The notes beneath the pieces are model-generated. The model made no database searches and was not told the origin of the DNA. It was given only the letters and a program-made list of their open reading frames with translations. Position numbers and translations under genes: made by a program. From assembly GCA_030017995.1 (NCBI GenBank), contig JASEGS010000003.1:1-64000 (forward strand): a DNA stretch of 64,000 bases. Direction: 5' to 3'. Below are positions 1-64,000 of the stretch, piece by piece (position 1 is the stretch's first letter; the number at the start of each line of letters is the position of its first letter). Source of the DNA: Thermodesulfovibrionales bacterium. GTDB taxonomy: Bacteria; Nitrospirota; Thermodesulfovibrionia; Thermodesulfovibrionales; Dissulfurispiraceae.

Positions 1-983
1 GGCAAAACACTCCTTCATTCCAACGAAAACCTCATAGGCAGACAGATGATGGATGATTTTATAAAGGCAGTGTCAGAGAAAGGCGAGCCCGTTTACAGTT
101 ACATAACACTCGGCACAGGCGAAAAGGTCTTTGTGCTTAACTATCCGGTTCATATAAAGGGAACAGAAAGGATAGGCAGAATTGCCCTGCATACATATCC
201 ATCTGAAAGAATCGTAAGACAGGCAATGCTTCAAATAATCAGCATCGTAGTTATAATCATCATCCTCTGGATCATAGGCTACTTTTTCATAAGGGCAGTA
301 AATAAGACAGAACATATAAAGGCAATGCTGGCTGAAAAAGAAAGGCTTGCAGCAATTGGGGAGATGGCGTCTGTCCTTGCCCATGAGATAAGGAATCCGC
401 TTGGAAGCATAAAGGGATTTGCCCAGTATCTTAAAGACAGGACATGGCACAGAAGACAGATGAGCTTGACATAATCGTTTCTGAGTCAGAAAGGATCGAA
501 ACATTGACTGGGGATCTCCTGCTGTATTCAAGGCCTGTGGAAATTAAATCTCAGGAGTTCAACATCCGTGAGCTTATAGAAGAGACAATTAAGTCCATGA
601 ATCTATCTGCAAAAGCTGATGTTAAAATCTCAGCGACTGAAGGCATGAAAATTAAATCTGACAGGGACAAACTGAAACAGCTATTGCTCAATATCATCCA
701 GAACTCATATGAGTCACTAAAAGACAGGGGGGAGATAGATATAAAGGCAGCGGTTGTAGTCAATGCACTTTCAATATCCATTAAGGACAATGGCTGCGGA
801 ATGGACAGAGAAACCATGGAAAAAGTCTTTAAGCCATTTTTTACTACAAAGGTCAGAGGCACAGGCCTCGGTCTTCCAATAGTGGAGAAACTGATAAAAT
901 CCATGGGTGGTAAAATTGAAATAGAAAGTGAACCAGGAATGGGAACTATCTTTAGAATAACTATTCCCTGCTCAGGAGATTAA
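1..983 (+). pseudogene. ZraS/NtrB-type sensor histidine kinase, 5' partial and frameshifted
   Basis: The reading frame is already open at base 1, so the N-terminus lies outside the window. Visible parts in order are a periplasmic sensor remnant, one membrane helix (about bases 220-300), and a HisKA box with LAHEIRNP (His phosphoacceptor) near base 390. The first frame then stops at 472-474. The kinase sequence continues in another frame from about 444 with the rest of the dimerisation helix ([13 protein letters not shown]), an N box, DNGCGMD, a KPFF F-box and GTGLGLPIVEKL, ending at 983. Joining the frames needs a one-base loss near 440-446, inside the HisKA helix hairpin. The next gene starts 2 bases later and encodes the partner regulator. 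As written the kinase would be non-functional; a base-calling error is the main alternative. Confidence 0.85.
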
Positions 984-984
984 T

Positions 985-2307
985 ATGACAAGAGAAAACT
1001 TCAGAATATTAATTATTGACGACGAAAAATCATTTCTCCTGCTTCTGACAAAAATACTCGAAGACACAGGATACACTGTCAAAGGGACAATAGACCCGAT
1101 TGCTGCAATGAAGACAGCAGATTCCTTTTCCCCGAATCTCGTAATCACTGATTTGAAGATGCCGGTGATGGACGGAATAACATTTATGGAAAAGGTAAAG
1201 AGCAAAGATTCGGATATAGACTTTATTATGATCACTGCCTTTGCAACTGTCGAAACAGCAGTGGAGGCGATGAAAAAAGGGGCGATTGATTATATCACCA
1301 AACCCTTAAAAGACCCTGAACAACTAAGGATTGTTGTATCAAAAATTTATGAAAAACAAAAACTGACATTAGAAAACAGGCTTCTCAAATCAGAGATGTT
1401 TCAGGACATCCCTCCTTTGGAGATTTTATTTTCCGGCATCAAAAAAACATCAAATGAAGTCAGGGATGTGGCGGCAACCGATGCTACTGTAATGCTTTAC
1501 GGAGAGACAGGAACGGGGAAAACCCTCGTCGCAAAAGTGATACACAATATGAGCGGCAGGAGCGGGCCATTCGTGGATATTAACTGCGCCGCCATACCCG
1601 AAAATCTTCTCGAATCAGAGTTGTTCGGGTATGAAAAGGGGGCGTTCACAGGCGCAGTATCTCAAAAAAAAGGAAAGTTCGAACTCGCAAACGAAGGCAC
1701 GATATTCCTCGATGAGATTTCCGAGATGAGCTTGTCGCTTCAGGCAAAGCTCCTCAAGATTCTTCAGGATAAGACATTTGAAAGACTCGGCTCTCTTGCT
1801 ACAATTAAAACTAATGCGCGAATAATCGCGGCGACAAACAGAAACATCAAAGAGCTTGTTGATGAAAAAAAATTCAGGGAAGACCTCTATTACAGACTGA
1901 ATGTCTTTCCCATAAGCATCCCTTCATTGCGGGAAAGAAAAAAGCATATCCCTGAAATAGCAAATTACCTTTTAAAGACAATCTCATTAAGGCACGGCAA
2001 AACCTTCAAACTACTTTCCGAGGAACAACTGAATAAATTGACATCCTATCAATGGCCAGGAAACATAAGAGAGCTTGAAAATGTAATCGAAAGAGCCGTG
2101 ATAGTCAGCAAGGGGCATGAGCTTATACTGCCTGAGCTGAGCGCACCTGACTTGGGCTCAAAGCCTGAAGGCGATTTGAAGAGCATCGAAAAGACTGCAA
2201 TAGAGAATGCTCTTATAAAAACAAACGGCAACAGAAAACAAGCGGCCGAGATATTGGGCATATCGCTTAGGACATTGCAATATAAGATCAAAGAATACGG
2301 AATATAA
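985..2307 (+). CDS. zraR: Sigma-54-dependent response regulator, ZraR/NtrC family
   Basis: This 440-residue protein has a receiver domain (phospho-Asp about D56 in VITDLKMP), an AAA+ sigma-54 activation domain with Walker A GETGTGKT (about 173-180), the GAFTGA sigma-54 contact loop (about 219-224) and Walker B FLDEI (about 241-245). It ends with a Fis-type helix-turn-helix (NRKQAAEILGISLRTLQYKI). It starts with ATG after AGGAG, directly behind the kinase gene. It should remodel the sigma-54 closed complex when phosphorylated. The adjoining sigma-54 promoter, paired palindromes and ZraP-like gene point to a ZraPSR-like envelope or metal-stress circuit. The symbol is by architecture and context; other NtrC-family names are possible. 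Confidence 0.9.
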   Translation: MTRENFRILIIDDEKSFLLLLTKILEDTGYTVKGTIDPIAAMKTADSFSPNLVITDLKMPVMDGITFMEKVKSKDSDIDFIMITAFATVETAVEAMKKGAIDYITKPLKDPEQLRIVVSKIYEKQKLTLENRLLKSEMFQDIPPLEILFSGIKKTSNEVRDVAATDATVMLYGETGTGKTLVAKVIHNMSGRSGPFVDINCAAIPENLLESELFGYEKGAFTGAVSQKKGKFELANEGTIFLDEISEMSLSLQAKLLKILQDKTFERLGSLATIKTNARIIAATNRNIKELVDEKKFREDLYYRLNVFPISIPSLRERKKHIPEIANYLLKTISLRHGKTFKLLSEEQLNKLTSYQWPGNIRELENVIERAVIVSKGHELILPELSAPDLGSKPEGDLKSIEKTAIENALIKTNGNRKQAAEILGISLRTLQYKIKEYGI

Positions 2308-2308
2308 A

Positions 2309-2342
2309 TGCAAAACTTGCACCTGTTAATGCAAAGATTGCA
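2309..2342 (+). promoter_or_regulatory. Paired palindromic upstream activator sites
   Basis: Two copies of TGCAA-N3-TTGCA lie at 2309-2321 and 2330-2342, with centres 21 bp apart (two helical turns). A further half site TGCAAAA follows near 2354. They sit about 60-85 bp upstream of the sigma-54 promoter at 2398. That is the arrangement expected for a dimer-binding enhancer of an NtrC-family activator, most simply the regulator encoded immediately upstream. Confidence 0.75.
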
Positions 2343-2397
2343 CTTTTGTGTTTATGCAAAATAATACAAGATATTGAATTTTCTCGTTTCTTCTATC

Positions 2398-2413
2398 TGG
2401 CACAGCAATTGCT
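2398..2413 (+). promoter_or_regulatory. Sigma-54 (-24/-12) promoter of the zraP-like gene
   Basis: The sequence TGGCACAGCAATTGCT matches the RpoN consensus TGGCAC-N5-TTGCW at every defined base. The predicted transcription start is about 12 bp downstream (near 2424), which leaves a short leader before the GGAGG Shine-Dalgarno and the ATG at 2454. Confidence 0.9.
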
Positions 2414-2453
2414 CTTTCTCCATTGACAGATAGAATGAAAGGAGGTGAATCTC

Positions 2454-2858
2454 ATGAAAAAGGCACTAAGCATAAGCCTCGTGGTAATTATCGTAATTGC
2501 CCTTGCAGGAGCGGCAATGGCATTTGGGCCTGGATACGGCAGATTCGGCATGGGGCCGTGCTATGGCGCTGAAACGCAGTCAACACCCGAACAGACTCAA
2601 AAATACGCACAGTTTCAGAAAGACATCCTGCCGCTAAAGCAGAAGATGCTCCAGCTCAGAACAGACTTGATGACGCTCCGCACACAGACAACACCTGACT
2701 GGAAGGCGATAGCAGATAAACAGAAAGAGATGGTGGATGTAAGGACAGAGATCCAGGAAAAGGCATCCGAGGCCGGCTTCACAGGTTTCGGTCCTGGCAC
2801 ATGCGGCGGCTGCGGCATGGGCAGAGGCATGATGGGAACAGGCGAAATGCGAATGTAA
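2454..2858 (+). CDS. ZraP/Spy-like periplasmic metal-stress protein
   Basis: This 134-residue protein has a signal peptide (MKKALSISLVVIIVIALAG, cleavage after AMA). Its mature region has a helical, Gln/Lys-rich core (LPLKQKMLQLRTDLMTLR) and a Gly/Met/Cys-rich tail (CGGCGMGRGMMG), as in ZraP/CpxP/Spy-type periplasmic chaperones and Zn or Cu binders. The start is ATG 2454, 8 bases after AAAGGAGG; a GTG nine bases upstream lies inside the Shine-Dalgarno and is rejected. It lies just downstream of the sigma-54 promoter and the ZraSR-like pair. The metal specificity cannot be read from the sequence. Confidence 0.8.
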   Translation: MKKALSISLVVIIVIALAGAAMAFGPGYGRFGMGPCYGAETQSTPEQTQKYAQFQKDILPLKQKMLQLRTDLMTLRTQTTPDWKAIADKQKEMVDVRTEIQEKASEAGFTGFGPGTCGGCGMGRGMMGTGEMRM

Positions 2859-2870
2859 AAACACTGCACT

Positions 2871-2909
2871 GGCTGCTGAGCGAAAGATTTAAAAATCAAC
2901 TCAGCAGCC
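2871..2909 (+). terminator. Intergenic hairpin after the zraP-like gene
   Basis: A perfect 10-bp stem (GGCTGCTGAG with CTCAGCAGCC) has a 19-nt loop. No T-tract follows, so it may be an mRNA-stabilising or attenuating hairpin inside the operon instead of a full terminator. Confidence 0.5.
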
Positions 2910-2929
2910 GCCAATAAAGGTTTCTTAAT

Positions 2930-3372
2930 ATGAAGATAGTGAAATTAAATCTTATAAATATATCCATCATTTGTTTTGCATTTGTTTTGCACTTCTTTTA
3001 CCTGCACTCTCTTTTGCAGATGTTGAGATAGGTGAAGACAGATACGATGAAAACACAGAAATAACAATCAAGGGGACAGTAGCAGTAATAGCGCGCGGCA
3101 TGAGAGGACCGGTTATCCTGAGGTTAAAATCAGGAGACAGAGTCTTCAATGTGGTTACAGCCCCACCCTGGTATCTGAGCAGAGAAGGCATAATATTTCA
3201 GACAGGCATGGAGCTTGAAATTACCGGTTCAAAATTTTTCGGCGGAGACGGAAGCCTTTACATAATGTGCAGACAGATAAAATATCCAGACGGCAGGAGT
3301 ATTATTCTCAGGGATAAAATGTGCAAGCCTATGTGGAGAGGGTCAAGGACGCCTAATAGACAAATGCCATGA
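2930..3372 (+). pseudogene. Secreted OB-fold-like protein, signal peptide frame broken by an 11-bp tandem duplication
   Basis: A secreted protein of about 130 residues is encoded up to the stop at 3370-3372. Its mature part (from ADVEIGEDRY) resembles small periplasmic OB-fold proteins: GTVAVIARGMRGPVILRLK, then an EITGSKFFGG strand. The natural start, ATG 2930 with AAAGG upstream, begins a signal peptide, but two tandem copies of TTTGTTTTGCA (2970-2980, 2981-2991) shift the frame. Removing one copy gives an uninterrupted signal peptide ending in SFA. As written, only a TTG at 2971 without a Shine-Dalgarno gives an open frame. The gene may be phase-variable, recently broken or affected by an assembly error. 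The function is unknown, but the paralogue-like gene at 3675 is in the same operon. Confidence 0.7.
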
Positions 3373-3671
3373 ATCTTTATGGAATGATTAAAAAGTTTGA
3401 GCGTAAGGAAATAGAAATCGGGATAGTTTACACACCAGAGTTAGTAGATGAAAAGTTTGCAGGTACAGGGGTCGGAAGGAAGACCTTAGCGCAGATTTGT
3501 GAGGAGAACAATATAGATTTAAACCTTGCAAAGAAAAAACTTTCAGAAAATGGCATTAGTGCAAAAAAAGGAGAGACCACGAAGGAAATAGCTTCAAGAT
3601 ATGACAAGCTGCCAATGGATATTTTGAAGATAATCCTCGTTGAGGATTACAATCCCGGCTCAAGGAGGTAA
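3369..3671 (+). CDS. Conserved small helical protein of unknown function
   Basis: This 100-residue soluble protein has no signal peptide. Its start overlaps the previous stop (ATGA), so translation is probably coupled. The C-terminal half (GRKTLAQICEENNIDLN, then GETTKEIASRY and PMDILKIIL) resembles a small helical module that I associate tentatively with the C-termini of DUF4405-type membrane proteins. No catalytic residues are evident. It sits between two secreted OB-fold-like proteins in the same operon. Confidence 0.6.
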   Translation: MNLYGMIKKFERKEIEIGIVYTPELVDEKFAGTGVGRKTLAQICEENNIDLNLAKKKLSENGISAKKGETTKEIASRYDKLPMDILKIILVEDYNPGSRR

Positions 3672-3674
3672 CAC

Positions 3675-4136
3675 ATGAAAACGAAAAAGTTCATAGGAGT
3701 GATGCTGGCAGTATCACTAATCTTAACCGCTTCATTAGCCTTTGCGCAACCAATGAGAGGGATGGGCTGGCGTGGAAGCGGCGGGTGGGGAATGGGAACA
3801 CCGTACCAGAAAACGTATAACCCTGCGACAGTAACAACTATCACAGGCACAGTTGAATCAGTTGATAAGATAACGCCAATGAAAGGTATGTATTACGGTA
3901 TTCACATAACTGTTAAAACAGAAAAAGAGACAATATCAGTTCACCTCGGCCCCGGCTGGTATATTGAAGGGCTTGACACAAAGATAGAAAAGGGCGACAA
4001 GGTTGATGTAAAGGGTTCAAAGGTGACGATGATGGGGGCGCCTGCAATTATCGCTGCTGAAGTCAAAAAAGGCGACTCTGTGCTTACATTAAGAGATGCA
4101 AACGGGTTCCCTGTATGGGCAGGATGGAGAAGGTAA
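3675..4136 (+). CDS. Secreted OB-fold-like protein, Gly/Trp/Met-rich N-terminus
   Basis: This 153-residue protein has a clear signal peptide ending AFA-QPM. A flexible MRGMGWRGSGGWGMG segment comes next, and then a beta-rich domain (TTITGTVESVDKI, ISVHLGPGWYIEG, KVDVKGSKVTMMG, AAEVKKGDSVLTLRD) typical of small periplasmic OB-fold proteins. An AAGGAGG Shine-Dalgarno overlaps the end of the preceding gene, so the two are co-transcribed. It shares the GxGWYI/GDxVxVKGS pattern with the broken gene at 2930. A metal-linked role is inferred only from neighbourhood. Confidence 0.75.
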   Translation: MKTKKFIGVMLAVSLILTASLAFAQPMRGMGWRGSGGWGMGTPYQKTYNPATVTTITGTVESVDKITPMKGMYYGIHITVKTEKETISVHLGPGWYIEGLDTKIEKGDKVDVKGSKVTMMGAPAIIAAEVKKGDSVLTLRDANGFPVWAGWRR

Positions 4137-4138
4137 CA

Positions 4139-4173
4139 TCAGAATACAGAGAACAAAAGTCAGATAGAAGGAA
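4139..4173. repeat. Degenerate heptamer array in the spacer
   Basis: About five 7-nt units with the pattern CAGANNA follow the stop of the upstream gene. They have the same phase and flavour as the arrays inside genes elsewhere in this window. Confidence 0.5.
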
Positions 4174-4174
4174 G

Positions 4175-4203
4175 ATGCCCTGCTTTGAGCCGGAGCAGGG
4201 CAT
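4175..4203. terminator. Bidirectional terminator between convergent genes
   Basis: A perfect 10-bp stem (ATGCCCTGCT with AGCAGGGCAT) with a 9-nt loop lies between convergent coding regions. It is followed by an A/T-rich stretch on the plus strand. Confidence 0.65.
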
Positions 4204-4207
4204 TATA

Positions 4208-5815
4208 TTATTCCTTCTTCCAGTATGGACTTGATATATCCTCAAAGGCTGTAACTGCTGCGATTGCGCCCTGTCCCACTGCTGTCGCTATCTGTTTTAT
4301 GCCGCCTGTTACATCTCCTGCTGCATAGACCAGTGGCATTGACGTCCTCTGTTTGTTGTCTGCCTTTATATATCCTTCATCATCAAGCGCTAAATTCAGC
4401 ATCTTTGCCAGTTCGTTATTAGGCACATATCCTATGGCAACAAACACTGCATCTACCTCAAGGACTTTTATGGAATTGTCTTTTACATTCTGAAGCCTCA
4501 CACCATGAACCTCGTTCTTTCCAATTATTTCCTTGACCACATAGTTCCAGAGTACCGGTATTTTGTTGTCCTCCAGACTCTTCTGGAGAAATTGTTCTGC
4601 CCTTAACCTATCGCGTCTATGAACCAGCGAAACCTTTGCTCCTATACTATGCAGATATAAGGTATCAGTAACAGCAGTATTGCCGCCTCCAATAACAACG
4701 ACCCTTTTCCCATCCTTATAGAAATATCCATCACATGTTGCGCAATAGCTTACCCCACGGCCTGCAAGGTGTTTCTCGCCAGATGCATCGAGTTTTCTAT
4801 GCTCTGCGCCTGTGGCAATGATGATGCCTTTCGTAGTATATATTCTCCTGTTGGTCTTTATCTCAAATGTCCCGCTGGATTTTTTAATGCTAACAACATC
4901 CTCTCCTTCAAAGATATGGGAATATTGCAATGCCTGCTGATACATAATATCAACAAGTGTTCTTCCGGCTATCTGAGTAAATCCTGGATAGTTTTCCACA
5001 ACAGGAGTTACCAGCACCTGTCCTCCTGCTGCAGTTTTTTCAATTATCACGGTCTTCAACCCGCTCCTGCCCGCATATATGCCTGCTGTGAGCCCTGCAG
5101 GACCACCTCCGATGATTACGATATCCACATCGATCTTCTCGCCTTCCTTTGGGGCAAAAATCTTCTCCGCCGATGAGACACTGAAAAGCTCCTCGACAAA
5201 TATCTCCGCAGGCTTAAGCCCTGTGCCAATTGGCACATCATTGATTACAGTAAATGGGACGGTAACGATGTGATATTTGTCCATGTAATCCCTGTTCTCA
5301 TACATTTCAATAACCTCTGCTGTTATCAGGTCAGGTCGCGCAATCGCAGCAGAGATCGAATTTAATGCCTGCTGGGGGCAGTACGGACAAGTCGGGGAGA
5401 CAAAGACTTGAATGCGCCGCGGCTCCTTCAGTTCAGAAAGCTTTTTCAGGGCAGAGACTGACAGTATCGTGCCGCTTGTTGAGGCAAGGAGTATAGCCAT
5501 TATCAAGGTGCGTCCTTCTTCACCGAGTGGAGCGCCTATAAGGCTTATCTTGTATTTATCGGGGCTTATAAGGATTGTCGGGAACCTTTTTATGCCTCTT
5601 TTCTTTGCAGTATCACTGCCTGCCTTGTAAAACTTTGCATCAATCTTATCCGTAAGGGCTGCGATTCCTTTTAAAAGCTCTGATGTGAAAGCGCTGAACT
5701 GGTCGTCTTCCTTTATAAAAACCTCTATTAAGACATTGTCCTTAAGGTCTTTGAATGTATCTCTCAAAATCTGTTTTGTCTCTTCAGGAAGAATATTGCT
5801 GAACTCTTTATCCAT
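4208..5815 (-). CDS. Thioredoxin reductase fused to a PDO/AhpF-type double thioredoxin-fold domain
   Basis: This 535-residue protein has two thioredoxin folds at residues 1-220. The first lacks CxxC and the second has CPYC at about 143-146. A thioredoxin-reductase flavoprotein follows, with FAD motif GGGPAG (about 236-241), redox CATC (about 358-361), an NADPH motif VVIGGGNTAV and a C-terminal AAGDVT FAD motif. The order matches AhpF, which passes electrons from NAD(P)H via FAD and CATC to the N-terminal CxxC and then to a partner thiol protein such as AhpC. No ahpC is adjacent. The start is the ATG behind GAGGAG. It is transcribed divergently from the deacetylase gene. Confidence 0.92.
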   Translation of the reverse strand: MDKEFSNILPEETKQILRDTFKDLKDNVLIEVFIKEDDQFSAFTSELLKGIAALTDKIDAKFYKAGSDTAKKRGIKRFPTILISPDKYKISLIGAPLGEEGRTLIMAILLASTSGTILSVSALKKLSELKEPRRIQVFVSPTCPYCPQQALNSISAAIARPDLITAEVIEMYENRDYMDKYHIVTVPFTVINDVPIGTGLKPAEIFVEELFSVSSAEKIFAPKEGEKIDVDIVIIGGGPAGLTAGIYAGRSGLKTVIIEKTAAGGQVLVTPVVENYPGFTQIAGRTLVDIMYQQALQYSHIFEGEDVVSIKKSSGTFEIKTNRRIYTTKGIIIATGAEHRKLDASGEKHLAGRGVSYCATCDGYFYKDGKRVVVIGGGNTAVTDTLYLHSIGAKVSLVHRRDRLRAEQFLQKSLEDNKIPVLWNYVVKEIIGKNEVHGVRLQNVKDNSIKVLEVDAVFVAIGYVPNNELAKMLNLALDDEGYIKADNKQRTSMPLVYAAGDVTGGIKQIATAVGQGAIAAVTAFEDISSPYWKKE

Positions 5816-5904
5816 TTCCGTCTCCTCGCATGATGGTTTTATAAAAATTATATCAGATGAGCCTTTTTTTACAATGGCGAATATTTTTGAGTATAATCTT
5901 ATCC

Positions 5905-6822
5905 ATGCATAAAGTCGGCTTTATATACGATGATATATTCCTAAAACATGAAACGCCGCAGTGGCATCCGGAGACAAGCGAAAGACTAATCAGCATCCTG
6001 AATGCACTTAAAAACTCAAATCTTTGGGAAAAACTCATCCACATAAGACCTCGTAGAGCGGATTATGATGATATTGCTCTCGCCCACACACAAAGCTATA
6101 TAGAGACGATTAAAAATTTTAAAACCGGCTATCTTGATGGAGATACATATATGTCAAAAGAAAGCCTTGGGGCAGCGCTATATGCAGTAGGCTCTGTAAT
6201 AGAAGCAGTAGAAAAATGCAAATCAGGTGAAATAAACAGGGCATTCTGCGCTGTCCGTCCTCCTGGTCACCATGCAGAGGCAAGCAGGGCAATGGGTTTC
6301 TGCATATTCAACAATGTTGCAGTAGGAGCGAGATACGCTCAAAAAATCGGATATAAAAAAGTATTCATTATAGATTTCGATGTGCATCACGGGAACGGAA
6401 CGCAGCATATATTTGAAAGTGACGATACAGTCTTTTATTTCAGCACACACCAGTATCCTCACTATCCCGGAACAGGCAGGGAATCTGAGAGAGGTATAGG
6501 CAAAGGAGAAGGATTTACTTACAATGTCACCATGCAGGCAGGTTCAGGAGATAAAGAATATTTACACATTTATCATGGTATAGTTCCAGGACTTATGAGA
6601 AACTTCTGGCCTGACATAGTCCTCGTCTCAGCAGGCTACGACATCCGCCGGGAAGACCCCCTCTCTTCGATCAGGATTTCTAATGAAGGCATTCGCGGCA
6701 TCGCGCATAACATCCTCGCAAGCACTGATAAACCCGTTATCTTCGCGCTCGAAGGCGGCTACGACCTCGACGCCCTCGGAGAATCTGTGAGAATTACAAT
6801 TGAAGAGATGATGAGGAGTTAA
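5905..6822 (+). CDS. Histone-deacetylase-family (AcuC-like) deacetylase
   Basis: This 305-residue protein has the zinc deacetylase signature: RPPGHHAEASRAMGFC (tandem His), DFDVHHGNGTQ (zinc Asp/His) and LVSAGYDIRREDPL, plus a GGYDLDALGES C-terminal motif. I start it at ATG 5905 (MHKVGFIYDD), where the family N-terminus begins; an upstream ATG at 5857 would add 16 hydrophobic residues overlapping the divergent promoter. It probably removes acetyl groups from lysines, acetylpolyamines or other small amides. Its stop overlaps the stop of the convergent gene by about 3 bases. Confidence 0.9.
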   Translation: MHKVGFIYDDIFLKHETPQWHPETSERLISILNALKNSNLWEKLIHIRPRRADYDDIALAHTQSYIETIKNFKTGYLDGDTYMSKESLGAALYAVGSVIEAVEKCKSGEINRAFCAVRPPGHHAEASRAMGFCIFNNVAVGARYAQKIGYKKVFIIDFDVHHGNGTQHIFESDDTVFYFSTHQYPHYPGTGRESERGIGKGEGFTYNVTMQAGSGDKEYLHIYHGIVPGLMRNFWPDIVLVSAGYDIRREDPLSSIRISNEGIRGIAHNILASTDKPVIFALEGGYDLDALGESVRITIEEMMRS

Positions 6823-7172
6823 GCTTCAACCAATTCTATCTTCACATCATATCCGAGTCTATGAAGGTAGTCATAGCAATCGTCCCATGAGAGTCCAAAT
6901 TCACGTACATCTGCAAGTCCTATATGAGCAAGAATACTTCTTATCAGCTCAAAACTGCCGTTTTCAAAGTCGGCATCTCTCATCATATCTTCTGCCCAGC
7001 TTATAAGACTCTGTAAGTCAATTTCACGGTTTGTATATCTCATAAGCATATCAGCAAGCTCTCTCTTTGTTAAGATCATTGTCATTCCTTCAAGCCAATA
7101 TTTTCTGCCGCCATCAGGTAATTTTTCAAAATTTGAAAACTTTCTTTCATTTAACCTTCTTTTATCATCCAT
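6819..7172 (-). CDS. Hypothetical protein (117 aa)
   Basis: The protein begins with a charged segment (DDKRRLNERKFSNFEKLPDGGRKYW), a pattern I have seen at the N-termini of uncharacterised bacterial proteins. An acidic helical domain follows (ELADMLMRYTNREIDLQSLISWAEDMM). There is no signal peptide or metal motif. It is a single gene whose end overlaps the convergent deacetylase gene. I do not recognise a function; the acidic helical C-terminus is compatible with an antitoxin- or immunity-like protein, but nothing decides it. Confidence 0.6.
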   Translation of the reverse strand: MDDKRRLNERKFSNFEKLPDGGRKYWLEGMTMILTKRELADMLMRYTNREIDLQSLISWAEDMMRDADFENGSFELIRSILAHIGLADVREFGLSWDDCYDYLHRLGYDVKIELVEA

Positions 7173-7296
7173 CTATATAAAAAGTATAGCATAAGTTCAA
7201 TTGAATGATTATGGAAGAAGACTTATCCCCAAAATTGACAGAGAATCATACCCTCTCATATACTATTCGCTATATATTGCAAAAGGAGGGTTGAAC

Positions 7297-8115
7297 ATGA
7301 GTTTCGGGCTTAAAAATAGGTTTTCAAAGATATTTAACCCTAAAACAGGCAAGACAGTAATGTTAGCCGTTGACCACGGCTATTTTCAGGGGCCTACAAC
7401 AGGAATAAGGGACATGAAAAATATCATTCCCCTTATTCCAAATGCCGATTGTTTATTCGTAACAAGAGGCATTTTAAGGACATCCGTTGATCCTAAAATC
7501 GAAACATCAATATGTTTAAGAGTATCAGGCGGACCGAGCATCCTCGGAGAATTATCCAATGAAGATATTATCGTATCAATGGAAGAGGCTCTCAGGCTCA
7601 ATGCATCGGGCGTAGGTATGTCCATATTTGTTGGCGCAGCGAATGAGGACAGGACGATATCGAACCTTGGCAGACTAGTGAATGAGGCGCAAAAATACAA
7701 TATGCCTGTTCTTGCTATAACTGCAGTCGGCAAGGAAATGGTAAGGGATGCGCGATACCTCGGTCTTGCTTGCAGAATCGCAGCAGAGATAGGCGCTCAT
7801 TTCGTTAAGACCTACTATTGCGATGATTTTCACAAAGTGGTCGAGGGATGTCCCATTCCGATTGTAATAGCAGGAGGCAAGAAGATACCCGAGATGGATG
7901 CGCTTTTGATGACCGAGAATGCCATTAAGGCAGGTGCAAAGGGCGTTGATATGGGAAGGAATATATTTCAGAGCGACAGCCCCATAGGCATGATCAAGGC
8001 TGTAAGGGCTATCGTGCACAAAAGCGCGACTGCTCAAGAGGCATATGAGATTTATCAAAAAAGCAAAAAATCATCTGCCGTAGAAACGGCAGATACGACT
8101 ATGGAAAAGGTATAA
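7297..8115 (+). CDS. LsrF/DhnA-type class I aldolase family protein
   Basis: This 272-residue protein starts at ATG 7297, 6 bases after AAAAGGAGGG. The 96-base open extension upstream has no ribosome-binding site. VMLAVDHGYFQGPTTGI matches the LsrF/FbaB class I aldolase signature, and K171 in FVKTYY is the likely Schiff-base lysine. GKKIPEMDAL and GVDMGRNIFQS form the phosphate-binding end of the barrel. Family members are thiolases or aldolases (LsrF, fructose-bisphosphate aldolase, 2-amino-3,7-dideoxyheptulosonate synthase), so the substrate is open. A 9-bp perfect stem (8073-8094) lies in the last codons. The alcohol dehydrogenase downstream is beyond a large repeat insertion. Confidence 0.8.
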   Translation: MSFGLKNRFSKIFNPKTGKTVMLAVDHGYFQGPTTGIRDMKNIIPLIPNADCLFVTRGILRTSVDPKIETSICLRVSGGPSILGELSNEDIIVSMEEALRLNASGVGMSIFVGAANEDRTISNLGRLVNEAQKYNMPVLAITAVGKEMVRDARYLGLACRIAAEIGAHFVKTYYCDDFHKVVEGCPIPIVIAGGKKIPEMDALLMTENAIKAGAKGVDMGRNIFQSDSPIGMIKAVRAIVHKSATAQEAYEIYQKSKKSSAVETADTTMEKV

Positions 8116-8119
8116 GACA

Positions 8120-8304
8120 GTAATTCGTAATTATGGATGGCAGGCTTACCTCAAAGTCTTTAATAATGCGATGCGATTATTAAATGCCTGTTTCTCTGTT
8201 TAATAGAAATGTAATACTGATATTGCCTTTAAATGGCGGGAGGGTTCGTCTCTATGGTATCGCTATTAAAGTCTTTTCGGCACACCTGCCATCCATAACT
8301 CCAA
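8120..8304 (-). repeat. Repeat family A, copy A1
   Basis: This spacer element matches the reverse complement of the copy at 41536-41750 over most of its length. It has inner inverted ends (TGGATGGCAGG and CCTGCCATCCA) and internal arms TCTTTAATAATGCGAT and ATCGCTATTAAAGTC. Its right outer end (ATAATTACGGATTA) is found only near 8512, beyond element B1, so B1 appears to have inserted into A1. No open reading frame is present. Confidence 0.75.
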
Positions 8305-8507
8305 TCCAGCGATAAGGATGGGTATCTGAAGTGAATAGCTGGGTTGTGGTAACAGTTCTTTGCGAAGAGAAGCGTAAAGCAACCGCAAGTGTTTGAACCC
8401 GAAGGGTGAGTTTTGCGGCTGCAGCGAAACGAGCATTTAGAACTGTCAAAACACAGCTCCTGAACGGAAGATATTCATCTTATCGCTGAATTTATCGCTG
8501 GATTTCG
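8302..8507 (+). repeat. Repeat family B, copy B1
   Basis: It is bounded by AATCCAGCGATAAG and the inverse CTTATCGCTGGATT. The core contains a hairpin around GAACCCGAAGGGTGAGTTT, and flanking arms TAACAGTTCT and AGAACTGTCA. The same landmarks occur in the reverse complement of 39211-39443. It is non-coding. With A1 it accounts for almost the whole 427-base gap before the alcohol dehydrogenase gene. Confidence 0.75.
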
Positions 8508-8541
8508 GCATAATTACGGATTATAGTGAGAGGTATAAAAA

Positions 8542-9555
8542 ATGAAAGTCGCGGTATATTACAGCAATGACGATGTAAGGATCGAAGAACGGCCTGTTCC
8601 GCTCATAAACGACGGGGAAATACTCGTAAAAATGATGTCATCTGGAATTTGCGGAACTGATGTAATGCAGTGGTACAGGCAGAAAAAGGCCCCTCGTGTT
8701 CTTGGCCACGAGATGGCAGGCGAGATCGTTGAAACCGGCAAAGGCGTGGATAAATTCAAGACAGGAGACAGGGTATTCGTATCGCATCATGTCCCGTGTT
8801 ACGACTGCCGTTACTGCGCTGACGGTAATTATACCGCATGCGAATCACTGCACACCGGGAATTATGAGCCGGGAGGATTTTCGGAATATATAAGGGTTCC
8901 AGCCAGAAATGTGAAATACGGCACATTCCTTCTTCCCGACAGTACGTCTTACGAAGAGGCTGCGATGATCGAACCGCTTGCATGCGTGGTGCTCGGACAA
9001 AAACAGATCGAAATCAAAAAAGGACAGACTCTCCTGATAATAGGCTCCGGCATGTCAGGTTTAATATACATCCAAATGGCAAAATTAAAAGGGGCAATGG
9101 TCATCGCAACCGATATAAATGAATACAGGTTGAACAAAGCATTGGAATTTGGAGCAGATTATGTTTTTAATGCAACCGAATATTCCGCAGAGAAGCTTAA
9201 AGAGATAAATAAAGGCAGGCTCGCAGAAAGGGTGATTGTATGCGCGGGAGCAAGACAGGCTATTGATAATGCCATCGCGTCTGTTGACAGAAGGGGTAAG
9301 ATACTTTTTTTCGCGGTATCGGAAGGCGATATAAATATACCTGCGGTCAGGTTCTGGAGAGACGAGATAACTGTAACATTTTCATACGGCGCTGCGCCCG
9401 AGGACATTAAAACATCTATCGATATGATCCGAAACAGCATTATTGATATAAAAAAAATGATATCTCATACAATTCCTCTTTCCAGTATCCAGCAGGGATT
9501 CAAAATAGTATCCGAAGCAAAAAAGTCATTAAAGGTCGTGATCATCCCTGATTAG
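8542..9555 (+). CDS. Zinc-dependent medium-chain alcohol/polyol dehydrogenase
   Basis: This 337-residue protein has catalytic zinc ligands C37 (GICGTD) and H56-E57 (LGHEMAGE), and a complete structural zinc cluster C86/C89/C92/C100 (CYDCRYCADGNYTAC). A Rossmann NAD(P) fold follows (IIGSGMSGLIYIQMAK, then an acidic ATDINEYR suggesting NAD). It oxidises a secondary alcohol or polyol; the substrate cannot be told. A GAGAGG-like Shine-Dalgarno precedes ATG 8542. The next gene starts 8 bases downstream, so they are co-transcribed. Confidence 0.88.
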   Translation: MKVAVYYSNDDVRIEERPVPLINDGEILVKMMSSGICGTDVMQWYRQKKAPRVLGHEMAGEIVETGKGVDKFKTGDRVFVSHHVPCYDCRYCADGNYTACESLHTGNYEPGGFSEYIRVPARNVKYGTFLLPDSTSYEEAAMIEPLACVVLGQKQIEIKKGQTLLIIGSGMSGLIYIQMAKLKGAMVIATDINEYRLNKALEFGADYVFNATEYSAEKLKEINKGRLAERVIVCAGARQAIDNAIASVDRRGKILFFAVSEGDINIPAVRFWRDEITVTFSYGAAPEDIKTSIDMIRNSIIDIKKMISHTIPLSSIQQGFKIVSEAKKSLKVVIIPD

Positions 9556-9562
9556 CAAACAA

Positions 9563-10909
9563 TTGAAAATATTCTTCTCAGGCATAGGCGGAAGCGGCGT
9601 ATCAGCGATAGCCTCGTTCATGGCAGATAGAGGCCATATTGTTTCAGGCTCCGACAGGGCATTTGATAAAAATCCTGACCACCCTGCATTTAAAACATTA
9701 ACGAACAAAGGAATAGAAATCGTGCCCCAGGATGGCAGGGGCATTAATGAATCTTTTGATTTGACTATTTTCAGCACTGCAGTGGAACATGACAATCCCG
9801 AATATATAAAGGCAAAAGCCTTGGGAATTCCTATTAAAACCCGGCCTGAATACCTTGAAAAGATAGTGCAGGATTTCAACACAATTGCAGTTGCAGGTAC
9901 AAGCGGTAAATCAACAACATCCGGCATGCTCGCATTTTTGATGCAGAGACTCGGATTACAACCGAATTTTATCGGCGGCGGAAGGGTAAAACAGTTCAGG
10001 ACAGAGACAAATCCCGGGAATTCGATAACAGGCAATTCCGATGTTCTCGTTATCGAGGCGTGCGAATCAGACGGCACAATAGTGAATTACAAGCCTGAAC
10101 ATTCCATTCTGCTGAATCTCGATTTAGACCACCACTGCATAGAAAAAACCTCTTCAATGTTTGAGACATTTATCAAAAACACGTCAGGCAGACCAATTCT
10201 CAACGCAGATGACGGCGGCCTTAAAAAAATCATCCCAAATAATGCCGTTACATTTTCGATTGATAACCTCTCTGACTTCAAGGCAACAGACATAGAGCAT
10301 AAGCCCTTTGGCACGGACTTTTCGCTCAACAGCCAAAAGTTCAGGCTCAACCTTCCCGGCAAATACAATCTTTATAATGCCCTTGCTTGCATAGCTATGC
10401 TTTCTGAAATGGGTGTCCGCCTTAAAGATATAACAGACATACTCAGCGAATTTAAAGGTATCGAGAGGAGATTCGATATACATCTCAATGACGGCAAGAG
10501 ACTCGTAATTGATGACTATGCACATAACCCACACAAAATTTCATCCCTCATGCAGACGACCAGCAAAATAAAGGATAGCATCTGTTATATCTTCCAACCT
10601 CACGGCTTTGCGCCAACCAAAATGATGAAAAACGAATATATTGATGCCTTTGCGGAAAATCTCAGAGACAACGACCATCTTATACTTCTGCCAATATTCT
10701 ATTCAGGCGGCACTGTAAGCAAAGACATCTCGAGCTATGACCTTGCAGTGGGGATAAAGGCTAAATGCAAATCCGTTGAAGTAGTTAAAAATAGAGAGAA
10801 CATTTTAGAAAGATTGAATGAATGGAATAATTATGTGATATTTGGCGCAAGGGATGAGACATTGGGAGATTTTGCAAAAAAAACAGCCGGCAATCTGCTT
10901 CACTCTTAA
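9563..10909 (+). CDS. Mur ligase family protein (MurC/Mpl-like)
   Basis: This 448-residue protein begins with a TTG start. It has an N-terminal UDP-binding Rossmann segment (FSGIGGSGVSAIASFMADRGH), an ATP-binding loop AGTSGKSTT (about 112-120), the central ligase domain (LNLDLDHH) and a C-terminal domain with IDDYAHNPHKI. These are features of UDP-MurNAc:L-alanine ligase and Mpl. It lacks a division/cell-wall cluster context and sits in an operon with an alcohol dehydrogenase, so it may act on a different nucleotide-sugar or acid substrate. Confidence 0.82.
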   Translation: MKIFFSGIGGSGVSAIASFMADRGHIVSGSDRAFDKNPDHPAFKTLTNKGIEIVPQDGRGINESFDLTIFSTAVEHDNPEYIKAKALGIPIKTRPEYLEKIVQDFNTIAVAGTSGKSTTSGMLAFLMQRLGLQPNFIGGGRVKQFRTETNPGNSITGNSDVLVIEACESDGTIVNYKPEHSILLNLDLDHHCIEKTSSMFETFIKNTSGRPILNADDGGLKKIIPNNAVTFSIDNLSDFKATDIEHKPFGTDFSLNSQKFRLNLPGKYNLYNALACIAMLSEMGVRLKDITDILSEFKGIERRFDIHLNDGKRLVIDDYAHNPHKISSLMQTTSKIKDSICYIFQPHGFAPTKMMKNEYIDAFAENLRDNDHLILLPIFYSGGTVSKDISSYDLAVGIKAKCKSVEVVKNRENILERLNEWNNYVIFGARDETLGDFAKKTAGNLLHS

Positions 10910-10971
10910 TAATCGCAGATTTTCTGATATTATTTATAAACTGATTGCAATTTCTGTGAAGGAGATGAGAT

Positions 10972-12981
10972 ATGAAAAAATCAATGTTTTTGATTAAATG
11001 TTCTTTTGTAGCACTAATAACAATAAATCTTATATTGCCAATCGAAGCAGTTGCGGTTCCGGCTGCTCCTTTTCTGCACACATTAATGCAGCCTGAGGGT
11101 TTAAAATTTAAGGCACGGCAGTGGGGTGATGAGCGGTTACATGGATGGGAGACTGAGGATGGATATACCATCATGCTCGATAAAAATACAAGGAGATGGA
11201 CATATGCAACCCGCGAGCCTTCCGGACAGATCATAAGCTCAGAAATGATTGTTGGAACAGATGTTCCATCAGCAGATCTGATAAAACGCATTAGACCTGC
11301 AAAACAAAAAACCGAAGACCAGCAAACAGAAGATAAAAAGAACGCTCCTTTGATGGTCCCTCCTGCCGCAGGAACTAACAATATAGCTGTTATCCTTATT
11401 AACTTTACAGACACAACGCCGCAATATACCCCTGCGGATTTTAATACCCTCCTCTTTGGCGCCGGTAACAATAGCTTAAAAGACTATTATAATGAGGTTT
11501 CATATGGCGCTATTGCATTATCTGCCGGACCGTCAGGAATAACAGGCTGGCATACAGCCTCAAATACACATGATTATTACGGCGGCAATATAGGTGATAT
11601 GAATGGTGAGGATGCATGGCCATGAGATCTGGTATATGAGGCTGTGGAGGCTGCTGATTCTGCAGGTTTCAATTTTGCATTATATGATCAGGATGGTGAC
11701 TGTTATGTGGATGCTGTGGTTATAATCCATCAGGGAACAGGAGAAGAGGCGAGCGGAACGCCTACAGATATTTGGTCGCATAATTGGAGTCTACTTGGAG
11801 CATGGTTGTACGGCAAGAGCAATCATAGCATTTATGTCACAAATGATGATTGTCTATCGGATCCGTCCCAGAAAGTCAAGGTCAATGACTACACAATACA
11901 AGGAGAAAAACTAATAGGCAATACACTCAACACAGTGGGAACATTTGCCCACGAATATGGACATATCCTTGGTTTAGCAGACTTATATGATACAGATGAC
12001 AGTTCAGAAGGCATTGGCAAATGGAGCCTTATGGCAAGCGGAAGTTGGACTTATGTAACAACACATGGGGATCGTCCAGCGCATCTGGATGCATGGTCTA
12101 AATACTACCTCGGATGGATATCGCCTAAAGTTGTTTTAGGCACCCTCCAGAATGAGCCGATACAATCTGCTTCTACTAATGCTGATGTTTACAAACTTGG
12201 CAGCGGGAATCCGTTATCAGGGGAGTATTTCCTCATAGAAAACAGGCAGAAGACAGGTTTTGATGCCGGATTGCCAGGCTCAGGTCTGCTCATATGGCAT
12301 ATAGACGGCAATAAAATTAACGCAACAATTGCTTCCAACACAGTTAACGACTCTGAGTGTTACCCTGGCGGGACTCCATGCAATGTCAACCATTACGGCG
12401 TTGCGCTTGTTCAGGCTGACAATGCATGGCATTTGGAAAAAAATCTTAACAGAGGAGATGCCGGGGATCCATTCCCTGGATCAGGAGGAAATGCATCATT
12501 AAATGACACTACACTCCCAGACACCAAATTCTATAATGGATCATCAAGTAATGTGAGTATAACATCCATAAGTCCGTCCTCTGCTGCTATGACAGCAACA
12601 TTGTCATGGAATCCATTTAATCCCGTTCCTGATATCAGGGCAAACGGCTCTGATCTGCCTATAATAGTTAAACCCTCTGATATTGTAACCCTCGCTGTTA
12701 ATATGAACGCGGGAAGCAGCGCAGGCATGAATGCTGATTGGTGGGTTACAGCAAGTACTCCTTACGGCTGGTATTCGTATAATCTATCAACAGGCTGGCA
12801 TCCAGGGGTTACTGTAACATACCAGGGGCCGTTGTTTAATCTATCTCCTATGACAGAGACTTACTCAGACCTTCCAGCAGGCACTTACACAATATTTGGG
12901 GGGGTTGATATGAATATGAATGGAGTATTAGATAACTCAGTATATTATTACGACAGCATAACGGTAAGTATAATTCCATAA
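10972..12981 (+). pseudogene. Secreted M6-family metalloprotease interrupted by an in-frame TGA
   Basis: The gene has an AAGGAGATGAG Shine-Dalgarno and a signal peptide, then a propeptide-like region (GDERLHGWETEDGYTIML) typical of M6 (immune-inhibitor-A-type) proteases. The catalytic motif HEYGHILGLADLYD lies near 11950. A Ca-binding-like DQDGDCYVDA precedes it, and a C-terminal beta-sandwich domain ends the protein. A TGA at 11623-11625 separates DAWP from DLVYEAVEAAD in the same frame, and homology continues on both sides. The position is not a Cys in the family as I know it, so a CGA-to-TGA nonsense change or a base error is likelier than selenocysteine. Confidence 0.8.
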
Positions 12982-13000
12982 ATATATTAAGTATATATTT

Positions 13001-14218
13001 TTATGAGTGTACATTCGGCCCTCCACCTTTTACACTTTTGATAATAATGAGCCCTATAAGAAAGAATAAGGCAACCGACAATACAGCCGGCCTTTGACTG
13101 CCAAAGGTGGAGGACAAGTACCCGAACATAAGGGGCCCTAAAATTGCTGACGACTTGCCGACGAGGGAATAGACACCGAAATACTCGGACCCCTTGCCCT
13201 CAGGGATAAACTGCGTATAAAACGCCCTTGTAGCTGCCTGAACAGTGCCGAGACCCAGACCTGCAAGGGATGCAATAATAAAAAAATATAGTTTTTTGAC
13301 CACAAAAAAAGAAGCCAATGACACAAATGTCCAGATTAACAGCGATAGCATAACCACCCTTTTAGGTCCCCAGTAGTCAATAGGTTTTGCCATCAAAAAA
13401 GCCCCTGTTAGCGCTGTCATCTGAACGATCAGATACATGCTTATTAATTCTTCTGGGTTGAATTTGAGAGTTGTTGCTGCAAAGATGCTCGAAAACACAA
13501 TAACTGTATTCACGCCGTCTTCGTATATGAGATATGCAATTAAAAATTTCCTCTGTTCTCTGTTTGACCATATTTTCTTTAATGTCTTCCATGCGTATCT
13601 AAGCCCGTCCATCGCAGCGCGGTGAATTTTTGAGCCGTTCCTTGAGTCCTTCGGTAAAAACATAAATGCGGGTATCGAAAAAATCCCGAAAAACAAAGCT
13701 ACCATCGGCCATGTGATGTTTATGGAACCTTTGTTAATTAAAAATAGCGCCAACATAAGTGAGATTATAGAGCCTGCATATCCAATGCCGTAACCCCATG
13801 CAGACACCCTTCCCTGATATGACGGTTCGGCAATCTCTGGCAAAAACGAATTATAAAAAACAAGACCGCCTTCCATGCCGATATTGGCAATAACAATTAT
13901 GATAAATCCTTCTATGATCATCCCATTTTGAAGGAAATAAAAAGAAGCAACTGACGAAATGCAAATGAGGGTATAAAAAATAAGCAGTCTCTTTCTTATC
14001 CTCGCATAATCAGCAATACCACCCAGAAATGGGGAGCTTATTGCCACAATAGCCATGCTCAAAGCTATTGCCCTTCCCCACCATAAATCTCCAAGACCGG
14101 TTTCATTGCCGACTATCTGACCGGAGTAATAAACAGGAAAAATTACCGCAGCTATAACAGCAGAATAACTTGAATTTGCAAAATCAAAGAGACACCAGGA
14201 CAGGATCTTTTTATTCAT
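13001..14218 (-). CDS. MFS transporter of the UMF1/Atg22-like family
   Basis: It has about 12 membrane helices. It starts at ATG 14218 ([20 protein letters not shown]); the FDFANSSYSA motif is characteristic of UMF1-type permeases. The start overlaps the end of rnc (ATGAATAA), so translation is coupled. Other family-like segments are GGIADYARIRKR and FIPEGKGSEYFGVYSL. The substrate is unknown. The gene ends about 20 bases from the convergent protease gene. Confidence 0.88.
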   Translation of the reverse strand: MNKKILSWCLFDFANSSYSAVIAAVIFPVYYSGQIVGNETGLGDLWWGRAIALSMAIVAISSPFLGGIADYARIRKRLLIFYTLICISSVASFYFLQNGMIIEGFIIIVIANIGMEGGLVFYNSFLPEIAEPSYQGRVSAWGYGIGYAGSIISLMLALFLINKGSINITWPMVALFFGIFSIPAFMFLPKDSRNGSKIHRAAMDGLRYAWKTLKKIWSNREQRKFLIAYLIYEDGVNTVIVFSSIFAATTLKFNPEELISMYLIVQMTALTGAFLMAKPIDYWGPKRVVMLSLLIWTFVSLASFFVVKKLYFFIIASLAGLGLGTVQAATRAFYTQFIPEGKGSEYFGVYSLVGKSSAILGPLMFGYLSSTFGSQRPAVLSVALFFLIGLIIIKSVKGGGPNVHS

Positions 14219-14918
14219 TCCCCAGCTTTTCCATGGCCTTTTTTGCAGCGGCCATCTGGGCATCCTTCTTGCTCTTTCCAATGCCACTTCCGTATACGTC
14301 ACCTTTTACATAAACCTCTGCTGTAAATATCTTTCTATGCTCCTCGCCTTCCTGCTTTACGATCCTGTATTCCGGCAAAACCCCGAACATTCCCTGACAC
14401 TTTTCCTGCAACTCACTTTTGAAGTCATGCCATTCCTTCTTATCCACAACATCAGCGATCTTTTCATTGAAGAGTCTCAGTATCACCTTCTTTGTCGTTT
14501 CATAATCACTGTCTATAAATATTGCACCAAAAACAGCCTCTGTAGCATCTGACAAAACAGACCTCTTATGTCTGCCGCCTGTGGACTCCTCTCCTCTGCC
14601 GAGCTTCAAATACTTGCCGAGAGAAAGTTTTGTGGCTATATCAAAAAGCACTGATTCCTTGACCAGATAAGATTTCATTTTTGACATATCAGCTTCTGTT
14701 AGATGGTTATCCTTAAAAAAGAGGTCCTCTACAATGACAAGGCCAAGAACAGAATCACCGAGGAATTCGAGTCTCTCATTATAATCTGAACACTCGCCGG
14801 GATTTTCGTGATAATAAGACTTATGGGTGAGAGCCTGTGTCAGCAGCCTTTTGTCTTTAAACTGATACCCTAAGAAGCCCTCAAGCTCCTCTATATTTTC
14901 TAAAAAGGAGACAGGCAT
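14211..14918 (-). CDS. rnc: Ribonuclease III
   Basis: This protein of about 235 residues has the RNase III catalytic signature [11 protein letters not shown] and a second acidic cluster ([14 protein letters not shown]). The double-stranded-RNA-binding domain is C-terminal ([11 protein letters not shown] to [19 protein letters not shown]). I choose ATG 14918 ([11 protein letters not shown]). The start lies inside the 3' end of fabF (about 38-bp overlap), as in many rnc genes coupled to fatty-acid synthesis. It processes rRNA and structured mRNA. Confidence 0.93.
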
Positions 14919-16128
14919 TGGTTCCACCAAATCCGAAGGAATTGGACATTGCACATTCAATATCCCTTTGTATTGCTCTGTTCGGAACATAATCAAGGTC
15001 ACATTCCGGATCTGGATTATCGAGGTTTATAGTAGGGGGCACAACTCCATGGCAAATGCTAAGGATAGAGAATATCGTTTCAACCCCTCCAGCAGCTCCA
15101 AGGAGGTGTCCTGTCATGGATTTTGTTGAGCTTACACAAAGTTCATAGGCATGTTGTCCGAACACTGTCTTAATAGCTGTGGTTTCCAGCTCATCTCCAT
15201 ATTTTGTTGATGTGCCATGAGCGTTTATATAATCAACCTTTCCCAGTTCAACACCACCATCCTTTAAAGCAGCCCTCATACATCTAACTGCGCCTTCACC
15301 ATCAGGCGCTGGCGTCGTTATATGATATGCGTCACTGGACATGCCATAGCCCACTATCTCGGCATATATTTTTGCTCCTCTCTGAATTGCGTTTTCAAGG
15401 CTTTCGAGTATTATTACTCCTGCGCCTTCTCCCATGACAAAACCGTCCCTTTCAGCATCAAATGGCCTGCTCGCCTTTTCAGGCTCGTCATTACGCGTTG
15501 ACAATGCCTTCATAACCGCAAAACCGCCTACCCCAAGAGGAGTTATAACGGATTCCGTTCCGCCTGCGATCATCACATCTGCATCGCCTCTTTCGATTAT
15601 CCTAAAAGCATCTCCGATGGAATGAGTGCCTGTTGCACATGCAGTTACAGCAGCGGAATTAGGTCCCTTTGCCCCGAACTTTATGGATACATTCCCTGAC
15701 GCAAGATTGATTATCAGCATAGGGATGAAAAAAGGGGATATTCTCTTATGTCCTTTTTCAAGATATGCCTTGTGATAATGCTCAATAGCCGGCAGACCGC
15801 CCATTCCAGCACCGATGAAAACCCCGACCCTTTCGGCATTCTCATTGGTTATCTTGAGACCTGAATCCTCCACAGCCATTGTTGCAGCAGCCATGGCAAA
15901 ATGGATAAATCTATCCATCTTTTTTATCTCTTTGGCCTCTATGTAGAGGGCAGGATCGAAGCCCTTAACCTCTCCCGCAATGCGCACAGGCAGCGCAGAG
16001 GCATCAAATTGCGTAATATGGCCTATCCCGGGTATGCCTTCGATCGCGGCCTTCCATGATGCCTCCACCCCTATGCCGAGAGGCGTGACAAGGCCAAGCC
16101 CTGTGATTACTACCCTTCTTTGTTCCAT
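14881..16128 (-). CDS. fabF: 3-oxoacyl-ACP synthase II
   Basis: This 415-residue condensing enzyme has the active-site Cys in [11 protein letters not shown] and catalytic His residues in [11 protein letters not shown] and [14 protein letters not shown]. The C-terminus [12 protein letters not shown] is typical of FabF. It elongates acyl-ACP in type II fatty-acid synthesis. Its ATG overlaps the acpP stop (TAATG), so the operon order is fabG-acpP-fabF-rnc. Confidence 0.96.
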
Positions 16129-16358
16129 TATCCCTTTTTATTCTTTATGTAATCTACCGCGTCCTTTACCTTTGCGATCTTCTCTGCATCCTCATCAGGT
16201 ATCTCGATATTGAACGCCTCTTCAAATGCCATAACGAGTTCCACTGTATCCAGCGAATCAGCACCAAGGTCCTCAACAAAGGATGCCTCTGGAGTCACTT
16301 CTGACTGATCAACTCCGAGTTGTTTTGATATAATCTCTTTTACTTTTTCTTCTACCAT
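16128..16358 (-). CDS. acpP: Acyl carrier protein
   Basis: This 76-residue acidic protein carries the phosphopantetheine attachment Ser in [12 protein letters not shown]. The start ATG 16358 follows GGAGGTAATA exactly; an upstream in-frame ATG (16376) is rejected because it would include the Shine-Dalgarno. It lies between fabG and fabF. Confidence 0.97.
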
Positions 16359-16373
16359 TATTACCTCCAGTTT

Positions 16374-16441
16374 CATTTATGATTTCAGATTTATGATTTC
16401 AGATTTAAAAAATCATCAATCATAAATCATAAATCTGCAAT
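16374..16441. repeat. Inverted heptamer array between fabG and acpP
   Basis: Alternating 7-nt units CAGATTT and ATGATTT on the left are answered by CATAAAT-type units on the right, which forms an A/T-rich hairpin. It touches the fabG stop, so it may also modulate readthrough to acpP. Confidence 0.7.
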
Positions 16442-17175
16442 TACATATACATTCCGCCATTTACATGAATTACCTGTCCTGTTATATAACCTGACTCTGG
16501 TGAGGCTAAAAAGGCAACTGCAGCGGCAACATCCTCAACTGTGCCAAACCTGTTCATAGGAATAGCCTTAAGCATCTCCTGCTTGACATTATCAGGAAGA
16601 GCGTCTGTCATAGCTGTAGTGATAAAGCCGGGCGCAACCGCATTGGCCGTGATTCCCCTGCTCGCATATTCCTTTGCGATGGTCTTTGTAAGACCCATTA
16701 TACCTGCCTTGGACGCACTATAATTCGCCTGCCCAAAATTGCCCATAAACGCCACTACAGAAGCTATATTTACTATCCTGCCATACCTCTGCTTTGACAT
16801 TGCCTTCACTGCTTCCTTTGAGCATAAAAATGTGCCCTTTAAATTTATATTTATTACAGCGTCCCAGTCCTCTTCTCTCATTCGCAAAAGGAGGCCGTCC
16901 TTTGTTATTCCTGCATTATTGATAAGTATCTCCACCTTGCCAAATTCTTTAACGGCGCTTTCAAAGATATTGCTCACATCAGCCGAATTTGAAACATCCG
17001 CCTTTAGTGCAACACTTTTTATCCCAAGTTTCTGCAATTCGGCTGAGGTCTCCTGAGCTATATCCATATTCACATCAATAACCGCTATATTCACTCCCTT
17101 TTTCGCAAGGGATTCCGCAATAGCCTTGCCTATACCTCGACCGCCTCCTGTTATGATTGCCGCATGTCCTTGCAT
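16441..17175 (-). CDS. fabG: 3-oxoacyl-ACP reductase
   Basis: This short-chain dehydrogenase of 244 residues has the nucleotide motif TGGGRGIGKAIA, NNAG, and the catalytic Ser...Tyr-x3-Lys (NIASVVAFMGNFGQANYSASKAG). It starts at ATG 17175 after GGGGGAT. It is the first gene of the fabG-acpP-fabF-rnc operon and reduces 3-oxoacyl-ACP with NADPH. Confidence 0.95.
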   Translation of the reverse strand: MQGHAAIITGGGRGIGKAIAESLAKKGVNIAVIDVNMDIAQETSAELQKLGIKSVALKADVSNSADVSNIFESAVKEFGKVEILINNAGITKDGLLLRMREEDWDAVININLKGTFLCSKEAVKAMSKQRYGRIVNIASVVAFMGNFGQANYSASKAGIMGLTKTIAKEYASRGITANAVAPGFITTAMTDALPDNVKQEMLKAIPMNRFGTVEDVAAAVAFLASPESGYITGQVIHVNGGMYM

Positions 17176-17278
17176 ATTTTTATCCCCCTGACTGAAAAAG
17201 TCGGGTATCATTTTAGCAGAGAAGTAATTTTATTTTCCAGTTATTTTTATACATAAAGAAATACTAACACAAGACCAT

Positions 17279-17482
17279 AATCCGTAACCAAACATTTACA
17301 GAAACAAAGCAGGCATGGGTGAAAAGGCTTTATCAGCGATACCTTAGCGCCGATCCCTCAGACATTAGAGGCAATTTCAATATCACCCTTTGCATTCAGC
17401 AGCATAAACAGGCATTTAATAATCTTATCGCATTGATAAAGACTTTGAAGCCGTGCCTGCTTTGTTTGATTGCGGATTATGG
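17279..17482 (+). mobile_element. Repeat family A, copy A2, with 10-bp target duplication
   Basis: This non-coding element of about 204 bp has outer inverted ends AATCCG and CGGATTATGG and internal paired arms (AAGGCTTTATCAGCGATA; TATCGCATTGATAAAGACTTT). The 10-bp sequence ACAAGACCAT occurs directly at both edges (17269-17278 and 17483-17492). That fits a transposed MITE-like unit. It fills most of the gap between fabG and the DUF488 gene. Confidence 0.8.
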
Positions 17483-17551
17483 ACAAGACCATTTAAATCG
17501 CCTATAGTGATATAATTTTTAACATAAACGAAAATCTCAGGAGCCATCCAA

Positions 17552-17974
17552 TTGAAGAAAATATATTCCTTGGGTACAGACAGAAGAAGCGAGGAAGATT
17601 TCATGGAGATATTGCTGTTTTATGACATTAAAACAGTAGTTGATGTCAGAAGATTCCCGACAAGTAAAATCCGGATTTATGAGAACGACTCTCTCCAAAA
17701 TCTCCTGCAAATGGAAAGCTTGTCTTATATATTCCTTGGCGTTGAACTCGGCGGCTTCAGAAAAGGCGGCTATGAGGCTTATACGGAAACAGAGGAATTC
17801 AAAAAAGGAGTCGAAAAACTCGAAGGAGTCGCTATAAAAGATAATGCAGTAATCATATGCGCTGAAAAATTTCCGTGGAAATGCCACAGGAAATGGATAG
17901 CGAGGGAACTCCATAGAAGGGGATGGCTCATAGAGCATATAATAGACAAAGGAAAGGTATGGATACCCAAATGA
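17552..17974 (+). CDS. DUF488 family protein
   Basis: This 140-residue protein has family motifs YSLGTDRRSEEDF, VVDVRRFPTSK, GVELGGFRKGGY and ICAEKFPWKCHRKWIA (conserved Cys/His). It probably starts at the TTG at 17552 behind CAGGAG. The family is uncharacterised, and its conserved Arg/Cys/His residues suggest an enzyme. It is convergent with panC. Confidence 0.85.
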   Translation: MKKIYSLGTDRRSEEDFMEILLFYDIKTVVDVRRFPTSKIRIYENDSLQNLLQMESLSYIFLGVELGGFRKGGYEAYTETEEFKKGVEKLEGVAIKDNAVIICAEKFPWKCHRKWIARELHRRGWLIEHIIDKGKVWIPK

Positions 17975-18005
17975 ACATTGAGTGTTAAAGTTTAGTATTC
18001 AGTGC
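17965..18005. repeat. Degenerate heptamer array at the panC 3' end
   Basis: Read on the minus strand, units of 7 nt of the form CACTGAA, ATACTAA, ACTTTAA, CACTCAA run through the last panC codons, its stop and the spacer. Part of the PanC C-terminus (ALNTKL) is therefore repeat-derived. Confidence 0.45.
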
Positions 18006-18848
18006 TTCAACAAACATATTGTCTATGAGACGCGTCTTCCCCATCTTTACGGCTATTGCAAAGAGATTTTGCTTCTTGAATTCGTTCAGTTCGTCCAATG
18101 TCTCTGAATCATAAACCCCTGCATATTGAATCTCAGATATAAGCGGCTCTGTCTTAAGCATGTCTCTCATATGCCGCTTGATGTCTTCCGGCTTTGGATT
18201 GCCTGTCTTCATAAGTTCTGAAGCAGAAATAAGCGTTTTGTATATTACAGCAGCCGCTTCTCTTTCATCCTGACTAAGATATACATTCCTTGAACTCATT
18301 GCCAAGCCGTCACCTTCCCTCACCGTTGGACAGGTTACCATCTCCACATCCATGTTCAAATCTTCTACCATTTTTTTTATAACTACTGTTTGCTGAAAAT
18401 CCTTCTGGCCGAAATACGCCCTCCTCGGTTTTACTACATTAAAAAGTTTGCTAACAACAGTGGCAACACCGTCAAAATGCCCGGGTCTGAAGACCCCGCA
18501 TAACTTATCAGACAGGTCCCTTACATTTATGTATGTTGAGAAACCGTGTGGATACATGGGCATAACATCAGGTGAAAATAAGGTATCAACATCTTCACTT
18601 TTGAGTTTTTCTATATCGCCTTCCATATCCCTCGGATAATTGCTGAGATCTTCATTATGTCCGAATTGAATAGGGTTCACAAAAATACTGACAACTGTTA
18701 TGTCATTTTCACTTTTCGATCTTCTTATAAGACTTAAATGTCCTTCGTGAAGAGCTCCCATTGTGGGAACAAAACCAATTGATTTCCCCCTTAGGCAATG
18801 TGTTTTGGATGTCTCTTGCATTATCTTGGGTATTCTTATGATTTCCAT
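17985..18848 (-). CDS. panC: Pantothenate synthetase
   Basis: This 287-residue protein has VPTMGALHEGHLSLI (HxGH nucleotide motif), SIFVNPIQFG, FRPGHFDGVATVV, YFGQKDFQQ and the SSRN motif. It joins pantoate and beta-alanine with ATP. It is a stand-alone gene here, with no panB or panD next to it. The C-terminus appears to be remodelled by a heptamer array. Confidence 0.95.
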   Translation of the reverse strand: MEIIRIPKIMQETSKTHCLRGKSIGFVPTMGALHEGHLSLIRRSKSENDITVVSIFVNPIQFGHNEDLSNYPRDMEGDIEKLKSEDVDTLFSPDVMPMYPHGFSTYINVRDLSDKLCGVFRPGHFDGVATVVSKLFNVVKPRRAYFGQKDFQQTVVIKKMVEDLNMDVEMVTCPTVREGDGLAMSSRNVYLSQDEREAAAVIYKTLISASELMKTGNPKPEDIKRHMRDMLKTEPLISEIQYAGVYDSETLDELNEFKKQNLFAIAVKMGKTRLIDNMFVEALNTKL

Positions 18849-18976
18849 AACAATACTCTATATAAGAGAAATATAATTGGTCAAGAAAAAGACTATTTGA
18901 CAAAGCCCCCTTTTAGATGTATAAAGAAATTAAGCAAACAAAAAGTAAAAATACTCTATTTAAGGAGGACAGAGCC

Positions 18977-19264
18977 ATGGCATATTACGTAATCCTGAGT
19001 AAATTAACTGACGAAGGCAGAAAAACTATTAAAAACAATCCGGGAAGGATGTTCGAGGTCAATAAAGAACTCGAAGCTATGGGGGTAAAGGTAAAAGAGC
19101 AATTCGCAGTCCTCGGACCTTATGATTTTGTGAATATTGTTGAAGCGCCTGATAATGAGACTGTTCTAAAGATGTCTGTGGAACTGGGGGCGAGAGGGTC
19201 TGTGGAACTCCTCACATTGCCTGCCATCCCGGCAGAAGATATTGTAAAAAAATTGAAATTGTAG
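18977..19264 (+). CDS. GYD domain protein
   Basis: This protein of about 95 residues starts at ATG 18977 behind AAGGAGG. It has the typical GYD family sequence: YYVILSKLTDEGRKTI, GPYDFVNIVEAPD and GSVELLTLPAI. It is a small ferredoxin-fold protein of unknown function, likely dimeric. Confidence 0.85.
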   Translation: MAYYVILSKLTDEGRKTIKNNPGRMFEVNKELEAMGVKVKEQFAVLGPYDFVNIVEAPDNETVLKMSVELGARGSVELLTLPAIPAEDIVKKLKL

Positions 19265-19376
19265 TGTTGCCTTTATAGTGACTTGCGTGGATAATTGATG
19301 TGGGAAATTTTTAAAAAAATAATTAAAGAGTTTCTAAACTACTTTACTTTATTTATTCAATATGGTAGCTTAATTT

Positions 19377-19613
19377 ATGTTAAAAAACATTGATGTCACA
19401 TTAGATTTAATAGGGCTCCGCTGTCCTGGTCCTGTTTTAAAAACGAAGAAGGCCATTGACATTATGCAGTCCGGTCAAACAGTCCTGATTATATGCGATG
19501 ACGGTGGGGCAGTAGATGATATCCCTGCCCTCTGCAGGAGAGTTGGCTGCAAGGTCATAGACTTCTCAGAAGAAAACGGCATGTTGAAGTTCATAATCGA
19601 AAAACAGGCTTGA
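19377..19613 (+). CDS. TusA/SirA-like sulfur carrier protein
   Basis: This 78-residue protein has DLIGLRCPGPVLKTKKAI, whose Cys is the persulfide-carrying residue of TusA, and the usual beta-alpha-beta fold. Additional Cys residues (ICDDGG, ALCRRVGC) are present. It probably traffics sulfur; partner genes (dsrE, yeeE) are not adjacent. Confidence 0.85.
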   Translation: MLKNIDVTLDLIGLRCPGPVLKTKKAIDIMQSGQTVLIICDDGGAVDDIPALCRRVGCKVIDFSEENGMLKFIIEKQA

Positions 19614-19743
19614 ACTATTCAGCATATTAAGTGAATGCAATCCGCCGCTTTTTATCGAAACCCTTTTATTGTCTTTTATGTGCCCCTTCCTTTTGAATTA
19701 AGATTTATGATAATGTGAATGCACTAAATAATGGAGGGTTTTA

Positions 19744-20934
19744 ATGACAAAAAAGATTGTGCTCGCATATTCAGGCGGTCTGGATACATCCGTCATTATA
19801 AAATGGCTTATTGAAACCTACAACGCCAAAATAATTGCCTTCTGCGCTGACCTCGGTCAGGGCGAAGACTTAAAAGCGATTAAAGAAAAGGCATTGAAGA
19901 CAGGGGCTTCAAAGGCGTATGTAGAGGACATGAGGGAAGAATTTGCAAAAGAATATATATTCCCGATGCTGAGGGCAAATGCTGTTTATGAAGGCACATA
20001 CATGCTCGGCACATCCATAGCAAGACCTCTGATAGCAAAAAAACAAATCGAAATAGCCCTGAAGGAAAATGCCGATGCAGTGGCTCACGGGGCAACAGGA
20101 AAGGGTAATGACCAGGTGAGATTTGAAATGACCTATTACGCTATGAAGCCTGATATAAAGGTTATTGCGCCATGGCGAGAGTGGTCTTTCGATTCAAGGC
20201 AGTCTCTCATCAATTATGCAAAAAAACATGGCATACCAGTGCCTGTAACAAAGAAGAAGCCTTTTAGCACGGACAGGAATATCTTTCACATAAGCTACGA
20301 AGGCGGTATATTGGAAGACCCGTGGGCAGAGCCGCCAAAAGATATGTATACAATGATGTCCCCGCCTGAAAAGACCCCGAACAAGCCTACATATATAGAA
20401 ATAGGATATAAAGAAGGGAATCCCGTATCTCTGAATGGAAAGACCCTCTCGCCTTTTAGTCTCCTCGAAGCCCTGAACAAAATTGCCGGGACAAACGGCA
20501 TCGGAAGGATTGATATAGTAGAAAACAGATACGTCGGAATAAAATCAAGAGGGGTTTACGAGACCCCGGGCGGCACAGTCCTTCATATAGCGCACCGCTC
20601 CATTGAGTCCATTACTCTTGACAGGGAAGTACTTCATCTCAGGGATTCTTTGATTCCAAAATATGCGGAAATGATTTATTATGGATACTGGTTTGCACCT
20701 GAAAGGGAGATGCTACAAGGAATAATGGACGAATCGCAGAAAAATGTTACAGGAACGGTAAGGTTAAAACTATATAAAGGAAACTGCTCTGTTGTTGGCA
20801 GGAAATCTCCGAATTCCCTTTATCATCCCGAGCTCGCAACATTCGAGGCTGAAAAAATATACAATCAGAAGGACGCAGAAGGCTTTATAAAGCTTAACGC
20901 CCTGCGGCTGAGGGTGAAGAGTCTTTTAGGATAA
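19744..20934 (+). CDS. argG: Argininosuccinate synthase
   Basis: This 396-residue protein has the ATP-PPi motif [12 protein letters not shown] and [14 protein letters not shown], together with later [10 protein letters not shown]. It joins citrulline and aspartate in arginine synthesis. It has a GGAGGG Shine-Dalgarno and no internal anomalies. Confidence 0.97.
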
Positions 20935-20944
20935 TCTCCGTCTT

Positions 20945-22054
20945 ATGCCTGATAATGATCTCAAATACTGGCTTGCACTATCCTTCATAAAAGACATAGG
21001 TCCGGTAACAATAAAACGCCTCCTCTCTGCCTTTCATTCGCCGCAAGATATTATGAAGGCAAGTTTTAATGAACTAAAGGATGTAGAGGATGTAGGGAAA
21101 GCCAGAGCAAAGAGGATAAAGGAATTCAATGCATGGGATCTTATAGATACAGAGATCAAAAAGGCTGAAAAGCACAATATAAACATAATCACTTATTCTG
21201 ACAAAGAGTATCCTGAGCACCTGAAACAGATAATAGATGCCCCGACAGTCCTTTACACAAAAGGCAGGTTCACAAAAGATGACAGATACGCTATTGCAAT
21301 TGTGGGGTCAAGGTTGATGACAGAATACGGCAAGAGAACTGCTGAAAAGATGGCAGGGGAAATAGCCTCGTGCGGACTTACAGTTGTAAGCGGCATGGCA
21401 AGGGGAATAGACACGGTTTCTCATGAAAATGCGCTGAAAACAGGAGGAAGAAGTATAGCTGTATTGGGCTGCGGCATGGACAAACCATATCCGCCTGAGA
21501 ACAGAAAACTCTTTGGAGCCCTTTCTCAATCTGGATGTGTTGTAAGCGAATTCCCAATAGGCACGCCGCCAAACAAAGAAAACTTCCCGAAGAGAAACAG
21601 GCTGATTAGCGGGCTATCCATGGGTGTCCTCGTCATAGAAGCAACAAGAGAAAGCGGCTCTCTGATAACAGCATCTTATGCCCTCGAACAGGGAAAGGAA
21701 GTCTTTGCAATTCCCGGGAATCTGACATCTGCCAACTCCGAAGGAACTAATGCCCTTATAAAGAAAGGCGCCAAACTGGTTCAGAAGATAGAAGATATAC
21801 TGGAAGAATTATCGCCTCAATTAAAAGGTCTCCTGAAAATCAGAGAGAATTCTTTAACACGTTCAATGGATGGACTTGAAATAAACGAAGAAGAAAAGGC
21901 AATATGTAACATTTTGGGGACTGAACCCAAACACATTGATATAATCGCACGGGAAATTAAAATGCCGTCCTCGAGACTTTCAGGTTTACTACTCGGTCTT
22001 GAAATTAAAGGCATTGTGAAGCAGACAGAAGGAAAACGATTTTATATATTATAG
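20945..22054 (+). CDS. dprA: DNA-processing protein DprA
   Basis: This 369-residue protein has N-terminal helix-hairpin-helix repeats (IGPVTIKRLLSAF; VEDVGKARAKRI). The Rossmann-type DprA core carries GSRLMTEYG, VVSGMARGIDTVSHENAL and VLGCGMDKPYPPEN, and the C-terminus has a winged-helix segment. It loads RecA on incoming single-stranded DNA. The gene order dprA - small ORF - topA resembles the common dprA-smg-topA arrangement. Confidence 0.95.
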   Translation: MPDNDLKYWLALSFIKDIGPVTIKRLLSAFHSPQDIMKASFNELKDVEDVGKARAKRIKEFNAWDLIDTEIKKAEKHNINIITYSDKEYPEHLKQIIDAPTVLYTKGRFTKDDRYAIAIVGSRLMTEYGKRTAEKMAGEIASCGLTVVSGMARGIDTVSHENALKTGGRSIAVLGCGMDKPYPPENRKLFGALSQSGCVVSEFPIGTPPNKENFPKRNRLISGLSMGVLVIEATRESGSLITASYALEQGKEVFAIPGNLTSANSEGTNALIKKGAKLVQKIEDILEELSPQLKGLLKIRENSLTRSMDGLEINEEEKAICNILGTEPKHIDIIAREIKMPSSRLSGLLLGLEIKGIVKQTEGKRFYIL

Positions 22055-22063
22055 GAGGTTAAG

Positions 22064-22348
22064 TTGGCAAGGAGACTTATAGATATAATCAGAGTTCTCG
22101 CCAAGGAGTTGATAGACAAAGGCTATGAATCAGATGAAGCCTTGAAAAAGATCAGCGTCTTTGACCTGGACTTCTTGACTATAAAGCAGGAACTTCTGAC
22201 ACTTGAGCTATCAAAATATATTGACGACACCGAGCTTGACACTATAAGGGCATTTCTGTCATACATACTCATGAAAGAGACAGAAATTGAGACTGAAGAG
22301 ATTTACGCTTTCGTATTTGGCAAAGGTCGTCAGATAACATGGAACTAA
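22064..22348 (+). CDS. Small helical protein at the smg position between dprA and topA
   Basis: This 94-residue protein has a TTG start behind GGAGGTTAAG. Its helical, acidic sequence contains RLIDIIRVLAKELIDKGY and FLSYILMKETEIETEEIYAFV. It occupies the place where smg (DUF494) is found in many bacteria and may be a short Smg relative, but it is too short and divergent for me to assert that. Confidence 0.65.
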   Translation: MARRLIDIIRVLAKELIDKGYESDEALKKISVFDLDFLTIKQELLTLELSKYIDDTELDTIRAFLSYILMKETEIETEEIYAFVFGKGRQITWN

Positions 22349-22352
22349 TAAT

Positions 22353-24689
22353 ATGAAATCCCTCGTCATAGTCGAATCGCCTGCAAAGGCAAAGACCATA
22401 AATAAAATACTCGGCAAAGATTTCGGCGTAAAAGCATCTATAGGCCATGTAAAAGATCTTCCTAAAAAAGAGATCGGCGTGGATGTTGAGAATAATTTCG
22501 AGCCTACCTACATCATTATCCCCGGGAAGGAAAAAGTTATAAAGGAGCTGAAAAGCGAGGCAAAGAAGGCCGAAGAGGTCTACATAGCCACAGACCCTGA
22601 CAGAGAGGGAGAGGCAATAGCCCATCACATAGCTGAAGAAATAAAATCTCCAAAGAATGGTAAAAAGATATACCGCGTGACATTCCACGAAATAACAGAT
22701 AGAGCAGTAAAGGAGGCGATAAAAAACCCGGGCAATATAGACATTAATAAGGTAGAGGCGCAGCAGGCCCGCAGAATACTTGACAGGCTTGTAGGCTACA
22801 ATCTAAGCCCTTTCCTCTGGAAAAAGGTGAGGCGGGGATTGAGCGCCGGAAGGGTCCAGTCAGTTGCAGTAAAGCTCATAGTAGACAGGGAGAGGGAGAT
22901 CGAGTCGTTCAATAAAGAAGAATACTGGACCATAGAAGCCCTCTTGCAACCACAGAAAATCACAGATACAAAAGAAACGCCTCAACAATTCTGGTCAAGG
23001 CTTTACAAATACAACGATTCCCTTGTCATAAACCGTGATGCAGAAGAGGGAAAACGCTTTCTTATCACAAATGAAGAGACCGCAAAACAAATCGCAGATG
23101 AAATTAAAGACAAAGAACTCCGTCTCTCAAAAATAGAAAAGAAGCTCAGAAAGAGGTCGCCCTCTCCTCCATTCATCACAAGCACATTACAGCAGGAAGC
23201 TGCGAGGAGACTCAGATTCCCGGCGAAAAGAACAATGATGATAGCCCAGCAGCTTTATGAAGGAATTGAACTCGGCAAAGAAGGCTCTGTTGGTCTTATT
23301 ACCTATATGAGGACGGATTCGTTCAGAATAGCCCCAGAGGCTCAGCAATGGGCAAGGGAATTGATACAGGCTCAGTTCGGAAAAGATTATCTCCCTGAAA
23401 AGCCACCCCATTATAAAAGCAAAGGCAGCGCTCAGGAGGCGCATGAGGCCATAAGGCCGACATATCCCGACAAATCGCCTGAGACTGTAAAGGCATTTCT
23501 TTCAAAGGACCAGTATAGCCTCTATTCATTGATATGGAACAGGTTCATCGCAAGCCAGATGACTCCCGCACAACTTGAACAGACCACGTTCATCATAGGA
23601 TTAAAGGACTCAGGAATCGAAATGAAGGGATCTGAATTAAGGTCATCCGGCACTGTAATAAGATTTCCCGGATTTATGGCGTTATACACTGAGAGCAAGG
23701 ATGAGATAGAAGAAGAGGAAGGCGGGATACTCCCTCCATTAAAAGAGAATGACATCCTCAAACAGCTCGATATAAAGCCTGTCCAACATTTCACGCAGCC
23801 TCCGCCGAGATATTCGGAGGCGACTCTCGTAAAGGCCCTCGAAGAAAAAGGCATTGGCAGGCCGTCCACATACGCTGCAATATTATCAACAATTCAGGAC
23901 AGGAAATATGTGGAGAAAAACAATGAAAGGCGTTTCTTCCCAACAGAACTCGGCATAGTCGTCAACGACCTCCTCGTTGAAAAATTTCCTGAGCTGATAG
24001 ATATTAGCTTTACCGCAAAGATGGAAGAGGAGCTCGATGAGATCGAAAGCGCTAAAATGAAGTGGGTCAAAGTAATAAATGACTTTTATAAACCTTTCAG
24101 CAAAGACCTCAATGAGGCGTCAAAAGACATGGAAAAGGTTAAACCAAAAGATATTCCAACAGAAGAGGTCTGCGAAAAATGCGGCTCTCCTATGGTTATA
24201 AAATGGGGAAGGCACGGAAGATTCATGGCGTGCTCCGGCTATCCCGAATGCAAAAATACAAGGCCTCTCGATGGGGAAAACGGCGGAGCCCCGAAGGCCG
24301 AGCCAATAGCTACTAATGAGTTTTGCGAAAAGTGCGGCTCTCCTATGGTCATAAAGAGCGGAAGGTTCGGAAAGTTTATGGCTTGCTCAAAATATCCTGA
24401 ATGCAAAAACACAAAACCTATCGCAACAGGGGTCAAATGCCCCCTTGACGGAGGAGACATCGTCGAGAGGAGATCGAAGAGGGGCAAGCCATTCTGGAGC
24501 TGCGGCAATTATCCAAAATGTAATTTTGCGAGCTGGTATAAACCGGTGCCAAAGCAGTGTCCGAAATGCAGCGCCTCTTTTCTCGTCGAAAGATGGACTA
24601 AAACCGGAGAATCATTCCATGCCTGTTCAAATAAAGACTGCGACTATAAGATAGAGGTAAAGAGAGAAGAAGCGTCAAGCGAAGCCTGA
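22353..24689 (+). CDS. topA: DNA topoisomerase I
   Basis: This 778-residue type IA topoisomerase has a TOPRIM domain (VIVESPAKAKTI, DPDREGEAIAH). The catalytic Tyr is in GLITYMRTDSFRI. Four C-terminal Cys4 zinc ribbons follow; the first two are near-identical tandem copies at protein and DNA level (about 24165-24270 and 24318-24420). It relaxes negative supercoils. Confidence 0.96.
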   Translation: MKSLVIVESPAKAKTINKILGKDFGVKASIGHVKDLPKKEIGVDVENNFEPTYIIIPGKEKVIKELKSEAKKAEEVYIATDPDREGEAIAHHIAEEIKSPKNGKKIYRVTFHEITDRAVKEAIKNPGNIDINKVEAQQARRILDRLVGYNLSPFLWKKVRRGLSAGRVQSVAVKLIVDREREIESFNKEEYWTIEALLQPQKITDTKETPQQFWSRLYKYNDSLVINRDAEEGKRFLITNEETAKQIADEIKDKELRLSKIEKKLRKRSPSPPFITSTLQQEAARRLRFPAKRTMMIAQQLYEGIELGKEGSVGLITYMRTDSFRIAPEAQQWARELIQAQFGKDYLPEKPPHYKSKGSAQEAHEAIRPTYPDKSPETVKAFLSKDQYSLYSLIWNRFIASQMTPAQLEQTTFIIGLKDSGIEMKGSELRSSGTVIRFPGFMALYTESKDEIEEEEGGILPPLKENDILKQLDIKPVQHFTQPPPRYSEATLVKALEEKGIGRPSTYAAILSTIQDRKYVEKNNERRFFPTELGIVVNDLLVEKFPELIDISFTAKMEEELDEIESAKMKWVKVINDFYKPFSKDLNEASKDMEKVKPKDIPTEEVCEKCGSPMVIKWGRHGRFMACSGYPECKNTRPLDGENGGAPKAEPIATNEFCEKCGSPMVIKSGRFGKFMACSKYPECKNTKPIATGVKCPLDGGDIVERRSKRGKPFWSCGNYPKCNFASWYKPVPKQCPKCSASFLVERWTKTGESFHACSNKDCDYKIEVKREEASSEA

Positions 24690-24692
24690 TAC

Positions 24693-25454
24693 ATGAAATA
24701 CCCGCTTACAATAGGCATTGGGGGCTCACACAGCGGCACAGGCAAGACTACCATAGCAGCGGCACTCTTAAAATATCTTGCTACCCATTCACCCATTCAC
24801 CCATTCACCCATTCACCAAAAATTGGTGCTATCAAATACACAAAGACTGCCTTTTACTCATCTATTACGGATGATAAGACTATCCTAAGACAGGAAGATA
24901 AAGACACGAGAAGGCTGCTGGACGCGGGAGCAGAGGAAGTCCTGTGGGTTCAGTCTCCCGAATCGGGGCTTGAAGAAACACTGCCGATGGCTGTCGAAAG
25001 GCTGTCGCATCTTGACGGCATAATCATCGAAGGCAACAGCGCAATTGAGTTTTTAAAACCTGATATAGTAATATTTTTATTTAGAGGTTCTGGAAAAAAC
25101 CTGAAACCCTCGGCCCGTAAGCTGTTGAAACAAGCCGATATCATGCTTATACTCGGAGATGCGGAACAGCCTGCCCGGTCTAAGGCCCGGTCTCAGATTA
25201 GAAATTTAAAATTTTCAGGACTGGACAAAGCAGTTAAAGAACGGAATATAGAGGAGCTGATTTCTTACATGGGCGCTATAGCCAATAAAAAAAGACTTGA
25301 GGACATCCTGAAATCAAAGGCGATTGACAATAAAATCCCATGCGGCTCTGCGAGGCAGATAGCCGAGGATCTCGGCATCCCTTACACGGAGGTCGGCAAG
25401 GCAGCGGATGGGCTTAAAATCAAGATAACTAACTGCGAGCTGGGCTGCTTCTGA
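24693..25454 (+). CDS. MobB-like P-loop NTPase
   Basis: This 253-residue protein has the Walker A GGSHSGTGKTTIAAALL and IKYTK...RLLDAGAEEVLWV as in MobB (molybdopterin-guanine dinucleotide synthesis). A C-terminal winged-helix-like region (IPCGSARQIAEDLGIPYTEVG) is extra. Residues just after the P-loop (THSPIHPFTHSP) derive from a four-unit 8-nt repeat. It lies between topA and ccsA with a 4-base spacing. The true substrate is unsure. Confidence 0.75.
   Translation: MKYPLTIGIGGSHSGTGKTTIAAALLKYLATHSPIHPFTHSPKIGAIKYTKTAFYSSITDDKTILRQEDKDTRRLLDAGAEEVLWVQSPESGLEETLPMAVERLSHLDGIIIEGNSAIEFLKPDIVIFLFRGSGKNLKPSARKLLKQADIMLILGDAEQPARSKARSQIRNLKFSGLDKAVKERNIEELISYMGAIANKKRLEDILKSKAIDNKIPCGSARQIAEDLGIPYTEVGKAADGLKIKITNCELGCF
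24784..24815 (+). repeat. 8-nt tandem repeat (CCCATTCA x4) inside the MobB-like gene
   Basis: Four perfect units are read through all three frames and give an in-frame insertion after the P-loop helix. Confidence 0.9.
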
Positions 25455-26281
25455 TGAGAACGATACTCTTTGAATTAGCCCTCACATTCTATTTTGCCGC
25501 AACAATAATAAGCATCATAGAGATATTCAAAGGCGGCCCGAATATCAACAAAAAAGAATCCCGCGTCCTGCTCTTTATAGCAGGCATAGGGTTCGTGATA
25601 CATACAGCAAGCATAATTTACAGGTACGCAGCAGCAGGACACCTTCCGATAACGAGCATGCACGAGGCCTCGTCGTTCTTTGCGTGGTGCATTGTCCTTA
25701 TATTCTTCTTCCTCGAATACAGGTATAGGGTCGGCATAATGGGCTCATTCATCATGCCTATGGTTTTCATACTTATGCTCTCTTCATCGGTACTGCCGAG
25801 AGAGATAAGGCCTTTAAGCCCTGTGCTTCAGAGCTATTGGCTCGGCATACACACATTCCTCGCGTTTTTAGGCAATGCGGCTTTCGCGGTGGCCTTCGGA
25901 ACAGGCATCATGTATCTCGTGCAGGAGCATTATCTGAAATCAAAACACTTAGGCGGACTTTTTCAGAGACTTCCAAGCATACAGACTCTCGCTGAGATAA
26001 ATTACAGGCTGATAACCATCGGATTCCCACTGCTTACGCTTGCGATAATCACAGGGGCTCTCTGGGCTGAAAGCGTTTGGGGAACTTACTGGAGATGGGA
26101 CCCTAAAGAGGTATGGTCGCTCATCACATGGTTCATTTATGCCCTTGTGCTGCATATAAGGCTGACCGCAGGCTGGAGAGGGAAAAGGGCGGCGATATTG
26201 TCAATCGCAGGGTTTATTGTTGTGCTGTTCACATTTTTCGGAGTTAATCTGCTTTTAAAGAGCATTCATAGATTCCCATGA
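25454..26281 (+). CDS. ccsA: Cytochrome c biogenesis protein CcsA/CcsB-type heme handling
   Basis: This 275-residue membrane protein has about eight helices and the WWD-like heme-handling motif WGTYWRWDPKEVWSLITWF. His residues (HEASS; HTFLAF) are likely axial or exit ligands. It belongs to the system II cytochrome c maturation pathway. The end overlaps the hemA start (ATGA). Confidence 0.92.
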   Translation: MRTILFELALTFYFAATIISIIEIFKGGPNINKKESRVLLFIAGIGFVIHTASIIYRYAAAGHLPITSMHEASSFFAWCIVLIFFFLEYRYRVGIMGSFIMPMVFILMLSSSVLPREIRPLSPVLQSYWLGIHTFLAFLGNAAFAVAFGTGIMYLVQEHYLKSKHLGGLFQRLPSIQTLAEINYRLITIGFPLLTLAIITGALWAESVWGTYWRWDPKEVWSLITWFIYALVLHIRLTAGWRGKRAAILSIAGFIVVLFTFFGVNLLLKSIHRFP

Positions 26282-27552
26282 AAATCCTTGTTTTAGGCGT
26301 AAATCATAAAACCGCAAATGTCGAACTCAGGGAAAGGCTCGCCTTCAATGGTGATAAGCTCGAATCCGGAGTTTCAGGCCTGCACAATGTGCCTGATGTA
26401 AGAGAGATTGCCCTGCTTTCCACATGCAACAGGGTTGAACTATATACCTATGTAAATAATATAGTCTCCGGAGCGGACAATATCAAAAAATTTCTCTCGG
26501 CTTTCCACAACATACCGAGAAACGATTTCGAGAAATCCCTCTATGTCCATGCGGACTCCGATGCTATAAGGCATGTGTTCAGGGTCGCGTCAAGCCTCGA
26601 TTCTATGGTCGTGGGCGAGCCTCAGATACTCGGCCAGCTAAAGGATGCGTTCGATTTTGCGCTCAGCAAAAAGACTACCGGAGTTCTTCTTAATAAATTA
26701 ATGAAAAAGGCCATATCAACTGCAAAGCGGGTCAGGACAGAAACAAGGATTGCCGAAAATGCAGTATCCATAAGCTTTGCGGCTGTGGAGTTAGCTAAAA
26801 AGATATTTATCGATCTTTCATCCAAGTCATTTATGCTCCTCGGAGCAGGAGAAATGGCGGAGCTTGCCGCGCGCCATCTCGTGAACAATGGAGTCAGAGA
26901 TGTATTAGTCGTAAACAGGACATATGAAAGGGGATACGAGCTTGCAAAAGAGTTCAACGGAAAGGCAGTAAAATTCGAGGACTTTTTACATGAACTTATC
27001 CATACCGACATCATCATATGCTCGACCGGAGCGCCTTCATATATGCTCAATAAAGAGCAGATGCAGAAGGTAATGAAAGAGAGAAAGCACAAGCCTGTAT
27101 TCATCATTGACATATCCGTTCCAAGGAACATAGACCCCGATATAAACAAGATGGAAAACGTCTATCTCTACGACGTTGACGACCTTCAGGAGGTCGTTGA
27201 CACCAATATGCTCGAAAGGCAGAAGGAAGCTGAAAAGGCGGAAAAGATCATTGACGAAGAGGTGCAGAAATTCATAAGCTGGACGTCCTCTCTGCAATCC
27301 GTACCTACAATCGTATCCCTGCGCCAAAAGGCCGAGGAGATAAAGAACGAGGAACTTGAGAAGTTCAAAAATAAATATCCCGACATGGATGATGAAAAGA
27401 TGAAGGCCGTAGAATACCTGACGACAGCCATAACGAACAAACTCATACATCCACCCACGGTCACCCTCAAAGAAGACACCGAAGACAGGGACGAGCTGAT
27501 AGCAATGATAAAAAAATTATACGGAATAAACGGAGACGACAATGAAGAATAA
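26278..27552 (+). CDS. hemA: Glutamyl-tRNA reductase
   Basis: This 424-residue protein has GVNHKTANVELRERLAF, the catalytic Cys in STCNRVELY, an NADPH domain (MLLGAGEMAELAARHL) and the dimerisation helices. It makes glutamate-1-semialdehyde for tetrapyrrole synthesis. Its last bases (ATGAAGAATAA, 27542-27552) are identical to the first 11 bases of hemC 4.2 kb downstream, which suggests the genes once overlapped. Confidence 0.96.
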   Translation: MKILVLGVNHKTANVELRERLAFNGDKLESGVSGLHNVPDVREIALLSTCNRVELYTYVNNIVSGADNIKKFLSAFHNIPRNDFEKSLYVHADSDAIRHVFRVASSLDSMVVGEPQILGQLKDAFDFALSKKTTGVLLNKLMKKAISTAKRVRTETRIAENAVSISFAAVELAKKIFIDLSSKSFMLLGAGEMAELAARHLVNNGVRDVLVVNRTYERGYELAKEFNGKAVKFEDFLHELIHTDIIICSTGAPSYMLNKEQMQKVMKERKHKPVFIIDISVPRNIDPDINKMENVYLYDVDDLQEVVDTNMLERQKEAEKAEKIIDEEVQKFISWTSSLQSVPTIVSLRQKAEEIKNEELEKFKNKYPDMDDEKMKAVEYLTTAITNKLIHPPTVTLKEDTEDRDELIAMIKKLYGINGDDNEE

Positions 27553-27614
27553 AGGATGCAAGAGACTTACGATATTCATTTATTGTAAAATCTATTTAAA
27601 AAGGAGGAAAACCT

Positions 27615-27911
27615 ATGGCGACTGCACAAAAGGTTAAAATAAAACATCCTTATATAGTTTCATCCGAAAAGCGCTGTGGCGGCAGCCCTATAATTGCAGG
27701 AACTAAGTTCCCTGTCCGCTCTATTGTTTTTTATATACTTAAACAAGGCATAACTCCCGAAGAATTAGTGAAAGAATTTACCCATCTAAATCTCTCTCAG
27801 ATTTATGATGCCCTCTCATATTACTATGAACATAAAGAGCAAATAGACAAAGAGTTATCCGCTTGTGAAAGCTCACTAAGAGAGCAGGTTGAAGAAGCAA
27901 CTCATGTCTGA
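27615..27911 (+). CDS. DUF433 antitoxin-like protein
   Basis: This 98-residue protein contains the DUF433 winged-helix core (RCGGSPIIAGTKFPVRSIVFYILKQG, then LSQIYDALSYYYEH). It has an AAAAGGAGGAAAA Shine-Dalgarno. It overlaps the downstream DUF5615 toxin-like gene by 8 bases, the usual order of this toxin-antitoxin type. It is the first gene of the defence island in the heme operon. Confidence 0.85.
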   Translation: MATAQKVKIKHPYIVSSEKRCGGSPIIAGTKFPVRSIVFYILKQGITPEELVKEFTHLNLSQIYDALSYYYEHKEQIDKELSACESSLREQVEEATHV

Positions 27912-28257
27912 AATCTCTTTGTATATTGATGAAGATGTAAGGGTTTTACTATCGGAAGTATTGCGAAGCAGAGGATATAAAGCAATGCATGTTCTTGAAG
28001 TTAAAAGAAGCGGTAAAGACGATGACGAACAACTTGCTTATGCCGTCGGCAAAAAGATGTCAATGCTGACTCATAACATCGGTGATTATATAAAACTATC
28101 AAGGTCTTATATAAAGGAAAACAAGGATCACTTCGGCATCGTCGTTTCGGACCAAATACCTTTCAATGAACTGCTGCGACGAACTCTGAAATTTCTTTCC
28201 TCATACTCCAGAGAATCTGTAAAAAATCGTATAGTATGGCTGCAGGATTATAAATAA
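27904..28257 (+). CDS. DUF5615 PIN-like toxin
   Basis: This protein of about 117 residues starts at ATG 27904, inside the antitoxin gene. It has YIDEDVRVLLSEVLRSRGY, RSGKDDDEQLAYAVG, MLTHNIGDYIKL and GIVVSDQIPFNEL, all typical of DUF5615 PIN-like nucleases. It probably cleaves RNA and is held by the DUF433 partner. Confidence 0.85.
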   Translation: MSEISLYIDEDVRVLLSEVLRSRGYKAMHVLEVKRSGKDDDEQLAYAVGKKMSMLTHNIGDYIKLSRSYIKENKDHFGIVVSDQIPFNELLRRTLKFLSSYSRESVKNRIVWLQDYK

Positions 28258-28259
28258 AT

Positions 28260-28364
28260 ATGACAACTGCTAATGAGTCGCTAAACCCTGAAGACTGGAA
28301 AAACATTGCGCGAAAGGACTGGCACAGATTTTTTGTCCTTCTGGACGATGGTGATGCCGCATGA
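28260..28364 (+). pseudogene. HEPN-domain N-terminal remnant
   Basis: A 34-codon fragment (NPEDWKNIARKDWHRFFVLLDDGDAA) matches the first helix pair of HEPN proteins. It stops at TGA, and the following codons (KAYPANIYAGFWKK) resemble a decayed next helix up to a TAG. This looks like the residue of a HEPN-type toxin gene. Confidence 0.6.
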
Positions 28365-28428
28365 AAGGCATATCCGGCAAATATCTATGCAGGATTTTGG
28401 AAAAAATAGGCTCTAAAAAAATAAACTA

Positions 28429-29670
28429 ATGAATCAACAAGCCCAACTATTACATACATCTATCGTAAATGAAGTATTTGGAAAAGACTTGCTATTGCTT
28501 AGCTCAGTTAATGAACTTTTTGAGCTTGAACTTGCTTTGATAGAATCTCGTTCTTTGCCTCGACAAGAATTATTATCACGTTCTGCTTTTTTTAAATCTG
28601 TCGACGGCAACTTAACAAACCACTATAAAATATGCCGACCATTTGACGGTCATATTTCCGAGGATAGGTCTGCACAAACTCAAGCATATTTTCAAGAAGG
28701 GAAATATGCAACTGGTTACGCAACTCATGGACTCTTTCCATATCGCGGAAAGTTCCATCCACAGCTTATCAAAGGTCTGCTCAATATCCTTGAGATTAAA
28801 CGAGGAGATATTGTTCTTGACCCGATGTGTGGAAGCGGAACACTAAATGTTGAAGCTTCTTTATTAGGAATTGATTCTATCGGCATGGACGTTAGCCCGT
28901 TTTGCCGACTACTGGCGAAAGTAAAATGTGAAAGTTTATCCTTAACACCTGAATATGTTGAAGCGATGTCAAATAATCCAGACAAATGGTTTAATTATTT
29001 TTCAAGTGGTAATGTGTACGATAAACTAAGAAAAATTAGGGAATCTGAGAAGCTTAAAATTTATGAATTAGCTTTATTAGCTTATCTTGATGCAATGGGC
29101 TATGCCAGAAGAGTTACTAGGGCAGGACACAAAGAACTATTTGACAAAGTTTTGAATCGTTATCAAGCAACCGTTCTTCAAACAATTACAAATTCAGTTA
29201 TAAAATCATCTCAACTTGGAACTGCAAATATTTTGGAGGGCGATGCACGCTGTCTGCCGCTTGATGATTCAAGCATTGATTGTATTATCACTTCTCCACC
29301 GTATTCCTTCGCTATTGATTACGCAGAAAATGACGCCCCTCAACTTGCATTTCTTGGCTATAACGTAGATGAACTTCGCACTAAGATGATAGGTCTTGCC
29401 GGCAGAACTAAACAACAAAAACTACAGCGTTATTTTGATGATATGAAAACAGTTGCTCAAGAAATTGTCAGGGTGTTAAAATCTCGAAAGTTTGCTATTA
29501 TAATCATAGGTTCAAACACAAATCAGACGGGAGAAATTCGTTTAGAACAAACAATTATAGACCATTTTGATAGTTTTAATGCATCGCTTGTTAAAAGCAT
29601 TCTTAAGCCTATTAAAGGCATGAGAAATACTATGAAAGATGAATATATCTTAATTTTTCAAAAAAATTGA
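28429..29670 (+). CDS. DNA methyltransferase (N4/N6 amino type, SPPY motif)
   Basis: This 413-residue protein has the AdoMet motif LDPMCGSGTLNVEASLLG and the catalytic motif TSPPYSFAIDY, a variant typical of amino-methyltransferases. A long N-terminal region before the AdoMet motif may contain target recognition. It overlaps the next gene (TGATG). It forms the first modification gene of a restriction-modification operon with codon use more A/T-rich than the neighbours. Confidence 0.88.
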   Translation: MNQQAQLLHTSIVNEVFGKDLLLLSSVNELFELELALIESRSLPRQELLSRSAFFKSVDGNLTNHYKICRPFDGHISEDRSAQTQAYFQEGKYATGYATHGLFPYRGKFHPQLIKGLLNILEIKRGDIVLDPMCGSGTLNVEASLLGIDSIGMDVSPFCRLLAKVKCESLSLTPEYVEAMSNNPDKWFNYFSSGNVYDKLRKIRESEKLKIYELALLAYLDAMGYARRVTRAGHKELFDKVLNRYQATVLQTITNSVIKSSQLGTANILEGDARCLPLDDSSIDCIITSPPYSFAIDYAENDAPQLAFLGYNVDELRTKMIGLAGRTKQQKLQRYFDDMKTVAQEIVRVLKSRKFAIIIIGSNTNQTGEIRLEQTIIDHFDSFNASLVKSILKPIKGMRNTMKDEYILIFQKN

Positions 29671-30644
29671 TGAGAACCAACGAAGATAAATTTACTACCG
29701 TTATACAAAAGAACACTTTCTATTTTTTCAGTCCCGATTTTGAGCAACGCTATGAAGTTCAAAATCTGAATGCCCTTAACAACCTCTTACAACTTGTTCA
29801 GACTAAAGTTCAGCAAGAAGGCGTTAAAAATGAGATTTTTGAAGAATTACTGTTACATCCTAATGGATTAAAAGCGCTTTTAACGCTCAATGGGTTTTCA
29901 AATGAGAGTCTAAAAAGATTAACTACATTTCTCAGAATTATTGATGATGAAGTTTTAGATGCATTGACATTTAAATCTAACTGGCTCAAACCCGAAAATC
30001 GTGAGGAAATCAAAGAATGGTCTGATGCTACAATTGAAAAACTCGTTAGAGATAATCAATATTTTCGCAAAGGACTGGTCAACCTATTCTTTGAAGGAGC
30101 GTCTAATCCTCTTTTAGGACGTGTGCTTCCGCCATTTGAACTCCGAAAGTTGAGCATTGATAAACTCAGCTTTCGTCCTGAACCAATGATTGACACTCTC
30201 GTTCGCTATAAGGAAAAAGGTTCGTATTCCGGTTTAAAAGAAAACAACCCAGAAACAGTAATTGAGAATATTCTGAATAATCTCGGCCTAAAGTATACAA
30301 GTGGTGATTTACAAAGCTTAGTCGGCGTCGTTGATGATAAAAAAAGAACAATGGATTTCATTATTCCTGATCAAGCCAGTCCAAAAATTATTGCTGAGAG
30401 TTCTTTTTTGGTAACTACCTCCTCTGGTCAAGGTGATAAGTCAAAAACAGAGATATCAATTCGCGCTTTGATTTCTGAGCATTATCCTCAAGCTAAGTTT
30501 ATCGGCTTTGTTGATGGCATTGGCTGGTATGCAAGACAAAATGACCTTAAGCGTATGGTTTCCGCATATGATGATGTGTTTACGTTCCATCCTGATGAAC
30601 TCCAACGGTTCAATCAAATGCTTGTGGAGATATTTGGACTATGA
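29670..30644 (+). CDS. Probable restriction endonuclease of the R-M operon
   Basis: The protein is about 324 residues, with start ATG 29670 overlapping the methyltransferase stop. It is embedded between two methyltransferase genes, and its last bases overlap the second (ATGA). The region DFIIPDQASPKIIAESS, followed by KSKTEISIRALI, is a plausible PD-(D/E)XK-type nuclease centre, though I cannot assign its family. The identity as endonuclease is largely contextual. Confidence 0.7.
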   Translation: MRTNEDKFTTVIQKNTFYFFSPDFEQRYEVQNLNALNNLLQLVQTKVQQEGVKNEIFEELLLHPNGLKALLTLNGFSNESLKRLTTFLRIIDDEVLDALTFKSNWLKPENREEIKEWSDATIEKLVRDNQYFRKGLVNLFFEGASNPLLGRVLPPFELRKLSIDKLSFRPEPMIDTLVRYKEKGSYSGLKENNPETVIENILNNLGLKYTSGDLQSLVGVVDDKKRTMDFIIPDQASPKIIAESSFLVTTSSGQGDKSKTEISIRALISEHYPQAKFIGFVDGIGWYARQNDLKRMVSAYDDVFTFHPDELQRFNQMLVEIFGL

Positions 30645-31645
30645 AGCTCAATGTTATTCTTCATGGCGATTGCATAGAAATCCTGCGCACAATGCCTGAT
30701 AATAGCGTGGATGTGACTTTCGCTGACCCGCCATTTAACCTTAATAAGAAATATAACAGTTACAGTGACCGCAGGAGCTTGGATACTTATTTGCTGTGGT
30801 GCAAACAGTGGCTTACTGAAATGGTTCGTATCACAAAGCCAACCGGCAGTATTTTTGTCCATAATATTCCAAAGTGGCTTACATATTACGCATCATTTCT
30901 TAACGAGATTGCAGACTTTAAACATTGGATTTCATGGGATGCTATGAGTACCCCGCTTGGGAAAACTTTGATGCCTACACATTATGGCATTTTATTTTAT
31001 GCAAAAGACAAAAAGTTAAATAAATTTTACGAAGTTCGCCATCCGCATAAACGTTGCAGAAAGTGCAATGTTCTTTTAAAGGATTATGGAGGCAAGAAAG
31101 CAGGGTTGCATCCTTTTGGTCCCTTAGTATCTGATGTTTGGACAGATTTACACAGAATCAAACATGCTAAGAATAGAGATGCGCACCCGTGTCAGCTACC
31201 CGAAACAATTCTTGAACGTTTGATTCTAATGACGACTGATGAAGGCGATATCATTCTTGACCCTTTTAATGGAACAGGGACAACTGTAATCGCCGCAAAA
31301 CGACTTGGCAGGAAATACATTGGAATTGAACTTGATAAACAATATGTGACTATTGCTGAAGAAAAGCTTAGAAATGTTCGACCGGATTCTCATATTGATA
31401 GTGTTTGGGTTAGTAAATATCTTAATGGAATAGCTACCATTCGAGATAAAGACTGGGATGTTCTTCAATCGCATTTTCACATACCCCATCCAATTCCTCT
31501 GCTTGAATATAGAAACATTGTTTATAAAAATGGGACGATTAATAAACATACACATACTATGGACGAAACAGAGGACATTCTTGTGTTTTCATTTGATGAT
31601 GTAACTGCTTGCCATAAAATATCTGCTGAATCTCTAAAAAATTAA
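30641..31645 (+). CDS. DNA methyltransferase (DPPF motif)
   Basis: This 334-residue protein has the catalytic motif ADPPFNLNKKYNSY at the N-terminus and the AdoMet motif DPFNGTGTTVIAAKRLGRKYIGIELD at the C-terminal half (beta-class order). CRKCNVLLKDYG looks like an inserted partial zinc ribbon. Two methyltransferases with one nuclease suggest an asymmetric recognition sequence, one enzyme per strand. Confidence 0.88.
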   Translation: MKLNVILHGDCIEILRTMPDNSVDVTFADPPFNLNKKYNSYSDRRSLDTYLLWCKQWLTEMVRITKPTGSIFVHNIPKWLTYYASFLNEIADFKHWISWDAMSTPLGKTLMPTHYGILFYAKDKKLNKFYEVRHPHKRCRKCNVLLKDYGGKKAGLHPFGPLVSDVWTDLHRIKHAKNRDAHPCQLPETILERLILMTTDEGDIILDPFNGTGTTVIAAKRLGRKYIGIELDKQYVTIAEEKLRNVRPDSHIDSVWVSKYLNGIATIRDKDWDVLQSHFHIPHPIPLLEYRNIVYKNGTINKHTHTMDETEDILVFSFDDVTACHKISAESLKN

Positions 31646-31768
31646 AACAAGGAGCGCAACGGCACATAACGAAACCTTTACACAACTACCATAAATTGGG
31701 GCGGTAAGAGATATAGATAAAGATAGACAAATAAGAATTGATAAGACTATAGGGAGGCATCAGCATTC

Positions 31769-32758
31769 ATGAAGAATAAGATTATCATCGGCACGCGGGG
31801 CAGCAAGCTCGCGCTCTGGCAGGCCGAATGGATAAAGTCGGAGCTTCAGAAATTGAACCCCGGACTTGAGATTGAGCTTAATAAGATCAAGACTACAGGC
31901 GACAAGATTTTAGATGTGCCGCTCGCGAAGGTAGGCGGCAAAGGGCTTTTTGTAAAGGAAATTGAAGAGGCGCTTCTCAAGGGCGCGGCAGATATAGCGG
32001 TGCACAGCATGAAGGATGTGCCCACTGAATTCCCCGACGGCCTGTATCTGCCTGTGATCACAAAAAGAGAAGATCCTCGCGATGCCTTTCTCGCCCCGGT
32101 TCACGGTTCACGGTTCGCGGTTCGCGGTTTTAAAGACCTACCTCACGGCGCGACAATAGGCACAAGCAGTCTCAGGCGCTCGTGCCAGTTGTTAAGCATA
32201 AGGCCTGATCTAAAGATCGAGCAGCTTAGAGGCAACCTCGATACGCGGATTAGAAAATTAGATGAAGGTCAGTTTGATGCGATAATCCTCGCTGCGGCAG
32301 GAGTGAAAAGGCTCGGCTGGGCCGAAAGGATCACAGAAATCCTCGAACCTGAGATAAGCCTTCCGGCCATAGGTCAGGGAGCTGTCGGCATCGAATGCAG
32401 GATCAATGATGAATTCATAAACAAGCTAATCACGCCTTTGAATCATCCTGAAACCTCGGTATGCGTGAGGGCCGAAAGGGCATTTCTCAAAAAACTCGAA
32501 GGAGGATGTCAGGTTCCCATCGCAGCGCATGCGAGAATAGTTCAGAAGTCAGAAGAAAAACTACTGATTATGGATGGATTAGTTGGAAGCATATCAGGTG
32601 ATAAAATTATAAAAGGGCATATAGAGAGGAAAATCGAAAACGTGGAATCTCTCGGCATCGAACTCGCCGAAGACTTGCTTTCAAAAGGCGCGAAAGAGAT
32701 ACTCGATGAAGTCTACGGCAGGTGCGCTCCTCAGATCAGCGGAGACATCGCAAGTTGA
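31769..32758 (+). CDS. hemC: Porphobilinogen deaminase (hydroxymethylbilane synthase)
   Basis: This 329-residue protein has GTRGSKLALWQAEW, HSMKDVPTEFPDG, GTSSLRRSCQLL and the dipyrromethane-cofactor Cys in LEGGCQVPIAAHA. Residues PVHGSRFAVRGF between AFLA and KDLPHGATIG are encoded by five heptamers and exceed the usual loop length. A GGGAGG Shine-Dalgarno precedes it. It is separated from hemA by the defence island. Confidence 0.95.
   Translation: MKNKIIIGTRGSKLALWQAEWIKSELQKLNPGLEIELNKIKTTGDKILDVPLAKVGGKGLFVKEIEEALLKGAADIAVHSMKDVPTEFPDGLYLPVITKREDPRDAFLAPVHGSRFAVRGFKDLPHGATIGTSSLRRSCQLLSIRPDLKIEQLRGNLDTRIRKLDEGQFDAIILAAAGVKRLGWAERITEILEPEISLPAIGQGAVGIECRINDEFINKLITPLNHPETSVCVRAERAFLKKLEGGCQVPIAAHARIVQKSEEKLLIMDGLVGSISGDKIIKGHIERKIENVESLGIELAEDLLSKGAKEILDEVYGRCAPQISGDIAS
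32097..32131 (+). repeat. Heptamer array (CGGTTCR x5) inside hemC
   Basis: Five successive 7-nt units encode an in-frame extension in a surface loop of HemC. A shorter two-unit TCAGAAG array lies near 32545-32558 in the same gene. Confidence 0.9.
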
Positions 32759-32780
32759 GAACCTATAACAAAATGACCTT

Positions 32781-32919
32781 TATAGCTGGCAGGGCACAGT
32801 ATTGGAGCGGTTTCAGCAGCTCGAAGTTTCGCCGTGATGGCGAAACCGAGCTGGTGCCTCGGAGACGGACATGGATATTCGTCGAGAATGAGCGGAAATA
32901 CTGTGCACTGTCAGCTATA
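32781..32919 (+). repeat. Repeat family C, copy C1
   Basis: The ends are inverted (TATAGCTGGCAGGGCACAGT and its partner ACTGTGCACTGTCAGCTATA). It contains GAGCGG, CCTCGGAGA and GAATGAGCGGAAATACTGTG as in the copies at 39698 and 46659. It ends 8 bases before the cobA-hemD ATG, so the ribosome-binding region is supplied by the element. Confidence 0.8.
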
Positions 32920-32927
32920 TCTGAGTT

Positions 32928-34454
32928 ATGAAAAAAGGCAAGGTCTATCTTATAGGAGCGGGGCCCGGCGACATCGGGTTATTTACGATAAAAGGCATGC
33001 GCTGTCTTCAAAAGGCAGAGGCAGTGGTATATGACTTTCACCTTAACGCGCAAATCTTGAATTACATTCATCACGACGCTGAATTTATTTACGCAGGCAA
33101 GCGCGGCGGCCACCACGCAATGACTCAGGACGAGATAAATCAGGCCCTTATAGATAAGGCAAAAGAAGGCAAGATAGTTTGCAGGCTCAAGGGCGGTGAT
33201 CCCTTTGTATTCGGAAGGGGCGGAGAAGAGGCAGAGGCGCTTGTCGAAAATGCAATTGAGTTCGAGATCATTCCTGGTGTCAGCTCTTCCATTGCAGCGC
33301 CTGCTTATGCAGGAATCCCGCTTACACACAGAAAATACTCATCATCATTTGCAGTGATCACAGGGAATGAAGACATTACAAAGCCAGAAAGCTCTATTGA
33401 CTGGTCAAAATTCGCATCAGGCGGATTTGATACTCTCGTTTTCTTGATGGGTGTAAAAAACATAGGGAACATCACCTCAAAGCTAATGGAGCACGGAAAA
33501 TCTCCTGACACCCCGACAGCGGTTGTTAGATGGGGCACAAGGCCTGACCAGAAGACTATCGTCGGCACGCTCAAAGACATAGCAGGTCTTGTAAAAGAAG
33601 AGAGTATAAGACCCCCTGCCGTTATGATCATTGGAGATGTAGTTACATTAAGAGACACCCTGAAATGGTATGAGAACAAGCCGCTCTTCGGCCAGCGGAT
33701 ACTCATTACGCGGGAATATGCTCAGGATTACGAGCCCCTCGAAGACCTCGGAGCGGAGATATTTGAATTCCCTACAATAAAAATAGCGCCTCCAGAAGAC
33801 TACAACGAGCTCGATGAGGCGATAGAACGGATAGAAAAATACGACTGGATAATATTCACAAGCTCAAACGGATTTAAATATTTCATTCAACGACTCATAG
33901 ACTTGAATAAAGACATCAGAGACCTGAAGGGCGTCAGGATATGCGCCATAGGCGCAAAGACAGCGGAGGCGATTAAAAAATACGGGCTCAAGGTTGACCT
34001 CGTCCCCGAGGAGTTCAATGCCGAAGGATTGATAAAGGCCTTCAGCACTCAGCCTTCGGCCCTCAGTCTTAAAGGATTGGAAATCTTATTACCTCGTGCT
34101 GAGGTTGCAAGGGAAGTATTTCCGCAGAAGGCAAGAGAGCTTGGAGGAGAGATAGATGCGCCTGTCGCGTACCGCGCTATAAAACCGGAAAAACACGGCA
34201 AGAGATTAAAGAGATTTCTTAAAGAAGGCAGGATTACCATAGCGACCTTTACCAGCGCAGCAACTTTCAATAATTTCGTGGATATCATGGGCAAAGACGC
34301 CAATGCAGTGCTTAAAGATGTAGCCATAGCAGTCATCGGCCCTGTTACTGCAAAGGCAATAGAAAAGGCAGGACTTAAAGTCTCTATCATGCCCAAAGAA
34401 GCGACCATCAAGGCGATGGTGGATGAGATTATAAAGTGGGCAACTAAATCATAG
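32928..34454 (+). CDS. cobA-hemD: Fused uroporphyrinogen-III methyltransferase / uroporphyrinogen-III synthase
   Basis: This 508-residue fusion has, at residues 1-245, a SUMT domain (GAGPGDIGLFTIKGMRCLQKAEAVVYD, RLKGGDPFVFGRGGEEAE, GIPLTHR). Residues of about 255-508 form a HemD domain (ILITREYAQDYEPLEDLGAEIFEFP, FTSSNGFKYFI, FTSAATFNNFV). It makes uroporphyrinogen III and methylates it toward siroheme and cobalamin. The HemD linker STQPSALSL is a heptamer insertion. No clear Shine-Dalgarno precedes the ATG. Confidence 0.94.
   Translation: MKKGKVYLIGAGPGDIGLFTIKGMRCLQKAEAVVYDFHLNAQILNYIHHDAEFIYAGKRGGHHAMTQDEINQALIDKAKEGKIVCRLKGGDPFVFGRGGEEAEALVENAIEFEIIPGVSSSIAAPAYAGIPLTHRKYSSSFAVITGNEDITKPESSIDWSKFASGGFDTLVFLMGVKNIGNITSKLMEHGKSPDTPTAVVRWGTRPDQKTIVGTLKDIAGLVKEESIRPPAVMIIGDVVTLRDTLKWYENKPLFGQRILITREYAQDYEPLEDLGAEIFEFPTIKIAPPEDYNELDEAIERIEKYDWIIFTSSNGFKYFIQRLIDLNKDIRDLKGVRICAIGAKTAEAIKKYGLKVDLVPEEFNAEGLIKAFSTQPSALSLKGLEILLPRAEVAREVFPQKARELGGEIDAPVAYRAIKPEKHGKRLKRFLKEGRITIATFTSAATFNNFVDIMGKDANAVLKDVAIAVIGPVTAKAIEKAGLKVSIMPKEATIKAMVDEIIKWATKS
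34042..34069 (+). repeat. Heptamer array (TCAGNNN x4) inside hemD
   Basis: Four 7-nt units beginning TCAG or TCGG encode the loop between AEGLIKA and GLEILLPRAEVARE of the HemD domain. Confidence 0.75.
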
Positions 34455-34534
34455 TCGTCCTTCATTCTTAGCCTGTCAAGCAGTATCATTCAGTGCGTCA
34501 GCCTCTTATAGAACATCAATTTTTGGACACAATA

Positions 34535-34550
34535 TAGTCATAGGGTATTG
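34535..34550 (-). promoter_or_regulatory. Candidate NarL-type regulator site upstream of the kinase
   Basis: On the minus strand it reads CAATACCCTATGACTA. A closely similar motif lies at 36656-36684, upstream of the DUF4388-like gene. Shared occurrence next to a LuxR/NarL-type regulator suggests autoregulation; this is inference. Confidence 0.4.
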
Positions 34551-34623
34551 AAAAAAAAATAAACTAAACTTAAACCCAAAATGGCATATAATAGTATAAT
34601 AGACCCGGCATTCGAGGGATAAA

Positions 34624-35952
34624 ATGGATAAAACCTTTTTAAAAACTGTTCCCCAAACTCAGGATAAAATTAACTGGCTTCGCGTCGAAAGGGTCAGAAT
34701 GATTTATGAATGCATTCCCGTTGACATTGCAGGCACATTGCTAATATGTCTATCGGCAAGCATTGTCCTCTGGGATGTCATCTCTCATTGGATTATCATT
34801 GTCTGGTTTTTGGCAACAGTGTTTATTGAGTTTATTTTTTATCTTATGGGGAGGGTAGTTAAGAAAGACGGTTTTTCTCAAAACAAAGCCCGTGTATGGG
34901 AAAATATGTTCGCCTTAATTCTTTTTTTTCAGGGATTGATTTCAGAAGGTTCTCTCGCTCTCTTTCTTTTTCCTGAAACCTCCGTGCCCCATCAAGCGTT
35001 CATAGCGTGCTTAGTAGGAGGAGTTATGGCTGGCGCCATCTCATTTTACACAGTCAGCATGAAAATCGTTTTTGCTGCCATTATTTCCATGATGCCCCTT
35101 TTAATAGCTCGTTTCTTTATAGAGGGGTCAAAGATTCAGGTAGTTCTTGGTGTTACTCTTTTAATATATGTATGGATCATGTATTTATTTGCAAAACGGA
35201 CGAACCTTGTAACACTGAATTTTTTATCTTCCTATTATGATCTTTCAATGTCCAAAGAGACTCTGGAAGATGAAGTAAATAAGGCTACTGCTTCACTCAG
35301 GGAATCACTGGAGGAGGAAAAGAGACTAAAAAAAGAAAAGGAGATGATGATAAAGGATCTCCATGACGGAGTTGGAGGGGTTATGACAAATATCAATCTT
35401 ATTGCTGAAGTAGCACAAAGATCGCCATCCACTCATACCATGCAGCGCCATCTATCAGAAATATCCCACTTTGCAAAGGAAGGCATCTCTGATATAAGAA
35501 ACTTTATGCAGAGTCTTGATAATCATGACATATCATTGCAATCCTTTTATGCTGAATTAAGGGAAATAGGAAACTCCATGTTAGAGCCGCATAACATGGA
35601 ATTTAATATAGAATCTCTGATCGCTAAATCATATGCGTCTCATATCCTGACAAGCAGTCTTTTCTATCTGAACATTCTTAGAATTTACAAAGAGGTTCTC
35701 ATGAATATCATAAAACATGCAAAGGCAACAAATGTGACAGCGATATTTGAAGTTAGAGATGAGAAAATGACTATCTCTGTGAAAGACAATGGCATTGGGT
35801 TTACAATGGATATGCGTAATGGCAGCGGCTTGAACAACATAAAATCGAGGACAAAAGAGATGGGCGGAGAACTTAGGATAACCTCTGATATGGGCTTATG
35901 CGTAACATTTGAAATCCCACTGTCAAAGACATCTCCTATACATCAGATTTAG
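34624..35952 (+). CDS. NarL-type membrane sensor histidine kinase
   Basis: This 442-residue protein has about six membrane helices in residues 38-195 (no extracytoplasmic domain). A coiled-coil follows, then a HisKA_3 domain with LHDGVGGVMTNINLI (phospho-His) and an HATPase (VLMNIIKHAKA, VKDNGIGF, GSGLNNIKSR). The signal is probably sensed within the membrane. The partner LuxR-type regulator starts 55 bases downstream. Confidence 0.9.
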   Translation: MDKTFLKTVPQTQDKINWLRVERVRMIYECIPVDIAGTLLICLSASIVLWDVISHWIIIVWFLATVFIEFIFYLMGRVVKKDGFSQNKARVWENMFALILFFQGLISEGSLALFLFPETSVPHQAFIACLVGGVMAGAISFYTVSMKIVFAAIISMMPLLIARFFIEGSKIQVVLGVTLLIYVWIMYLFAKRTNLVTLNFLSSYYDLSMSKETLEDEVNKATASLRESLEEEKRLKKEKEMMIKDLHDGVGGVMTNINLIAEVAQRSPSTHTMQRHLSEISHFAKEGISDIRNFMQSLDNHDISLQSFYAELREIGNSMLEPHNMEFNIESLIAKSYASHILTSSLFYLNILRIYKEVLMNIIKHAKATNVTAIFEVRDEKMTISVKDNGIGFTMDMRNGSGLNNIKSRTKEMGGELRITSDMGLCVTFEIPLSKTSPIHQI

Positions 35953-36007
35953 AGCTTGTTTGCATCTAAATTCAGCAATAGAGAGGGTATATTTAGGAGT
36001 TTAAATT

Positions 36008-36631
36008 ATGCGTATAGTTATTGTTGAAGATCATCCTGCTACAATCGAAAACCTCAAACTCCTACTGGGCGGCGAGCAAGATATTACTGTTGCGGGGGCA
36101 TTTGCATCAGCAGAGGAAGCCATTGGTGAAATAGGCAGTCTAAAGCCGGATCTGCTCCTTGTAGACCTTGGGCTGCCTGGCATGTGCGGTGTTGGATTTA
36201 TAAAAGCAATAAAAAGTAAATTCCCAGAGATTGAGATTATGGTACTTACCATATTGGAGGACAAGGATATAGTCTTTCAGGCAATAAAGAACTGCGCATC
36301 AGGATACATCCTTAAGGGGAGTTCTCCGAGAGAACTTGTAGAGGCTATTCATAACATCCATAACGGAGGCGCGCCCATGAGCCCAAAAATAGCCAGAAAG
36401 ATAATTATGGGGATGCGGAACAACCCCAAAGATGAACAATACATTTTGAGCGCAAGGGAAAAAGAAGTCTTAAGGCACAGAGAAGGAGGCTTCAGTTATA
36501 AGGAAATCTCGAACAAACTTAACATAAGCCCTCACACTGTGCATACCCACATTAAAAACATATACGAAAAACTCCATGCGAAAGATGGAAAAGAAGCCCT
36601 CATCTTAGCGCGAAAAAAAGGCATCATCTGA
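36008..36631 (+). CDS. NarL/FixJ-family response regulator
   Basis: This 207-residue protein has a receiver with phospho-Asp in LLLVDLGLPGM and a C-terminal LuxR HTH (LSAREKEVLRHREGGFSYKEISNKL, SPHTVHTHIKNIYEKL). It pairs with the kinase immediately upstream. Likely targets are the genes downstream (DUF4388-like protein, Cache sensor, hemerythrin). Confidence 0.93.
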   Translation: MRIVIVEDHPATIENLKLLLGGEQDITVAGAFASAEEAIGEIGSLKPDLLLVDLGLPGMCGVGFIKAIKSKFPEIEIMVLTILEDKDIVFQAIKNCASGYILKGSSPRELVEAIHNIHNGGAPMSPKIARKIIMGMRNNPKDEQYILSAREKEVLRHREGGFSYKEISNKLNISPHTVHTHIKNIYEKLHAKDGKEALILARKKGII

Positions 36632-36655
36632 TCAGCCTCCCCAGTCGCCCCCTTT

Positions 36656-36684
36656 CAATACCCTAAAAATACCCCTATGAAGTA
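36656..36684 (+). promoter_or_regulatory. Candidate NarL-type operator before the DUF4388-like gene
   Basis: It contains TACCCT and TACCCCTATGAAGTA, the latter fitting the NarL heptamer TACYYMT with an imperfect inverted partner. Downstream, 36725-36770 holds an imperfect hairpin (ATTGTTATTGC with GCAATAATAACAAT). The rest of the 200-base gap shows nothing else. Confidence 0.4.
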
Positions 36685-36833
36685 ATTGTGTTCTTTTCGT
36701 TATGTTTATATACTAATCATAGATATTGTTATTGCCACTCACCCTACGGATGCTCGCAATAATAACAATAATAATATGTTGATGCAGTTATCGCTGAATT
36801 TAGGTTTAAATAACTAATCGTGAGGAGAATGAG

Positions 36834-37382
36834 ATGAAAAGTCTGTTTGAGATATTATCTCCTTTTTGTGTGGAAGGAAAAACAGGGCAGTTTTCAATTG
36901 CCGTCAAAAATGAAAACCATCTTGTAAAATTCTTTCTCTCCAATGGTGAAATACACCATATTAGATATGGAAATCATCAAAATGAGCAATGCCTTTCTAT
37001 GCTGGATGATCTCCATTTATCAACATATTCCTTTATTGATATGGCAAGCAATGGCAGCATCAGGCCAATAGAAAAAAGCACTCCAGACATACTGCAATAC
37101 CTGCGGCTTATCAAGTGTAATGATATGAAATCTTTTGATGAATCTTTCGGTGAATCTTCCGGCATCAAAAATGAAATTATTGATAAATTATGCATCGCTT
37201 TCATCAGGCAGATTGGGCCTGTAGGTAATATGCTGTTCAAAAAAATGAAAGAGCAGCACATCAGGTCTTCCCCTCCAACAAGGATGGAGCTTGAAGCCTT
37301 AATAGCCGGTTTAAGCGAGAAAATAGACGAACAAAAGTATCAAACCAATTTCGTTAAAGAAGCAAGAAGCATACTTGAGTAA
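36834..37382 (+). CDS. DUF4388-like regulatory protein
   Basis: This 182-residue soluble protein has, at residues 1-70, a DUF4388/PatA-N-like fold (LSPFCVEGKTGQFSIAVKNENHLVKFFLSNGEIHHIRYG). The C-terminal helical domain (AFIRQIGPVGNMLFKKMKE) resembles the module often fused behind such domains in chemosensory or gliding regulators. No catalytic residues are seen. A GAGGAG Shine-Dalgarno precedes it. It is probably an adaptor in the sensory cluster with the Cache-HAMP and hemerythrin genes. Confidence 0.65.
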   Translation: MKSLFEILSPFCVEGKTGQFSIAVKNENHLVKFFLSNGEIHHIRYGNHQNEQCLSMLDDLHLSTYSFIDMASNGSIRPIEKSTPDILQYLRLIKCNDMKSFDESFGESSGIKNEIIDKLCIAFIRQIGPVGNMLFKKMKEQHIRSSPPTRMELEALIAGLSEKIDEQKYQTNFVKEARSILE

Positions 37383-37472
37383 TGTTAAAAGTTTTATAAG
37401 AATTGACAAATAAACAATTTAAAGCACTTTTGGTTTAAAACATTCGAACTGTCGTTGTTTAAGGAGAAAGCT

Positions 37473-38667
37473 ATGATAAAAAAGTGGATTACGGGAAGCG
37501 TAAACAATAAGTTGATCACAGGAATCGCAGCATTCACTCTTCTGCTTATTGCGATGTTTGTCGTATTAAGTTATCTGTCATTTAGGAAAAGCCTGCAAAT
37601 AACTTCGCTCAAATCAATCAATAGTATCAAAGAAAGGTATGACAGCATTTACAACCCATCCATGAACAATGATGTCAGAATGCTTACGGCAACTATGATG
37701 AGCTTTCAACAGGATCAATTAGCGAAGCAACTCTTCAAAAAGAGGGACCGTGAAAGACTATATTCTACCGTTAAGACGTTATTTCAAAAAAACAGGGATC
37801 ATAGCTTTATAACCCATTTCTACTTTATAGACCCCGACGGCACCTGCTTTTTGCGTGTTCATAATCCGAACAATTATGGAGACATCATCAAGCGTGTCTC
37901 GTTTCACACGGCTAAATCAACAACAGACACTGGCGTTGGTATTGAGTTTGGCAGAAGCGGCGTGTTTGCGCTGAGGGTTGTGACGCCGTATTATGACGAA
38001 GGAAATCTTATCGGATTTTTAGAGATGGCTGAGGAACTTGACCATTTCGATAAGACGATAAAACAAGAGACAGAAAGCGATGTCGTTATCCTGATGGATA
38101 AAAAGTTGATCGATGAAAAAGAATACAAGAGCTTCCGTAAAAATAACAACAAAGAAGACGACTGGGATAAATTGAAGGGCTATGTCATTGCAAATAGCAC
38201 CTATAGAGACCTTAACTTCCTCACTCTGGCGCTCTAAGATATTATTAAATGAACAGACGATGAGCGCAATAGAAAAACCAACTTTTCTTGGCACTATAAG
38301 AACCACTGATGGCCGTGTGATAATGAAAGGCGCATTCCCGATACTGGATCCTTTGTTTAATAAAAAATATGGAGTAATTATGGTGCTTTCTGATATCACT
38401 GCACAGCATCTAAACGAAAGAAATGCCATTATACTCATCTTAGAAGTAGGGATAGCCATCTTGATTCTAATCTCCTTCCTCACAGCCAAAATTGTCAGAT
38501 CGCTAATCACAAAACCCATTATCGAGCTGACTGACCATGCAAACAGAGTGAGTATGGGAGATAATCTATCGGTTGCAATGATGACAACCCGTACAGATGA
38601 GATTGGAGAACTGATCCGTTCTTTTGAACGAATGCGCATGAGCATAAAACATTTTTTATCGCGATAA
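37473..38667 (+). pseudogene. Cache-HAMP membrane sensor, frameshifted
   Basis: It starts at ATG 37473 behind AAGGAG. The protein has an N-terminal membrane helix and a dCache-type periplasmic domain (FYFIDPDGTCFLRVHNP, GRSGVFALRVVTPYYDEGNLIGF). The frame then ends at 38235-38237. The rest of the Cache fold (TFLGTIRTTDGRVIMKGAFPILD), a second membrane helix and a HAMP domain continue in another frame to 38667. The shift lies near 38215-38235. Even when repaired it has no output domain, so it would act through a partner. Confidence 0.8.
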
Positions 38668-38771
38668 AATGAAAGCAAGCCATACACGGGTTTTGACATT
38701 GCAGCCAGAATAAGCTCGCAGTTGATCAAAAAAACTCTGGTATGCTCTACAACATAAACAATGGGGGGAAA

Positions 38772-39221
38772 ATGGGAATTTTTGATTTCTTAAAAGGAAA
38801 GAAAAAAGACAAGATATTACAATGGCACGATAAATATAAGGTCAATATAATTGAGATTGATGCTCAGCATAAAAAGCTTTTTGCTCTTTATAACGAACTG
38901 CTAAATGCCATGTACAAAGGAGAGGGCTATGATGTGCTTGAGAAATGTCTTGATGAATTGATCAGATATATCGGAACACATTTCCTCACAGAAGAAAACT
39001 ATATGCTAAAATTCAATTATCCTGCATACGAGGAACATAAAAAACTTCACTTCGAACTGATAAAAACAACCCTTAATTTGCATAAAGAATTTAGGGAACG
39101 AAAAACTGTATTAACTGAAGAAGTAGTAGATTTTCTGAACGATTGGCTTACAAATCATGTCCTGCAAGTCGACCAACAATATGCTTCATTTTTTAAAAAA
39201 AGAGGTTATATTAATTCTTAG
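38772..39221 (+). CDS. Bacteriohemerythrin
   Basis: This 149-residue protein has the complete di-iron ligand set: WHDKYKV, DAQHKKLFALYNELL, HFLTEENYM, EEHKKLHFEL and NHVLQVDQQYASFF. It binds oxygen. I start it at ATG 38772 behind GGGGGGAA. Its last residues INS and the TAG stop are formed by the end of repeat B2, so the original C-terminus may have differed. It sits behind the Cache-HAMP sensor. Confidence 0.92.
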   Translation: MGIFDFLKGKKKDKILQWHDKYKVNIIEIDAQHKKLFALYNELLNAMYKGEGYDVLEKCLDELIRYIGTHFLTEENYMLKFNYPAYEEHKKLHFELIKTTLNLHKEFRERKTVLTEEVVDFLNDWLTNHVLQVDQQYASFFKKRGYINS

Positions 39222-39443
39222 CCCAGATCCAGACATAACGCTATGATAAGCAGGACTAACTTTCGCTTCCTACGAGATTTTTTGACAGTTCTAATCTCAT
39301 TACACTGCAGCCGTGAAACTCACCCTTCGGGTTCAGACAGTCACGGCTGCGGCCGCTTCATTTCGCTAAGAACTGTTGCCAAGAAATCTCGAAAGTCCGC
39401 TCAATTTAGCCCTGCTTATCGCTGGATTTGGGCTAAGGATTAA
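39211..39443 (-). repeat. Repeat family B, copy B2
   Basis: The terminal inverted repeats are TTAATTCTTAGCCCAGATCC and GGATTTGGGCTAAGGATTAA (20 of 22 pairs over the full 22-base ends). The core hairpin surrounds CTCACCCTTCGGGTTC, flanked by GACAGTTCTA and AGAACTGTTG. It matches B1 in the opposite orientation. It supplies the stop codon of the hemerythrin gene and fills the 260-base gap. Confidence 0.8.
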
Positions 39444-39482
39444 TTGAAAATTCCACATAGGTTGCTGAAGAGAATGCATGTG

Positions 39483-39686
39483 TTAATTCTCGATCCTCTT
39501 TATAGCCTCTTCAAAAAGCCCATTCATTTCCTTTGTCTTTAACCGGATGGTTTCGAGAATATCGGCAAGCTCTTTGTTTCCAAGCGCTGACGCCTTTTCA
39601 GCCCATTGCTTGTAAGTCTCAGCGTGTTCGTCGTTATGCTCCTTCCAGTGGTGCAGCAGGTGTTTCAATTTTTCAAGCTCGTTCAT
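39483..39686 (-). CDS. Small helical protein linked to the NiCo transporter
   Basis: This 67-residue His- and Glu-rich helical protein (LKHLLHHWKEHNDEHAETYKQWAEKA) has a GGAGGA Shine-Dalgarno. It is the last gene on the strand of the cbiMQO cluster, separated from cbiO by repeat C2. The His/Glu density suggests metal binding. Similar small proteins occur beside Ni/Co uptake genes as far as I recall, but the role is unknown. Confidence 0.7.
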   Translation of the reverse strand: MNELEKLKHLLHHWKEHNDEHAETYKQWAEKASALGNKELADILETIRLKTKEMNGLFEEAIKRIEN

Positions 39687-39697
39687 ACATCCTCCTA

Positions 39698-39832
39698 ATA
39701 GAGACAGGATATAGCATTTGAGCGGCTTTTTTCGCTGACCAGCGAGGACAAGGATGTCCGAGTAGGCGAAAACCTCGGAGGAAGGCTGGATGCCTTCCGA
39801 GAATGAGCGAAAATACTGTGTCCTGCCTCTAT
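39698..39832 (+). repeat. Repeat family C, copy C2
   Basis: The ends are inverted (ATAGAGACAGGATATAGCAT and AATACTGTGTCCTGCCTCTAT). Two inner hairpins are visible: GGACA-AGGA-TGTCC and GGAAGGC-TGGAT-GCCTTCC. This cloverleaf-like layout is shared with C3. It is non-coding and separates cbiO from the small ORF. Confidence 0.85.
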
Positions 39833-39847
39833 CATATAGTTTATGCG

Positions 39848-40657
39848 CTAATGTTTATGAAAAAAATAATGTGAATGCAGATGTCTGTGCGCCATGTCTC
39901 CGTGACAATGCATGTGTTCATGAATAAGATTTACCTTCAAAAGCAGTTCCTCGTCTTTCAAAATTTCATCTGCCTCTCCTGTCTTTTCAACCCTATGTTC
40001 TTCGGAAAGCACCGCTACGTGGCAATGAAGCTCGTCAATGAGCGATAAGTCGTGTGTGGCAATCACAATAGTCTTGCCGGCATCGTTAAGCTCAAGCATT
40101 AGTTCCACTAAAAAACACTGCGTTCTCGGATCAAGTCCGTTTGTAGGCTCGTCAAAGAGCAAAACATCAGGATTCATGGTCAATACCGAGCCTATAGCAA
40201 CCCTCTTCTTCTCTCCGCCTGAAAGCATATAAGATGGCCTGTCTTTAAGATTTTCTATATTGAGCATCTTTATTACCTCTTGCGCCCTGTCGAGAGCTTC
40301 TCCTTCGCTTATCCCAAGCTGCAACGGCCCGTAAAGAAGCTCATCCAGAACATTAGGGCAGAAGAGTTGGACATCCGGGTCCTGAAACACATATCCAACA
40401 CTTTCGCGGAAACATTTCAAGAAAAGTTTATCGTTTAAGGTCTTCTCCGACACCTCATCCCCCCTGAAAAAAACCTGTCCGCTTGAAGGGTATATGAGAC
40501 CGTTCATTATCTGAAGCAGGGTTGACTTGCCGCTCCCATTAGCGCCGATGACAGCAAATCTTTCGCCTTCCTTAATGTCGAGACTGACATTCAGTAGAGC
40601 TTTAATCCTGCCATGATAACTGTAGCTTATATTTTCGACACTTATGATATTTTCCAT
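39848..40657 (-). CDS. cbiO: Nickel/cobalt ECF transporter ATPase
   Basis: This 269-residue ABC ATPase has Walker A IGANGSGKSTLLQ, the Q-loop FQDPDVQLF, signature LSGGEKKRVAIG and Walker B VLLFDEPTNGLD. Its C-terminus is His-rich (HEHMHCHGDMAHRHLHSHYF), consistent with Ni/Co binding. It energises the CbiM/CbiQ transporter. It follows cbiQ with 4 bases between. Confidence 0.93.
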   Translation of the reverse strand: MENIISVENISYSYHGRIKALLNVSLDIKEGERFAVIGANGSGKSTLLQIMNGLIYPSSGQVFFRGDEVSEKTLNDKLFLKCFRESVGYVFQDPDVQLFCPNVLDELLYGPLQLGISEGEALDRAQEVIKMLNIENLKDRPSYMLSGGEKKRVAIGSVLTMNPDVLLFDEPTNGLDPRTQCFLVELMLELNDAGKTIVIATHDLSLIDELHCHVAVLSEEHRVEKTGEADEILKDEELLLKVNLIHEHMHCHGDMAHRHLHSHYFFHKH

Positions 40658-40661
40658 TCTC

Positions 40662-41510
40662 TCATATCCATAAAAATATTATTCCGGCACAAAACAAAAA
40701 AACTCCGGCAGACCAGTCCGGAGCGCCAAGTCTTTTAAACCCATATAGCCTTACTGAATCAGAAAAGCCCCTTGAAAGCATCGCCTTAAATAGTTCCTCG
40801 CACCTCTGCTGCGTCTTCCTGAACATAAATGTGATCCTGCCTGAAGCCCATTGCCGGGCATCTTTACCGTTCACGCTGGAAACCATCCTGCTTTTTTTTG
40901 CAAGATACATGTCCTCAACGGTCTTTGCAAAGATAAAGATATACTTGTAAGTGAGCGTTATAACCATCAGAATTGCATCAGGCGCTCTAAAAACCTTCAA
41001 TGCCCTGATGATCTCAGGGAAAGAAGTTGTATATAGAATCAAAAAAGAGAGGGAAACGGAATTTACAACCCTGAGTGTAAGCATAATGACAACCGACATG
41101 CCTTCTCTTGTAATGCCTATTGTCTGCGGCACATGATAAATCCATAGATTATAAGATTCTGAAAGATGTATGACAGGCAAAATAACCTCACCCCTTGTAA
41201 TAATGTTAAAGGCAGAAGGAAAAGCAATAAGAAAACCAAAGACAAATCCGAGAAAAATCACTTTTTTGTAGAAATTAAAAAGGTTCAGTCGGGATATTGC
41301 TGTTAGACTGAATACAAAGAGTGCAATCACAATTTCAGGCAATATCTCTTTTTTAAGGCTTACAATAATGATAAAAAAGGCTAAAAAGAGAACCTTTATG
41401 CGTGCATCAAGCCTCTGGAAAAGCCCGTCTTCAGACGCAAGTTCCATCTGGACATAACCGGTCTTTATAACCTTCCCTAAATGGCTTATTCCGTTATCAA
41501 TAAAAGACAT
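40662..41510 (-). CDS. cbiQ: Nickel/cobalt ECF transporter transmembrane protein
   Basis: This 282-residue membrane protein has several helices and ends in another helix. The ATPase-coupling Ala-Arg-Gly segment is AMLSRGF (preceded by MFRKTQQRCEELFK). It forms the T-component between CbiM and CbiO. Repeat A3 separates it from the upstream PDGLE-like gene. Confidence 0.9.
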   Translation of the reverse strand: MSFIDNGISHLGKVIKTGYVQMELASEDGLFQRLDARIKVLFLAFFIIIVSLKKEILPEIVIALFVFSLTAISRLNLFNFYKKVIFLGFVFGFLIAFPSAFNIITRGEVILPVIHLSESYNLWIYHVPQTIGITREGMSVVIMLTLRVVNSVSLSFLILYTTSFPEIIRALKVFRAPDAILMVITLTYKYIFIFAKTVEDMYLAKKSRMVSSVNGKDARQWASGRITFMFRKTQQRCEELFKAMLSRGFSDSVRLYGFKRLGAPDWSAGVFLFCAGIIFLWI

Positions 41511-41535
41511 TTCAACCTTTCACCTGAACCCATAC

Positions 41536-41750
41536 TTCCATAATCCGCAGCCAAACATTTTGATATGGATAGCGGGTGTGCTGAAAAGCCTTTAATAGCG
41601 ATACCTTATGCCGAACCCTCCCACCGTTTAAGGGCAACTTCAGCATCACCTATCCATTCAGCAGAAAAACAGGCTATATGGTAATCTCATCGCATTATTA
41701 AAGGCTTTGAGGCATACCTGCTATCCATAATTACGGATTGTGGAATATTT
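41536..41750 (+). repeat. Repeat family A, copy A3
   Basis: The outer inverted ends are TCCATAATCCG and CGGATTGTGGA, and the inner ends are TATGGATAGCGGG and CCTGCTATCCATA. The arms CCTTTAATAGCGATA and CGCATTATTAAAGGC pair internally. It is inserted within the transporter operon between cbiQ and the PDGLE-like gene. No target duplication is visible. Confidence 0.85.
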
Positions 41751-42079
41751 TAACTCTTCTTTACCAAAAGCCTTGAGATCACATAAATCACAAGCCCAAC
41801 AATGGCTATACCGAGTATTCCTGAGATAATATACGATATTACCTGTCTTGCAAAATCAGGATTCTCACCAAGACTATAGTCGGCCAAGGGCGCCTTCCAC
41901 AAATCAGTTAGCTTCTTTAATCCCTCCGGAACATAACCAAGAAGTTTTTCAAGGGTATCTGTCCCCCACTCTCCCCACGCATCTCCCGCATTAAATTTTT
42001 GAGGCAGTATAATGCCCAGAGGGGTAAGCAGCGCCATGATTATAAGTCCTACCCAGAGCTTTTTCTGAAATGCGGTCAT
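41750..42079 (-). CDS. PDGLE/CbiN-like nickel-cobalt transport accessory membrane protein
   Basis: This 109-residue protein has an N-terminal membrane helix (LWVGLIIMALLTPLGIIL), a periplasmic loop and a C-terminal helix (ISYIISGILGIAIVGLVIYVIS). That is the layout of CbiN/NikN/PDGLE accessory subunits. The start overlaps the cbiM stop by 4 bases. It is needed with CbiM for metal uptake in related transporters. Confidence 0.8.
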   Translation of the reverse strand: MTAFQKKLWVGLIIMALLTPLGIILPQKFNAGDAWGEWGTDTLEKLLGYVPEGLKKLTDLWKAPLADYSLGENPDFARQVISYIISGILGIAIVGLVIYVISRLLVKKS

Positions 42080-42762
42080 CTCTCCCTTCCTCGAACCGCA
42101 AAAACAACTTCAGGCTCATGCTTGATGAAATATTTAAGCAGCATTGCCGTAACAACACCCTCGATTATACCGAACAACAAAAGATGCTCCAGCGCCATCA
42201 CAGGAACGGCAACAGAGAGAGGATACGGCGCGTAAAGAGGCCTTCCGTCAGGAGAGACTGCGATTAAAGGCTGGATTCCAAACTCTATTGCAGTAACTAT
42301 AGCGCTCACTGTCAGTCCTATATACCCTGCTAAAAAAGCCGCCGCATATATTCTCTTTTTGTTTTCCGATCTGCCGCTGATAAGTTTAAATGTCCAGTAA
42401 GAGACAAACGGCATGACCACAGCCATATTAAAGCAGTTTGCTCCAATGGCTGTTATGCCGCCGTCGCCGAATACAACAGCCTGAATTATCAAAACAACAG
42501 ACACGGCTATTACTGCTGTCCACGGACCGAGAAGTATTGCTATGATGCCCCCGCCTACCGCATGGCCTGTTGTGCCTCCTGGGATCGGTATGTTGAACAT
42601 CTGGATGAGGAAGGAGAAAGCTGCTGCCATGGCAAGATACGGGACCTGCTTTGCGGACAATTCTCTTTTCAGTTTTTTAAGGGCAATCGCCCAGAAAACA
42701 AACAATGCTCCGTAAAGCGGCACATATGTTTGCGGGCTTAAATAGCCGTCAGGGATATGCAT
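42076..42762 (-). CDS. cbiM: Nickel/cobalt ECF transporter substrate-binding membrane protein
   Basis: This 228-residue protein begins MHIPDGYLSP; the N-terminal Met-His is the metal-binding loop of CbiM/NikM. IPGGTTGHAVGGG is also family-typical. It has about seven membrane helices. GGAGGG lies 4 bases upstream of the ATG. The first gene of the operon, it lies directly behind a structured attenuator-like leader. Confidence 0.94.
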   Translation of the reverse strand: MHIPDGYLSPQTYVPLYGALFVFWAIALKKLKRELSAKQVPYLAMAAAFSFLIQMFNIPIPGGTTGHAVGGGIIAILLGPWTAVIAVSVVLIIQAVVFGDGGITAIGANCFNMAVVMPFVSYWTFKLISGRSENKKRIYAAAFLAGYIGLTVSAIVTAIEFGIQPLIAVSPDGRPLYAPYPLSVAVPVMALEHLLLFGIIEGVVTAMLLKYFIKHEPEVVFAVRGRER

Positions 42763-42784
42763 TTAACCCTCCGTCTTTGTAAAT

Positions 42785-42856
42785 AAAAAAGCCACAAAGG
42801 CATTTATCCAGATTTACTGGCAGACCTGCTGGTCTTGTTTAGGCCTTCGTGGCTCT
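42785..42856 (-). promoter_or_regulatory. Structured leader/attenuator of the nickel-cobalt operon (possible metal riboswitch)
   Basis: Read on the minus strand, an 11-bp stem (GCCACGAAGGC with GCCTTTGTGGC) encloses two hairpins (AGACC-AGCA-GGTCT and CCAG-TAAAT-CTGG) and is followed at once by TTTTTT. That terminator lies about 20 bases before the cbiM ATG, next to its Shine-Dalgarno. A multi-branch junction ending in a terminator is the geometry of a riboswitch-type attenuator. I cannot match it with certainty to the NiCo (czcD) consensus. Confidence 0.6.
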
Positions 42857-42869
42857 AATATTCTGAAAA

Positions 42870-42900
42870 AAGAATAGCATCACAAAAAAACATTTGTCAA
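42870..42900 (-). promoter_or_regulatory. Sigma-70-like promoter of the cbiM operon
   Basis: On the minus strand a perfect -35 TTGACA (42900-42895) is followed by a T-rich 17-19 base spacer and a weak -10 (GCTATT/TATTCT). The predicted start falls just before the structured leader. Confidence 0.55.
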
Positions 42901-42931
42901 CAATAACGAACTCAAGTAAAATAAAATTGCT

Positions 42932-44191
42932 ATGTATACTCTTTTTGAACATTTCAAAGACTTTGCCGAAAAATATGACATCACAGGCAATGCCTTTATC
43001 GTAGGCGGCGCTGTCAGGGATATAATGTCCGGCAAAGAGCTGAAAGACATTGACATAGCCTTAAAAGGCGACGCCTTAGGCATAGCAAAAAAATTTTCAA
43101 AAGAGATCGGCGCGTCTTTTGTGCTTCTGGACTCTGAATTCGGAATCTCGCGTGTAGTGAAGAAAGGCTTTTTTATAGACATCTGCCTTATGAGGGGCGA
43201 CTCCATATATACAGACCTTGCAGACCGTGACATAACCATAAATGCGATGGCACTGCCACTAACAGAAGTCAGAGAACAGAGGACAGATGACAGAAAACAG
43301 AGAACAGGGATTTCAATCATAGATCCGTATAATGGGAAAGATGATTTGTCCAATAAAATTATCAGGATGGTGTCTGAAGAAAACCTTATAAAAGACCCTT
43401 TGAGGATTCTCCGCATCTATCGCTTTGCCGCAACTCTCAATTTCCACATAGAAGAAAAAACGCATAATACCGTCAAAAGGCTCGCTTCTCTCATAACATC
43501 TCCGGCAGGGGAAAGGATAGCAGAAGAGCTAAGGCATATCATCAAAGTGTCTGATTCTTGCAAAACTATCGGATCAATGATGCTCGACGGCATCTTGCTC
43601 AGAATAGTGCCAGAAATCGCAGAAATGTCCGATACCATGCTGCCCCTGTATAAAAATATCGAGGACGCAATAAATGAAGAACCCTTCTCACGCCATCTTA
43701 CGGATAATTACAAAAAATTATGCCTGAAGCTGTCCGCCCTTTTTGCAGATTCATCGTCTGCAAAAAAGGCCTCTATGAGATTAAAGATGTCCAAAAAAGA
43801 GACAGAATTTATACACTCCATGGTCTCAAGCCGCATCAGGATTTTAAGTCTCCGCAAAGAGATCAAAGGCGCTCCTGATGCTGAAGAGGTCATAATGCTC
43901 CTTAAGAAATTCAAAGACGACATCTATTCCCTTGCGATATCCGGCATGGCTGCCGATCCGTCAGCGGCTCGGTTTTGGAGGGAGGTTATCGCCTTTTATC
44001 ATGAAAAGATAAAACCCCGCATGGCTCTTCTTCCAATCATCACAGGGGATGACCTTATCGAAAGATTCGGACTGAACCCCTCTCCTTTGTTTAAAAAAAT
44101 AATTTCAGAAATAGAGGATTCCGTTTTACTGGGCATAATAACTTCAAAAGAAGAGGCGTTAAAAACAGCAAGCGAGATTATAAAAAAATAA
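42932..44191 (+). CDS. cca: tRNA nucleotidyltransferase / poly(A) polymerase family (CCA-adding)
   Basis: This 419-residue protein has VGGAVRD (about 23-29), the metal DxD in KDIDIAL, DRDITINAMAL and the neck-region DPLRILRIYRFAA. It repairs or adds the tRNA 3' CCA. Residues EVREQRTDDRKQRTG before IIDPYNG are encoded by a seven-unit heptamer array and extend a loop that is usually short. Confidence 0.92.
   Translation: MYTLFEHFKDFAEKYDITGNAFIVGGAVRDIMSGKELKDIDIALKGDALGIAKKFSKEIGASFVLLDSEFGISRVVKKGFFIDICLMRGDSIYTDLADRDITINAMALPLTEVREQRTDDRKQRTGISIIDPYNGKDDLSNKIIRMVSEENLIKDPLRILRIYRFAATLNFHIEEKTHNTVKRLASLITSPAGERIAEELRHIIKVSDSCKTIGSMMLDGILLRIVPEIAEMSDTMLPLYKNIEDAINEEPFSRHLTDNYKKLCLKLSALFADSSSAKKASMRLKMSKKETEFIHSMVSSRIRILSLRKEIKGAPDAEEVIMLLKKFKDDIYSLAISGMAADPSAARFWREVIAFYHEKIKPRMALLPIITGDDLIERFGLNPSPLFKKIISEIEDSVLLGIITSKEEALKTASEIIKK
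43261..43309 (+). repeat. Heptamer array (NACAGNN x7) inside the CCA gene
   Basis: Seven consecutive 7-nt units share ACAG (one TCAG) and encode a charged EVREQRTDDRKQRTG insertion in frame. Confidence 0.85.
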
Positions 44192-44202
44192 AAACCTCAA
44201 AC

Positions 44203-44718
44203 CTATCCCTTCGATCTTTCATAGGTCTCTTCAAATTGAGACGCCGTATCCTTAAATGCCCTTAAAACAGGCTGGTCAAAATGATGCGGCATTGTCCTGC
44301 CGTCGCCTTCTGTGATTATCTTATATGCAGTAAGATGATCAAAAGCCGGCTTATATGCCCTCGCATTCCTTATGGCGTCATACTGGTCAGCAATGCTTAC
44401 TATGCGCCCTTCAATCGGTATCTGTTCGCCTTTCAGTCTGTGTGGATAACCGCTCCCGTCCCACCTTTCGTGATGAGTGAGCGCAATATTCTTTGCAATT
44501 TGAAACCTCAGGTGTCCTCCAATAATCTTTGCTCCGTAAGTAGTGTGCTTCTTCATTATTTCCCACTCTTCATCAGTAAGCTTGCCCGGTTTTCTAAGGA
44601 TGTCGGAATGCACATGCACCTTGCCCACATCATGCAACGGCGCCTGAAGATGGATGGTATCAACAAAACTGTCCGTCTGCCCCAAACTCTTAGCTATTAA
44701 TGCCGAATACTTGCCCAG
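44203..44718 (-). pseudogene. HD-GYP phosphodiesterase domain, 5'-truncated
   Basis: The fragment has an intact HD-GYP catalytic part: [60 protein letters not shown]. It begins abruptly at about [11 protein letters not shown]; the first helices and any receiver domain are missing. No normal start exists. The convergent/divergent PIN gene begins 15 bases away, so its insertion or an associated deletion removed the 5' end. Confidence 0.75.
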
Positions 44719-44733
44719 TGAGGGAAAACAGGC

Positions 44734-45171
44734 ATGCGTATTTATATGGATAACTGTTGTTTAAATCGTCCGTTCGATGACCAGTCAAAAATACGCATAC
44801 GACTTGAAGCCGAGGCAGTGCTATTTATACAGGAGAAAATAGCAGCCCATGAGGTTGAACTGGCATGGTCTTATATAATTGACTACGAGAACAGCTTTAA
44901 CCCGTTTGATGAGAAGCAGAGCGCAATTAACGATCTAAAGGCTTTTGTAACTATTGATACAGGCGAGACAGGTAGCATTCTTAAAAACGCAGCAACAATT
45001 CAGAAAGTCGGACTTAAAGCCTTTGATGCTTTGCATGTGGCCTGTGCCATAGAAACCGGATGTGCTTATTTTCTTACAACTGATGATGCGATACTCAAAA
45101 AACTTAGCGGATTTGCTAAAATTAAAGTAATCAGCCCAATCGAGCTTATAAGAATATTGGAGGAGAAATGA
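44734..45171 (+). CDS. PIN-domain toxin-like protein
   Basis: This 145-residue protein has [13 protein letters not shown] (first acidic site), [13 protein letters not shown] and [12 protein letters not shown] (remaining acidic residues), as in PIN-type ribonucleases. Its end overlaps the next gene by 4 bases. The partner is probably the downstream small protein, giving a toxin-first toxin-antitoxin module. Confidence 0.82.
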
Positions 45172-45380
45172 AAACCGATACGGAAATAAAAGTTGAGGGA
45201 ACAAAAGCCCTTATTAAGGCTATGGGAACCGTCGAGGCGGAAAGATACATCGCTTTAATGGCACGGGAGAAATTCGATTATACGAAATGGCGTAAGACCA
45301 TGCTGCCGGAAGGAAGTATTCAGGAGATCAGCAAGGCAGCAATGCAGTATACGGAAAAGACGAGAAAAAGCAAACAATAG
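45168..45380 (+). CDS. Probable cognate antitoxin of the PIN protein
   Basis: This 70-residue charged helical protein (VEGTKALIKAMGTVEAERYIALM, KFDYTKWRK) is coupled by ATGA to the PIN gene. It has no signal peptide. The antitoxin role rests on the position and on the common pairing of similar small proteins with PIN genes of this kind. Confidence 0.7.
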   Translation: MKTDTEIKVEGTKALIKAMGTVEAERYIALMAREKFDYTKWRKTMLPEGSIQEISKAAMQYTEKTRKSKQ

Positions 45381-45420
45381 TTTTATGTCTTGCCTTTGTT
45401 TATCGGCTGACATTTTATTC

Positions 45421-45552
45421 TCACACCATTTCCTTCAAACCCCTTGCTATCTCTTTCAGTTTGTCCAATCCCATTTTTGTCTGACTTATTCCTGCCGCAG
45501 TCTCCTTTGCGCCTGTGTTGAGCGTATTCATCGCCTGATGCCAGGATGACAT
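45421..45552 (-). pseudogene. C-terminal remnant of a methyl-accepting chemotaxis protein
   Basis: The last 43 codons read MSSWHQAMNTLNTGAKETA, followed by GLDKLKEIARGLKEMV, which is the typical C-terminal coiled-coil end of an MCP. A TGA stop two codons upstream cuts off the rest. With the HD-GYP remnant it brackets the PIN module. Confidence 0.65.
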
Positions 45553-45593
45553 GTATCATATATTTCATTATTTATTTCATAATAAGATAAACC

Positions 45594-46595
45594 ATGGAAA
45601 AAATTGAGCGCCCATATATAAGAAAAATACGATATGCAGTCCAGTGGACGATATTCCTCATGGTTTGCTACGCAGGATCTAAGTTCTACTTTTTTACAGA
45701 GGCGCTGGAACAAGGACTGATACCATCTGTAAGCCGTCCGCCGTCAATAGAAGGATTCATGCCGATAGGCGCCCTGATGTCATTGAAACTCTGGATTGCG
45801 GAAGGCATATTCGATCCCCTGCATCCTGCTGCGCTGATAATATTCATCAGCGCAATAGTATCGGCGATTCTACTGAAAAAATCATTTTGCAGTTGGATAT
45901 GTCCTGTAGGAGCGATTTCAGAGCTTGCATGGAAGACAGGCGAAAAGATATTCGGCAGAAATTTTGTTATACACAAATATATAGACTATCCATTAAGGTC
46001 TCTTAAATATATTCTTATGGGGTTCTTCCTTTATGTCATTCTAATAAAGATGCCGCAGTTGCAAATTCAAGAGTTCCTCGATACACCCTACTGGAAAGTT
46101 GCAGATATAAAACTCCTGAAGTTCTTTACAGAGATGACTAATACAACAAAGATAACCCTGAGCATATTGCTTGGATTGTCGCTTCTATATAAAAACTTCT
46201 GGTGCAGGTATTTATGTCCGTATGGCGGTTTGCTCGGATTATTAAGTTTCTTAAGTCCGGTAAAGATAAAAAGGAGTGAAGCACGCTGTATTCAGTGCGG
46301 CCTCTGCGCAAAAAACTGCCCTTCCCTGCTGCCTGTTGACACAAAAAAAACAATCCATTCTCCTGAATGCACGGGCTGTTTAACATGCGTAAGTTATTGC
46401 CCTTCAAAGGGCGCACTGGATGCAGCCGTCTCCGGCAGGATAGTCCTTAAACCCCAGATGTTTATTCTTTCAGCAATTGCAGTATTTTTCGGCATCATAC
46501 TCATAGCGAAACTGACAGGGAATTGGCACTCCTCCATCACATATGAAGAATTAACCACCCTCATGCCGCTTATAGACACCCTCGCCCATCCGTAA
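45594..46595 (+). CDS. NapH/YccM-type membrane polyferredoxin
   Basis: This 333-residue membrane protein has several helices. Two CxxxCP loops (CSWICPVG, CRYLCPYG) and two [4Fe-4S] motifs (CIQCGLCAKNCP, CTGCLTCVSYCP) are on the cytoplasmic side, and a further helix ends the protein. Family members move electrons between quinol and periplasmic or cytoplasmic reductases. No reductase gene is next to it. Confidence 0.85.
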   Translation: MEKIERPYIRKIRYAVQWTIFLMVCYAGSKFYFFTEALEQGLIPSVSRPPSIEGFMPIGALMSLKLWIAEGIFDPLHPAALIIFISAIVSAILLKKSFCSWICPVGAISELAWKTGEKIFGRNFVIHKYIDYPLRSLKYILMGFFLYVILIKMPQLQIQEFLDTPYWKVADIKLLKFFTEMTNTTKITLSILLGLSLLYKNFWCRYLCPYGGLLGLLSFLSPVKIKRSEARCIQCGLCAKNCPSLLPVDTKKTIHSPECTGCLTCVSYCPSKGALDAAVSGRIVLKPQMFILSAIAVFFGIILIAKLTGNWHSSITYEELTTLMPLIDTLAHP

Positions 46596-46658
46596 GGATT
46601 CAATCCATCGAATCAAAACCTTCTTTGCTTTAACCCGTATAATTTATAAAATTTGCCT

Positions 46659-46795
46659 GTGCAGGATAGGACATAGTATTTCCGCTCATTCTCGGAAGGC
46701 ATCCAAGCCTTCCTCCGAGGCTTTCGCCTGCTCAAACATCCTGTCCTCGCTTATCACCGAAAGAAACCGCTCAAATACTATGTCCTATCCTGCAC
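46659..46795 (-). repeat. Repeat family C, copy C3
   Basis: The ends are nearly perfect inverted repeats (GTGCAGGATAGGACATAGTA with TACTATGTCCTATCCTGCAC). Inner hairpins include GGAAGGC-ATCCAA-GCCTTCC. Its reverse complement aligns with C2 along the whole length. It is non-coding, in the spacer before the broken SPFH gene. Confidence 0.85.
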
Positions 46796-46862
46796 GCTTC
46801 TATATATACAAAATCGCTCGGTTCAGGTAATATTTTACTTATATCACATCAGGAGGTCTGGC

Positions 46863-47277
46863 ATGAAAAGTTTAGATGAATTTAGCCAAGAAAGATTTAA
46901 GACACCATCAAAACGTGCGGCTGTTGTTCTTGCAAGCTTTTTAGTTTTACTTTTAATAGTGTTTGTCTTAAATCCCTTTGTTATCGTCAAAGCAGGGCAC
47001 AGGGGCGTGGTTTTAAATTTTGGAGCGGTGAGCAAGGATGTCCTCGAGAGACCTTGAGAGGATAAAAATAGAGGCGCAGCAAAAGATAGCACAGGCAGAA
47101 GCAGAAGCGAAAGCGCTGGCTTTACAGAAACAGAACATAACTCCAGACCTCGTGAAACTGAGAGAGATAGAGACAAGGCTCAAGGCAATTGAAAAATGGG
47201 ATGGACACATGCCAAAGGTTGTCGGCGGAGCAGTGCCTTTTATTGGAATAGAAGACATGGAGAAGACAAAAAAGTGA
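46863..47277 (+). pseudogene. Prohibitin/SPFH-family membrane protein with internal deletion
   Basis: The N-terminal part (membrane helix, then AGHRGVVLNFGAVSKDVL) stops at 47055-47057. The C-terminal part (DLERIKIEAQQKIAQAEAEAKALALQKQNI) continues in another frame to 47277. In intact homologues about 170 residues of SPFH domain lie between these. An internal deletion with a frame change is the simplest reading. The junction is near 47045. Confidence 0.8.
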
Positions 47278-47291
47278 TATAATTCGCACAT

Positions 47292-47981
47292 ATGCCGGAG
47301 AGGATTCTTGTAATTGAGGATGAGAAGAAGATAGCCGATATCGTTAAAACCTATCTTGACAGGGATGGCTTTGATGTCACCATTGCAGGTACAGGCACAA
47401 ATGCCATGCAGTTGCTTAAAAATGGTTTTGACATTATAATCCTTGACCTTATGCTTCCGGATATCGATGGCGAAACCATATGCAGCGCCATAAAAGAGTT
47501 CTCTGATGTGCCGATAATAATGCTGACAGCAAAGAGTTCAGAGGATGAAAGAGTGCGGGGACTTGGAATTGGCGCTGATGACTATGTGATAAAACCATTC
47601 AGTCCAAAAGAGCTTGTGGCGAGAGTTAAAGCACATATCAGACGAACGAAGAGAAGCGAAAGAAAGACCTTATCATTTAATGGCGGCATACTAAAGATCG
47701 AAGTTCTCTCTATGGAGGTTAGAAAATCCAATAAAATCCTGCCCCTGACATCTACAGAATTTAAGATCCTCTTATGCCTTGCAGAAAAACCGGGAGTTGT
47801 CTTTTCAAGATTGCAGCTTATCAACGCAGTTCAGGGATATGACTTTGAAGGCTATGACAGGGTTATCGATGCGCACATAAAAAACATAAGACGCAAAATA
47901 GAGGATAACCCCCAAAAACCTATGTTTATAAAAACGGTATACGGCACAGGCTACAAATTCATAGGCATTGTAGATAAATGA
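47292..47981 (+). CDS. OmpR-family response regulator
   Basis: This 229-residue protein has a receiver domain with phospho-Asp in IIILDLMLPDIDG, the switch Lys in DDYVIKPFSP, and a winged-helix DNA-binding domain (LPLTSTEFKILLCLAEKPG; RVIDAHIKNIRRKIEDNP). Its stop overlaps the kinase start (ATGA). It lies directly upstream of the Cus efflux operon and probably controls it. The spacer before 49379 has two TTCAT repeats 11 bp apart, a possible OmpR-type site. Confidence 0.93.
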   Translation: MPERILVIEDEKKIADIVKTYLDRDGFDVTIAGTGTNAMQLLKNGFDIIILDLMLPDIDGETICSAIKEFSDVPIIMLTAKSSEDERVRGLGIGADDYVIKPFSPKELVARVKAHIRRTKRSERKTLSFNGGILKIEVLSMEVRKSNKILPLTSTEFKILLCLAEKPGVVFSRLQLINAVQGYDFEGYDRVIDAHIKNIRRKIEDNPQKPMFIKTVYGTGYKFIGIVDK

Positions 47982-49330
47982 AGACCAAAATATTTCTTGC
48001 GTTTATAATTGTGATCCTTGCAGCGCTTCTTTCTAATTTTATCTTTGAATGGCTGATAATAAAAGATTTCGACAACTATGTGAGCGGTGTGAAAGAAGAT
48101 CAGCTTTACTGGATACTTGCGTCAGTCGAGGGCAGCTATTCCAATGGCAGATGGGATAAAAAAGCATTATCTGAATCTATTCACTGGGCAATAATGCTGG
48201 GCATAAATGCCTCTGTCCTTGATGAAAAAGGCAGGGAGGTCATTACCTCAAAAGAGGTTTTGAACTCTCTATCAGGTCCAATGAAACATCGGATGGAAGA
48301 CATGCTTCATATTCATGAGACAGGCAATACATATTATGATGAATATCCCCTTTTCATAAAGGGCAAAAGAATAGGAACACTTCTATCTCATCCATTCCAG
48401 AAAAAACAAATAATGGAAAAAGAAGCAATATTCAAAAAAAGAATAAAAAAATTTTTTATTGTATCATTTTTGATTGCAGGAGCAGGTTCGATCATAATCG
48501 CCCTTCTTTTCAGTCAGTTCCTTTCAAAACCTATAATTACCATGAGAAAGGCAGCGAAAAAAATTGCTGAAGGGGACTTCAGCATAAGGATACCTGTTAA
48601 AAGTCATGACGAGGTGGGAAGGTTGTCAGAGAGTTTTAACATGATGGCAGATGCCCTGCATAAAGAAGAGAAGTTGAGAGAACACCTTATGTCCAACATT
48701 GCCCACGAATTGAGGACTCCCCTGACCATCATGAAGGCACATGCAGAGGCAGTTGAAGATGGAGTAATTGAAGACAAGACAAAAGGCATTGAAACTATAA
48801 AAAATGAGATCGACGCCATGATAAAGCTGGTTAAAGGAATAGAAGATATTACAATGGCAGAAGCGAGTTTCCTTACAAAGGGAGAAATGACGGAGATTAA
48901 TCTGAGGGAGTTCATATTGGGATTGGTGAACGAGATAAAACCCGCATTCATAGAAAAGGGACTGGATATAAAGATAAATGCAGGAAATGATATCTTCGTC
49001 ACCACAGATATAGAAAAATTAGAACGGATAATCAAGAATACAATTTCCAATTCTCTGAAATTTACAGAAAAAGGCGGGGTGCATATTGACTATGGGCTTC
49101 ATGGCAAAGAATATTTTATTGAAATAAAAGATACAGGCAAAGGAATCACTGAAAACGAAATATCAAATATTTTTAATCGTTTTTACCGGCTTGACAAGTC
49201 AAAAGAAGGCGGTTTGGGTATCGGACTCTCAATAGTAAAGGAGCTTGTTAATGTCATGGGCGGAAAGATAGAAGTAAAAAGCAAACCCGGCACAGGAACG
49301 AGCTTCAGAATCTATTTCCCAGTTTCTTAG
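47978..49330 (+). CDS. HAMP-containing sensor histidine kinase (partner of the OmpR regulator)
   Basis: This 450-residue protein has two membrane helices (about 4-25 and 160-182) flanking a periplasmic sensor. A HAMP domain, HisKA (SNIAHELRTPLTIMKAHAEA) and HATPase (IIKNTISNSLKF, DTGKGI, GGLGIGLSIVKELV) follow. By position it senses the metal or envelope stress that the downstream efflux genes relieve. Confidence 0.92.
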   Translation: MKTKIFLAFIIVILAALLSNFIFEWLIIKDFDNYVSGVKEDQLYWILASVEGSYSNGRWDKKALSESIHWAIMLGINASVLDEKGREVITSKEVLNSLSGPMKHRMEDMLHIHETGNTYYDEYPLFIKGKRIGTLLSHPFQKKQIMEKEAIFKKRIKKFFIVSFLIAGAGSIIIALLFSQFLSKPIITMRKAAKKIAEGDFSIRIPVKSHDEVGRLSESFNMMADALHKEEKLREHLMSNIAHELRTPLTIMKAHAEAVEDGVIEDKTKGIETIKNEIDAMIKLVKGIEDITMAEASFLTKGEMTEINLREFILGLVNEIKPAFIEKGLDIKINAGNDIFVTTDIEKLERIIKNTISNSLKFTEKGGVHIDYGLHGKEYFIEIKDTGKGITENEISNIFNRFYRLDKSKEGGLGIGLSIVKELVNVMGGKIEVKSKPGTGTSFRIYFPVS

Positions 49331-49378
49331 CTCTCTCAAATTCATAATTCCTTCATCATCTAATGATATTTTATTTTT

Positions 49379-49681
49379 ATGATTAAATTGATTGCTGCCC
49401 TTTTATTTGGTATTCTTGTTTCAAACACCGGCGCTGAGAATATAACGCCTTATGGAGACACATGCCCGTTATGCGGCGAATATGGCTATTGCAAAAAACA
49501 GCCAACGAGCAAGGAGATAGCCAATGCCCTTGAATCGTATTATTCAAAAAAAGGATTCAGCGTAATAATACTTAAAAGACAGAACGGAAGATTCATAGAA
49601 GCAGAGGTTTATAGGAACAATGAGATTAAAGACAGAATCCTGCTCGACTGCAAAACAGGCAAACTCAGGTCAATATACTAA
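49379..49681 (+). CDS. Small secreted Cys-containing protein
   Basis: This 100-residue protein has a short signal peptide (IKLIAALLFGILVSNTGA), then CPLCGEYGYCKKQ and a PepSY-like alpha/beta segment (EIANALESYYSKKGFSVIILKRQNGRFIEAEVY). It is the first gene behind the two-component pair, in the Cus operon. A metal-binding role is plausible from the CxxC and context. Confidence 0.65.
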   Translation: MIKLIAALLFGILVSNTGAENITPYGDTCPLCGEYGYCKKQPTSKEIANALESYYSKKGFSVIILKRQNGRFIEAEVYRNNEIKDRILLDCKTGKLRSIY

Positions 49682-49704
49682 AAGGGGGTAAAAAAGTAAT
49701 TTTT

Positions 49705-50103
49705 ATGAAGAGACACGCAAGCAAAATCATAATAGTTTTCATAGCTCTCTTTTTATATGCTGCATTTGCAAATGCAGCGGAAAAGGGGCAAAGAGACGAA
49801 TCGCTGAGAAAAAGTGAAAGGAGAATAACGCTTGATCCGAATCTATTCAGCGCGCCGCAGATAAAGGAGTCATATCATGCAGCAAAGGAGATCCCATGGG
49901 TTTTGGACAGCATATATTGCTACTGTATGTGCAAAGAGTCACCGGTGTTCAGGCATAAAAGCCTTTTAAGCTGCTATGTTGACAACCATGCTGCCGGCTG
50001 AGGCATCTGCATAGAGGAAGCCCTTCGGGCTTTCGAACTATACAAAAAAGGCTATCCTGTAAAAAAGATAAAGGATATAGTGGAAACAGAATTTAACTTG
50101 TAA
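49705..50103 (+). CDS. PCYCGC-family secreted protein, probable selenoprotein (UGA at 49999)
   Basis: A 132-codon frame runs from ATG 49705 to TAA 50101, with TGA at 49999-50001 as codon 99. The signal peptide ends ANA. The centre carries YCYCMCKESP and HKSLLSCYVDNHAAG; after the TGA come GICIEEALRAFELYKKGY and KKIKDIVETEF. In PCYCGC-motif proteins this second part starts with a CxxC (CxVC), so the TGA takes the place of its first Cys, giving U-G-I-C. A hairpin GGAAGCCC-TTC-GGGCTTTC (50016-50034) lies about 15-23 nt after the UGA, the position of bacterial SECIS elements. A plain nonsense mutation is the alternative. Confidence 0.75.
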
Positions 50104-50139
50104 TTCCCTGTAGCAAGCTACAGGGAATTACAAGTTAAA
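50092..50139 (+). repeat. Perfect 23-bp inverted repeat
   Basis: A 23-base arm beginning TTTAACTTGTAATTCCCTGT is followed by two bases and its exact complement. The left arm contains the selenoprotein-like gene's last codons and stop; the right arm ends just before the next Shine-Dalgarno. No T-tract follows. Confidence 0.85.
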
Positions 50140-50159
50140 CAAACAAAGGAGGAACAGAA

Positions 50160-50549
50160 ATGAAAAGGTTTGTGTTACTTATTTTTATGCTTGTCTTGTG
50201 CGCAGGTTCAGCATATGCAAAAGAATATGAGGTGAAGAAAAAGGCAGGGGAGTATGATGTAGAGGTGAAGATTGATAAAAATCCGCCTGTTGTCGGCAAT
50301 AACAATATAGAGATAGAGATAAAAGATGCAGCCGGCAAATATATCACAGATGCAAAAGTTGTTGTTGATTACTCCATGCCTGCAATGCCCGGCATGCCTG
50401 CTATGAACTACAAAACCGACGCAACATTAAAGGGAAATGAGTACAAGGCAATAATGAATCTCTCGATGTCGGGGCCATGGAATATTGCCATAAAAATAAC
50501 ACGCGGCGGCAAGACAACAACAATGAAATTCAATGTGGATGCAAGGTAA
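50160..50549 (+). CDS. YtkA/FixH-like periplasmic protein
   Basis: This 129-residue protein has a signal peptide ending AYA. The Ig-like domain (EVKIDKNPPVVGNNNIEIEI) carries Met-rich MPAMPGMPAMNY, reminiscent of copper chaperones of the YtkA type. An AAAGGAGG Shine-Dalgarno precedes ATG 50160. It belongs to the Cus-type operon and probably hands over metal in the periplasm. Confidence 0.8.
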   Translation: MKRFVLLIFMLVLCAGSAYAKEYEVKKKAGEYDVEVKIDKNPPVVGNNNIEIEIKDAAGKYITDAKVVVDYSMPAMPGMPAMNYKTDATLKGNEYKAIMNLSMSGPWNIAIKITRGGKTTTMKFNVDAR

Positions 50550-51846
50550 AGACAGAGCAAAGATGCCAGAGCACAGAGCACAGACAAGACATATTAAAAA
50601 GTCTGTGTTCTGTCTTCTGTGTTCTGTCTTCTTATCCTTGAATATTGTATTTGCCGATGAACTCACCCTCCAAGAGCTGATTGACGAGGCGCTGAAAAAT
50701 AATCACGAGATACTCGTTTCCGAGACAAAATCTGCAACAGCAGGGTTCAAAATCCCTCAGGCAGAAAGCCTTCCAGATCCAATGCTCATGCTCGGCTATC
50801 AGAACGAAGGGTTCAGACAGCTTTACAGCTTCAGCAAATCTCCTGACTCCATGTGGATGTTTTCTGCGTCACAGATGTTTCCTTTTCCCGGCAAACTGTC
50901 TTTAAAGGGAGAGATTGCAGCGAGGGATGCAGAAGTTACAAAGGCAATGGCTAATACTACAAAACTGAAAATAATTTCACGGGTAAAAGAACTTTATTAT
51001 GAACTTTTCTTTGCTTACAAAAATATTGCCCTCATAAAAAACAGAGCAAATCTCTTTTTAAGGATTGAGGATGCTGCCATTGCAAGATACTCAACAGGGA
51101 TGGGTTCAGAGCAGGAAGTCCTGATGTCCCAAACAGAAAAATATATGCTTCTCGAGAAGGAGGAGATGCTAAAACAAAAGATTCAGTCCATTGAAGCTAT
51201 GCTCAATACAACTATTGGCAGAGAGGTTAATTCCCCGCTGGGCAGACCTGCAGAGCCTATCCTGACAACATTTAACAGAGGCATGCATGAACTGATTAAA
51301 ATAGCCTACAACAATTCCTCTGAAATAATATCCAGAGAAAAGATGGTCACATCAGCAGAAACGAGAATTGAGATGGCGAAAAAGGAATACTATCCTGACT
51401 TTACAGTGAATGCGACCTATTTCGCAAGGAATGCGGATTACCCTGACATGTGGAGCCTGTCAGCCTCCGTAAATATCCCTCTTTTTTATAAGACAAAGCA
51501 ACGGCAGGCGGTAAATGAGGCAAACTCAGCCCTTTCAGAGGCAAAGCATGAACTCGAAGCAGTAAAACAAATGATCTCTTCGTCCATAAGGGACAACTAC
51601 TCTATGGCTAAGGCGTCAGAAAGGCTTATGGATTTATATAAAACCGCTTTAATCCCCAAAACCTACCAGGATTTTGAGGCAGCCATTGCAGTGTATATAA
51701 CAGGAAAGATTGATGCCATAACAGTCATAACTCGGTTGAAATCATTGATTGATTACGAGATTTTATACTGGCAGCAGTTTATAGAGAGGGAAAAAGCGAT
51801 AGCGAGACTTGAAGCGATAACAGGAATTAAGCAGGAGCAAAAATGA
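50533..51846 (+). CDS. cusC: TolC/CusC-type outer membrane efflux protein
   Basis: This 437-residue protein has a repeated coiled-coil outer-membrane efflux layout (LTLQELIDEALKNNHEIL, PDPMLMLGYQNEGF, TARD-type helices, PLFYKTKQRQAVNEA). The likely start is ATG 50533, overlapping the upstream gene; ATG 50563 is possible. The signal-peptide core SVFCLLCSVFL is encoded by a heptamer array (50601-50635), paired with an inverse array upstream. Confidence 0.88.
   Translation: MWMQGKDRAKMPEHRAQTRHIKKSVFCLLCSVFLSLNIVFADELTLQELIDEALKNNHEILVSETKSATAGFKIPQAESLPDPMLMLGYQNEGFRQLYSFSKSPDSMWMFSASQMFPFPGKLSLKGEIAARDAEVTKAMANTTKLKIISRVKELYYELFFAYKNIALIKNRANLFLRIEDAAIARYSTGMGSEQEVLMSQTEKYMLLEKEEMLKQKIQSIEAMLNTTIGREVNSPLGRPAEPILTTFNRGMHELIKIAYNNSSEIISREKMVTSAETRIEMAKKEYYPDFTVNATYFARNADYPDMWSLSASVNIPLFYKTKQRQAVNEANSALSEAKHELEAVKQMISSSIRDNYSMAKASERLMDLYKTALIPKTYQDFEAAIAVYITGKIDAITVITRLKSLIDYEILYWQQFIEREKAIARLEAITGIKQEQK
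50551..50635 (+). repeat. Inverted heptamer arrays in the tolC signal peptide
   Basis: Left: six 7-nt units around CACAGAG (50551-50592). Right: five units alternating GTCTGTG/TTCTGTC/TTCTGTG (50601-50635). The two are mutual inverse repeats. The right array codes for the hydrophobic core of the signal peptide. Confidence 0.85.
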
Positions 51847-53066
51847 AAAGAAAAAACATAATAATCACATCAGCATTACTGGCAGGGATTTTGTTGTTCA
51901 GCCTTTCAAAAACAGGCAGAGATTTATTTCAAAATTTAACACAAAAGACCTCATCTCAGAAACCACAGCCTACATCTGAACATACAGGACATGCAAGCGA
52001 TAGCGTTACATCCCAACCTGCATCATCGCAACAAGCTCCAGTGGAGACTCCTTTGGTAGAGATACCTTCTGATAAACAGCAGTTGATAGGCGTCAAGACT
52101 ACTATCGTATCAATGATGCCCCTTCAGAAAATGATACGGGCTGCGGGCCGCATTGAGTATGACGAAAGAAGGCTCTCGACAGTAAACACAAAAATTGAAG
52201 GCTGGATTGAAAAGCTCCATATTGATTACATAGGTCGTTATATAAAAAAAGGAGAGCCGCTCGTAGAAATATATAGCCCTGAGCTTATAGCAACCCAGCA
52301 GGAATTCATAAATCTTTTGAAATGGCGTCAGAAATCAGGAAAAGAGGATACAATTACAAGTATGCTGTCGAAGGATGCCGAGGCAATAATAGAGGCAGCC
52401 AAACAAAGACTAAGGCTCTGGGATATAACAGAAGAACAGATTAAAAAGATAGAAGAGACAGCCAAACCTGTAAGGACACTCACTATTTTTAGTCCTGTAA
52501 GCGGATATGTTGTGCAGAAAACAGCGCTTCAGGGAATGCGCATAATGATAGGGGAAAGGCTATTTGATATTGCAGACCTGTCAATCGTCTGGGTCATCGC
52601 AGATGTTTATGAATATGAAATGCCTCTTATAAGCATCGGGCAGACAGCAACCATTGCTCTGAGCTATATACCAGAAAAGGAATTCAAAGCTACTATTGAG
52701 TATGTGTATCCATCCCTGTCAGCAGAAACAAAGACAGCCAAAATACGATTTTCCATACCTAATCCTGATGGCAAGCTCAAGCCCCAGATGTATACTAATG
52801 TGGTTATAAAAAGCGATATATCAAAACGCCTTATCATACCCGAAGATGCTGTGATTGACACAGGCATGAGACAGATAGTGTATGTTGACAAGGGAGATGG
52901 CTATTTCGAGCCGAGGGAAATAACCATAGGCATCAGGGCGGATGGACTTGTAGAGGTTATAAGGGGCTTAAAAGCCGGTGAAAAGATAGCCTCATCAGCC
53001 ACATTCCTCATAGATTCAGAGGCAAAATTGAAAGGGATCGCTCCAGCAGGCGGGCATAAACATTAA
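51843..53066 (+). CDS. cusB: CusB-type RND efflux periplasmic adaptor
   Basis: This 407-residue protein has an N-terminal membrane anchor and a His/Ser-rich spacer (HTGHASD). Typical adaptor domains follow: AAGRIEYDERRLSTVNTKIEGWIEKL, GEPLVEIYSPELIATQQEF, SPVSGYVVQKTALQGMRI. It ends with PAGGHKH. It links CusA and CusC. It overlaps cusC by 4 bases. Confidence 0.93.
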   Translation: MKRKNIIITSALLAGILLFSLSKTGRDLFQNLTQKTSSQKPQPTSEHTGHASDSVTSQPASSQQAPVETPLVEIPSDKQQLIGVKTTIVSMMPLQKMIRAAGRIEYDERRLSTVNTKIEGWIEKLHIDYIGRYIKKGEPLVEIYSPELIATQQEFINLLKWRQKSGKEDTITSMLSKDAEAIIEAAKQRLRLWDITEEQIKKIEETAKPVRTLTIFSPVSGYVVQKTALQGMRIMIGERLFDIADLSIVWVIADVYEYEMPLISIGQTATIALSYIPEKEFKATIEYVYPSLSAETKTAKIRFSIPNPDGKLKPQMYTNVVIKSDISKRLIIPEDAVIDTGMRQIVYVDKGDGYFEPREITIGIRADGLVEVIRGLKAGEKIASSATFLIDSEAKLKGIAPAGGHKH

Positions 53067-53069
53067 AAC

Positions 53070-56000
53070 ATGATAGCAAAAATCATCGAATACAGCGCCC
53101 GCAACAAGTTTATCATCTTTCTACTCGTCTTTGCGCTCGCTGCGTGGGGATACTGGGCATTGAAAAAGACTCCACTCGATGCGATCCCGGATCTTAGCGA
53201 CACGCAGGTCATCATTTACACCGAATGGGAAGGCAGGAGCCCTGACCTTATAGAAGACCAGATAACTTATCCGATAACATCAACGCTTCTCGCAGCCCCA
53301 AAAGTGCAGGTTGTAAGAGGATATTCATTTCTCGGCAGTTCTTTTATCTATGTAATCTTTGAAGAAGGAACCAATATCTACTGGGCGCGAAGCAGAGTTC
53401 TGGAATATTTACAGGCGGTCAAGAACAAAATACCGGCGAATGTGAACCCTGTACTGGGGCCTGATGCCACAAGCGTTGGATGGGGTTTCTCGTATGCGCT
53501 TATTGATGAAACCGGAAGACATGACCTCTCCCAGCTCCGCTCAATCCAGGACTACAACGTAAAGCTTGCGCTCGAAAGCGTTCCCGGAGTTTCGCAGGTT
53601 GCGAGCATCGGAGGATTCGTCAAGCAGTATCAGATAACGATTGATCCCAACAAGCTCCTCGCATACAACATTCCCCTTACAATGGTGCTCGACTCCATAA
53701 AGAAAAGCAATAAGGATGTGGAAGGCAGAGTGCTGGAGTTCTCAGGCGTTGAGTATATGGTTCGTGGAAGGGGATACATAAAAACCCTCGATGACCTGAA
53801 AAATATTGCTGTTGGGACAAATAATGCAGGGACTCCAATATTACTAAAGGATATAGCAGGGATACAGTTAGGGCCCGAAATCAGGAGGGGACTCGCAGAG
53901 CTTGACGGCAAAGGCGAAGTTGCAGGGGGCATAGTAGTTGTAAGATTCGGGGAGAATGTGCTCAATGTCATTGAACACGTCAAAGAAAAAATAAGCCATG
54001 ATATAGAACCTTCTCTCCCAAAAGGAGTAAAGCTCGTCATAACTTACGACAGGACAGACCTCATACACCGCTCTATAGCCACGCTGAAGGATGAGATAAT
54101 AAAGCTTTCTGTTGCAGTAAGCGCAGTCTGCATCGTGTTTCTATTCCATCTTCCGAGCGCACTCGTTGTGATACTCACGCTTCCGATAGCTATCATAATC
54201 TCATTCGTATGTATGTATTATTTAGGCGTAACCTCTAATATTATGAGCCTGAGCGGCATAGCCATCGCAATCGGAGCGATGGTGGATGCCTCGATAATCA
54301 TGGTCGAAAATGCTCATAAAAAGCTTGAAGACTGGGAGGCGCACGGCAGACAGGGCAATAGAATAGATGTGATAATCGAGGCCGCAAAAGAGGTAGGCCC
54401 TTCCCTGTTCTTCTCCCTACTCGTTATAACGGTCGGCTTTCTTCCGGTCTTCACGCTTCAGGCTCAGGCTGGAAGGCTATTCAAGCCTCTCGCATACACA
54501 AAGACATTCGCCATGTTGTTTGCATCATTCCTTGCTATTACACTCACTCCAATGCTCATGACGCTCTTTATCAGAGGGAAAATAAAGCCTGAGGAAAAAC
54601 ATCCCATAAGCATAATACTTCACAAGATTTACGAGCCTATTGCAAAACTCACCCTCAGATTCAAAAAAATCGTTATTTTTATTGCACTTATTATCATGGC
54701 TGTAACCGTCTATCCTTTTACAAAGCTTGGCACTGAATTCATGCCGCCTCTTTACGAAGGAACTCTTTTTTATATGCCTGTTACAGCGCCTGCCGCATCA
54801 ATATCAGAGGTATCAAAGCTCCTCCAGATTCAGGATAAGATCATTAAAAAGATACCTGAGGTCTCGCAGGTCTTCGGGAAGGCAGGAAGGGCAGAGACAG
54901 CCACAGACCCTGCCCCGCTGGAGATGTTCGAGACAGTGATAAACCTCAAGCCCGAATCAGAATGGCGTCCGGGCATGACAGTCGAAACACTTAAAGATGA
55001 AATGAATGACGCCCTCACTATTCCGGGAGTCGCAAATTCATTCACGATGCCTATTAAGGCACGCATTGACATGCTCTCCACAGGCATACGAACACCTGTA
55101 GGCATCAAGGTAATGGGACAGAGACTTGAAGAAATAGAGCGGATAGGCAAAGAGATAGAGCATCACCTAAGAGATGTCAGAGGCACGCGTAGTGTATACG
55201 CAGAGCGTGTAACTACAGGGTATTTCCTCGATTTCAATATAAACCGGGCAGAAGCAGCGCGTTACGGCCTTAATGTGGATGATGTTCAGGAGATAATACA
55301 ATCAGCAGTGGGAGGAATGAACCTGACTGTAACCGTGGAAGGCCGTGAGCGTTATCCGGTTAATGTCAGATATGCGCGTGAGCTTAGAAGTGATATAGAA
55401 AAACTCAAGAGAATACTCGTGCCTGTGATAAACGCGGATTTCGGAATGCGGAATGCGGAATTTATATCACAACCTTCAATGCCTCTTCCGCAATCCGCAA
55501 TCCGCAATCCGCAATTACAGCAGGTTCCGCTCGGTCAACTGGTGGATATAAAGATCATGCAGGGTCCTACCATGATAAAGAGCGAGGAAGGCCTCCTCAC
55601 AGCCTATGTGTATGTGGATTTTTCAGGAAGGGATGTGGGCGGATATGTCGAGGAAGCTAAGAAGAAAATTGCCTCTATAAAAATTCCTGATGGTTACAGG
55701 CTCGAATGGAGCGGTGAATACGAATATCTCGTTAAAACTCAAGAGCGCCTGAAGATAGTCATTCCCCTCACCGCGCTCATTATCTTTGTTCTTATATATC
55801 TGAATACGAAATCCACCATAAAAACAATGATAGTCTTGCTGGCAGTTCCGTTCTCGCTCGTTGGCTCATTCTGGCTGCTCTATCTCCTTAACTATAACAT
55901 GAGCATAGCAGTCTGGGTTGGGATAATAGCCCTCGCTGGCCTCGATGCAGAGACAGGGGTGATAATGCTCCTCTATCTTGACCTCGCATACAGCCAGTGG

Positions 56001-56270
56001 AAAAAAGAAGGGAAACTTAACAGCATCGCTGACCTCAAGGACGCTGTTATGCACGGCGCAGTAAAAAGAATCAGACCGAAGATAATGACCGTAAGCGTTA
56101 TACTCGCAGGGCTTATCCCGATAATGTTCAGCCACGGCACAGGCTCTGATGTAATGAAAAGAATTGCAGCGCCAATGGTAGGAGGAGTCATCACATCCAC
56201 AATCCTTGAACTGATTATTTATCCTGCTATATATATGATATGGAAAGGCCGGGAATTTAAGAAAAGTTAA
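53070..56270 (+). CDS. cusA: CusA/CzcA-type heavy-metal RND efflux pump
   Basis: This 1066-residue protein has twelve predicted helices. Typical HME-RND segments are TPLDAIPDLSDTQVIIYTEW, IAIGAMVDASIIMVENAHKK and GIIALAGLDAETGVIMLLYL. It exports metal ions, most like Cu(I)/Ag(I), from the neighbourhood of YtkA and PCYCGC proteins. A segment after VPVINADFG (about 27 residues, containing SQPSMPLPQSAIRNPQ) is encoded by inverted heptamer arrays and is not part of the usual family sequence. Confidence 0.94.
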   Translation: MIAKIIEYSARNKFIIFLLVFALAAWGYWALKKTPLDAIPDLSDTQVIIYTEWEGRSPDLIEDQITYPITSTLLAAPKVQVVRGYSFLGSSFIYVIFEEGTNIYWARSRVLEYLQAVKNKIPANVNPVLGPDATSVGWGFSYALIDETGRHDLSQLRSIQDYNVKLALESVPGVSQVASIGGFVKQYQITIDPNKLLAYNIPLTMVLDSIKKSNKDVEGRVLEFSGVEYMVRGRGYIKTLDDLKNIAVGTNNAGTPILLKDIAGIQLGPEIRRGLAELDGKGEVAGGIVVVRFGENVLNVIEHVKEKISHDIEPSLPKGVKLVITYDRTDLIHRSIATLKDEIIKLSVAVSAVCIVFLFHLPSALVVILTLPIAIIISFVCMYYLGVTSNIMSLSGIAIAIGAMVDASIIMVENAHKKLEDWEAHGRQGNRIDVIIEAAKEVGPSLFFSLLVITVGFLPVFTLQAQAGRLFKPLAYTKTFAMLFASFLAITLTPMLMTLFIRGKIKPEEKHPISIILHKIYEPIAKLTLRFKKIVIFIALIIMAVTVYPFTKLGTEFMPPLYEGTLFYMPVTAPAASISEVSKLLQIQDKIIKKIPEVSQVFGKAGRAETATDPAPLEMFETVINLKPESEWRPGMTVETLKDEMNDALTIPGVANSFTMPIKARIDMLSTGIRTPVGIKVMGQRLEEIERIGKEIEHHLRDVRGTRSVYAERVTTGYFLDFNINRAEAARYGLNVDDVQEIIQSAVGGMNLTVTVEGRERYPVNVRYARELRSDIEKLKRILVPVINADFGMRNAEFISQPSMPLPQSAIRNPQLQQVPLGQLVDIKIMQGPTMIKSEEGLLTAYVYVDFSGRDVGGYVEEAKKKIASIKIPDGYRLEWSGEYEYLVKTQERLKIVIPLTALIIFVLIYLNTKSTIKTMIVLLAVPFSLVGSFWLLYLLNYNMSIAVWVGIIALAGLDAETGVIMLLYLDLAYSQWKKEGKLNSIADLKDAVMHGAVKRIRPKIMTVSVILAGLIPIMFSHGTGSDVMKRIAAPMVGGVITSTILELIIYPAIYMIWKGREFKKS
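55434..55515 (+). repeat. Inverted heptamer arrays inside cusA
   Basis: Left: GCGGATT, TCGGAAT, GCGGAAT, GCGGAAT (55434-55461). Right: four CCGCAAT units (55488-55515). The arms are mutual inverse repeats with a 26-base loop and encode an in-frame insertion. Confidence 0.92.
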
Positions 56271-57084
56271 ACAAACTGCACTCCTTGCAGTTCATTTTTG
56301 AACAAACCCTCGATATTCCCTGATGGCACAATGCAAAGTCATATTTAAGCGGGTCTTCTGAATCAAATTTTTTCAGCGACTCTGTTATCTCTACAGCCAT
56401 TTTCCAATCCTGAGATGATCGCCTTGTAAAACCGAGGCATTTAGATATGCGGGCTATGTGAGTATCAAGAGGGATTATGAGCTTACTCTTGGGAATTCCT
56501 TCCCAAATACCGAAGTCAATGTCCCTGTCCCTTATCATCCATCTTAGGAATAGATTCATCCTCTTGCAAGCGCTCCCCTTTTCAGGCAAAGGAAAGAACT
56601 GTAGAAAACCGACAGGCCTTATATTTTCGCCATATACAGGAGATGTGTCAACAGCAAGCAATCCATGAATCAAGCCGCCCAACCCTTCCCCGATGTTCGC
56701 ATCGGCGTCTTTATAGCCTTTCTTAAACAAGACCTCCATGCTTCCATGCCGCTTGAGTGTTTTACTCAAGAGATAGAAAAGGCAGAGAATATCTTCATTT
56801 TCATTAAACCTGTATTTGATGCCTGAAAATAAATGCCTTCGCTTCTTTAAATTAAAGCCTAAAAGAAAATCATGCGGGCTTTTGCCCATTATGGAAAGGA
56901 CTTTTCTGACTACAGGTTTGAATAAGTCAACTCTGCCGTATGCGAAACATGATGCAATAAAACCTGAGACCTCAATGTCTTCCGGCCTCTTATACTCGTG
57001 TGGGAATTCTATGGGATCGTGAAGAATACGCTCTTTAAAATTATATGTATTATAAAGCCTGTCGAGGGTTTGCTTTAAAGTCAT
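56257..57084 (-). CDS. TIGR02757 (DUF2400) family protein
   Basis: This 275-residue protein has [40 protein letters not shown] and [21 protein letters not shown], and ends with Cys-rich [12 protein letters not shown]. The family is related to DNA-glycosylase-like folds but is uncharacterised; a terminal Fe-S-like Cys cluster is seen. Its start overlaps the yajQ stop by 4 bases. Confidence 0.88.
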
Positions 57085-57578
57085 CTATAATTCGCAAACT
57101 GCAGGGCTATGCCGAAGTCCTTCTCCTTTAGCTTTGCGATAATAACCTGAAGGTCGTCTATTTTTTTGGCCTTCACCCTCACCTGATCCTTCTGAATCTC
57201 TGCATTCACTTTAAGCTTCATGTCCTTTATAAGTTTCACTATTTCTTTTGCCTTTTCCTGCGGAATACCCTGCTGGAGCGTAACAAGCTGCCTGACGGTA
57301 TTTCCAGCAGCCTGCTCTATTTTACCGTAGCTCAATGCCTTCAGAGATACGCCCCGCTTTACAAGCTTTGACTGCAATATGTCTATCACGCTCTTAAGCT
57401 TAAGCTCATCGTCTGAGAGGAGGGTAATAGTTCCCTTGCCCTTGTCAAGCTCGATATTGCTCTTGCTTCCCTTGAAATCAAAGCGCTGTCCTATCTCCTT
57501 CATTGCCTGATCAACTGCATTCAATACCTCCTGCATATCGACTTCGCATACAACATCAAATGAATGTTCATCAGCCAT
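57081..57578 (-). CDS. yajQ: YajQ-family nucleotide-binding protein
   Basis: This 165-residue protein has [35 protein letters not shown] and [31 protein letters not shown], matching YajQ closely. Members bind cyclic di-GMP or other nucleotides. It sits in an operon with the PsiE- and DedA-like genes. Confidence 0.95.
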
Positions 57579-57593
57579 TTTTAACCTCCAAAA

Positions 57594-58034
57594 TTATTGT
57601 TCAAGTTTCTGTGCCTTTACAGAAAGGTAGTAAGCAGCCATAAGAATTATAATAACGACTGCGCTCAACCCCATCTCGTATAGTTTTTCCACAGGCACAT
57701 GTTCCATAAAAGATGTCTGTGCCTCTATCAATAATATCCTCCTGACAGCCGCTATCATGCCGATGGCAAGGAATGGTCCAAGTATGAACTTCTGTTTTTT
57801 CAGAAACCTGATGATGGTCCATAGAAGTTCGAGGATTATCAGCGAAAGGAGCACATCGTTAACAAGATGCAGTATGGAATCCCTCGATGGGTGCAGAATA
57901 TTAAGCATCCCGTAATAAAGTATAAAACCGCATGCAATAAGCAGCAATAAAGCAGCTACTACATGGAAGATAATGTCCAAACTTACCAGAAATTTTCTAA
58001 ACCGCTCAGTCAGTTCTATTTTTTGCTGTTCCAT
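57594..58034 (-). CDS. PsiE-like membrane protein
   Basis: This 146-residue protein has four membrane helices, and VNDVLLSLIILELLWTIIRFLKKQK and IGMIAAVRRILLIEA match the phosphate-starvation-inducible PsiE family. The function is unknown. An AGGCGGAGGA Shine-Dalgarno lies 4 bases after the stop of the upstream small Cys-rich gene. Confidence 0.85.
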   Translation of the reverse strand: MEQQKIELTERFRKFLVSLDIIFHVVAALLLLIACGFILYYGMLNILHPSRDSILHLVNDVLLSLIILELLWTIIRFLKKQKFILGPFLAIGMIAAVRRILLIEAQTSFMEHVPVEKLYEMGLSAVVIIILMAAYYLSVKAQKLEQ

Positions 58035-58047
58035 AATCCTCCGCCTT

Positions 58048-58212
58048 TTAAATGTTTGTCAAGCTCTCAACAGTCGCCTTAATCACTTCTTCCGGATCGG
58101 GTTTGCATACAGGGCAATATGGCTCCCCCTTGTCCAGGGGGCATACATGCCCTCATTCAGGACAGCATACACACTTATCAAGCGGCTGTTCACAAACAGC
58201 ACATATATCCAT
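58048..58212 (-). CDS. Small Cys-rich zinc-ribbon protein, probable selenoprotein (UGA at 58155)
   Basis: The frame is 54 residues from ATG 58212 to TAA 58048, with a TGA at codon 20 (58155-58153). Before it lies MDICAVCEQPLDKCVCCPE and after it GHVCPLDKGEPYCPVC, ending in KATVESLTNI. The Cys spacing (CxxC, CxCCxxUxxxC, CxxC) makes the TGA read exactly where a Cys would complete CPxC-type ligands. A strong 6-bp hairpin (CCCCCT-GGACA-AGGGGG) with GG opening the apical loop lies about 14-30 nt after the UGA, matching bacterial SECIS geometry. It sits between dedA- and psiE-like genes, with 11- and 13-base spacings. Confidence 0.75.
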
Positions 58213-58223
58213 AATAAATTACT

Positions 58224-58850
58224 TTATTTCCCGGGAATATTTGCAGTTTTTTTGGAATCTTTTCTGTGCCATATTATATACCCGCAGATGAGTAAGACGC
58301 ATGCCAAAACGGCATAAAGGCTCCACTCCTTGCTTACAGCCAACACCTTTTCCTTGTTATTGCCTATAAAATATCCGACATACGCGAGCACCCATACCCA
58401 TATGGCTGCGCCAAAAGAAGTATAGAAACAGAACTTTTTGATATCCATTCTGGCAACCCCTGCCGGGAACGAGATGTAATGCCTGATACCGAGTATAAGC
58501 CTTCCAACAAAAGTGCTTATGCTGCCATGCGCCTGGAAAAAACGCTCTCCCTTTTCAAAATGACTTTTTGAGACCCCAAAGTATTTTCCGTATTTGATAA
58601 TAAACGGCCTGCCAAGGTAAAGGGCAATAACATAATTAAAGAGGGCTCCGAGAAGGCTTCCTGCTGTCCCGGATGCTATCACACCGAACCAGCTCATCTG
58701 TTTCTGCGAGATGAGATATCCTGCAGGAGGAATTACGATCTCTGAAGGAAGCGGGATGAAAGTACTCTCAATGAACATTAAAAATACAATCCCGCCGTAT
58801 CCCATGCTCCAAATAGTCTCAACAAGCCAATTAAAAAATGTATTCAACAT
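58224..58850 (-). CDS. DedA family membrane protein
   Basis: This 208-residue protein has the DedA/VTT hallmarks FIESTFIPLPSEIVIPPAGYL, GALFNYVIALYLGRPFI and FVGRLILGIRHYISFPAG. It is probably an undecaprenyl-phosphate or lipid transporter. First gene of the dedA - Cys-rich - psiE - yajQ - TIGR02757 operon. Confidence 0.92.
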   Translation of the reverse strand: MLNTFFNWLVETIWSMGYGGIVFLMFIESTFIPLPSEIVIPPAGYLISQKQMSWFGVIASGTAGSLLGALFNYVIALYLGRPFIIKYGKYFGVSKSHFEKGERFFQAHGSISTFVGRLILGIRHYISFPAGVARMDIKKFCFYTSFGAAIWVWVLAYVGYFIGNNKEKVLAVSKEWSLYAVLACVLLICGYIIWHRKDSKKTANIPGK

Positions 58851-58922
58851 TTTGTGTTTTTTCTGTTGTTAAAAAAGTTCCTCTTTACAATTTTTTTACA
58901 AATGCCATAATATTATAGCATA

Positions 58923-60686
58923 ATGATTGGTATGCCTCAAAAATTCAGGGACTTTAGATTAAACCTCAGCGCCAAATTTATTATTGCCTGCAGCCTAACC
59001 CTCATAGTTGCGCTCGGCCTTTCATTCTATTTCATTGCAAAGAGACAGGAACGTCTTATTATGATGCAGGTAGAAAACGAGGCACGTGCGATATTCAAAC
59101 AGATTGTAATAACAAGGGAATGGATAGCAGACCACGGAGGCGTGTTTGTTCAAAGACTTCCATGGATGAAACCCAACCCTTATCTTTCAAAAATGGGGAA
59201 GGAATCGGAAGTAATTGATGTAAAAGGCAGGCGGTTTGTGCTTGAAACGCCTGCAATGGTAACAAAGGCGCTCTCAAAATATGCAAAGGACCGGGAGCTT
59301 TACTGGTTTCACATTACGAGTCTCAAACTGACAAACCCGGAGAACGCACCTGACGAGTTTGAAAAAAAAGCGCTTCTGCAATTTGAAAAAAATAATGTAA
59401 AAGAGCTTATTTCCATCGAGACAATTGATAAATCAAAATACCTCAGATATATTTCACCTCTCTATGTAGAAGATGCATGTCTGAAATGCCACGCATATCA
59501 GGGTTATCAGGCAGGAGATGTACGAGGGGCCATAAGCATTACAATTCCGCTCGATAAAACCTTTGCCAAGATTTCAACCAATACGCACACCATGTTAATA
59601 GCCGGCATCTTAACGGTGTTCGCCCTTATTGTTGCCATGTTTTTTACAGTAAACAAGCTCGTCCTCACGCCTATGAGAAGACTTAAGACATCAATCAAGG
59701 AATTTTCTGACGGCAACTACTCCCCGTCAAACAGACTAAAAACAGGAGATGAGTTTGAAAAGATATGCTGCGCATTTTCTGAAATGGCACATAAGCTGAC
59801 CAATTATCACGATTACCTTAATGACAAAATTCATGAAGCAACAGAGAATTTAGAGACAACCAATACAAAACTTCTGGAAGCAAACCGGCTGCTGAGAGAC
59901 GCAAACCTCAAAAAGTCCGACTTTATAGCGAGGGCATCCCATGAATTGAGAACTCCTCTTACATCAATAAAAGGGGCAATGGATTATATATCAACAAAAT
60001 TGTCATCGTCCCTCAACCAGAATCCTGATGATGCCTCCCTAAGTGACCTTTACGTTTTCTTTGGCCTGATAAAGAAAAATTCTGAGAGGCTGATACGAAT
60101 GGTCAATGATATGCTCGACATTGAAAGGATGGAGATGGGGGTATCTGAACTCCATTTTGCAAGCGTCAACCTTTCATATATTATAGCTGAAATAATGACT
60201 TCCTGCAAAGTCAATGCGGATGAGAAAAGCATATCAATAAAAACACACATCCCAGATTGTCTGTATATATGCGCAGATGAGGACAGAATAAGACAGGTTA
60301 TTGTCAATCTGCTATCCAATGCCATAAAATTTAGTCCAGAAAAGACTGAGGTGCTTATATTTGCATACTGCGAAAGAAGCCATGTGGTAGTCGAAATATG
60401 GGATGAAGGCCATGGCATCAATGCTCATCAGCAGGAAAGAATATTTGAAAAGTTCTATAGAATCGGCAATAAAGAAGGCGCAGGGCTGGGACTTGCCATA
60501 TGTAAAAGCATTATAGACGCTCACAAAGGCATCGTAGGCGTTAAGAGTGACGGGCAAAACGGGAATTGTTTCTACTTCAAGCTGCCAAATATAAAATGCA
60601 CAGATATGACCCCTGAGACTTACTTGGAGCAGGCGAGGCAACAACATAAATTACTTGAGATAGCAGAAAGGATAGGAACATGTTAG
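58923..60686 (+). CDS. Sensor histidine kinase with Tll0287-like heme-binding domain
   Basis: This 587-residue protein has a membrane helix, then a periplasmic DUF3365/Tll0287-like domain with the heme motif CLKCH. A second helix, a HAMP-like linker, HisKA (RASHELRTPLTSIKGAMDY) and HATPase (VIVNLLSNAIKFSPE, DEGHGINA, GAGLGLAICKSII) follow. The c-type heme could sense redox state, O2 or NO. It overlaps the next regulator by 7 bases. Confidence 0.9.
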   Translation: MIGMPQKFRDFRLNLSAKFIIACSLTLIVALGLSFYFIAKRQERLIMMQVENEARAIFKQIVITREWIADHGGVFVQRLPWMKPNPYLSKMGKESEVIDVKGRRFVLETPAMVTKALSKYAKDRELYWFHITSLKLTNPENAPDEFEKKALLQFEKNNVKELISIETIDKSKYLRYISPLYVEDACLKCHAYQGYQAGDVRGAISITIPLDKTFAKISTNTHTMLIAGILTVFALIVAMFFTVNKLVLTPMRRLKTSIKEFSDGNYSPSNRLKTGDEFEKICCAFSEMAHKLTNYHDYLNDKIHEATENLETTNTKLLEANRLLRDANLKKSDFIARASHELRTPLTSIKGAMDYISTKLSSSLNQNPDDASLSDLYVFFGLIKKNSERLIRMVNDMLDIERMEMGVSELHFASVNLSYIIAEIMTSCKVNADEKSISIKTHIPDCLYICADEDRIRQVIVNLLSNAIKFSPEKTEVLIFAYCERSHVVVEIWDEGHGINAHQQERIFEKFYRIGNKEGAGLGLAICKSIIDAHKGIVGVKSDGQNGNCFYFKLPNIKCTDMTPETYLEQARQQHKLLEIAERIGTC

Positions 60687-61375
60687 CTGAAAACAAGATT
60701 GATACAATCCTTGCAATAGACGATGACCCTGATATCCTCAAGGTGCTGAAGGCTAACCTCGAACTGCATAAATTCCATGTAATTACAGCAAACTCATGGA
60801 CAGAGGGACAGAACTTGCTCTCCAGACAAACACCGGATATAATCCTTCTTGATCTTATGTTGCCAGACGGCGACGGCGTCGAAATATGCCGTAAAATAAG
60901 GAAACGATACCCTGCTTTACCAATAATAATGCTTACCGCAAAAGACAAAATCTCTGACAAGGTCATCGGCCTCGAAAGCGGCGCAGACGATTATGTAGTT
61001 AAGCCCTTTGAGACACTCGAACTTATAGCGAGAATCAAGGCCTGCCTGCGCAGGGCAAAGCCTATCACCCAGGAGCGTGTAAGCATTGGGAATATAAGCA
61101 TTGATTACAAGAAAAGAGTGGTTACAGTAAAAGGCAAAGAGATAATTCTAACGCCGAAGGAATATGATATCCTCTGTCTTTTGGTTTCCAACAAGGGGTC
61201 TGTCTTAAGCAGGGAAGAAATAAGGAATCATCTCTGGAAAGAAACCAAAATATATGCATGGAGCAGAGTCATCGATGTACACATACAACATTTGAGGCAA
61301 AAGATAGAGAAAAACCCTTCAGAGCCGGAATATATCATTACAGTCTCCGGAGTTGGTTATAAATTTAAGGAATAG
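60680..61375 (+). CDS. OmpR-family response regulator
   Basis: This 231-residue protein has a receiver domain (IILLDLMLPDGDGVE) and a winged helix (ILTPKEYDILCLLVSNKGSVLSREEI, YKF). It is translationally coupled to the heme kinase. Target genes are unknown; it is convergent with the nap-like operon. Confidence 0.92.
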   Translation: MLAENKIDTILAIDDDPDILKVLKANLELHKFHVITANSWTEGQNLLSRQTPDIILLDLMLPDGDGVEICRKIRKRYPALPIIMLTAKDKISDKVIGLESGADDYVVKPFETLELIARIKACLRRAKPITQERVSIGNISIDYKKRVVTVKGKEIILTPKEYDILCLLVSNKGSVLSREEIRNHLWKETKIYAWSRVIDVHIQHLRQKIEKNPSEPEYIITVSGVGYKFKE

Positions 61376-61435
61376 CCGCGGGTTAAACAGAGACTGAATC
61401 GCGGGAAAAAACAGGATAAACAGCTACAACGCCTT

Positions 61436-61615
61436 TCATGCCTGAATCTCTTCTATCTTCTGGTTAAGCAGATGTATATCATCTGTATCCATGGATAATA
61501 TAATCTCATTATCTCTTCTGCCTTCAATCCTTATATATTGCATGTCAGAAAAGGCATTTAATACCTTATCGCAGGAAGCCACGTCTGTTTTAACAATAAA
61601 CCAAACAGCATCCAT
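61436..61615 (-). CDS. Small NapD/ACT-like protein
   Basis: This protein of about 59 residues starts at MDAVWFIVKTDV. It has a ferredoxin-like alternating beta-alpha pattern (VWFIVKT, KVLNAF, IRIEGRR, IILSMDT). It lies 100 bases downstream of napD-like gene on the same strand. It may be a second NapD-like chaperone, but the similarity is only of fold pattern. Confidence 0.6.
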   Translation of the reverse strand: MDAVWFIVKTDVASCDKVLNAFSDMQYIRIEGRRDNEIILSMDTDDIHLLNQKIEEIQA

Positions 61616-61717
61616 TATAAAATCTTTCCTTGTTAAAAATTGACTTTGGAGCAACTATGCGCAGCCGATAATGATTAAGTCTAAAACAACGGCAGGTAAA
61701 ATTATTGTTAAATAGTG

Positions 61718-61978
61718 TTAAGACTCAGTAAATTTTGCGGCATTGCCATCCACATCCTCGAGGCTAAAGTATGCCAGATAAACATTTCTAACACCAGCCA
61801 CATCCCTTAAAGAGTCAAGTTTTTTCTTTACCTCAACAGCAGTTTCCCTCTCTATCACAAAAACTACCTTCTCTTCATTTACATCATTAACTTCGATATC
61901 CATCGCCTTAAGGTTATTGACAACCATTTCCACATCGCTTAATTCATTTGCCTCTACATAACCGCTTGCTACAACCAT
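61718..61978 (-). CDS. napD: NapD-like chaperone
   Basis: This 86-residue protein has VVASGYVEANELSDVEMVVNNLKAMDIEVNDVNEEKVVFVIE, the ferredoxin-fold NapD pattern, which binds Tat signal peptides of the nitrate reductase family. The stop-to-start gap from napH is 1 base. The symbol is by similarity and position. Confidence 0.7.
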   Translation of the reverse strand: MVVASGYVEANELSDVEMVVNNLKAMDIEVNDVNEEKVVFVIERETAVEVKKKLDSLRDVAGVRNVYLAYFSLEDVDGNAAKFTES

Positions 61979-61979
61979 A

Positions 61980-62858
61980 CTACCTCCCTAACTTTATTTT
62001 TACAAGTTTCCCCTTTGTCTCACAACCCTCAGCGCACCTGCCGCAGTAAATGCAGTTTGTGTCTCTTAAAGAAGACCGGTCTATATGACGCGCTATTTTC
62101 ACATTCATATAACAGACCTGGTCGCAGAGATTACACTCCCCGCAAGCGCCTTCCCTGAACTTCAGCCTTATAAGGCTTATTTTATTAAAAAGTCCGTAAG
62201 TTTTACCAACAGGGCATAAGACCCTGCACCATGTCCTCGGGAATATATATTCAACTACAAGAAGCAATACTATAATACCGCCTGAATACGCAAGAACCGA
62301 AGGTTCAAAAGGAAGATCAAGCGCAAAAAAAACGCCGCCTGTAATAAATCTGAAAAAGTTTGTAAGATGTGAAAAGTAATTTGTAAAAAACGGCACGCCA
62401 ATAAGACCTGATGTTATTAACAAAGCAGCAGCAATCACGTAGCCGATCTTCGGGGATGCCTTGACCTTTACCTTTGACCAGTTTTTGAATCCGTCCACAA
62501 TCTCAAAAAGGAAATCCATGGGGCATACCCAACCGCAAAAGGCCCTGCCAAACACGAGATAGATTCCTATTATCGGAAGAACTGCTAAAAAGGCTGTAAG
62601 AGTAAAATCTTTCGATGCTATGAGACTCTCAAAATAGGCGAATATATCTATCAGCTTTACAAACCATACTGCAAGCGAGCCGGAAAGGCCGCCAACAAGA
62701 ACCTTAATCTTCAAGAATTGCAAGAGGAATAAGATGATTATTCCCAATAATACAAATCTTCTCAGTTTTGAGAGAGGCATCTTTTTCTTTTTTTCTCCTG
62801 ACTCCTGACTTCTGCTCTTCTGCTCTTCTGCTCTGTCTTTATCTGTATTCACGCTCAA
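61980..62858 (-). CDS. napH: NapH-type quinol-oxidising polyferredoxin
   Basis: This 292-residue membrane protein has two CxxxCP loops (CGWVCPMDF, CRVLCPVGK), and two [4Fe-4S] motifs (CGECNLCDQVC, CIYCGRCAEGC) at the C-terminus, as NapH. It probably starts at TTG 62858 (or GTG 62852), overlapping napG. The N-terminus DRAEEQKSRSQESGEKKKK comes from a heptamer/octamer array. Confidence 0.88.
   Translation of the reverse strand: MSVNTDKDRAEEQKSRSQESGEKKKKMPLSKLRRFVLLGIIILFLLQFLKIKVLVGGLSGSLAVWFVKLIDIFAYFESLIASKDFTLTAFLAVLPIIGIYLVFGRAFCGWVCPMDFLFEIVDGFKNWSKVKVKASPKIGYVIAAALLITSGLIGVPFFTNYFSHLTNFFRFITGGVFFALDLPFEPSVLAYSGGIIVLLLVVEYIFPRTWCRVLCPVGKTYGLFNKISLIRLKFREGACGECNLCDQVCYMNVKIARHIDRSSLRDTNCIYCGRCAEGCETKGKLVKIKLGR
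62795..62837. repeat. 7- and 8-nt tandem array at the napH N-terminus
   Basis: On the plus strand it reads CTCCTGA x2 and CTTCTGC, then TCTTCTGC x2, so the period moves from 7 to 8. It encodes the variable N-terminal tail before the first membrane helix. Confidence 0.75.
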
Positions 62859-63609
62859 TAAGCCTCCCTCTCATCATGATCTGCGGCAGATTCTGTCCAT
62901 AAACAATGTTGTATCGTTCTTCATTGCTCATTGCGAGGAGCTTTTTGAATTCAGCCGTATAAGACGGCTTTATATTCCCGTACTGCTTTTCCGTAACGAC
63001 CTTTATAGCAGAACCTCCTAAAGGACAATACTTTACACAGAGGCCGCAGCCAACGCAATTCTCATTTATATACGGCTGATTGCCCCATTCGCCATTGTAA
63101 AAATCAAATATCTTTGCTCCCATAGGACACGCCTTGCTGCATGAGAGGCAGACATCTCCGTTCCAGCCGAAACAGAGGCCGAAATCAATAAGCGCCATTC
63201 CCATCGTAACCTTCTCCATTTCGAGTTTTTTCAATGCTCCTGTAGGACAATGTTTTGGACACTCCATACAGAGGGCACAGGGGAAGTCCCTCATATCCTT
63301 CACATAAGGAGTGCCGAAATTTCTTATATCTTTAATTCCAACAGTTGCAATCGCATCATATTTCATCGTATGGCAAACATTTACGCAAACGCCGCAGCTT
63401 ATGCACTTAGACCTGAACTCTTTTTCTGGAAGCGCGCCCGGAGGTCTTATAATGCCTCCCACATCAATATTTGGAAGAGGTCCTTCATACTCTTCTTTTG
63501 CTGCATAAGCTGTTCTGCCGATAATATGGAAAGGGCTTCCAACAAGAGCAGCGCCGCCAACTGCGAGAGATGCCTTGATAAAGTCCCTTCGTGTAAAGCC
63601 CTTGTTCAT
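62839..63609 (-). CDS. napG: NapG-type ferredoxin with Tat signal
   Basis: This 256-residue protein starts with a twin-arginine signal (FTRRDFIKASLAVGGAALVG). It has four cluster motifs: CISCGVCVNVCHT, CALCMECPKHCP, CLSCSKACP and CVGCGLCVKYCP. NapG with NapH carries electrons to NapA-like enzymes. No napA is found next to it in this window. Confidence 0.92.
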   Translation of the reverse strand: MNKGFTRRDFIKASLAVGGAALVGSPFHIIGRTAYAAKEEYEGPLPNIDVGGIIRPPGALPEKEFRSKCISCGVCVNVCHTMKYDAIATVGIKDIRNFGTPYVKDMRDFPCALCMECPKHCPTGALKKLEMEKVTMGMALIDFGLCFGWNGDVCLSCSKACPMGAKIFDFYNGEWGNQPYINENCVGCGLCVKYCPLGGSAIKVVTEKQYGNIKPSYTAEFKKLLAMSNEERYNIVYGQNLPQIMMRGRLIEREYR

Positions 63610-63726
63610 TTTCGATACTCCGATTTAGTGGTCTTTTTAAGGTTATCCAAAGTTTTAATTATAATGTATATTATCATATTAGTTTGCATATGCACAATAA
63701 AAACTACCGTTAATTTTCTGTTAATT

Positions 63727-64000
63727 TTAGCTATCATCTCTTATATTTTCCGCAGGCTCTATAAAGATCGCCTTCGCATCCGTTATCGCAAAAACAACCT
63801 TCTTTCTTGCACTTGAAAGCAGTCTCTGCACTGTCCCCCTCGAGATATTCATTTTTTTGCCTGCATCTTCCTGTGTCAGTCCTTGAAGGTCGCAAAGCCT
63901 CATGGCCTCGAGTTCGTCCTGAAAAATGACTACACGGTCCAAGTCAGTAGTTGGCACACCTGCAGGCTTGAATATCCGCTCCCTCATATTACTAAAAGGG
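63727..64000 (-). CDS. DUF134-family HTH protein (start beyond window edge possible)
   Basis: The 86-residue C-terminal part has FKPAGVPTTDLDRVVIFQDELEAMRLCDLQGLTQEDAGKKMNISRGTVQRLLSSARKK, matching DUF134 (HTH, predicted DNA-binding). An ATG at 63987 is available, but the frame stays open to base 64000, so the true start may lie beyond. It precedes the napG gene by 118 bases and may regulate it. Confidence 0.85.
   Translation of the reverse strand, partial: PFSNMRERIFKPAGVPTTDLDRVVIFQDELEAMRLCDLQGLTQEDAGKKMNISRGTVQRLLSSARKKVVFAITDAKAIFIEPAENIRDDS

Follow-up and report, generated by a model that had tools for sequence, protein, structure and literature searches.

A probable SECIS-dependent selenoprotein gene of 54 codons from a very small, cysteine-rich family in Nitrospirota

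The window is the whole stretch of DNA that was analysed, 64,000 nucleotides from a Thermodesulfovibrionales bacterium. Its minus strand, read from 58212 to 58048, contains an ATG-to-TAA frame of 54 codons with a single in-frame UGA at codon 20. The frame translates as MDICAVCEQPLDKCVCCPE-U-GHVCPLDKGEPYCPVCKPDPEEVIKATVESLTNI, followed by the stop. It lies between a VTT/DedA family gene, which ends 11 nt upstream, and a PsiE family gene, which begins 13 nt downstream and is followed by YajQ/DUF520 and DUF2400 genes. A plus-strand reading of 58048-58212 was rejected because nothing relevant is encoded there. The original prediction, made without naming a strand, listed a UGA with flanking CxxC motifs, a hairpin, a clean start and stop, and an operon position. 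All of these are present, on the minus strand. No convincing Shine-Dalgarno sequence was found ahead of the window ORF, and the clean start thus depends on the conserved position of the ATG. Gene finding or annotation that is blind to UGA recoding would be expected to cut the protein to 19 residues. The features of the locus are as follows.

58224 to 58850, minus strand: VTT/DedA family membrane protein, upstream gene
58048 to 58212, minus strand: putative selenoprotein gene of 54 codons, closed by TAA at 58050-58048, based on the frame and its homologues
58192 to 58203, minus strand: first CxxC (Cys4-Cys7), absent in L063 and L064
58162 to 58173, minus strand: C14-x-C16-C17, mostly but not strictly conserved
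58153 to 58155, minus strand: UGA codon 20, taken as selenocysteine (the 73 distinct homologues divide into 53 with UGA and 20 with Cys)
58141 to 58149, minus strand: His22-x-Cys24, with His22 invariant and Cys24 in 72/73
58136 to 58141, minus strand: putative SECIS 5' arm, CCCCCU
58131 to 58135, minus strand: putative SECIS apical loop, GGACA, starting 17 nt after the UGA; the GG(A) start is kept in most UGA forms
58125 to 58130, minus strand: putative SECIS 3' arm, AGGGGG, with a bias towards GGG for Gly29 in UGA forms
58105 to 58116, minus strand: last CxxC (Cys33-Cys36), in 73/73
57594 to 58034, minus strand: PsiE family, downstream gene; PsiE is also downstream in 6 other loci
57081 to 57578, minus strand: YajQ/DUF520, downstream gene and the commonest downstream neighbour among relatives (22 loci)

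Of 100 related genomes searched in six frames, 47 have a homologue, and in almost every case a single in-frame TGA falls on the same codon. Across the phylum Nitrospirota, a profile search gave homologues in 69 of the 296 sampled genomes. Among 73 distinct sequences, residue 20 is encoded by UGA in 53 and is Cys in 20, and no other residue or stop occurs at this site. The Cys20 forms are spread over several lineages. His22, Cys33, and Cys36 are invariant (73/73), and Cys24 is nearly so (72/73). The other cysteines are retained in 71 (Cys14), 70 (Cys4 and Cys7), 69 (Cys16), and 63 (Cys17) of the 73 sequences. The records of the relatives are mostly titled ‘Nitrospirae bacterium’, and one Cys form (L050) is filed as Deltaproteobacteria. 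Sampling outside Nitrospirota was thin, as the search around the Deltaproteobacteria-labelled genome covered only three genomes. Two entries were dropped from the family: L051, an unrelated 23-residue match, and a ‘Cys’ row for L063, a spurious pattern match. Separately, one Cys form (L041, from genome G086) carries an in-frame TAG where Glu30 is usual. Reassignment of TAG in this genome received no support on two contigs, and the codon is probably a mutation or an error.

Past the hairpin, over codons 31-38, the UGA forms have a pN/pS of 0.20. Thus, the codons beyond the UGA are translated and under selection. This value bears on a rival explanation in which the gene is a conserved 19-residue peptide or a pseudogene, translation truly ends at the UGA, and the similarity downstream is a relic or chance. 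The existence of degenerate copies in some genomes speaks for this alternative. The low pN/pS past the UGA, the invariance of C33 and C36, the Cys replacements, and the fact that none of the 73 sequences has a different stop at this position speak against it, and together they all but exclude it. In the degenerate copies (L062, L066, and L067), cysteines are missing, changes resemble frameshifts, or additional stops occur, which suggests that the gene is being lost in some genomes.

The genome from which the window derives has SelB above the curated cut-off, SelA, and a tRNA-Sec of 69 bits with the anticodon UCA. The SelD gene of this genome (L128, contig C5) itself has an in-frame UGA (SSCAG-U-ASK) and provides an in-genome positive control. 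SelB is found in 94 of 100 close genomes, including most of those with a Cys form. Its near-universal presence cannot separate UGA from Cys forms, and its retention in most Cys-form genomes indicates that Cys replacement is not merely a loss of the selenocysteine trait. Genome G123 has a Cys form (L113) and lacks both a SelB match and a tRNA-Sec scoring above the cut-off. Genome G061 (99% completeness) has a UGA form and tRNA-Sec, with no SelB match at E 1e-40.

In 34 of the 53 UGA-form genes, UGA is also the true stop, and UGA is thus not reassigned. A second rival explanation holds that the codon is decoded otherwise, through near-cognate readthrough or reassignment to Trp or Cys. Apart from the in-frame UGA itself, no support for this explanation was found. 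It is contradicted by the use of UGA as a normal stop in these genes, by a SECIS-type hairpin that is specific to UGA forms, and by a complete selenocysteine machinery, which leave it almost no room.

The hairpin, CCCCCU-GGACA-AGGGGG, occupies 58141-58125 on the minus strand, 14-30 nt beyond the first base of the UGA. Rules for bacterial SECIS elements (bSECIS) specify a loop of 3-9 nt with a G in the first two bases, a stem of 4-16 bp, a position 16-37 nt after the UGA, and a folding energy of at most -7.5 kcal/mol (PMC13188914). The window hairpin satisfies these rules, with 6 bp, the loop GGACA, a distance of 17 nt, and -11.1 kcal/mol. Across the family, the geometry is mostly satisfied, but the minimal hairpin of many members, folded as an isolated helix, reaches only about -6.3 kcal/mol, which is above the -7.5 rule, and a few are weaker. 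On its own, the window hairpin is unexceptional by shuffling (z -0.7 to -2.3). Single-sequence folding is thus insufficient, and it is the comparative data that raise the hairpin above chance.

The best hairpin obeying the bSECIS rules has a mean energy of -7.9 kcal/mol in UGA forms and -2.3 kcal/mol after synonymous recoding, whereas the corresponding means for Cys forms are -2.9 and -2.8 kcal/mol. The energies of UGA and Cys forms differ with a Mann-Whitney p of 9e-8. These recoding and Mann-Whitney figures were computed with the spurious L063 Cys row still included, and the hairpin p-values treat related sequences as independent. With a cut-off chosen post hoc, a hairpin is called in 48 of 53 UGA forms and in none of the 20 Cys forms. 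Well-supported branches force only four changes between Sec and Cys; the hairpin moves as expected, and the changes are too few for significance. Codon usage in the stem follows the same division. Gly29 is GGG in 44/52 of the UGA forms and 2/19 of the Cys forms, and Leu26 is CTG in 45/50 versus 4/15. Synonymous divergence in UGA forms is 0.48 at the hairpin codons versus 0.86 just beyond, and in Cys forms it is 0.86 and 0.81 in the corresponding regions.

Synonymous recoding and the comparison of Sec with Cys forms were used in place of classical covariation. The latter gives a weak signal, since C and G make up almost the whole stem and the codons fix it. In the covariation analysis, 96% of cells are paired, versus 44-75% when the pairing is slid, and changes on both sides occur in only one pair (5 cells). 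By the recoding and Sec/Cys comparisons, the hairpin likely behaves as a bacterial SECIS, following the Sec/Cys difference and held more tightly than the protein alone requires, an inference drawn from sequence alone. Five of the 53 UGA forms (L112, L115, L116, L124, and L030) have only a weak hairpin, or an alternative one, close to where it is expected. The pairing register also shifts in some divergent lineages, with stems of 8-10 bp in L120 and L122 and 9 bp in L063. L112, L115, L116, and L124 are UGA forms from one other family of the class, and their weak hairpins are in a different register. These four might use a variant SECIS.

The start of the gene has an unusual setting in many relatives. 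An exact TATAAT lies 3-12 nt ahead of the start codon in 39 of 70 family members, mostly at 5-8 nt (L022, L018, and L096 are examples). The same placement is seen in only 4 of 193 other genes of those loci, although the control starts were taken as the first ATG of each ORF, and some may be miscalled. A Shine-Dalgarno-like motif is present in only 9 of 71 members. The TATAAT feature is common to UGA and Cys forms. A sigma-70-type promoter box at this position would start the transcript at or beside the ATG. Given this spacing, the messages that bear the box are probably leaderless, and leaderless mRNAs are likely in many relatives, a conclusion for which there are no transcript data. The window copy lacks a TATAAT box and is likely transcribed by read-through from the DedA-type gene 11 nt upstream.

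The promoter box bears on a third rival explanation, in which the ORF is a selenium-responsive leader. The UGA would sense selenocysteine availability and control the downstream operon, and the peptide would be secondary. In support of this model, the ORF of many relatives carries a separate promoter box at the ATG, and same-strand genes follow closely, with a gap of at most 100 nt in 34 of 49 cases. However, purifying selection acts strongly on the peptide past the UGA, and the whole protein is retained in Cys forms, which lack the UGA. The downstream genes are also unrelated housekeeping genes (YajQ, PsiE, RarA-type AAA ATPase, NfeD, TadA-type deaminase, and YceD), and the downstream ORF is on the opposite strand in 19 of 68 loci, some of which are antisense artefacts. 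A leader function is very unlikely.

The preferred reading is a genuine SECIS-dependent selenoprotein gene, from a Nitrospirota family of very small proteins rich in Cys. This reading is very likely, with a probability of about 0.9. The UGA-spanning frame, the Sec/Cys exchange, the SECIS-type constraint, and the selenocysteine machinery are supported by the sequences. Actual selenocysteine insertion, metal binding, and a redox role are inferences, and there is no protein-level evidence for insertion. In the proposed decoding, the ribosome would arrive at the UGA at codon 20, and SelB with Sec-tRNA would bind the hairpin, in which the GG loop begins 16-18 nt past the UGA. Selenocysteine would be inserted in place of termination, by the route usual in bacteria, and translation would stop at codon 55.

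The original prediction of a selenoprotein is supported. It was to be refuted if homologues ended at the UGA or had no Cys there, or if the genome lacked SelB and tRNA-Sec. Neither is the case: homologues continue past the UGA and have Cys in 20 of 73 sequences, and SelA, SelB, SelD, and tRNA-Sec(UCA) were all found. Its proposed covariance check of the hairpin gave modest two-sided covariation, and the recoding and Sec/Cys-tracking tests were passed.

The function of the product is less certain. The core pattern is C17-P-E-U20-G-H22-x-C24-x8-C33-P-V-C36. By analogy, the stretch from C17 to C36 looks like a pair of metal knuckles. The most likely product is a small metal-binding protein of the cytosol, with a zinc-ribbon or rubredoxin-like double knuckle, although this is deduced from sequence alone without metal data. 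Sec20, beside His22 and with C24 and C33-x2-C36, may serve as a metal ligand, as the nucleophile that pairs with Cys17 in a CxxU motif, or as both. Position 20 is always U or C, H22, C33, and C36 never change, and C24 is lost once, whereas C17 and the CxxC near the N-terminus are missing from some members. A metal site that includes Sec20 and the last CxxC is thus favoured over a pure CxxU pair, and a role as metal ligand or in metal-linked redox chemistry has a slight edge as an inference.

The competing view, which concerns function only, is a metal-free redox enzyme or thiol-selenol carrier in which Cys17-x2-Sec20 is the active pair and the other cysteines form disulfides. Most UGA forms have the CxxU motif (C17 in 63/73), which often serves as a redox motif in catalogued selenoproteins (PMC13188914). 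Against this view, 10 of 73 sequences lack C17, while U/C20, H22, C33, and C36 are kept in all and C24 in all but one. The CxxC-x12-CxxC layout is also typical of metal knuckles, and some members give partial zinc-ribbon and rubredoxin-like matches. A metal-free redox role is accordingly a little harder to sustain, but it remains a serious possibility.

The zinc-ribbon layout of the original prediction is plausible and unproven, as Pfam models match some members weakly and do not match the window protein. Its further proposal, that selenium replaces a Cys ligand or a redox Cys, is supported as regards the Sec/Cys exchange, and the choice between ligand and redox role is not settled. An AlphaFold model from a restricted alignment has low confidence (pLDDT 70, pTM 0.34), and a Foldseek search with it gave no structure match. 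Neighbouring genes in relatives include YajQ (22 loci), PsiE, RarA-type AAA ATPase, and NfeD (7 each), as well as TadA-type deaminase and YceD. They are too variable to serve as a clue to function, and no single pathway is indicated. A bolder reading of the metal-site model is possible. In it, selenium would be a permanent, non-catalytic metal ligand of a ribbon fold in a family of about 50 residues with mostly leaderless mRNAs, and UGA would act as Sec and stop in one message.

The family is apparently undescribed, although most subscription papers and preprints lay outside the literature searched and an earlier description is not excluded. No selenoprotein model of NCBIfam release 20, which includes the NF/TIGR models named in Table 1 of PMC13188914, matches any member of a 44-sequence set. 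No Pfam family matches the window protein, and PHROG gave no convincing match for two representatives. Among the 119 prokaryotic selenoprotein families of a 2026 inventory (PMC13188914, Table 1), none was recognised as this family by name, motif, or model. None of the new families from deep-Sep was found to fit, and a literature search by motif letters found nothing relevant. GOS_A is a further hypothetical selenoprotein (PMC9312934) for which there is no model, so that no comparison by model is possible.

The analysis thus adds an apparently undescribed, putative selenoprotein family, among the smallest, in roughly a quarter of the sampled Nitrospirota genomes. Natural Sec and Cys versions in close relatives make a role of selenium in a metal-knuckle-like site testable. 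The gene would also be a compact case of UGA serving as both Sec and stop within one message of about 50 codons. In many species, a distance of only about 57 nt separates the apparently leaderless start and the codon for Sec.

The family shares with catalogued prokaryotic selenoproteins a UGA inside the coding region, a SECIS directly downstream, Cys homologues, and a CxxU-type motif (PMC13188914). The nearest known protein in concept is the FmdB-family putative regulatory protein (TIGR02605), likewise a small CxxC...CxxC protein in which Sec is possible in the knuckles. However, its listed Sec motif is UxxU, and it has no match at E up to 1 among the 44 members. The CC/Se motif family selenoprotein (NF041239, listed with CxxU) and the dual CXXC motif small protein (NF041197) are also Cys-rich bacterial selenoproteins, but neither model matches any of the 44 members at E up to 1. 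The zinc-ribbon and rubredoxin-like families of Pfam (PF13240, PF13248, and PF21349) each match six members, with best E values of about 0.001-0.004, and none matches the window protein. The likeness lies in C17PEU20G...YC33PVC36, which parallels the CPxCG...CPxC double knuckle. Unlike these Pfam families, the Nitrospirota family adds C4xxC7, C14xC16, and the conserved His22/Cys24.
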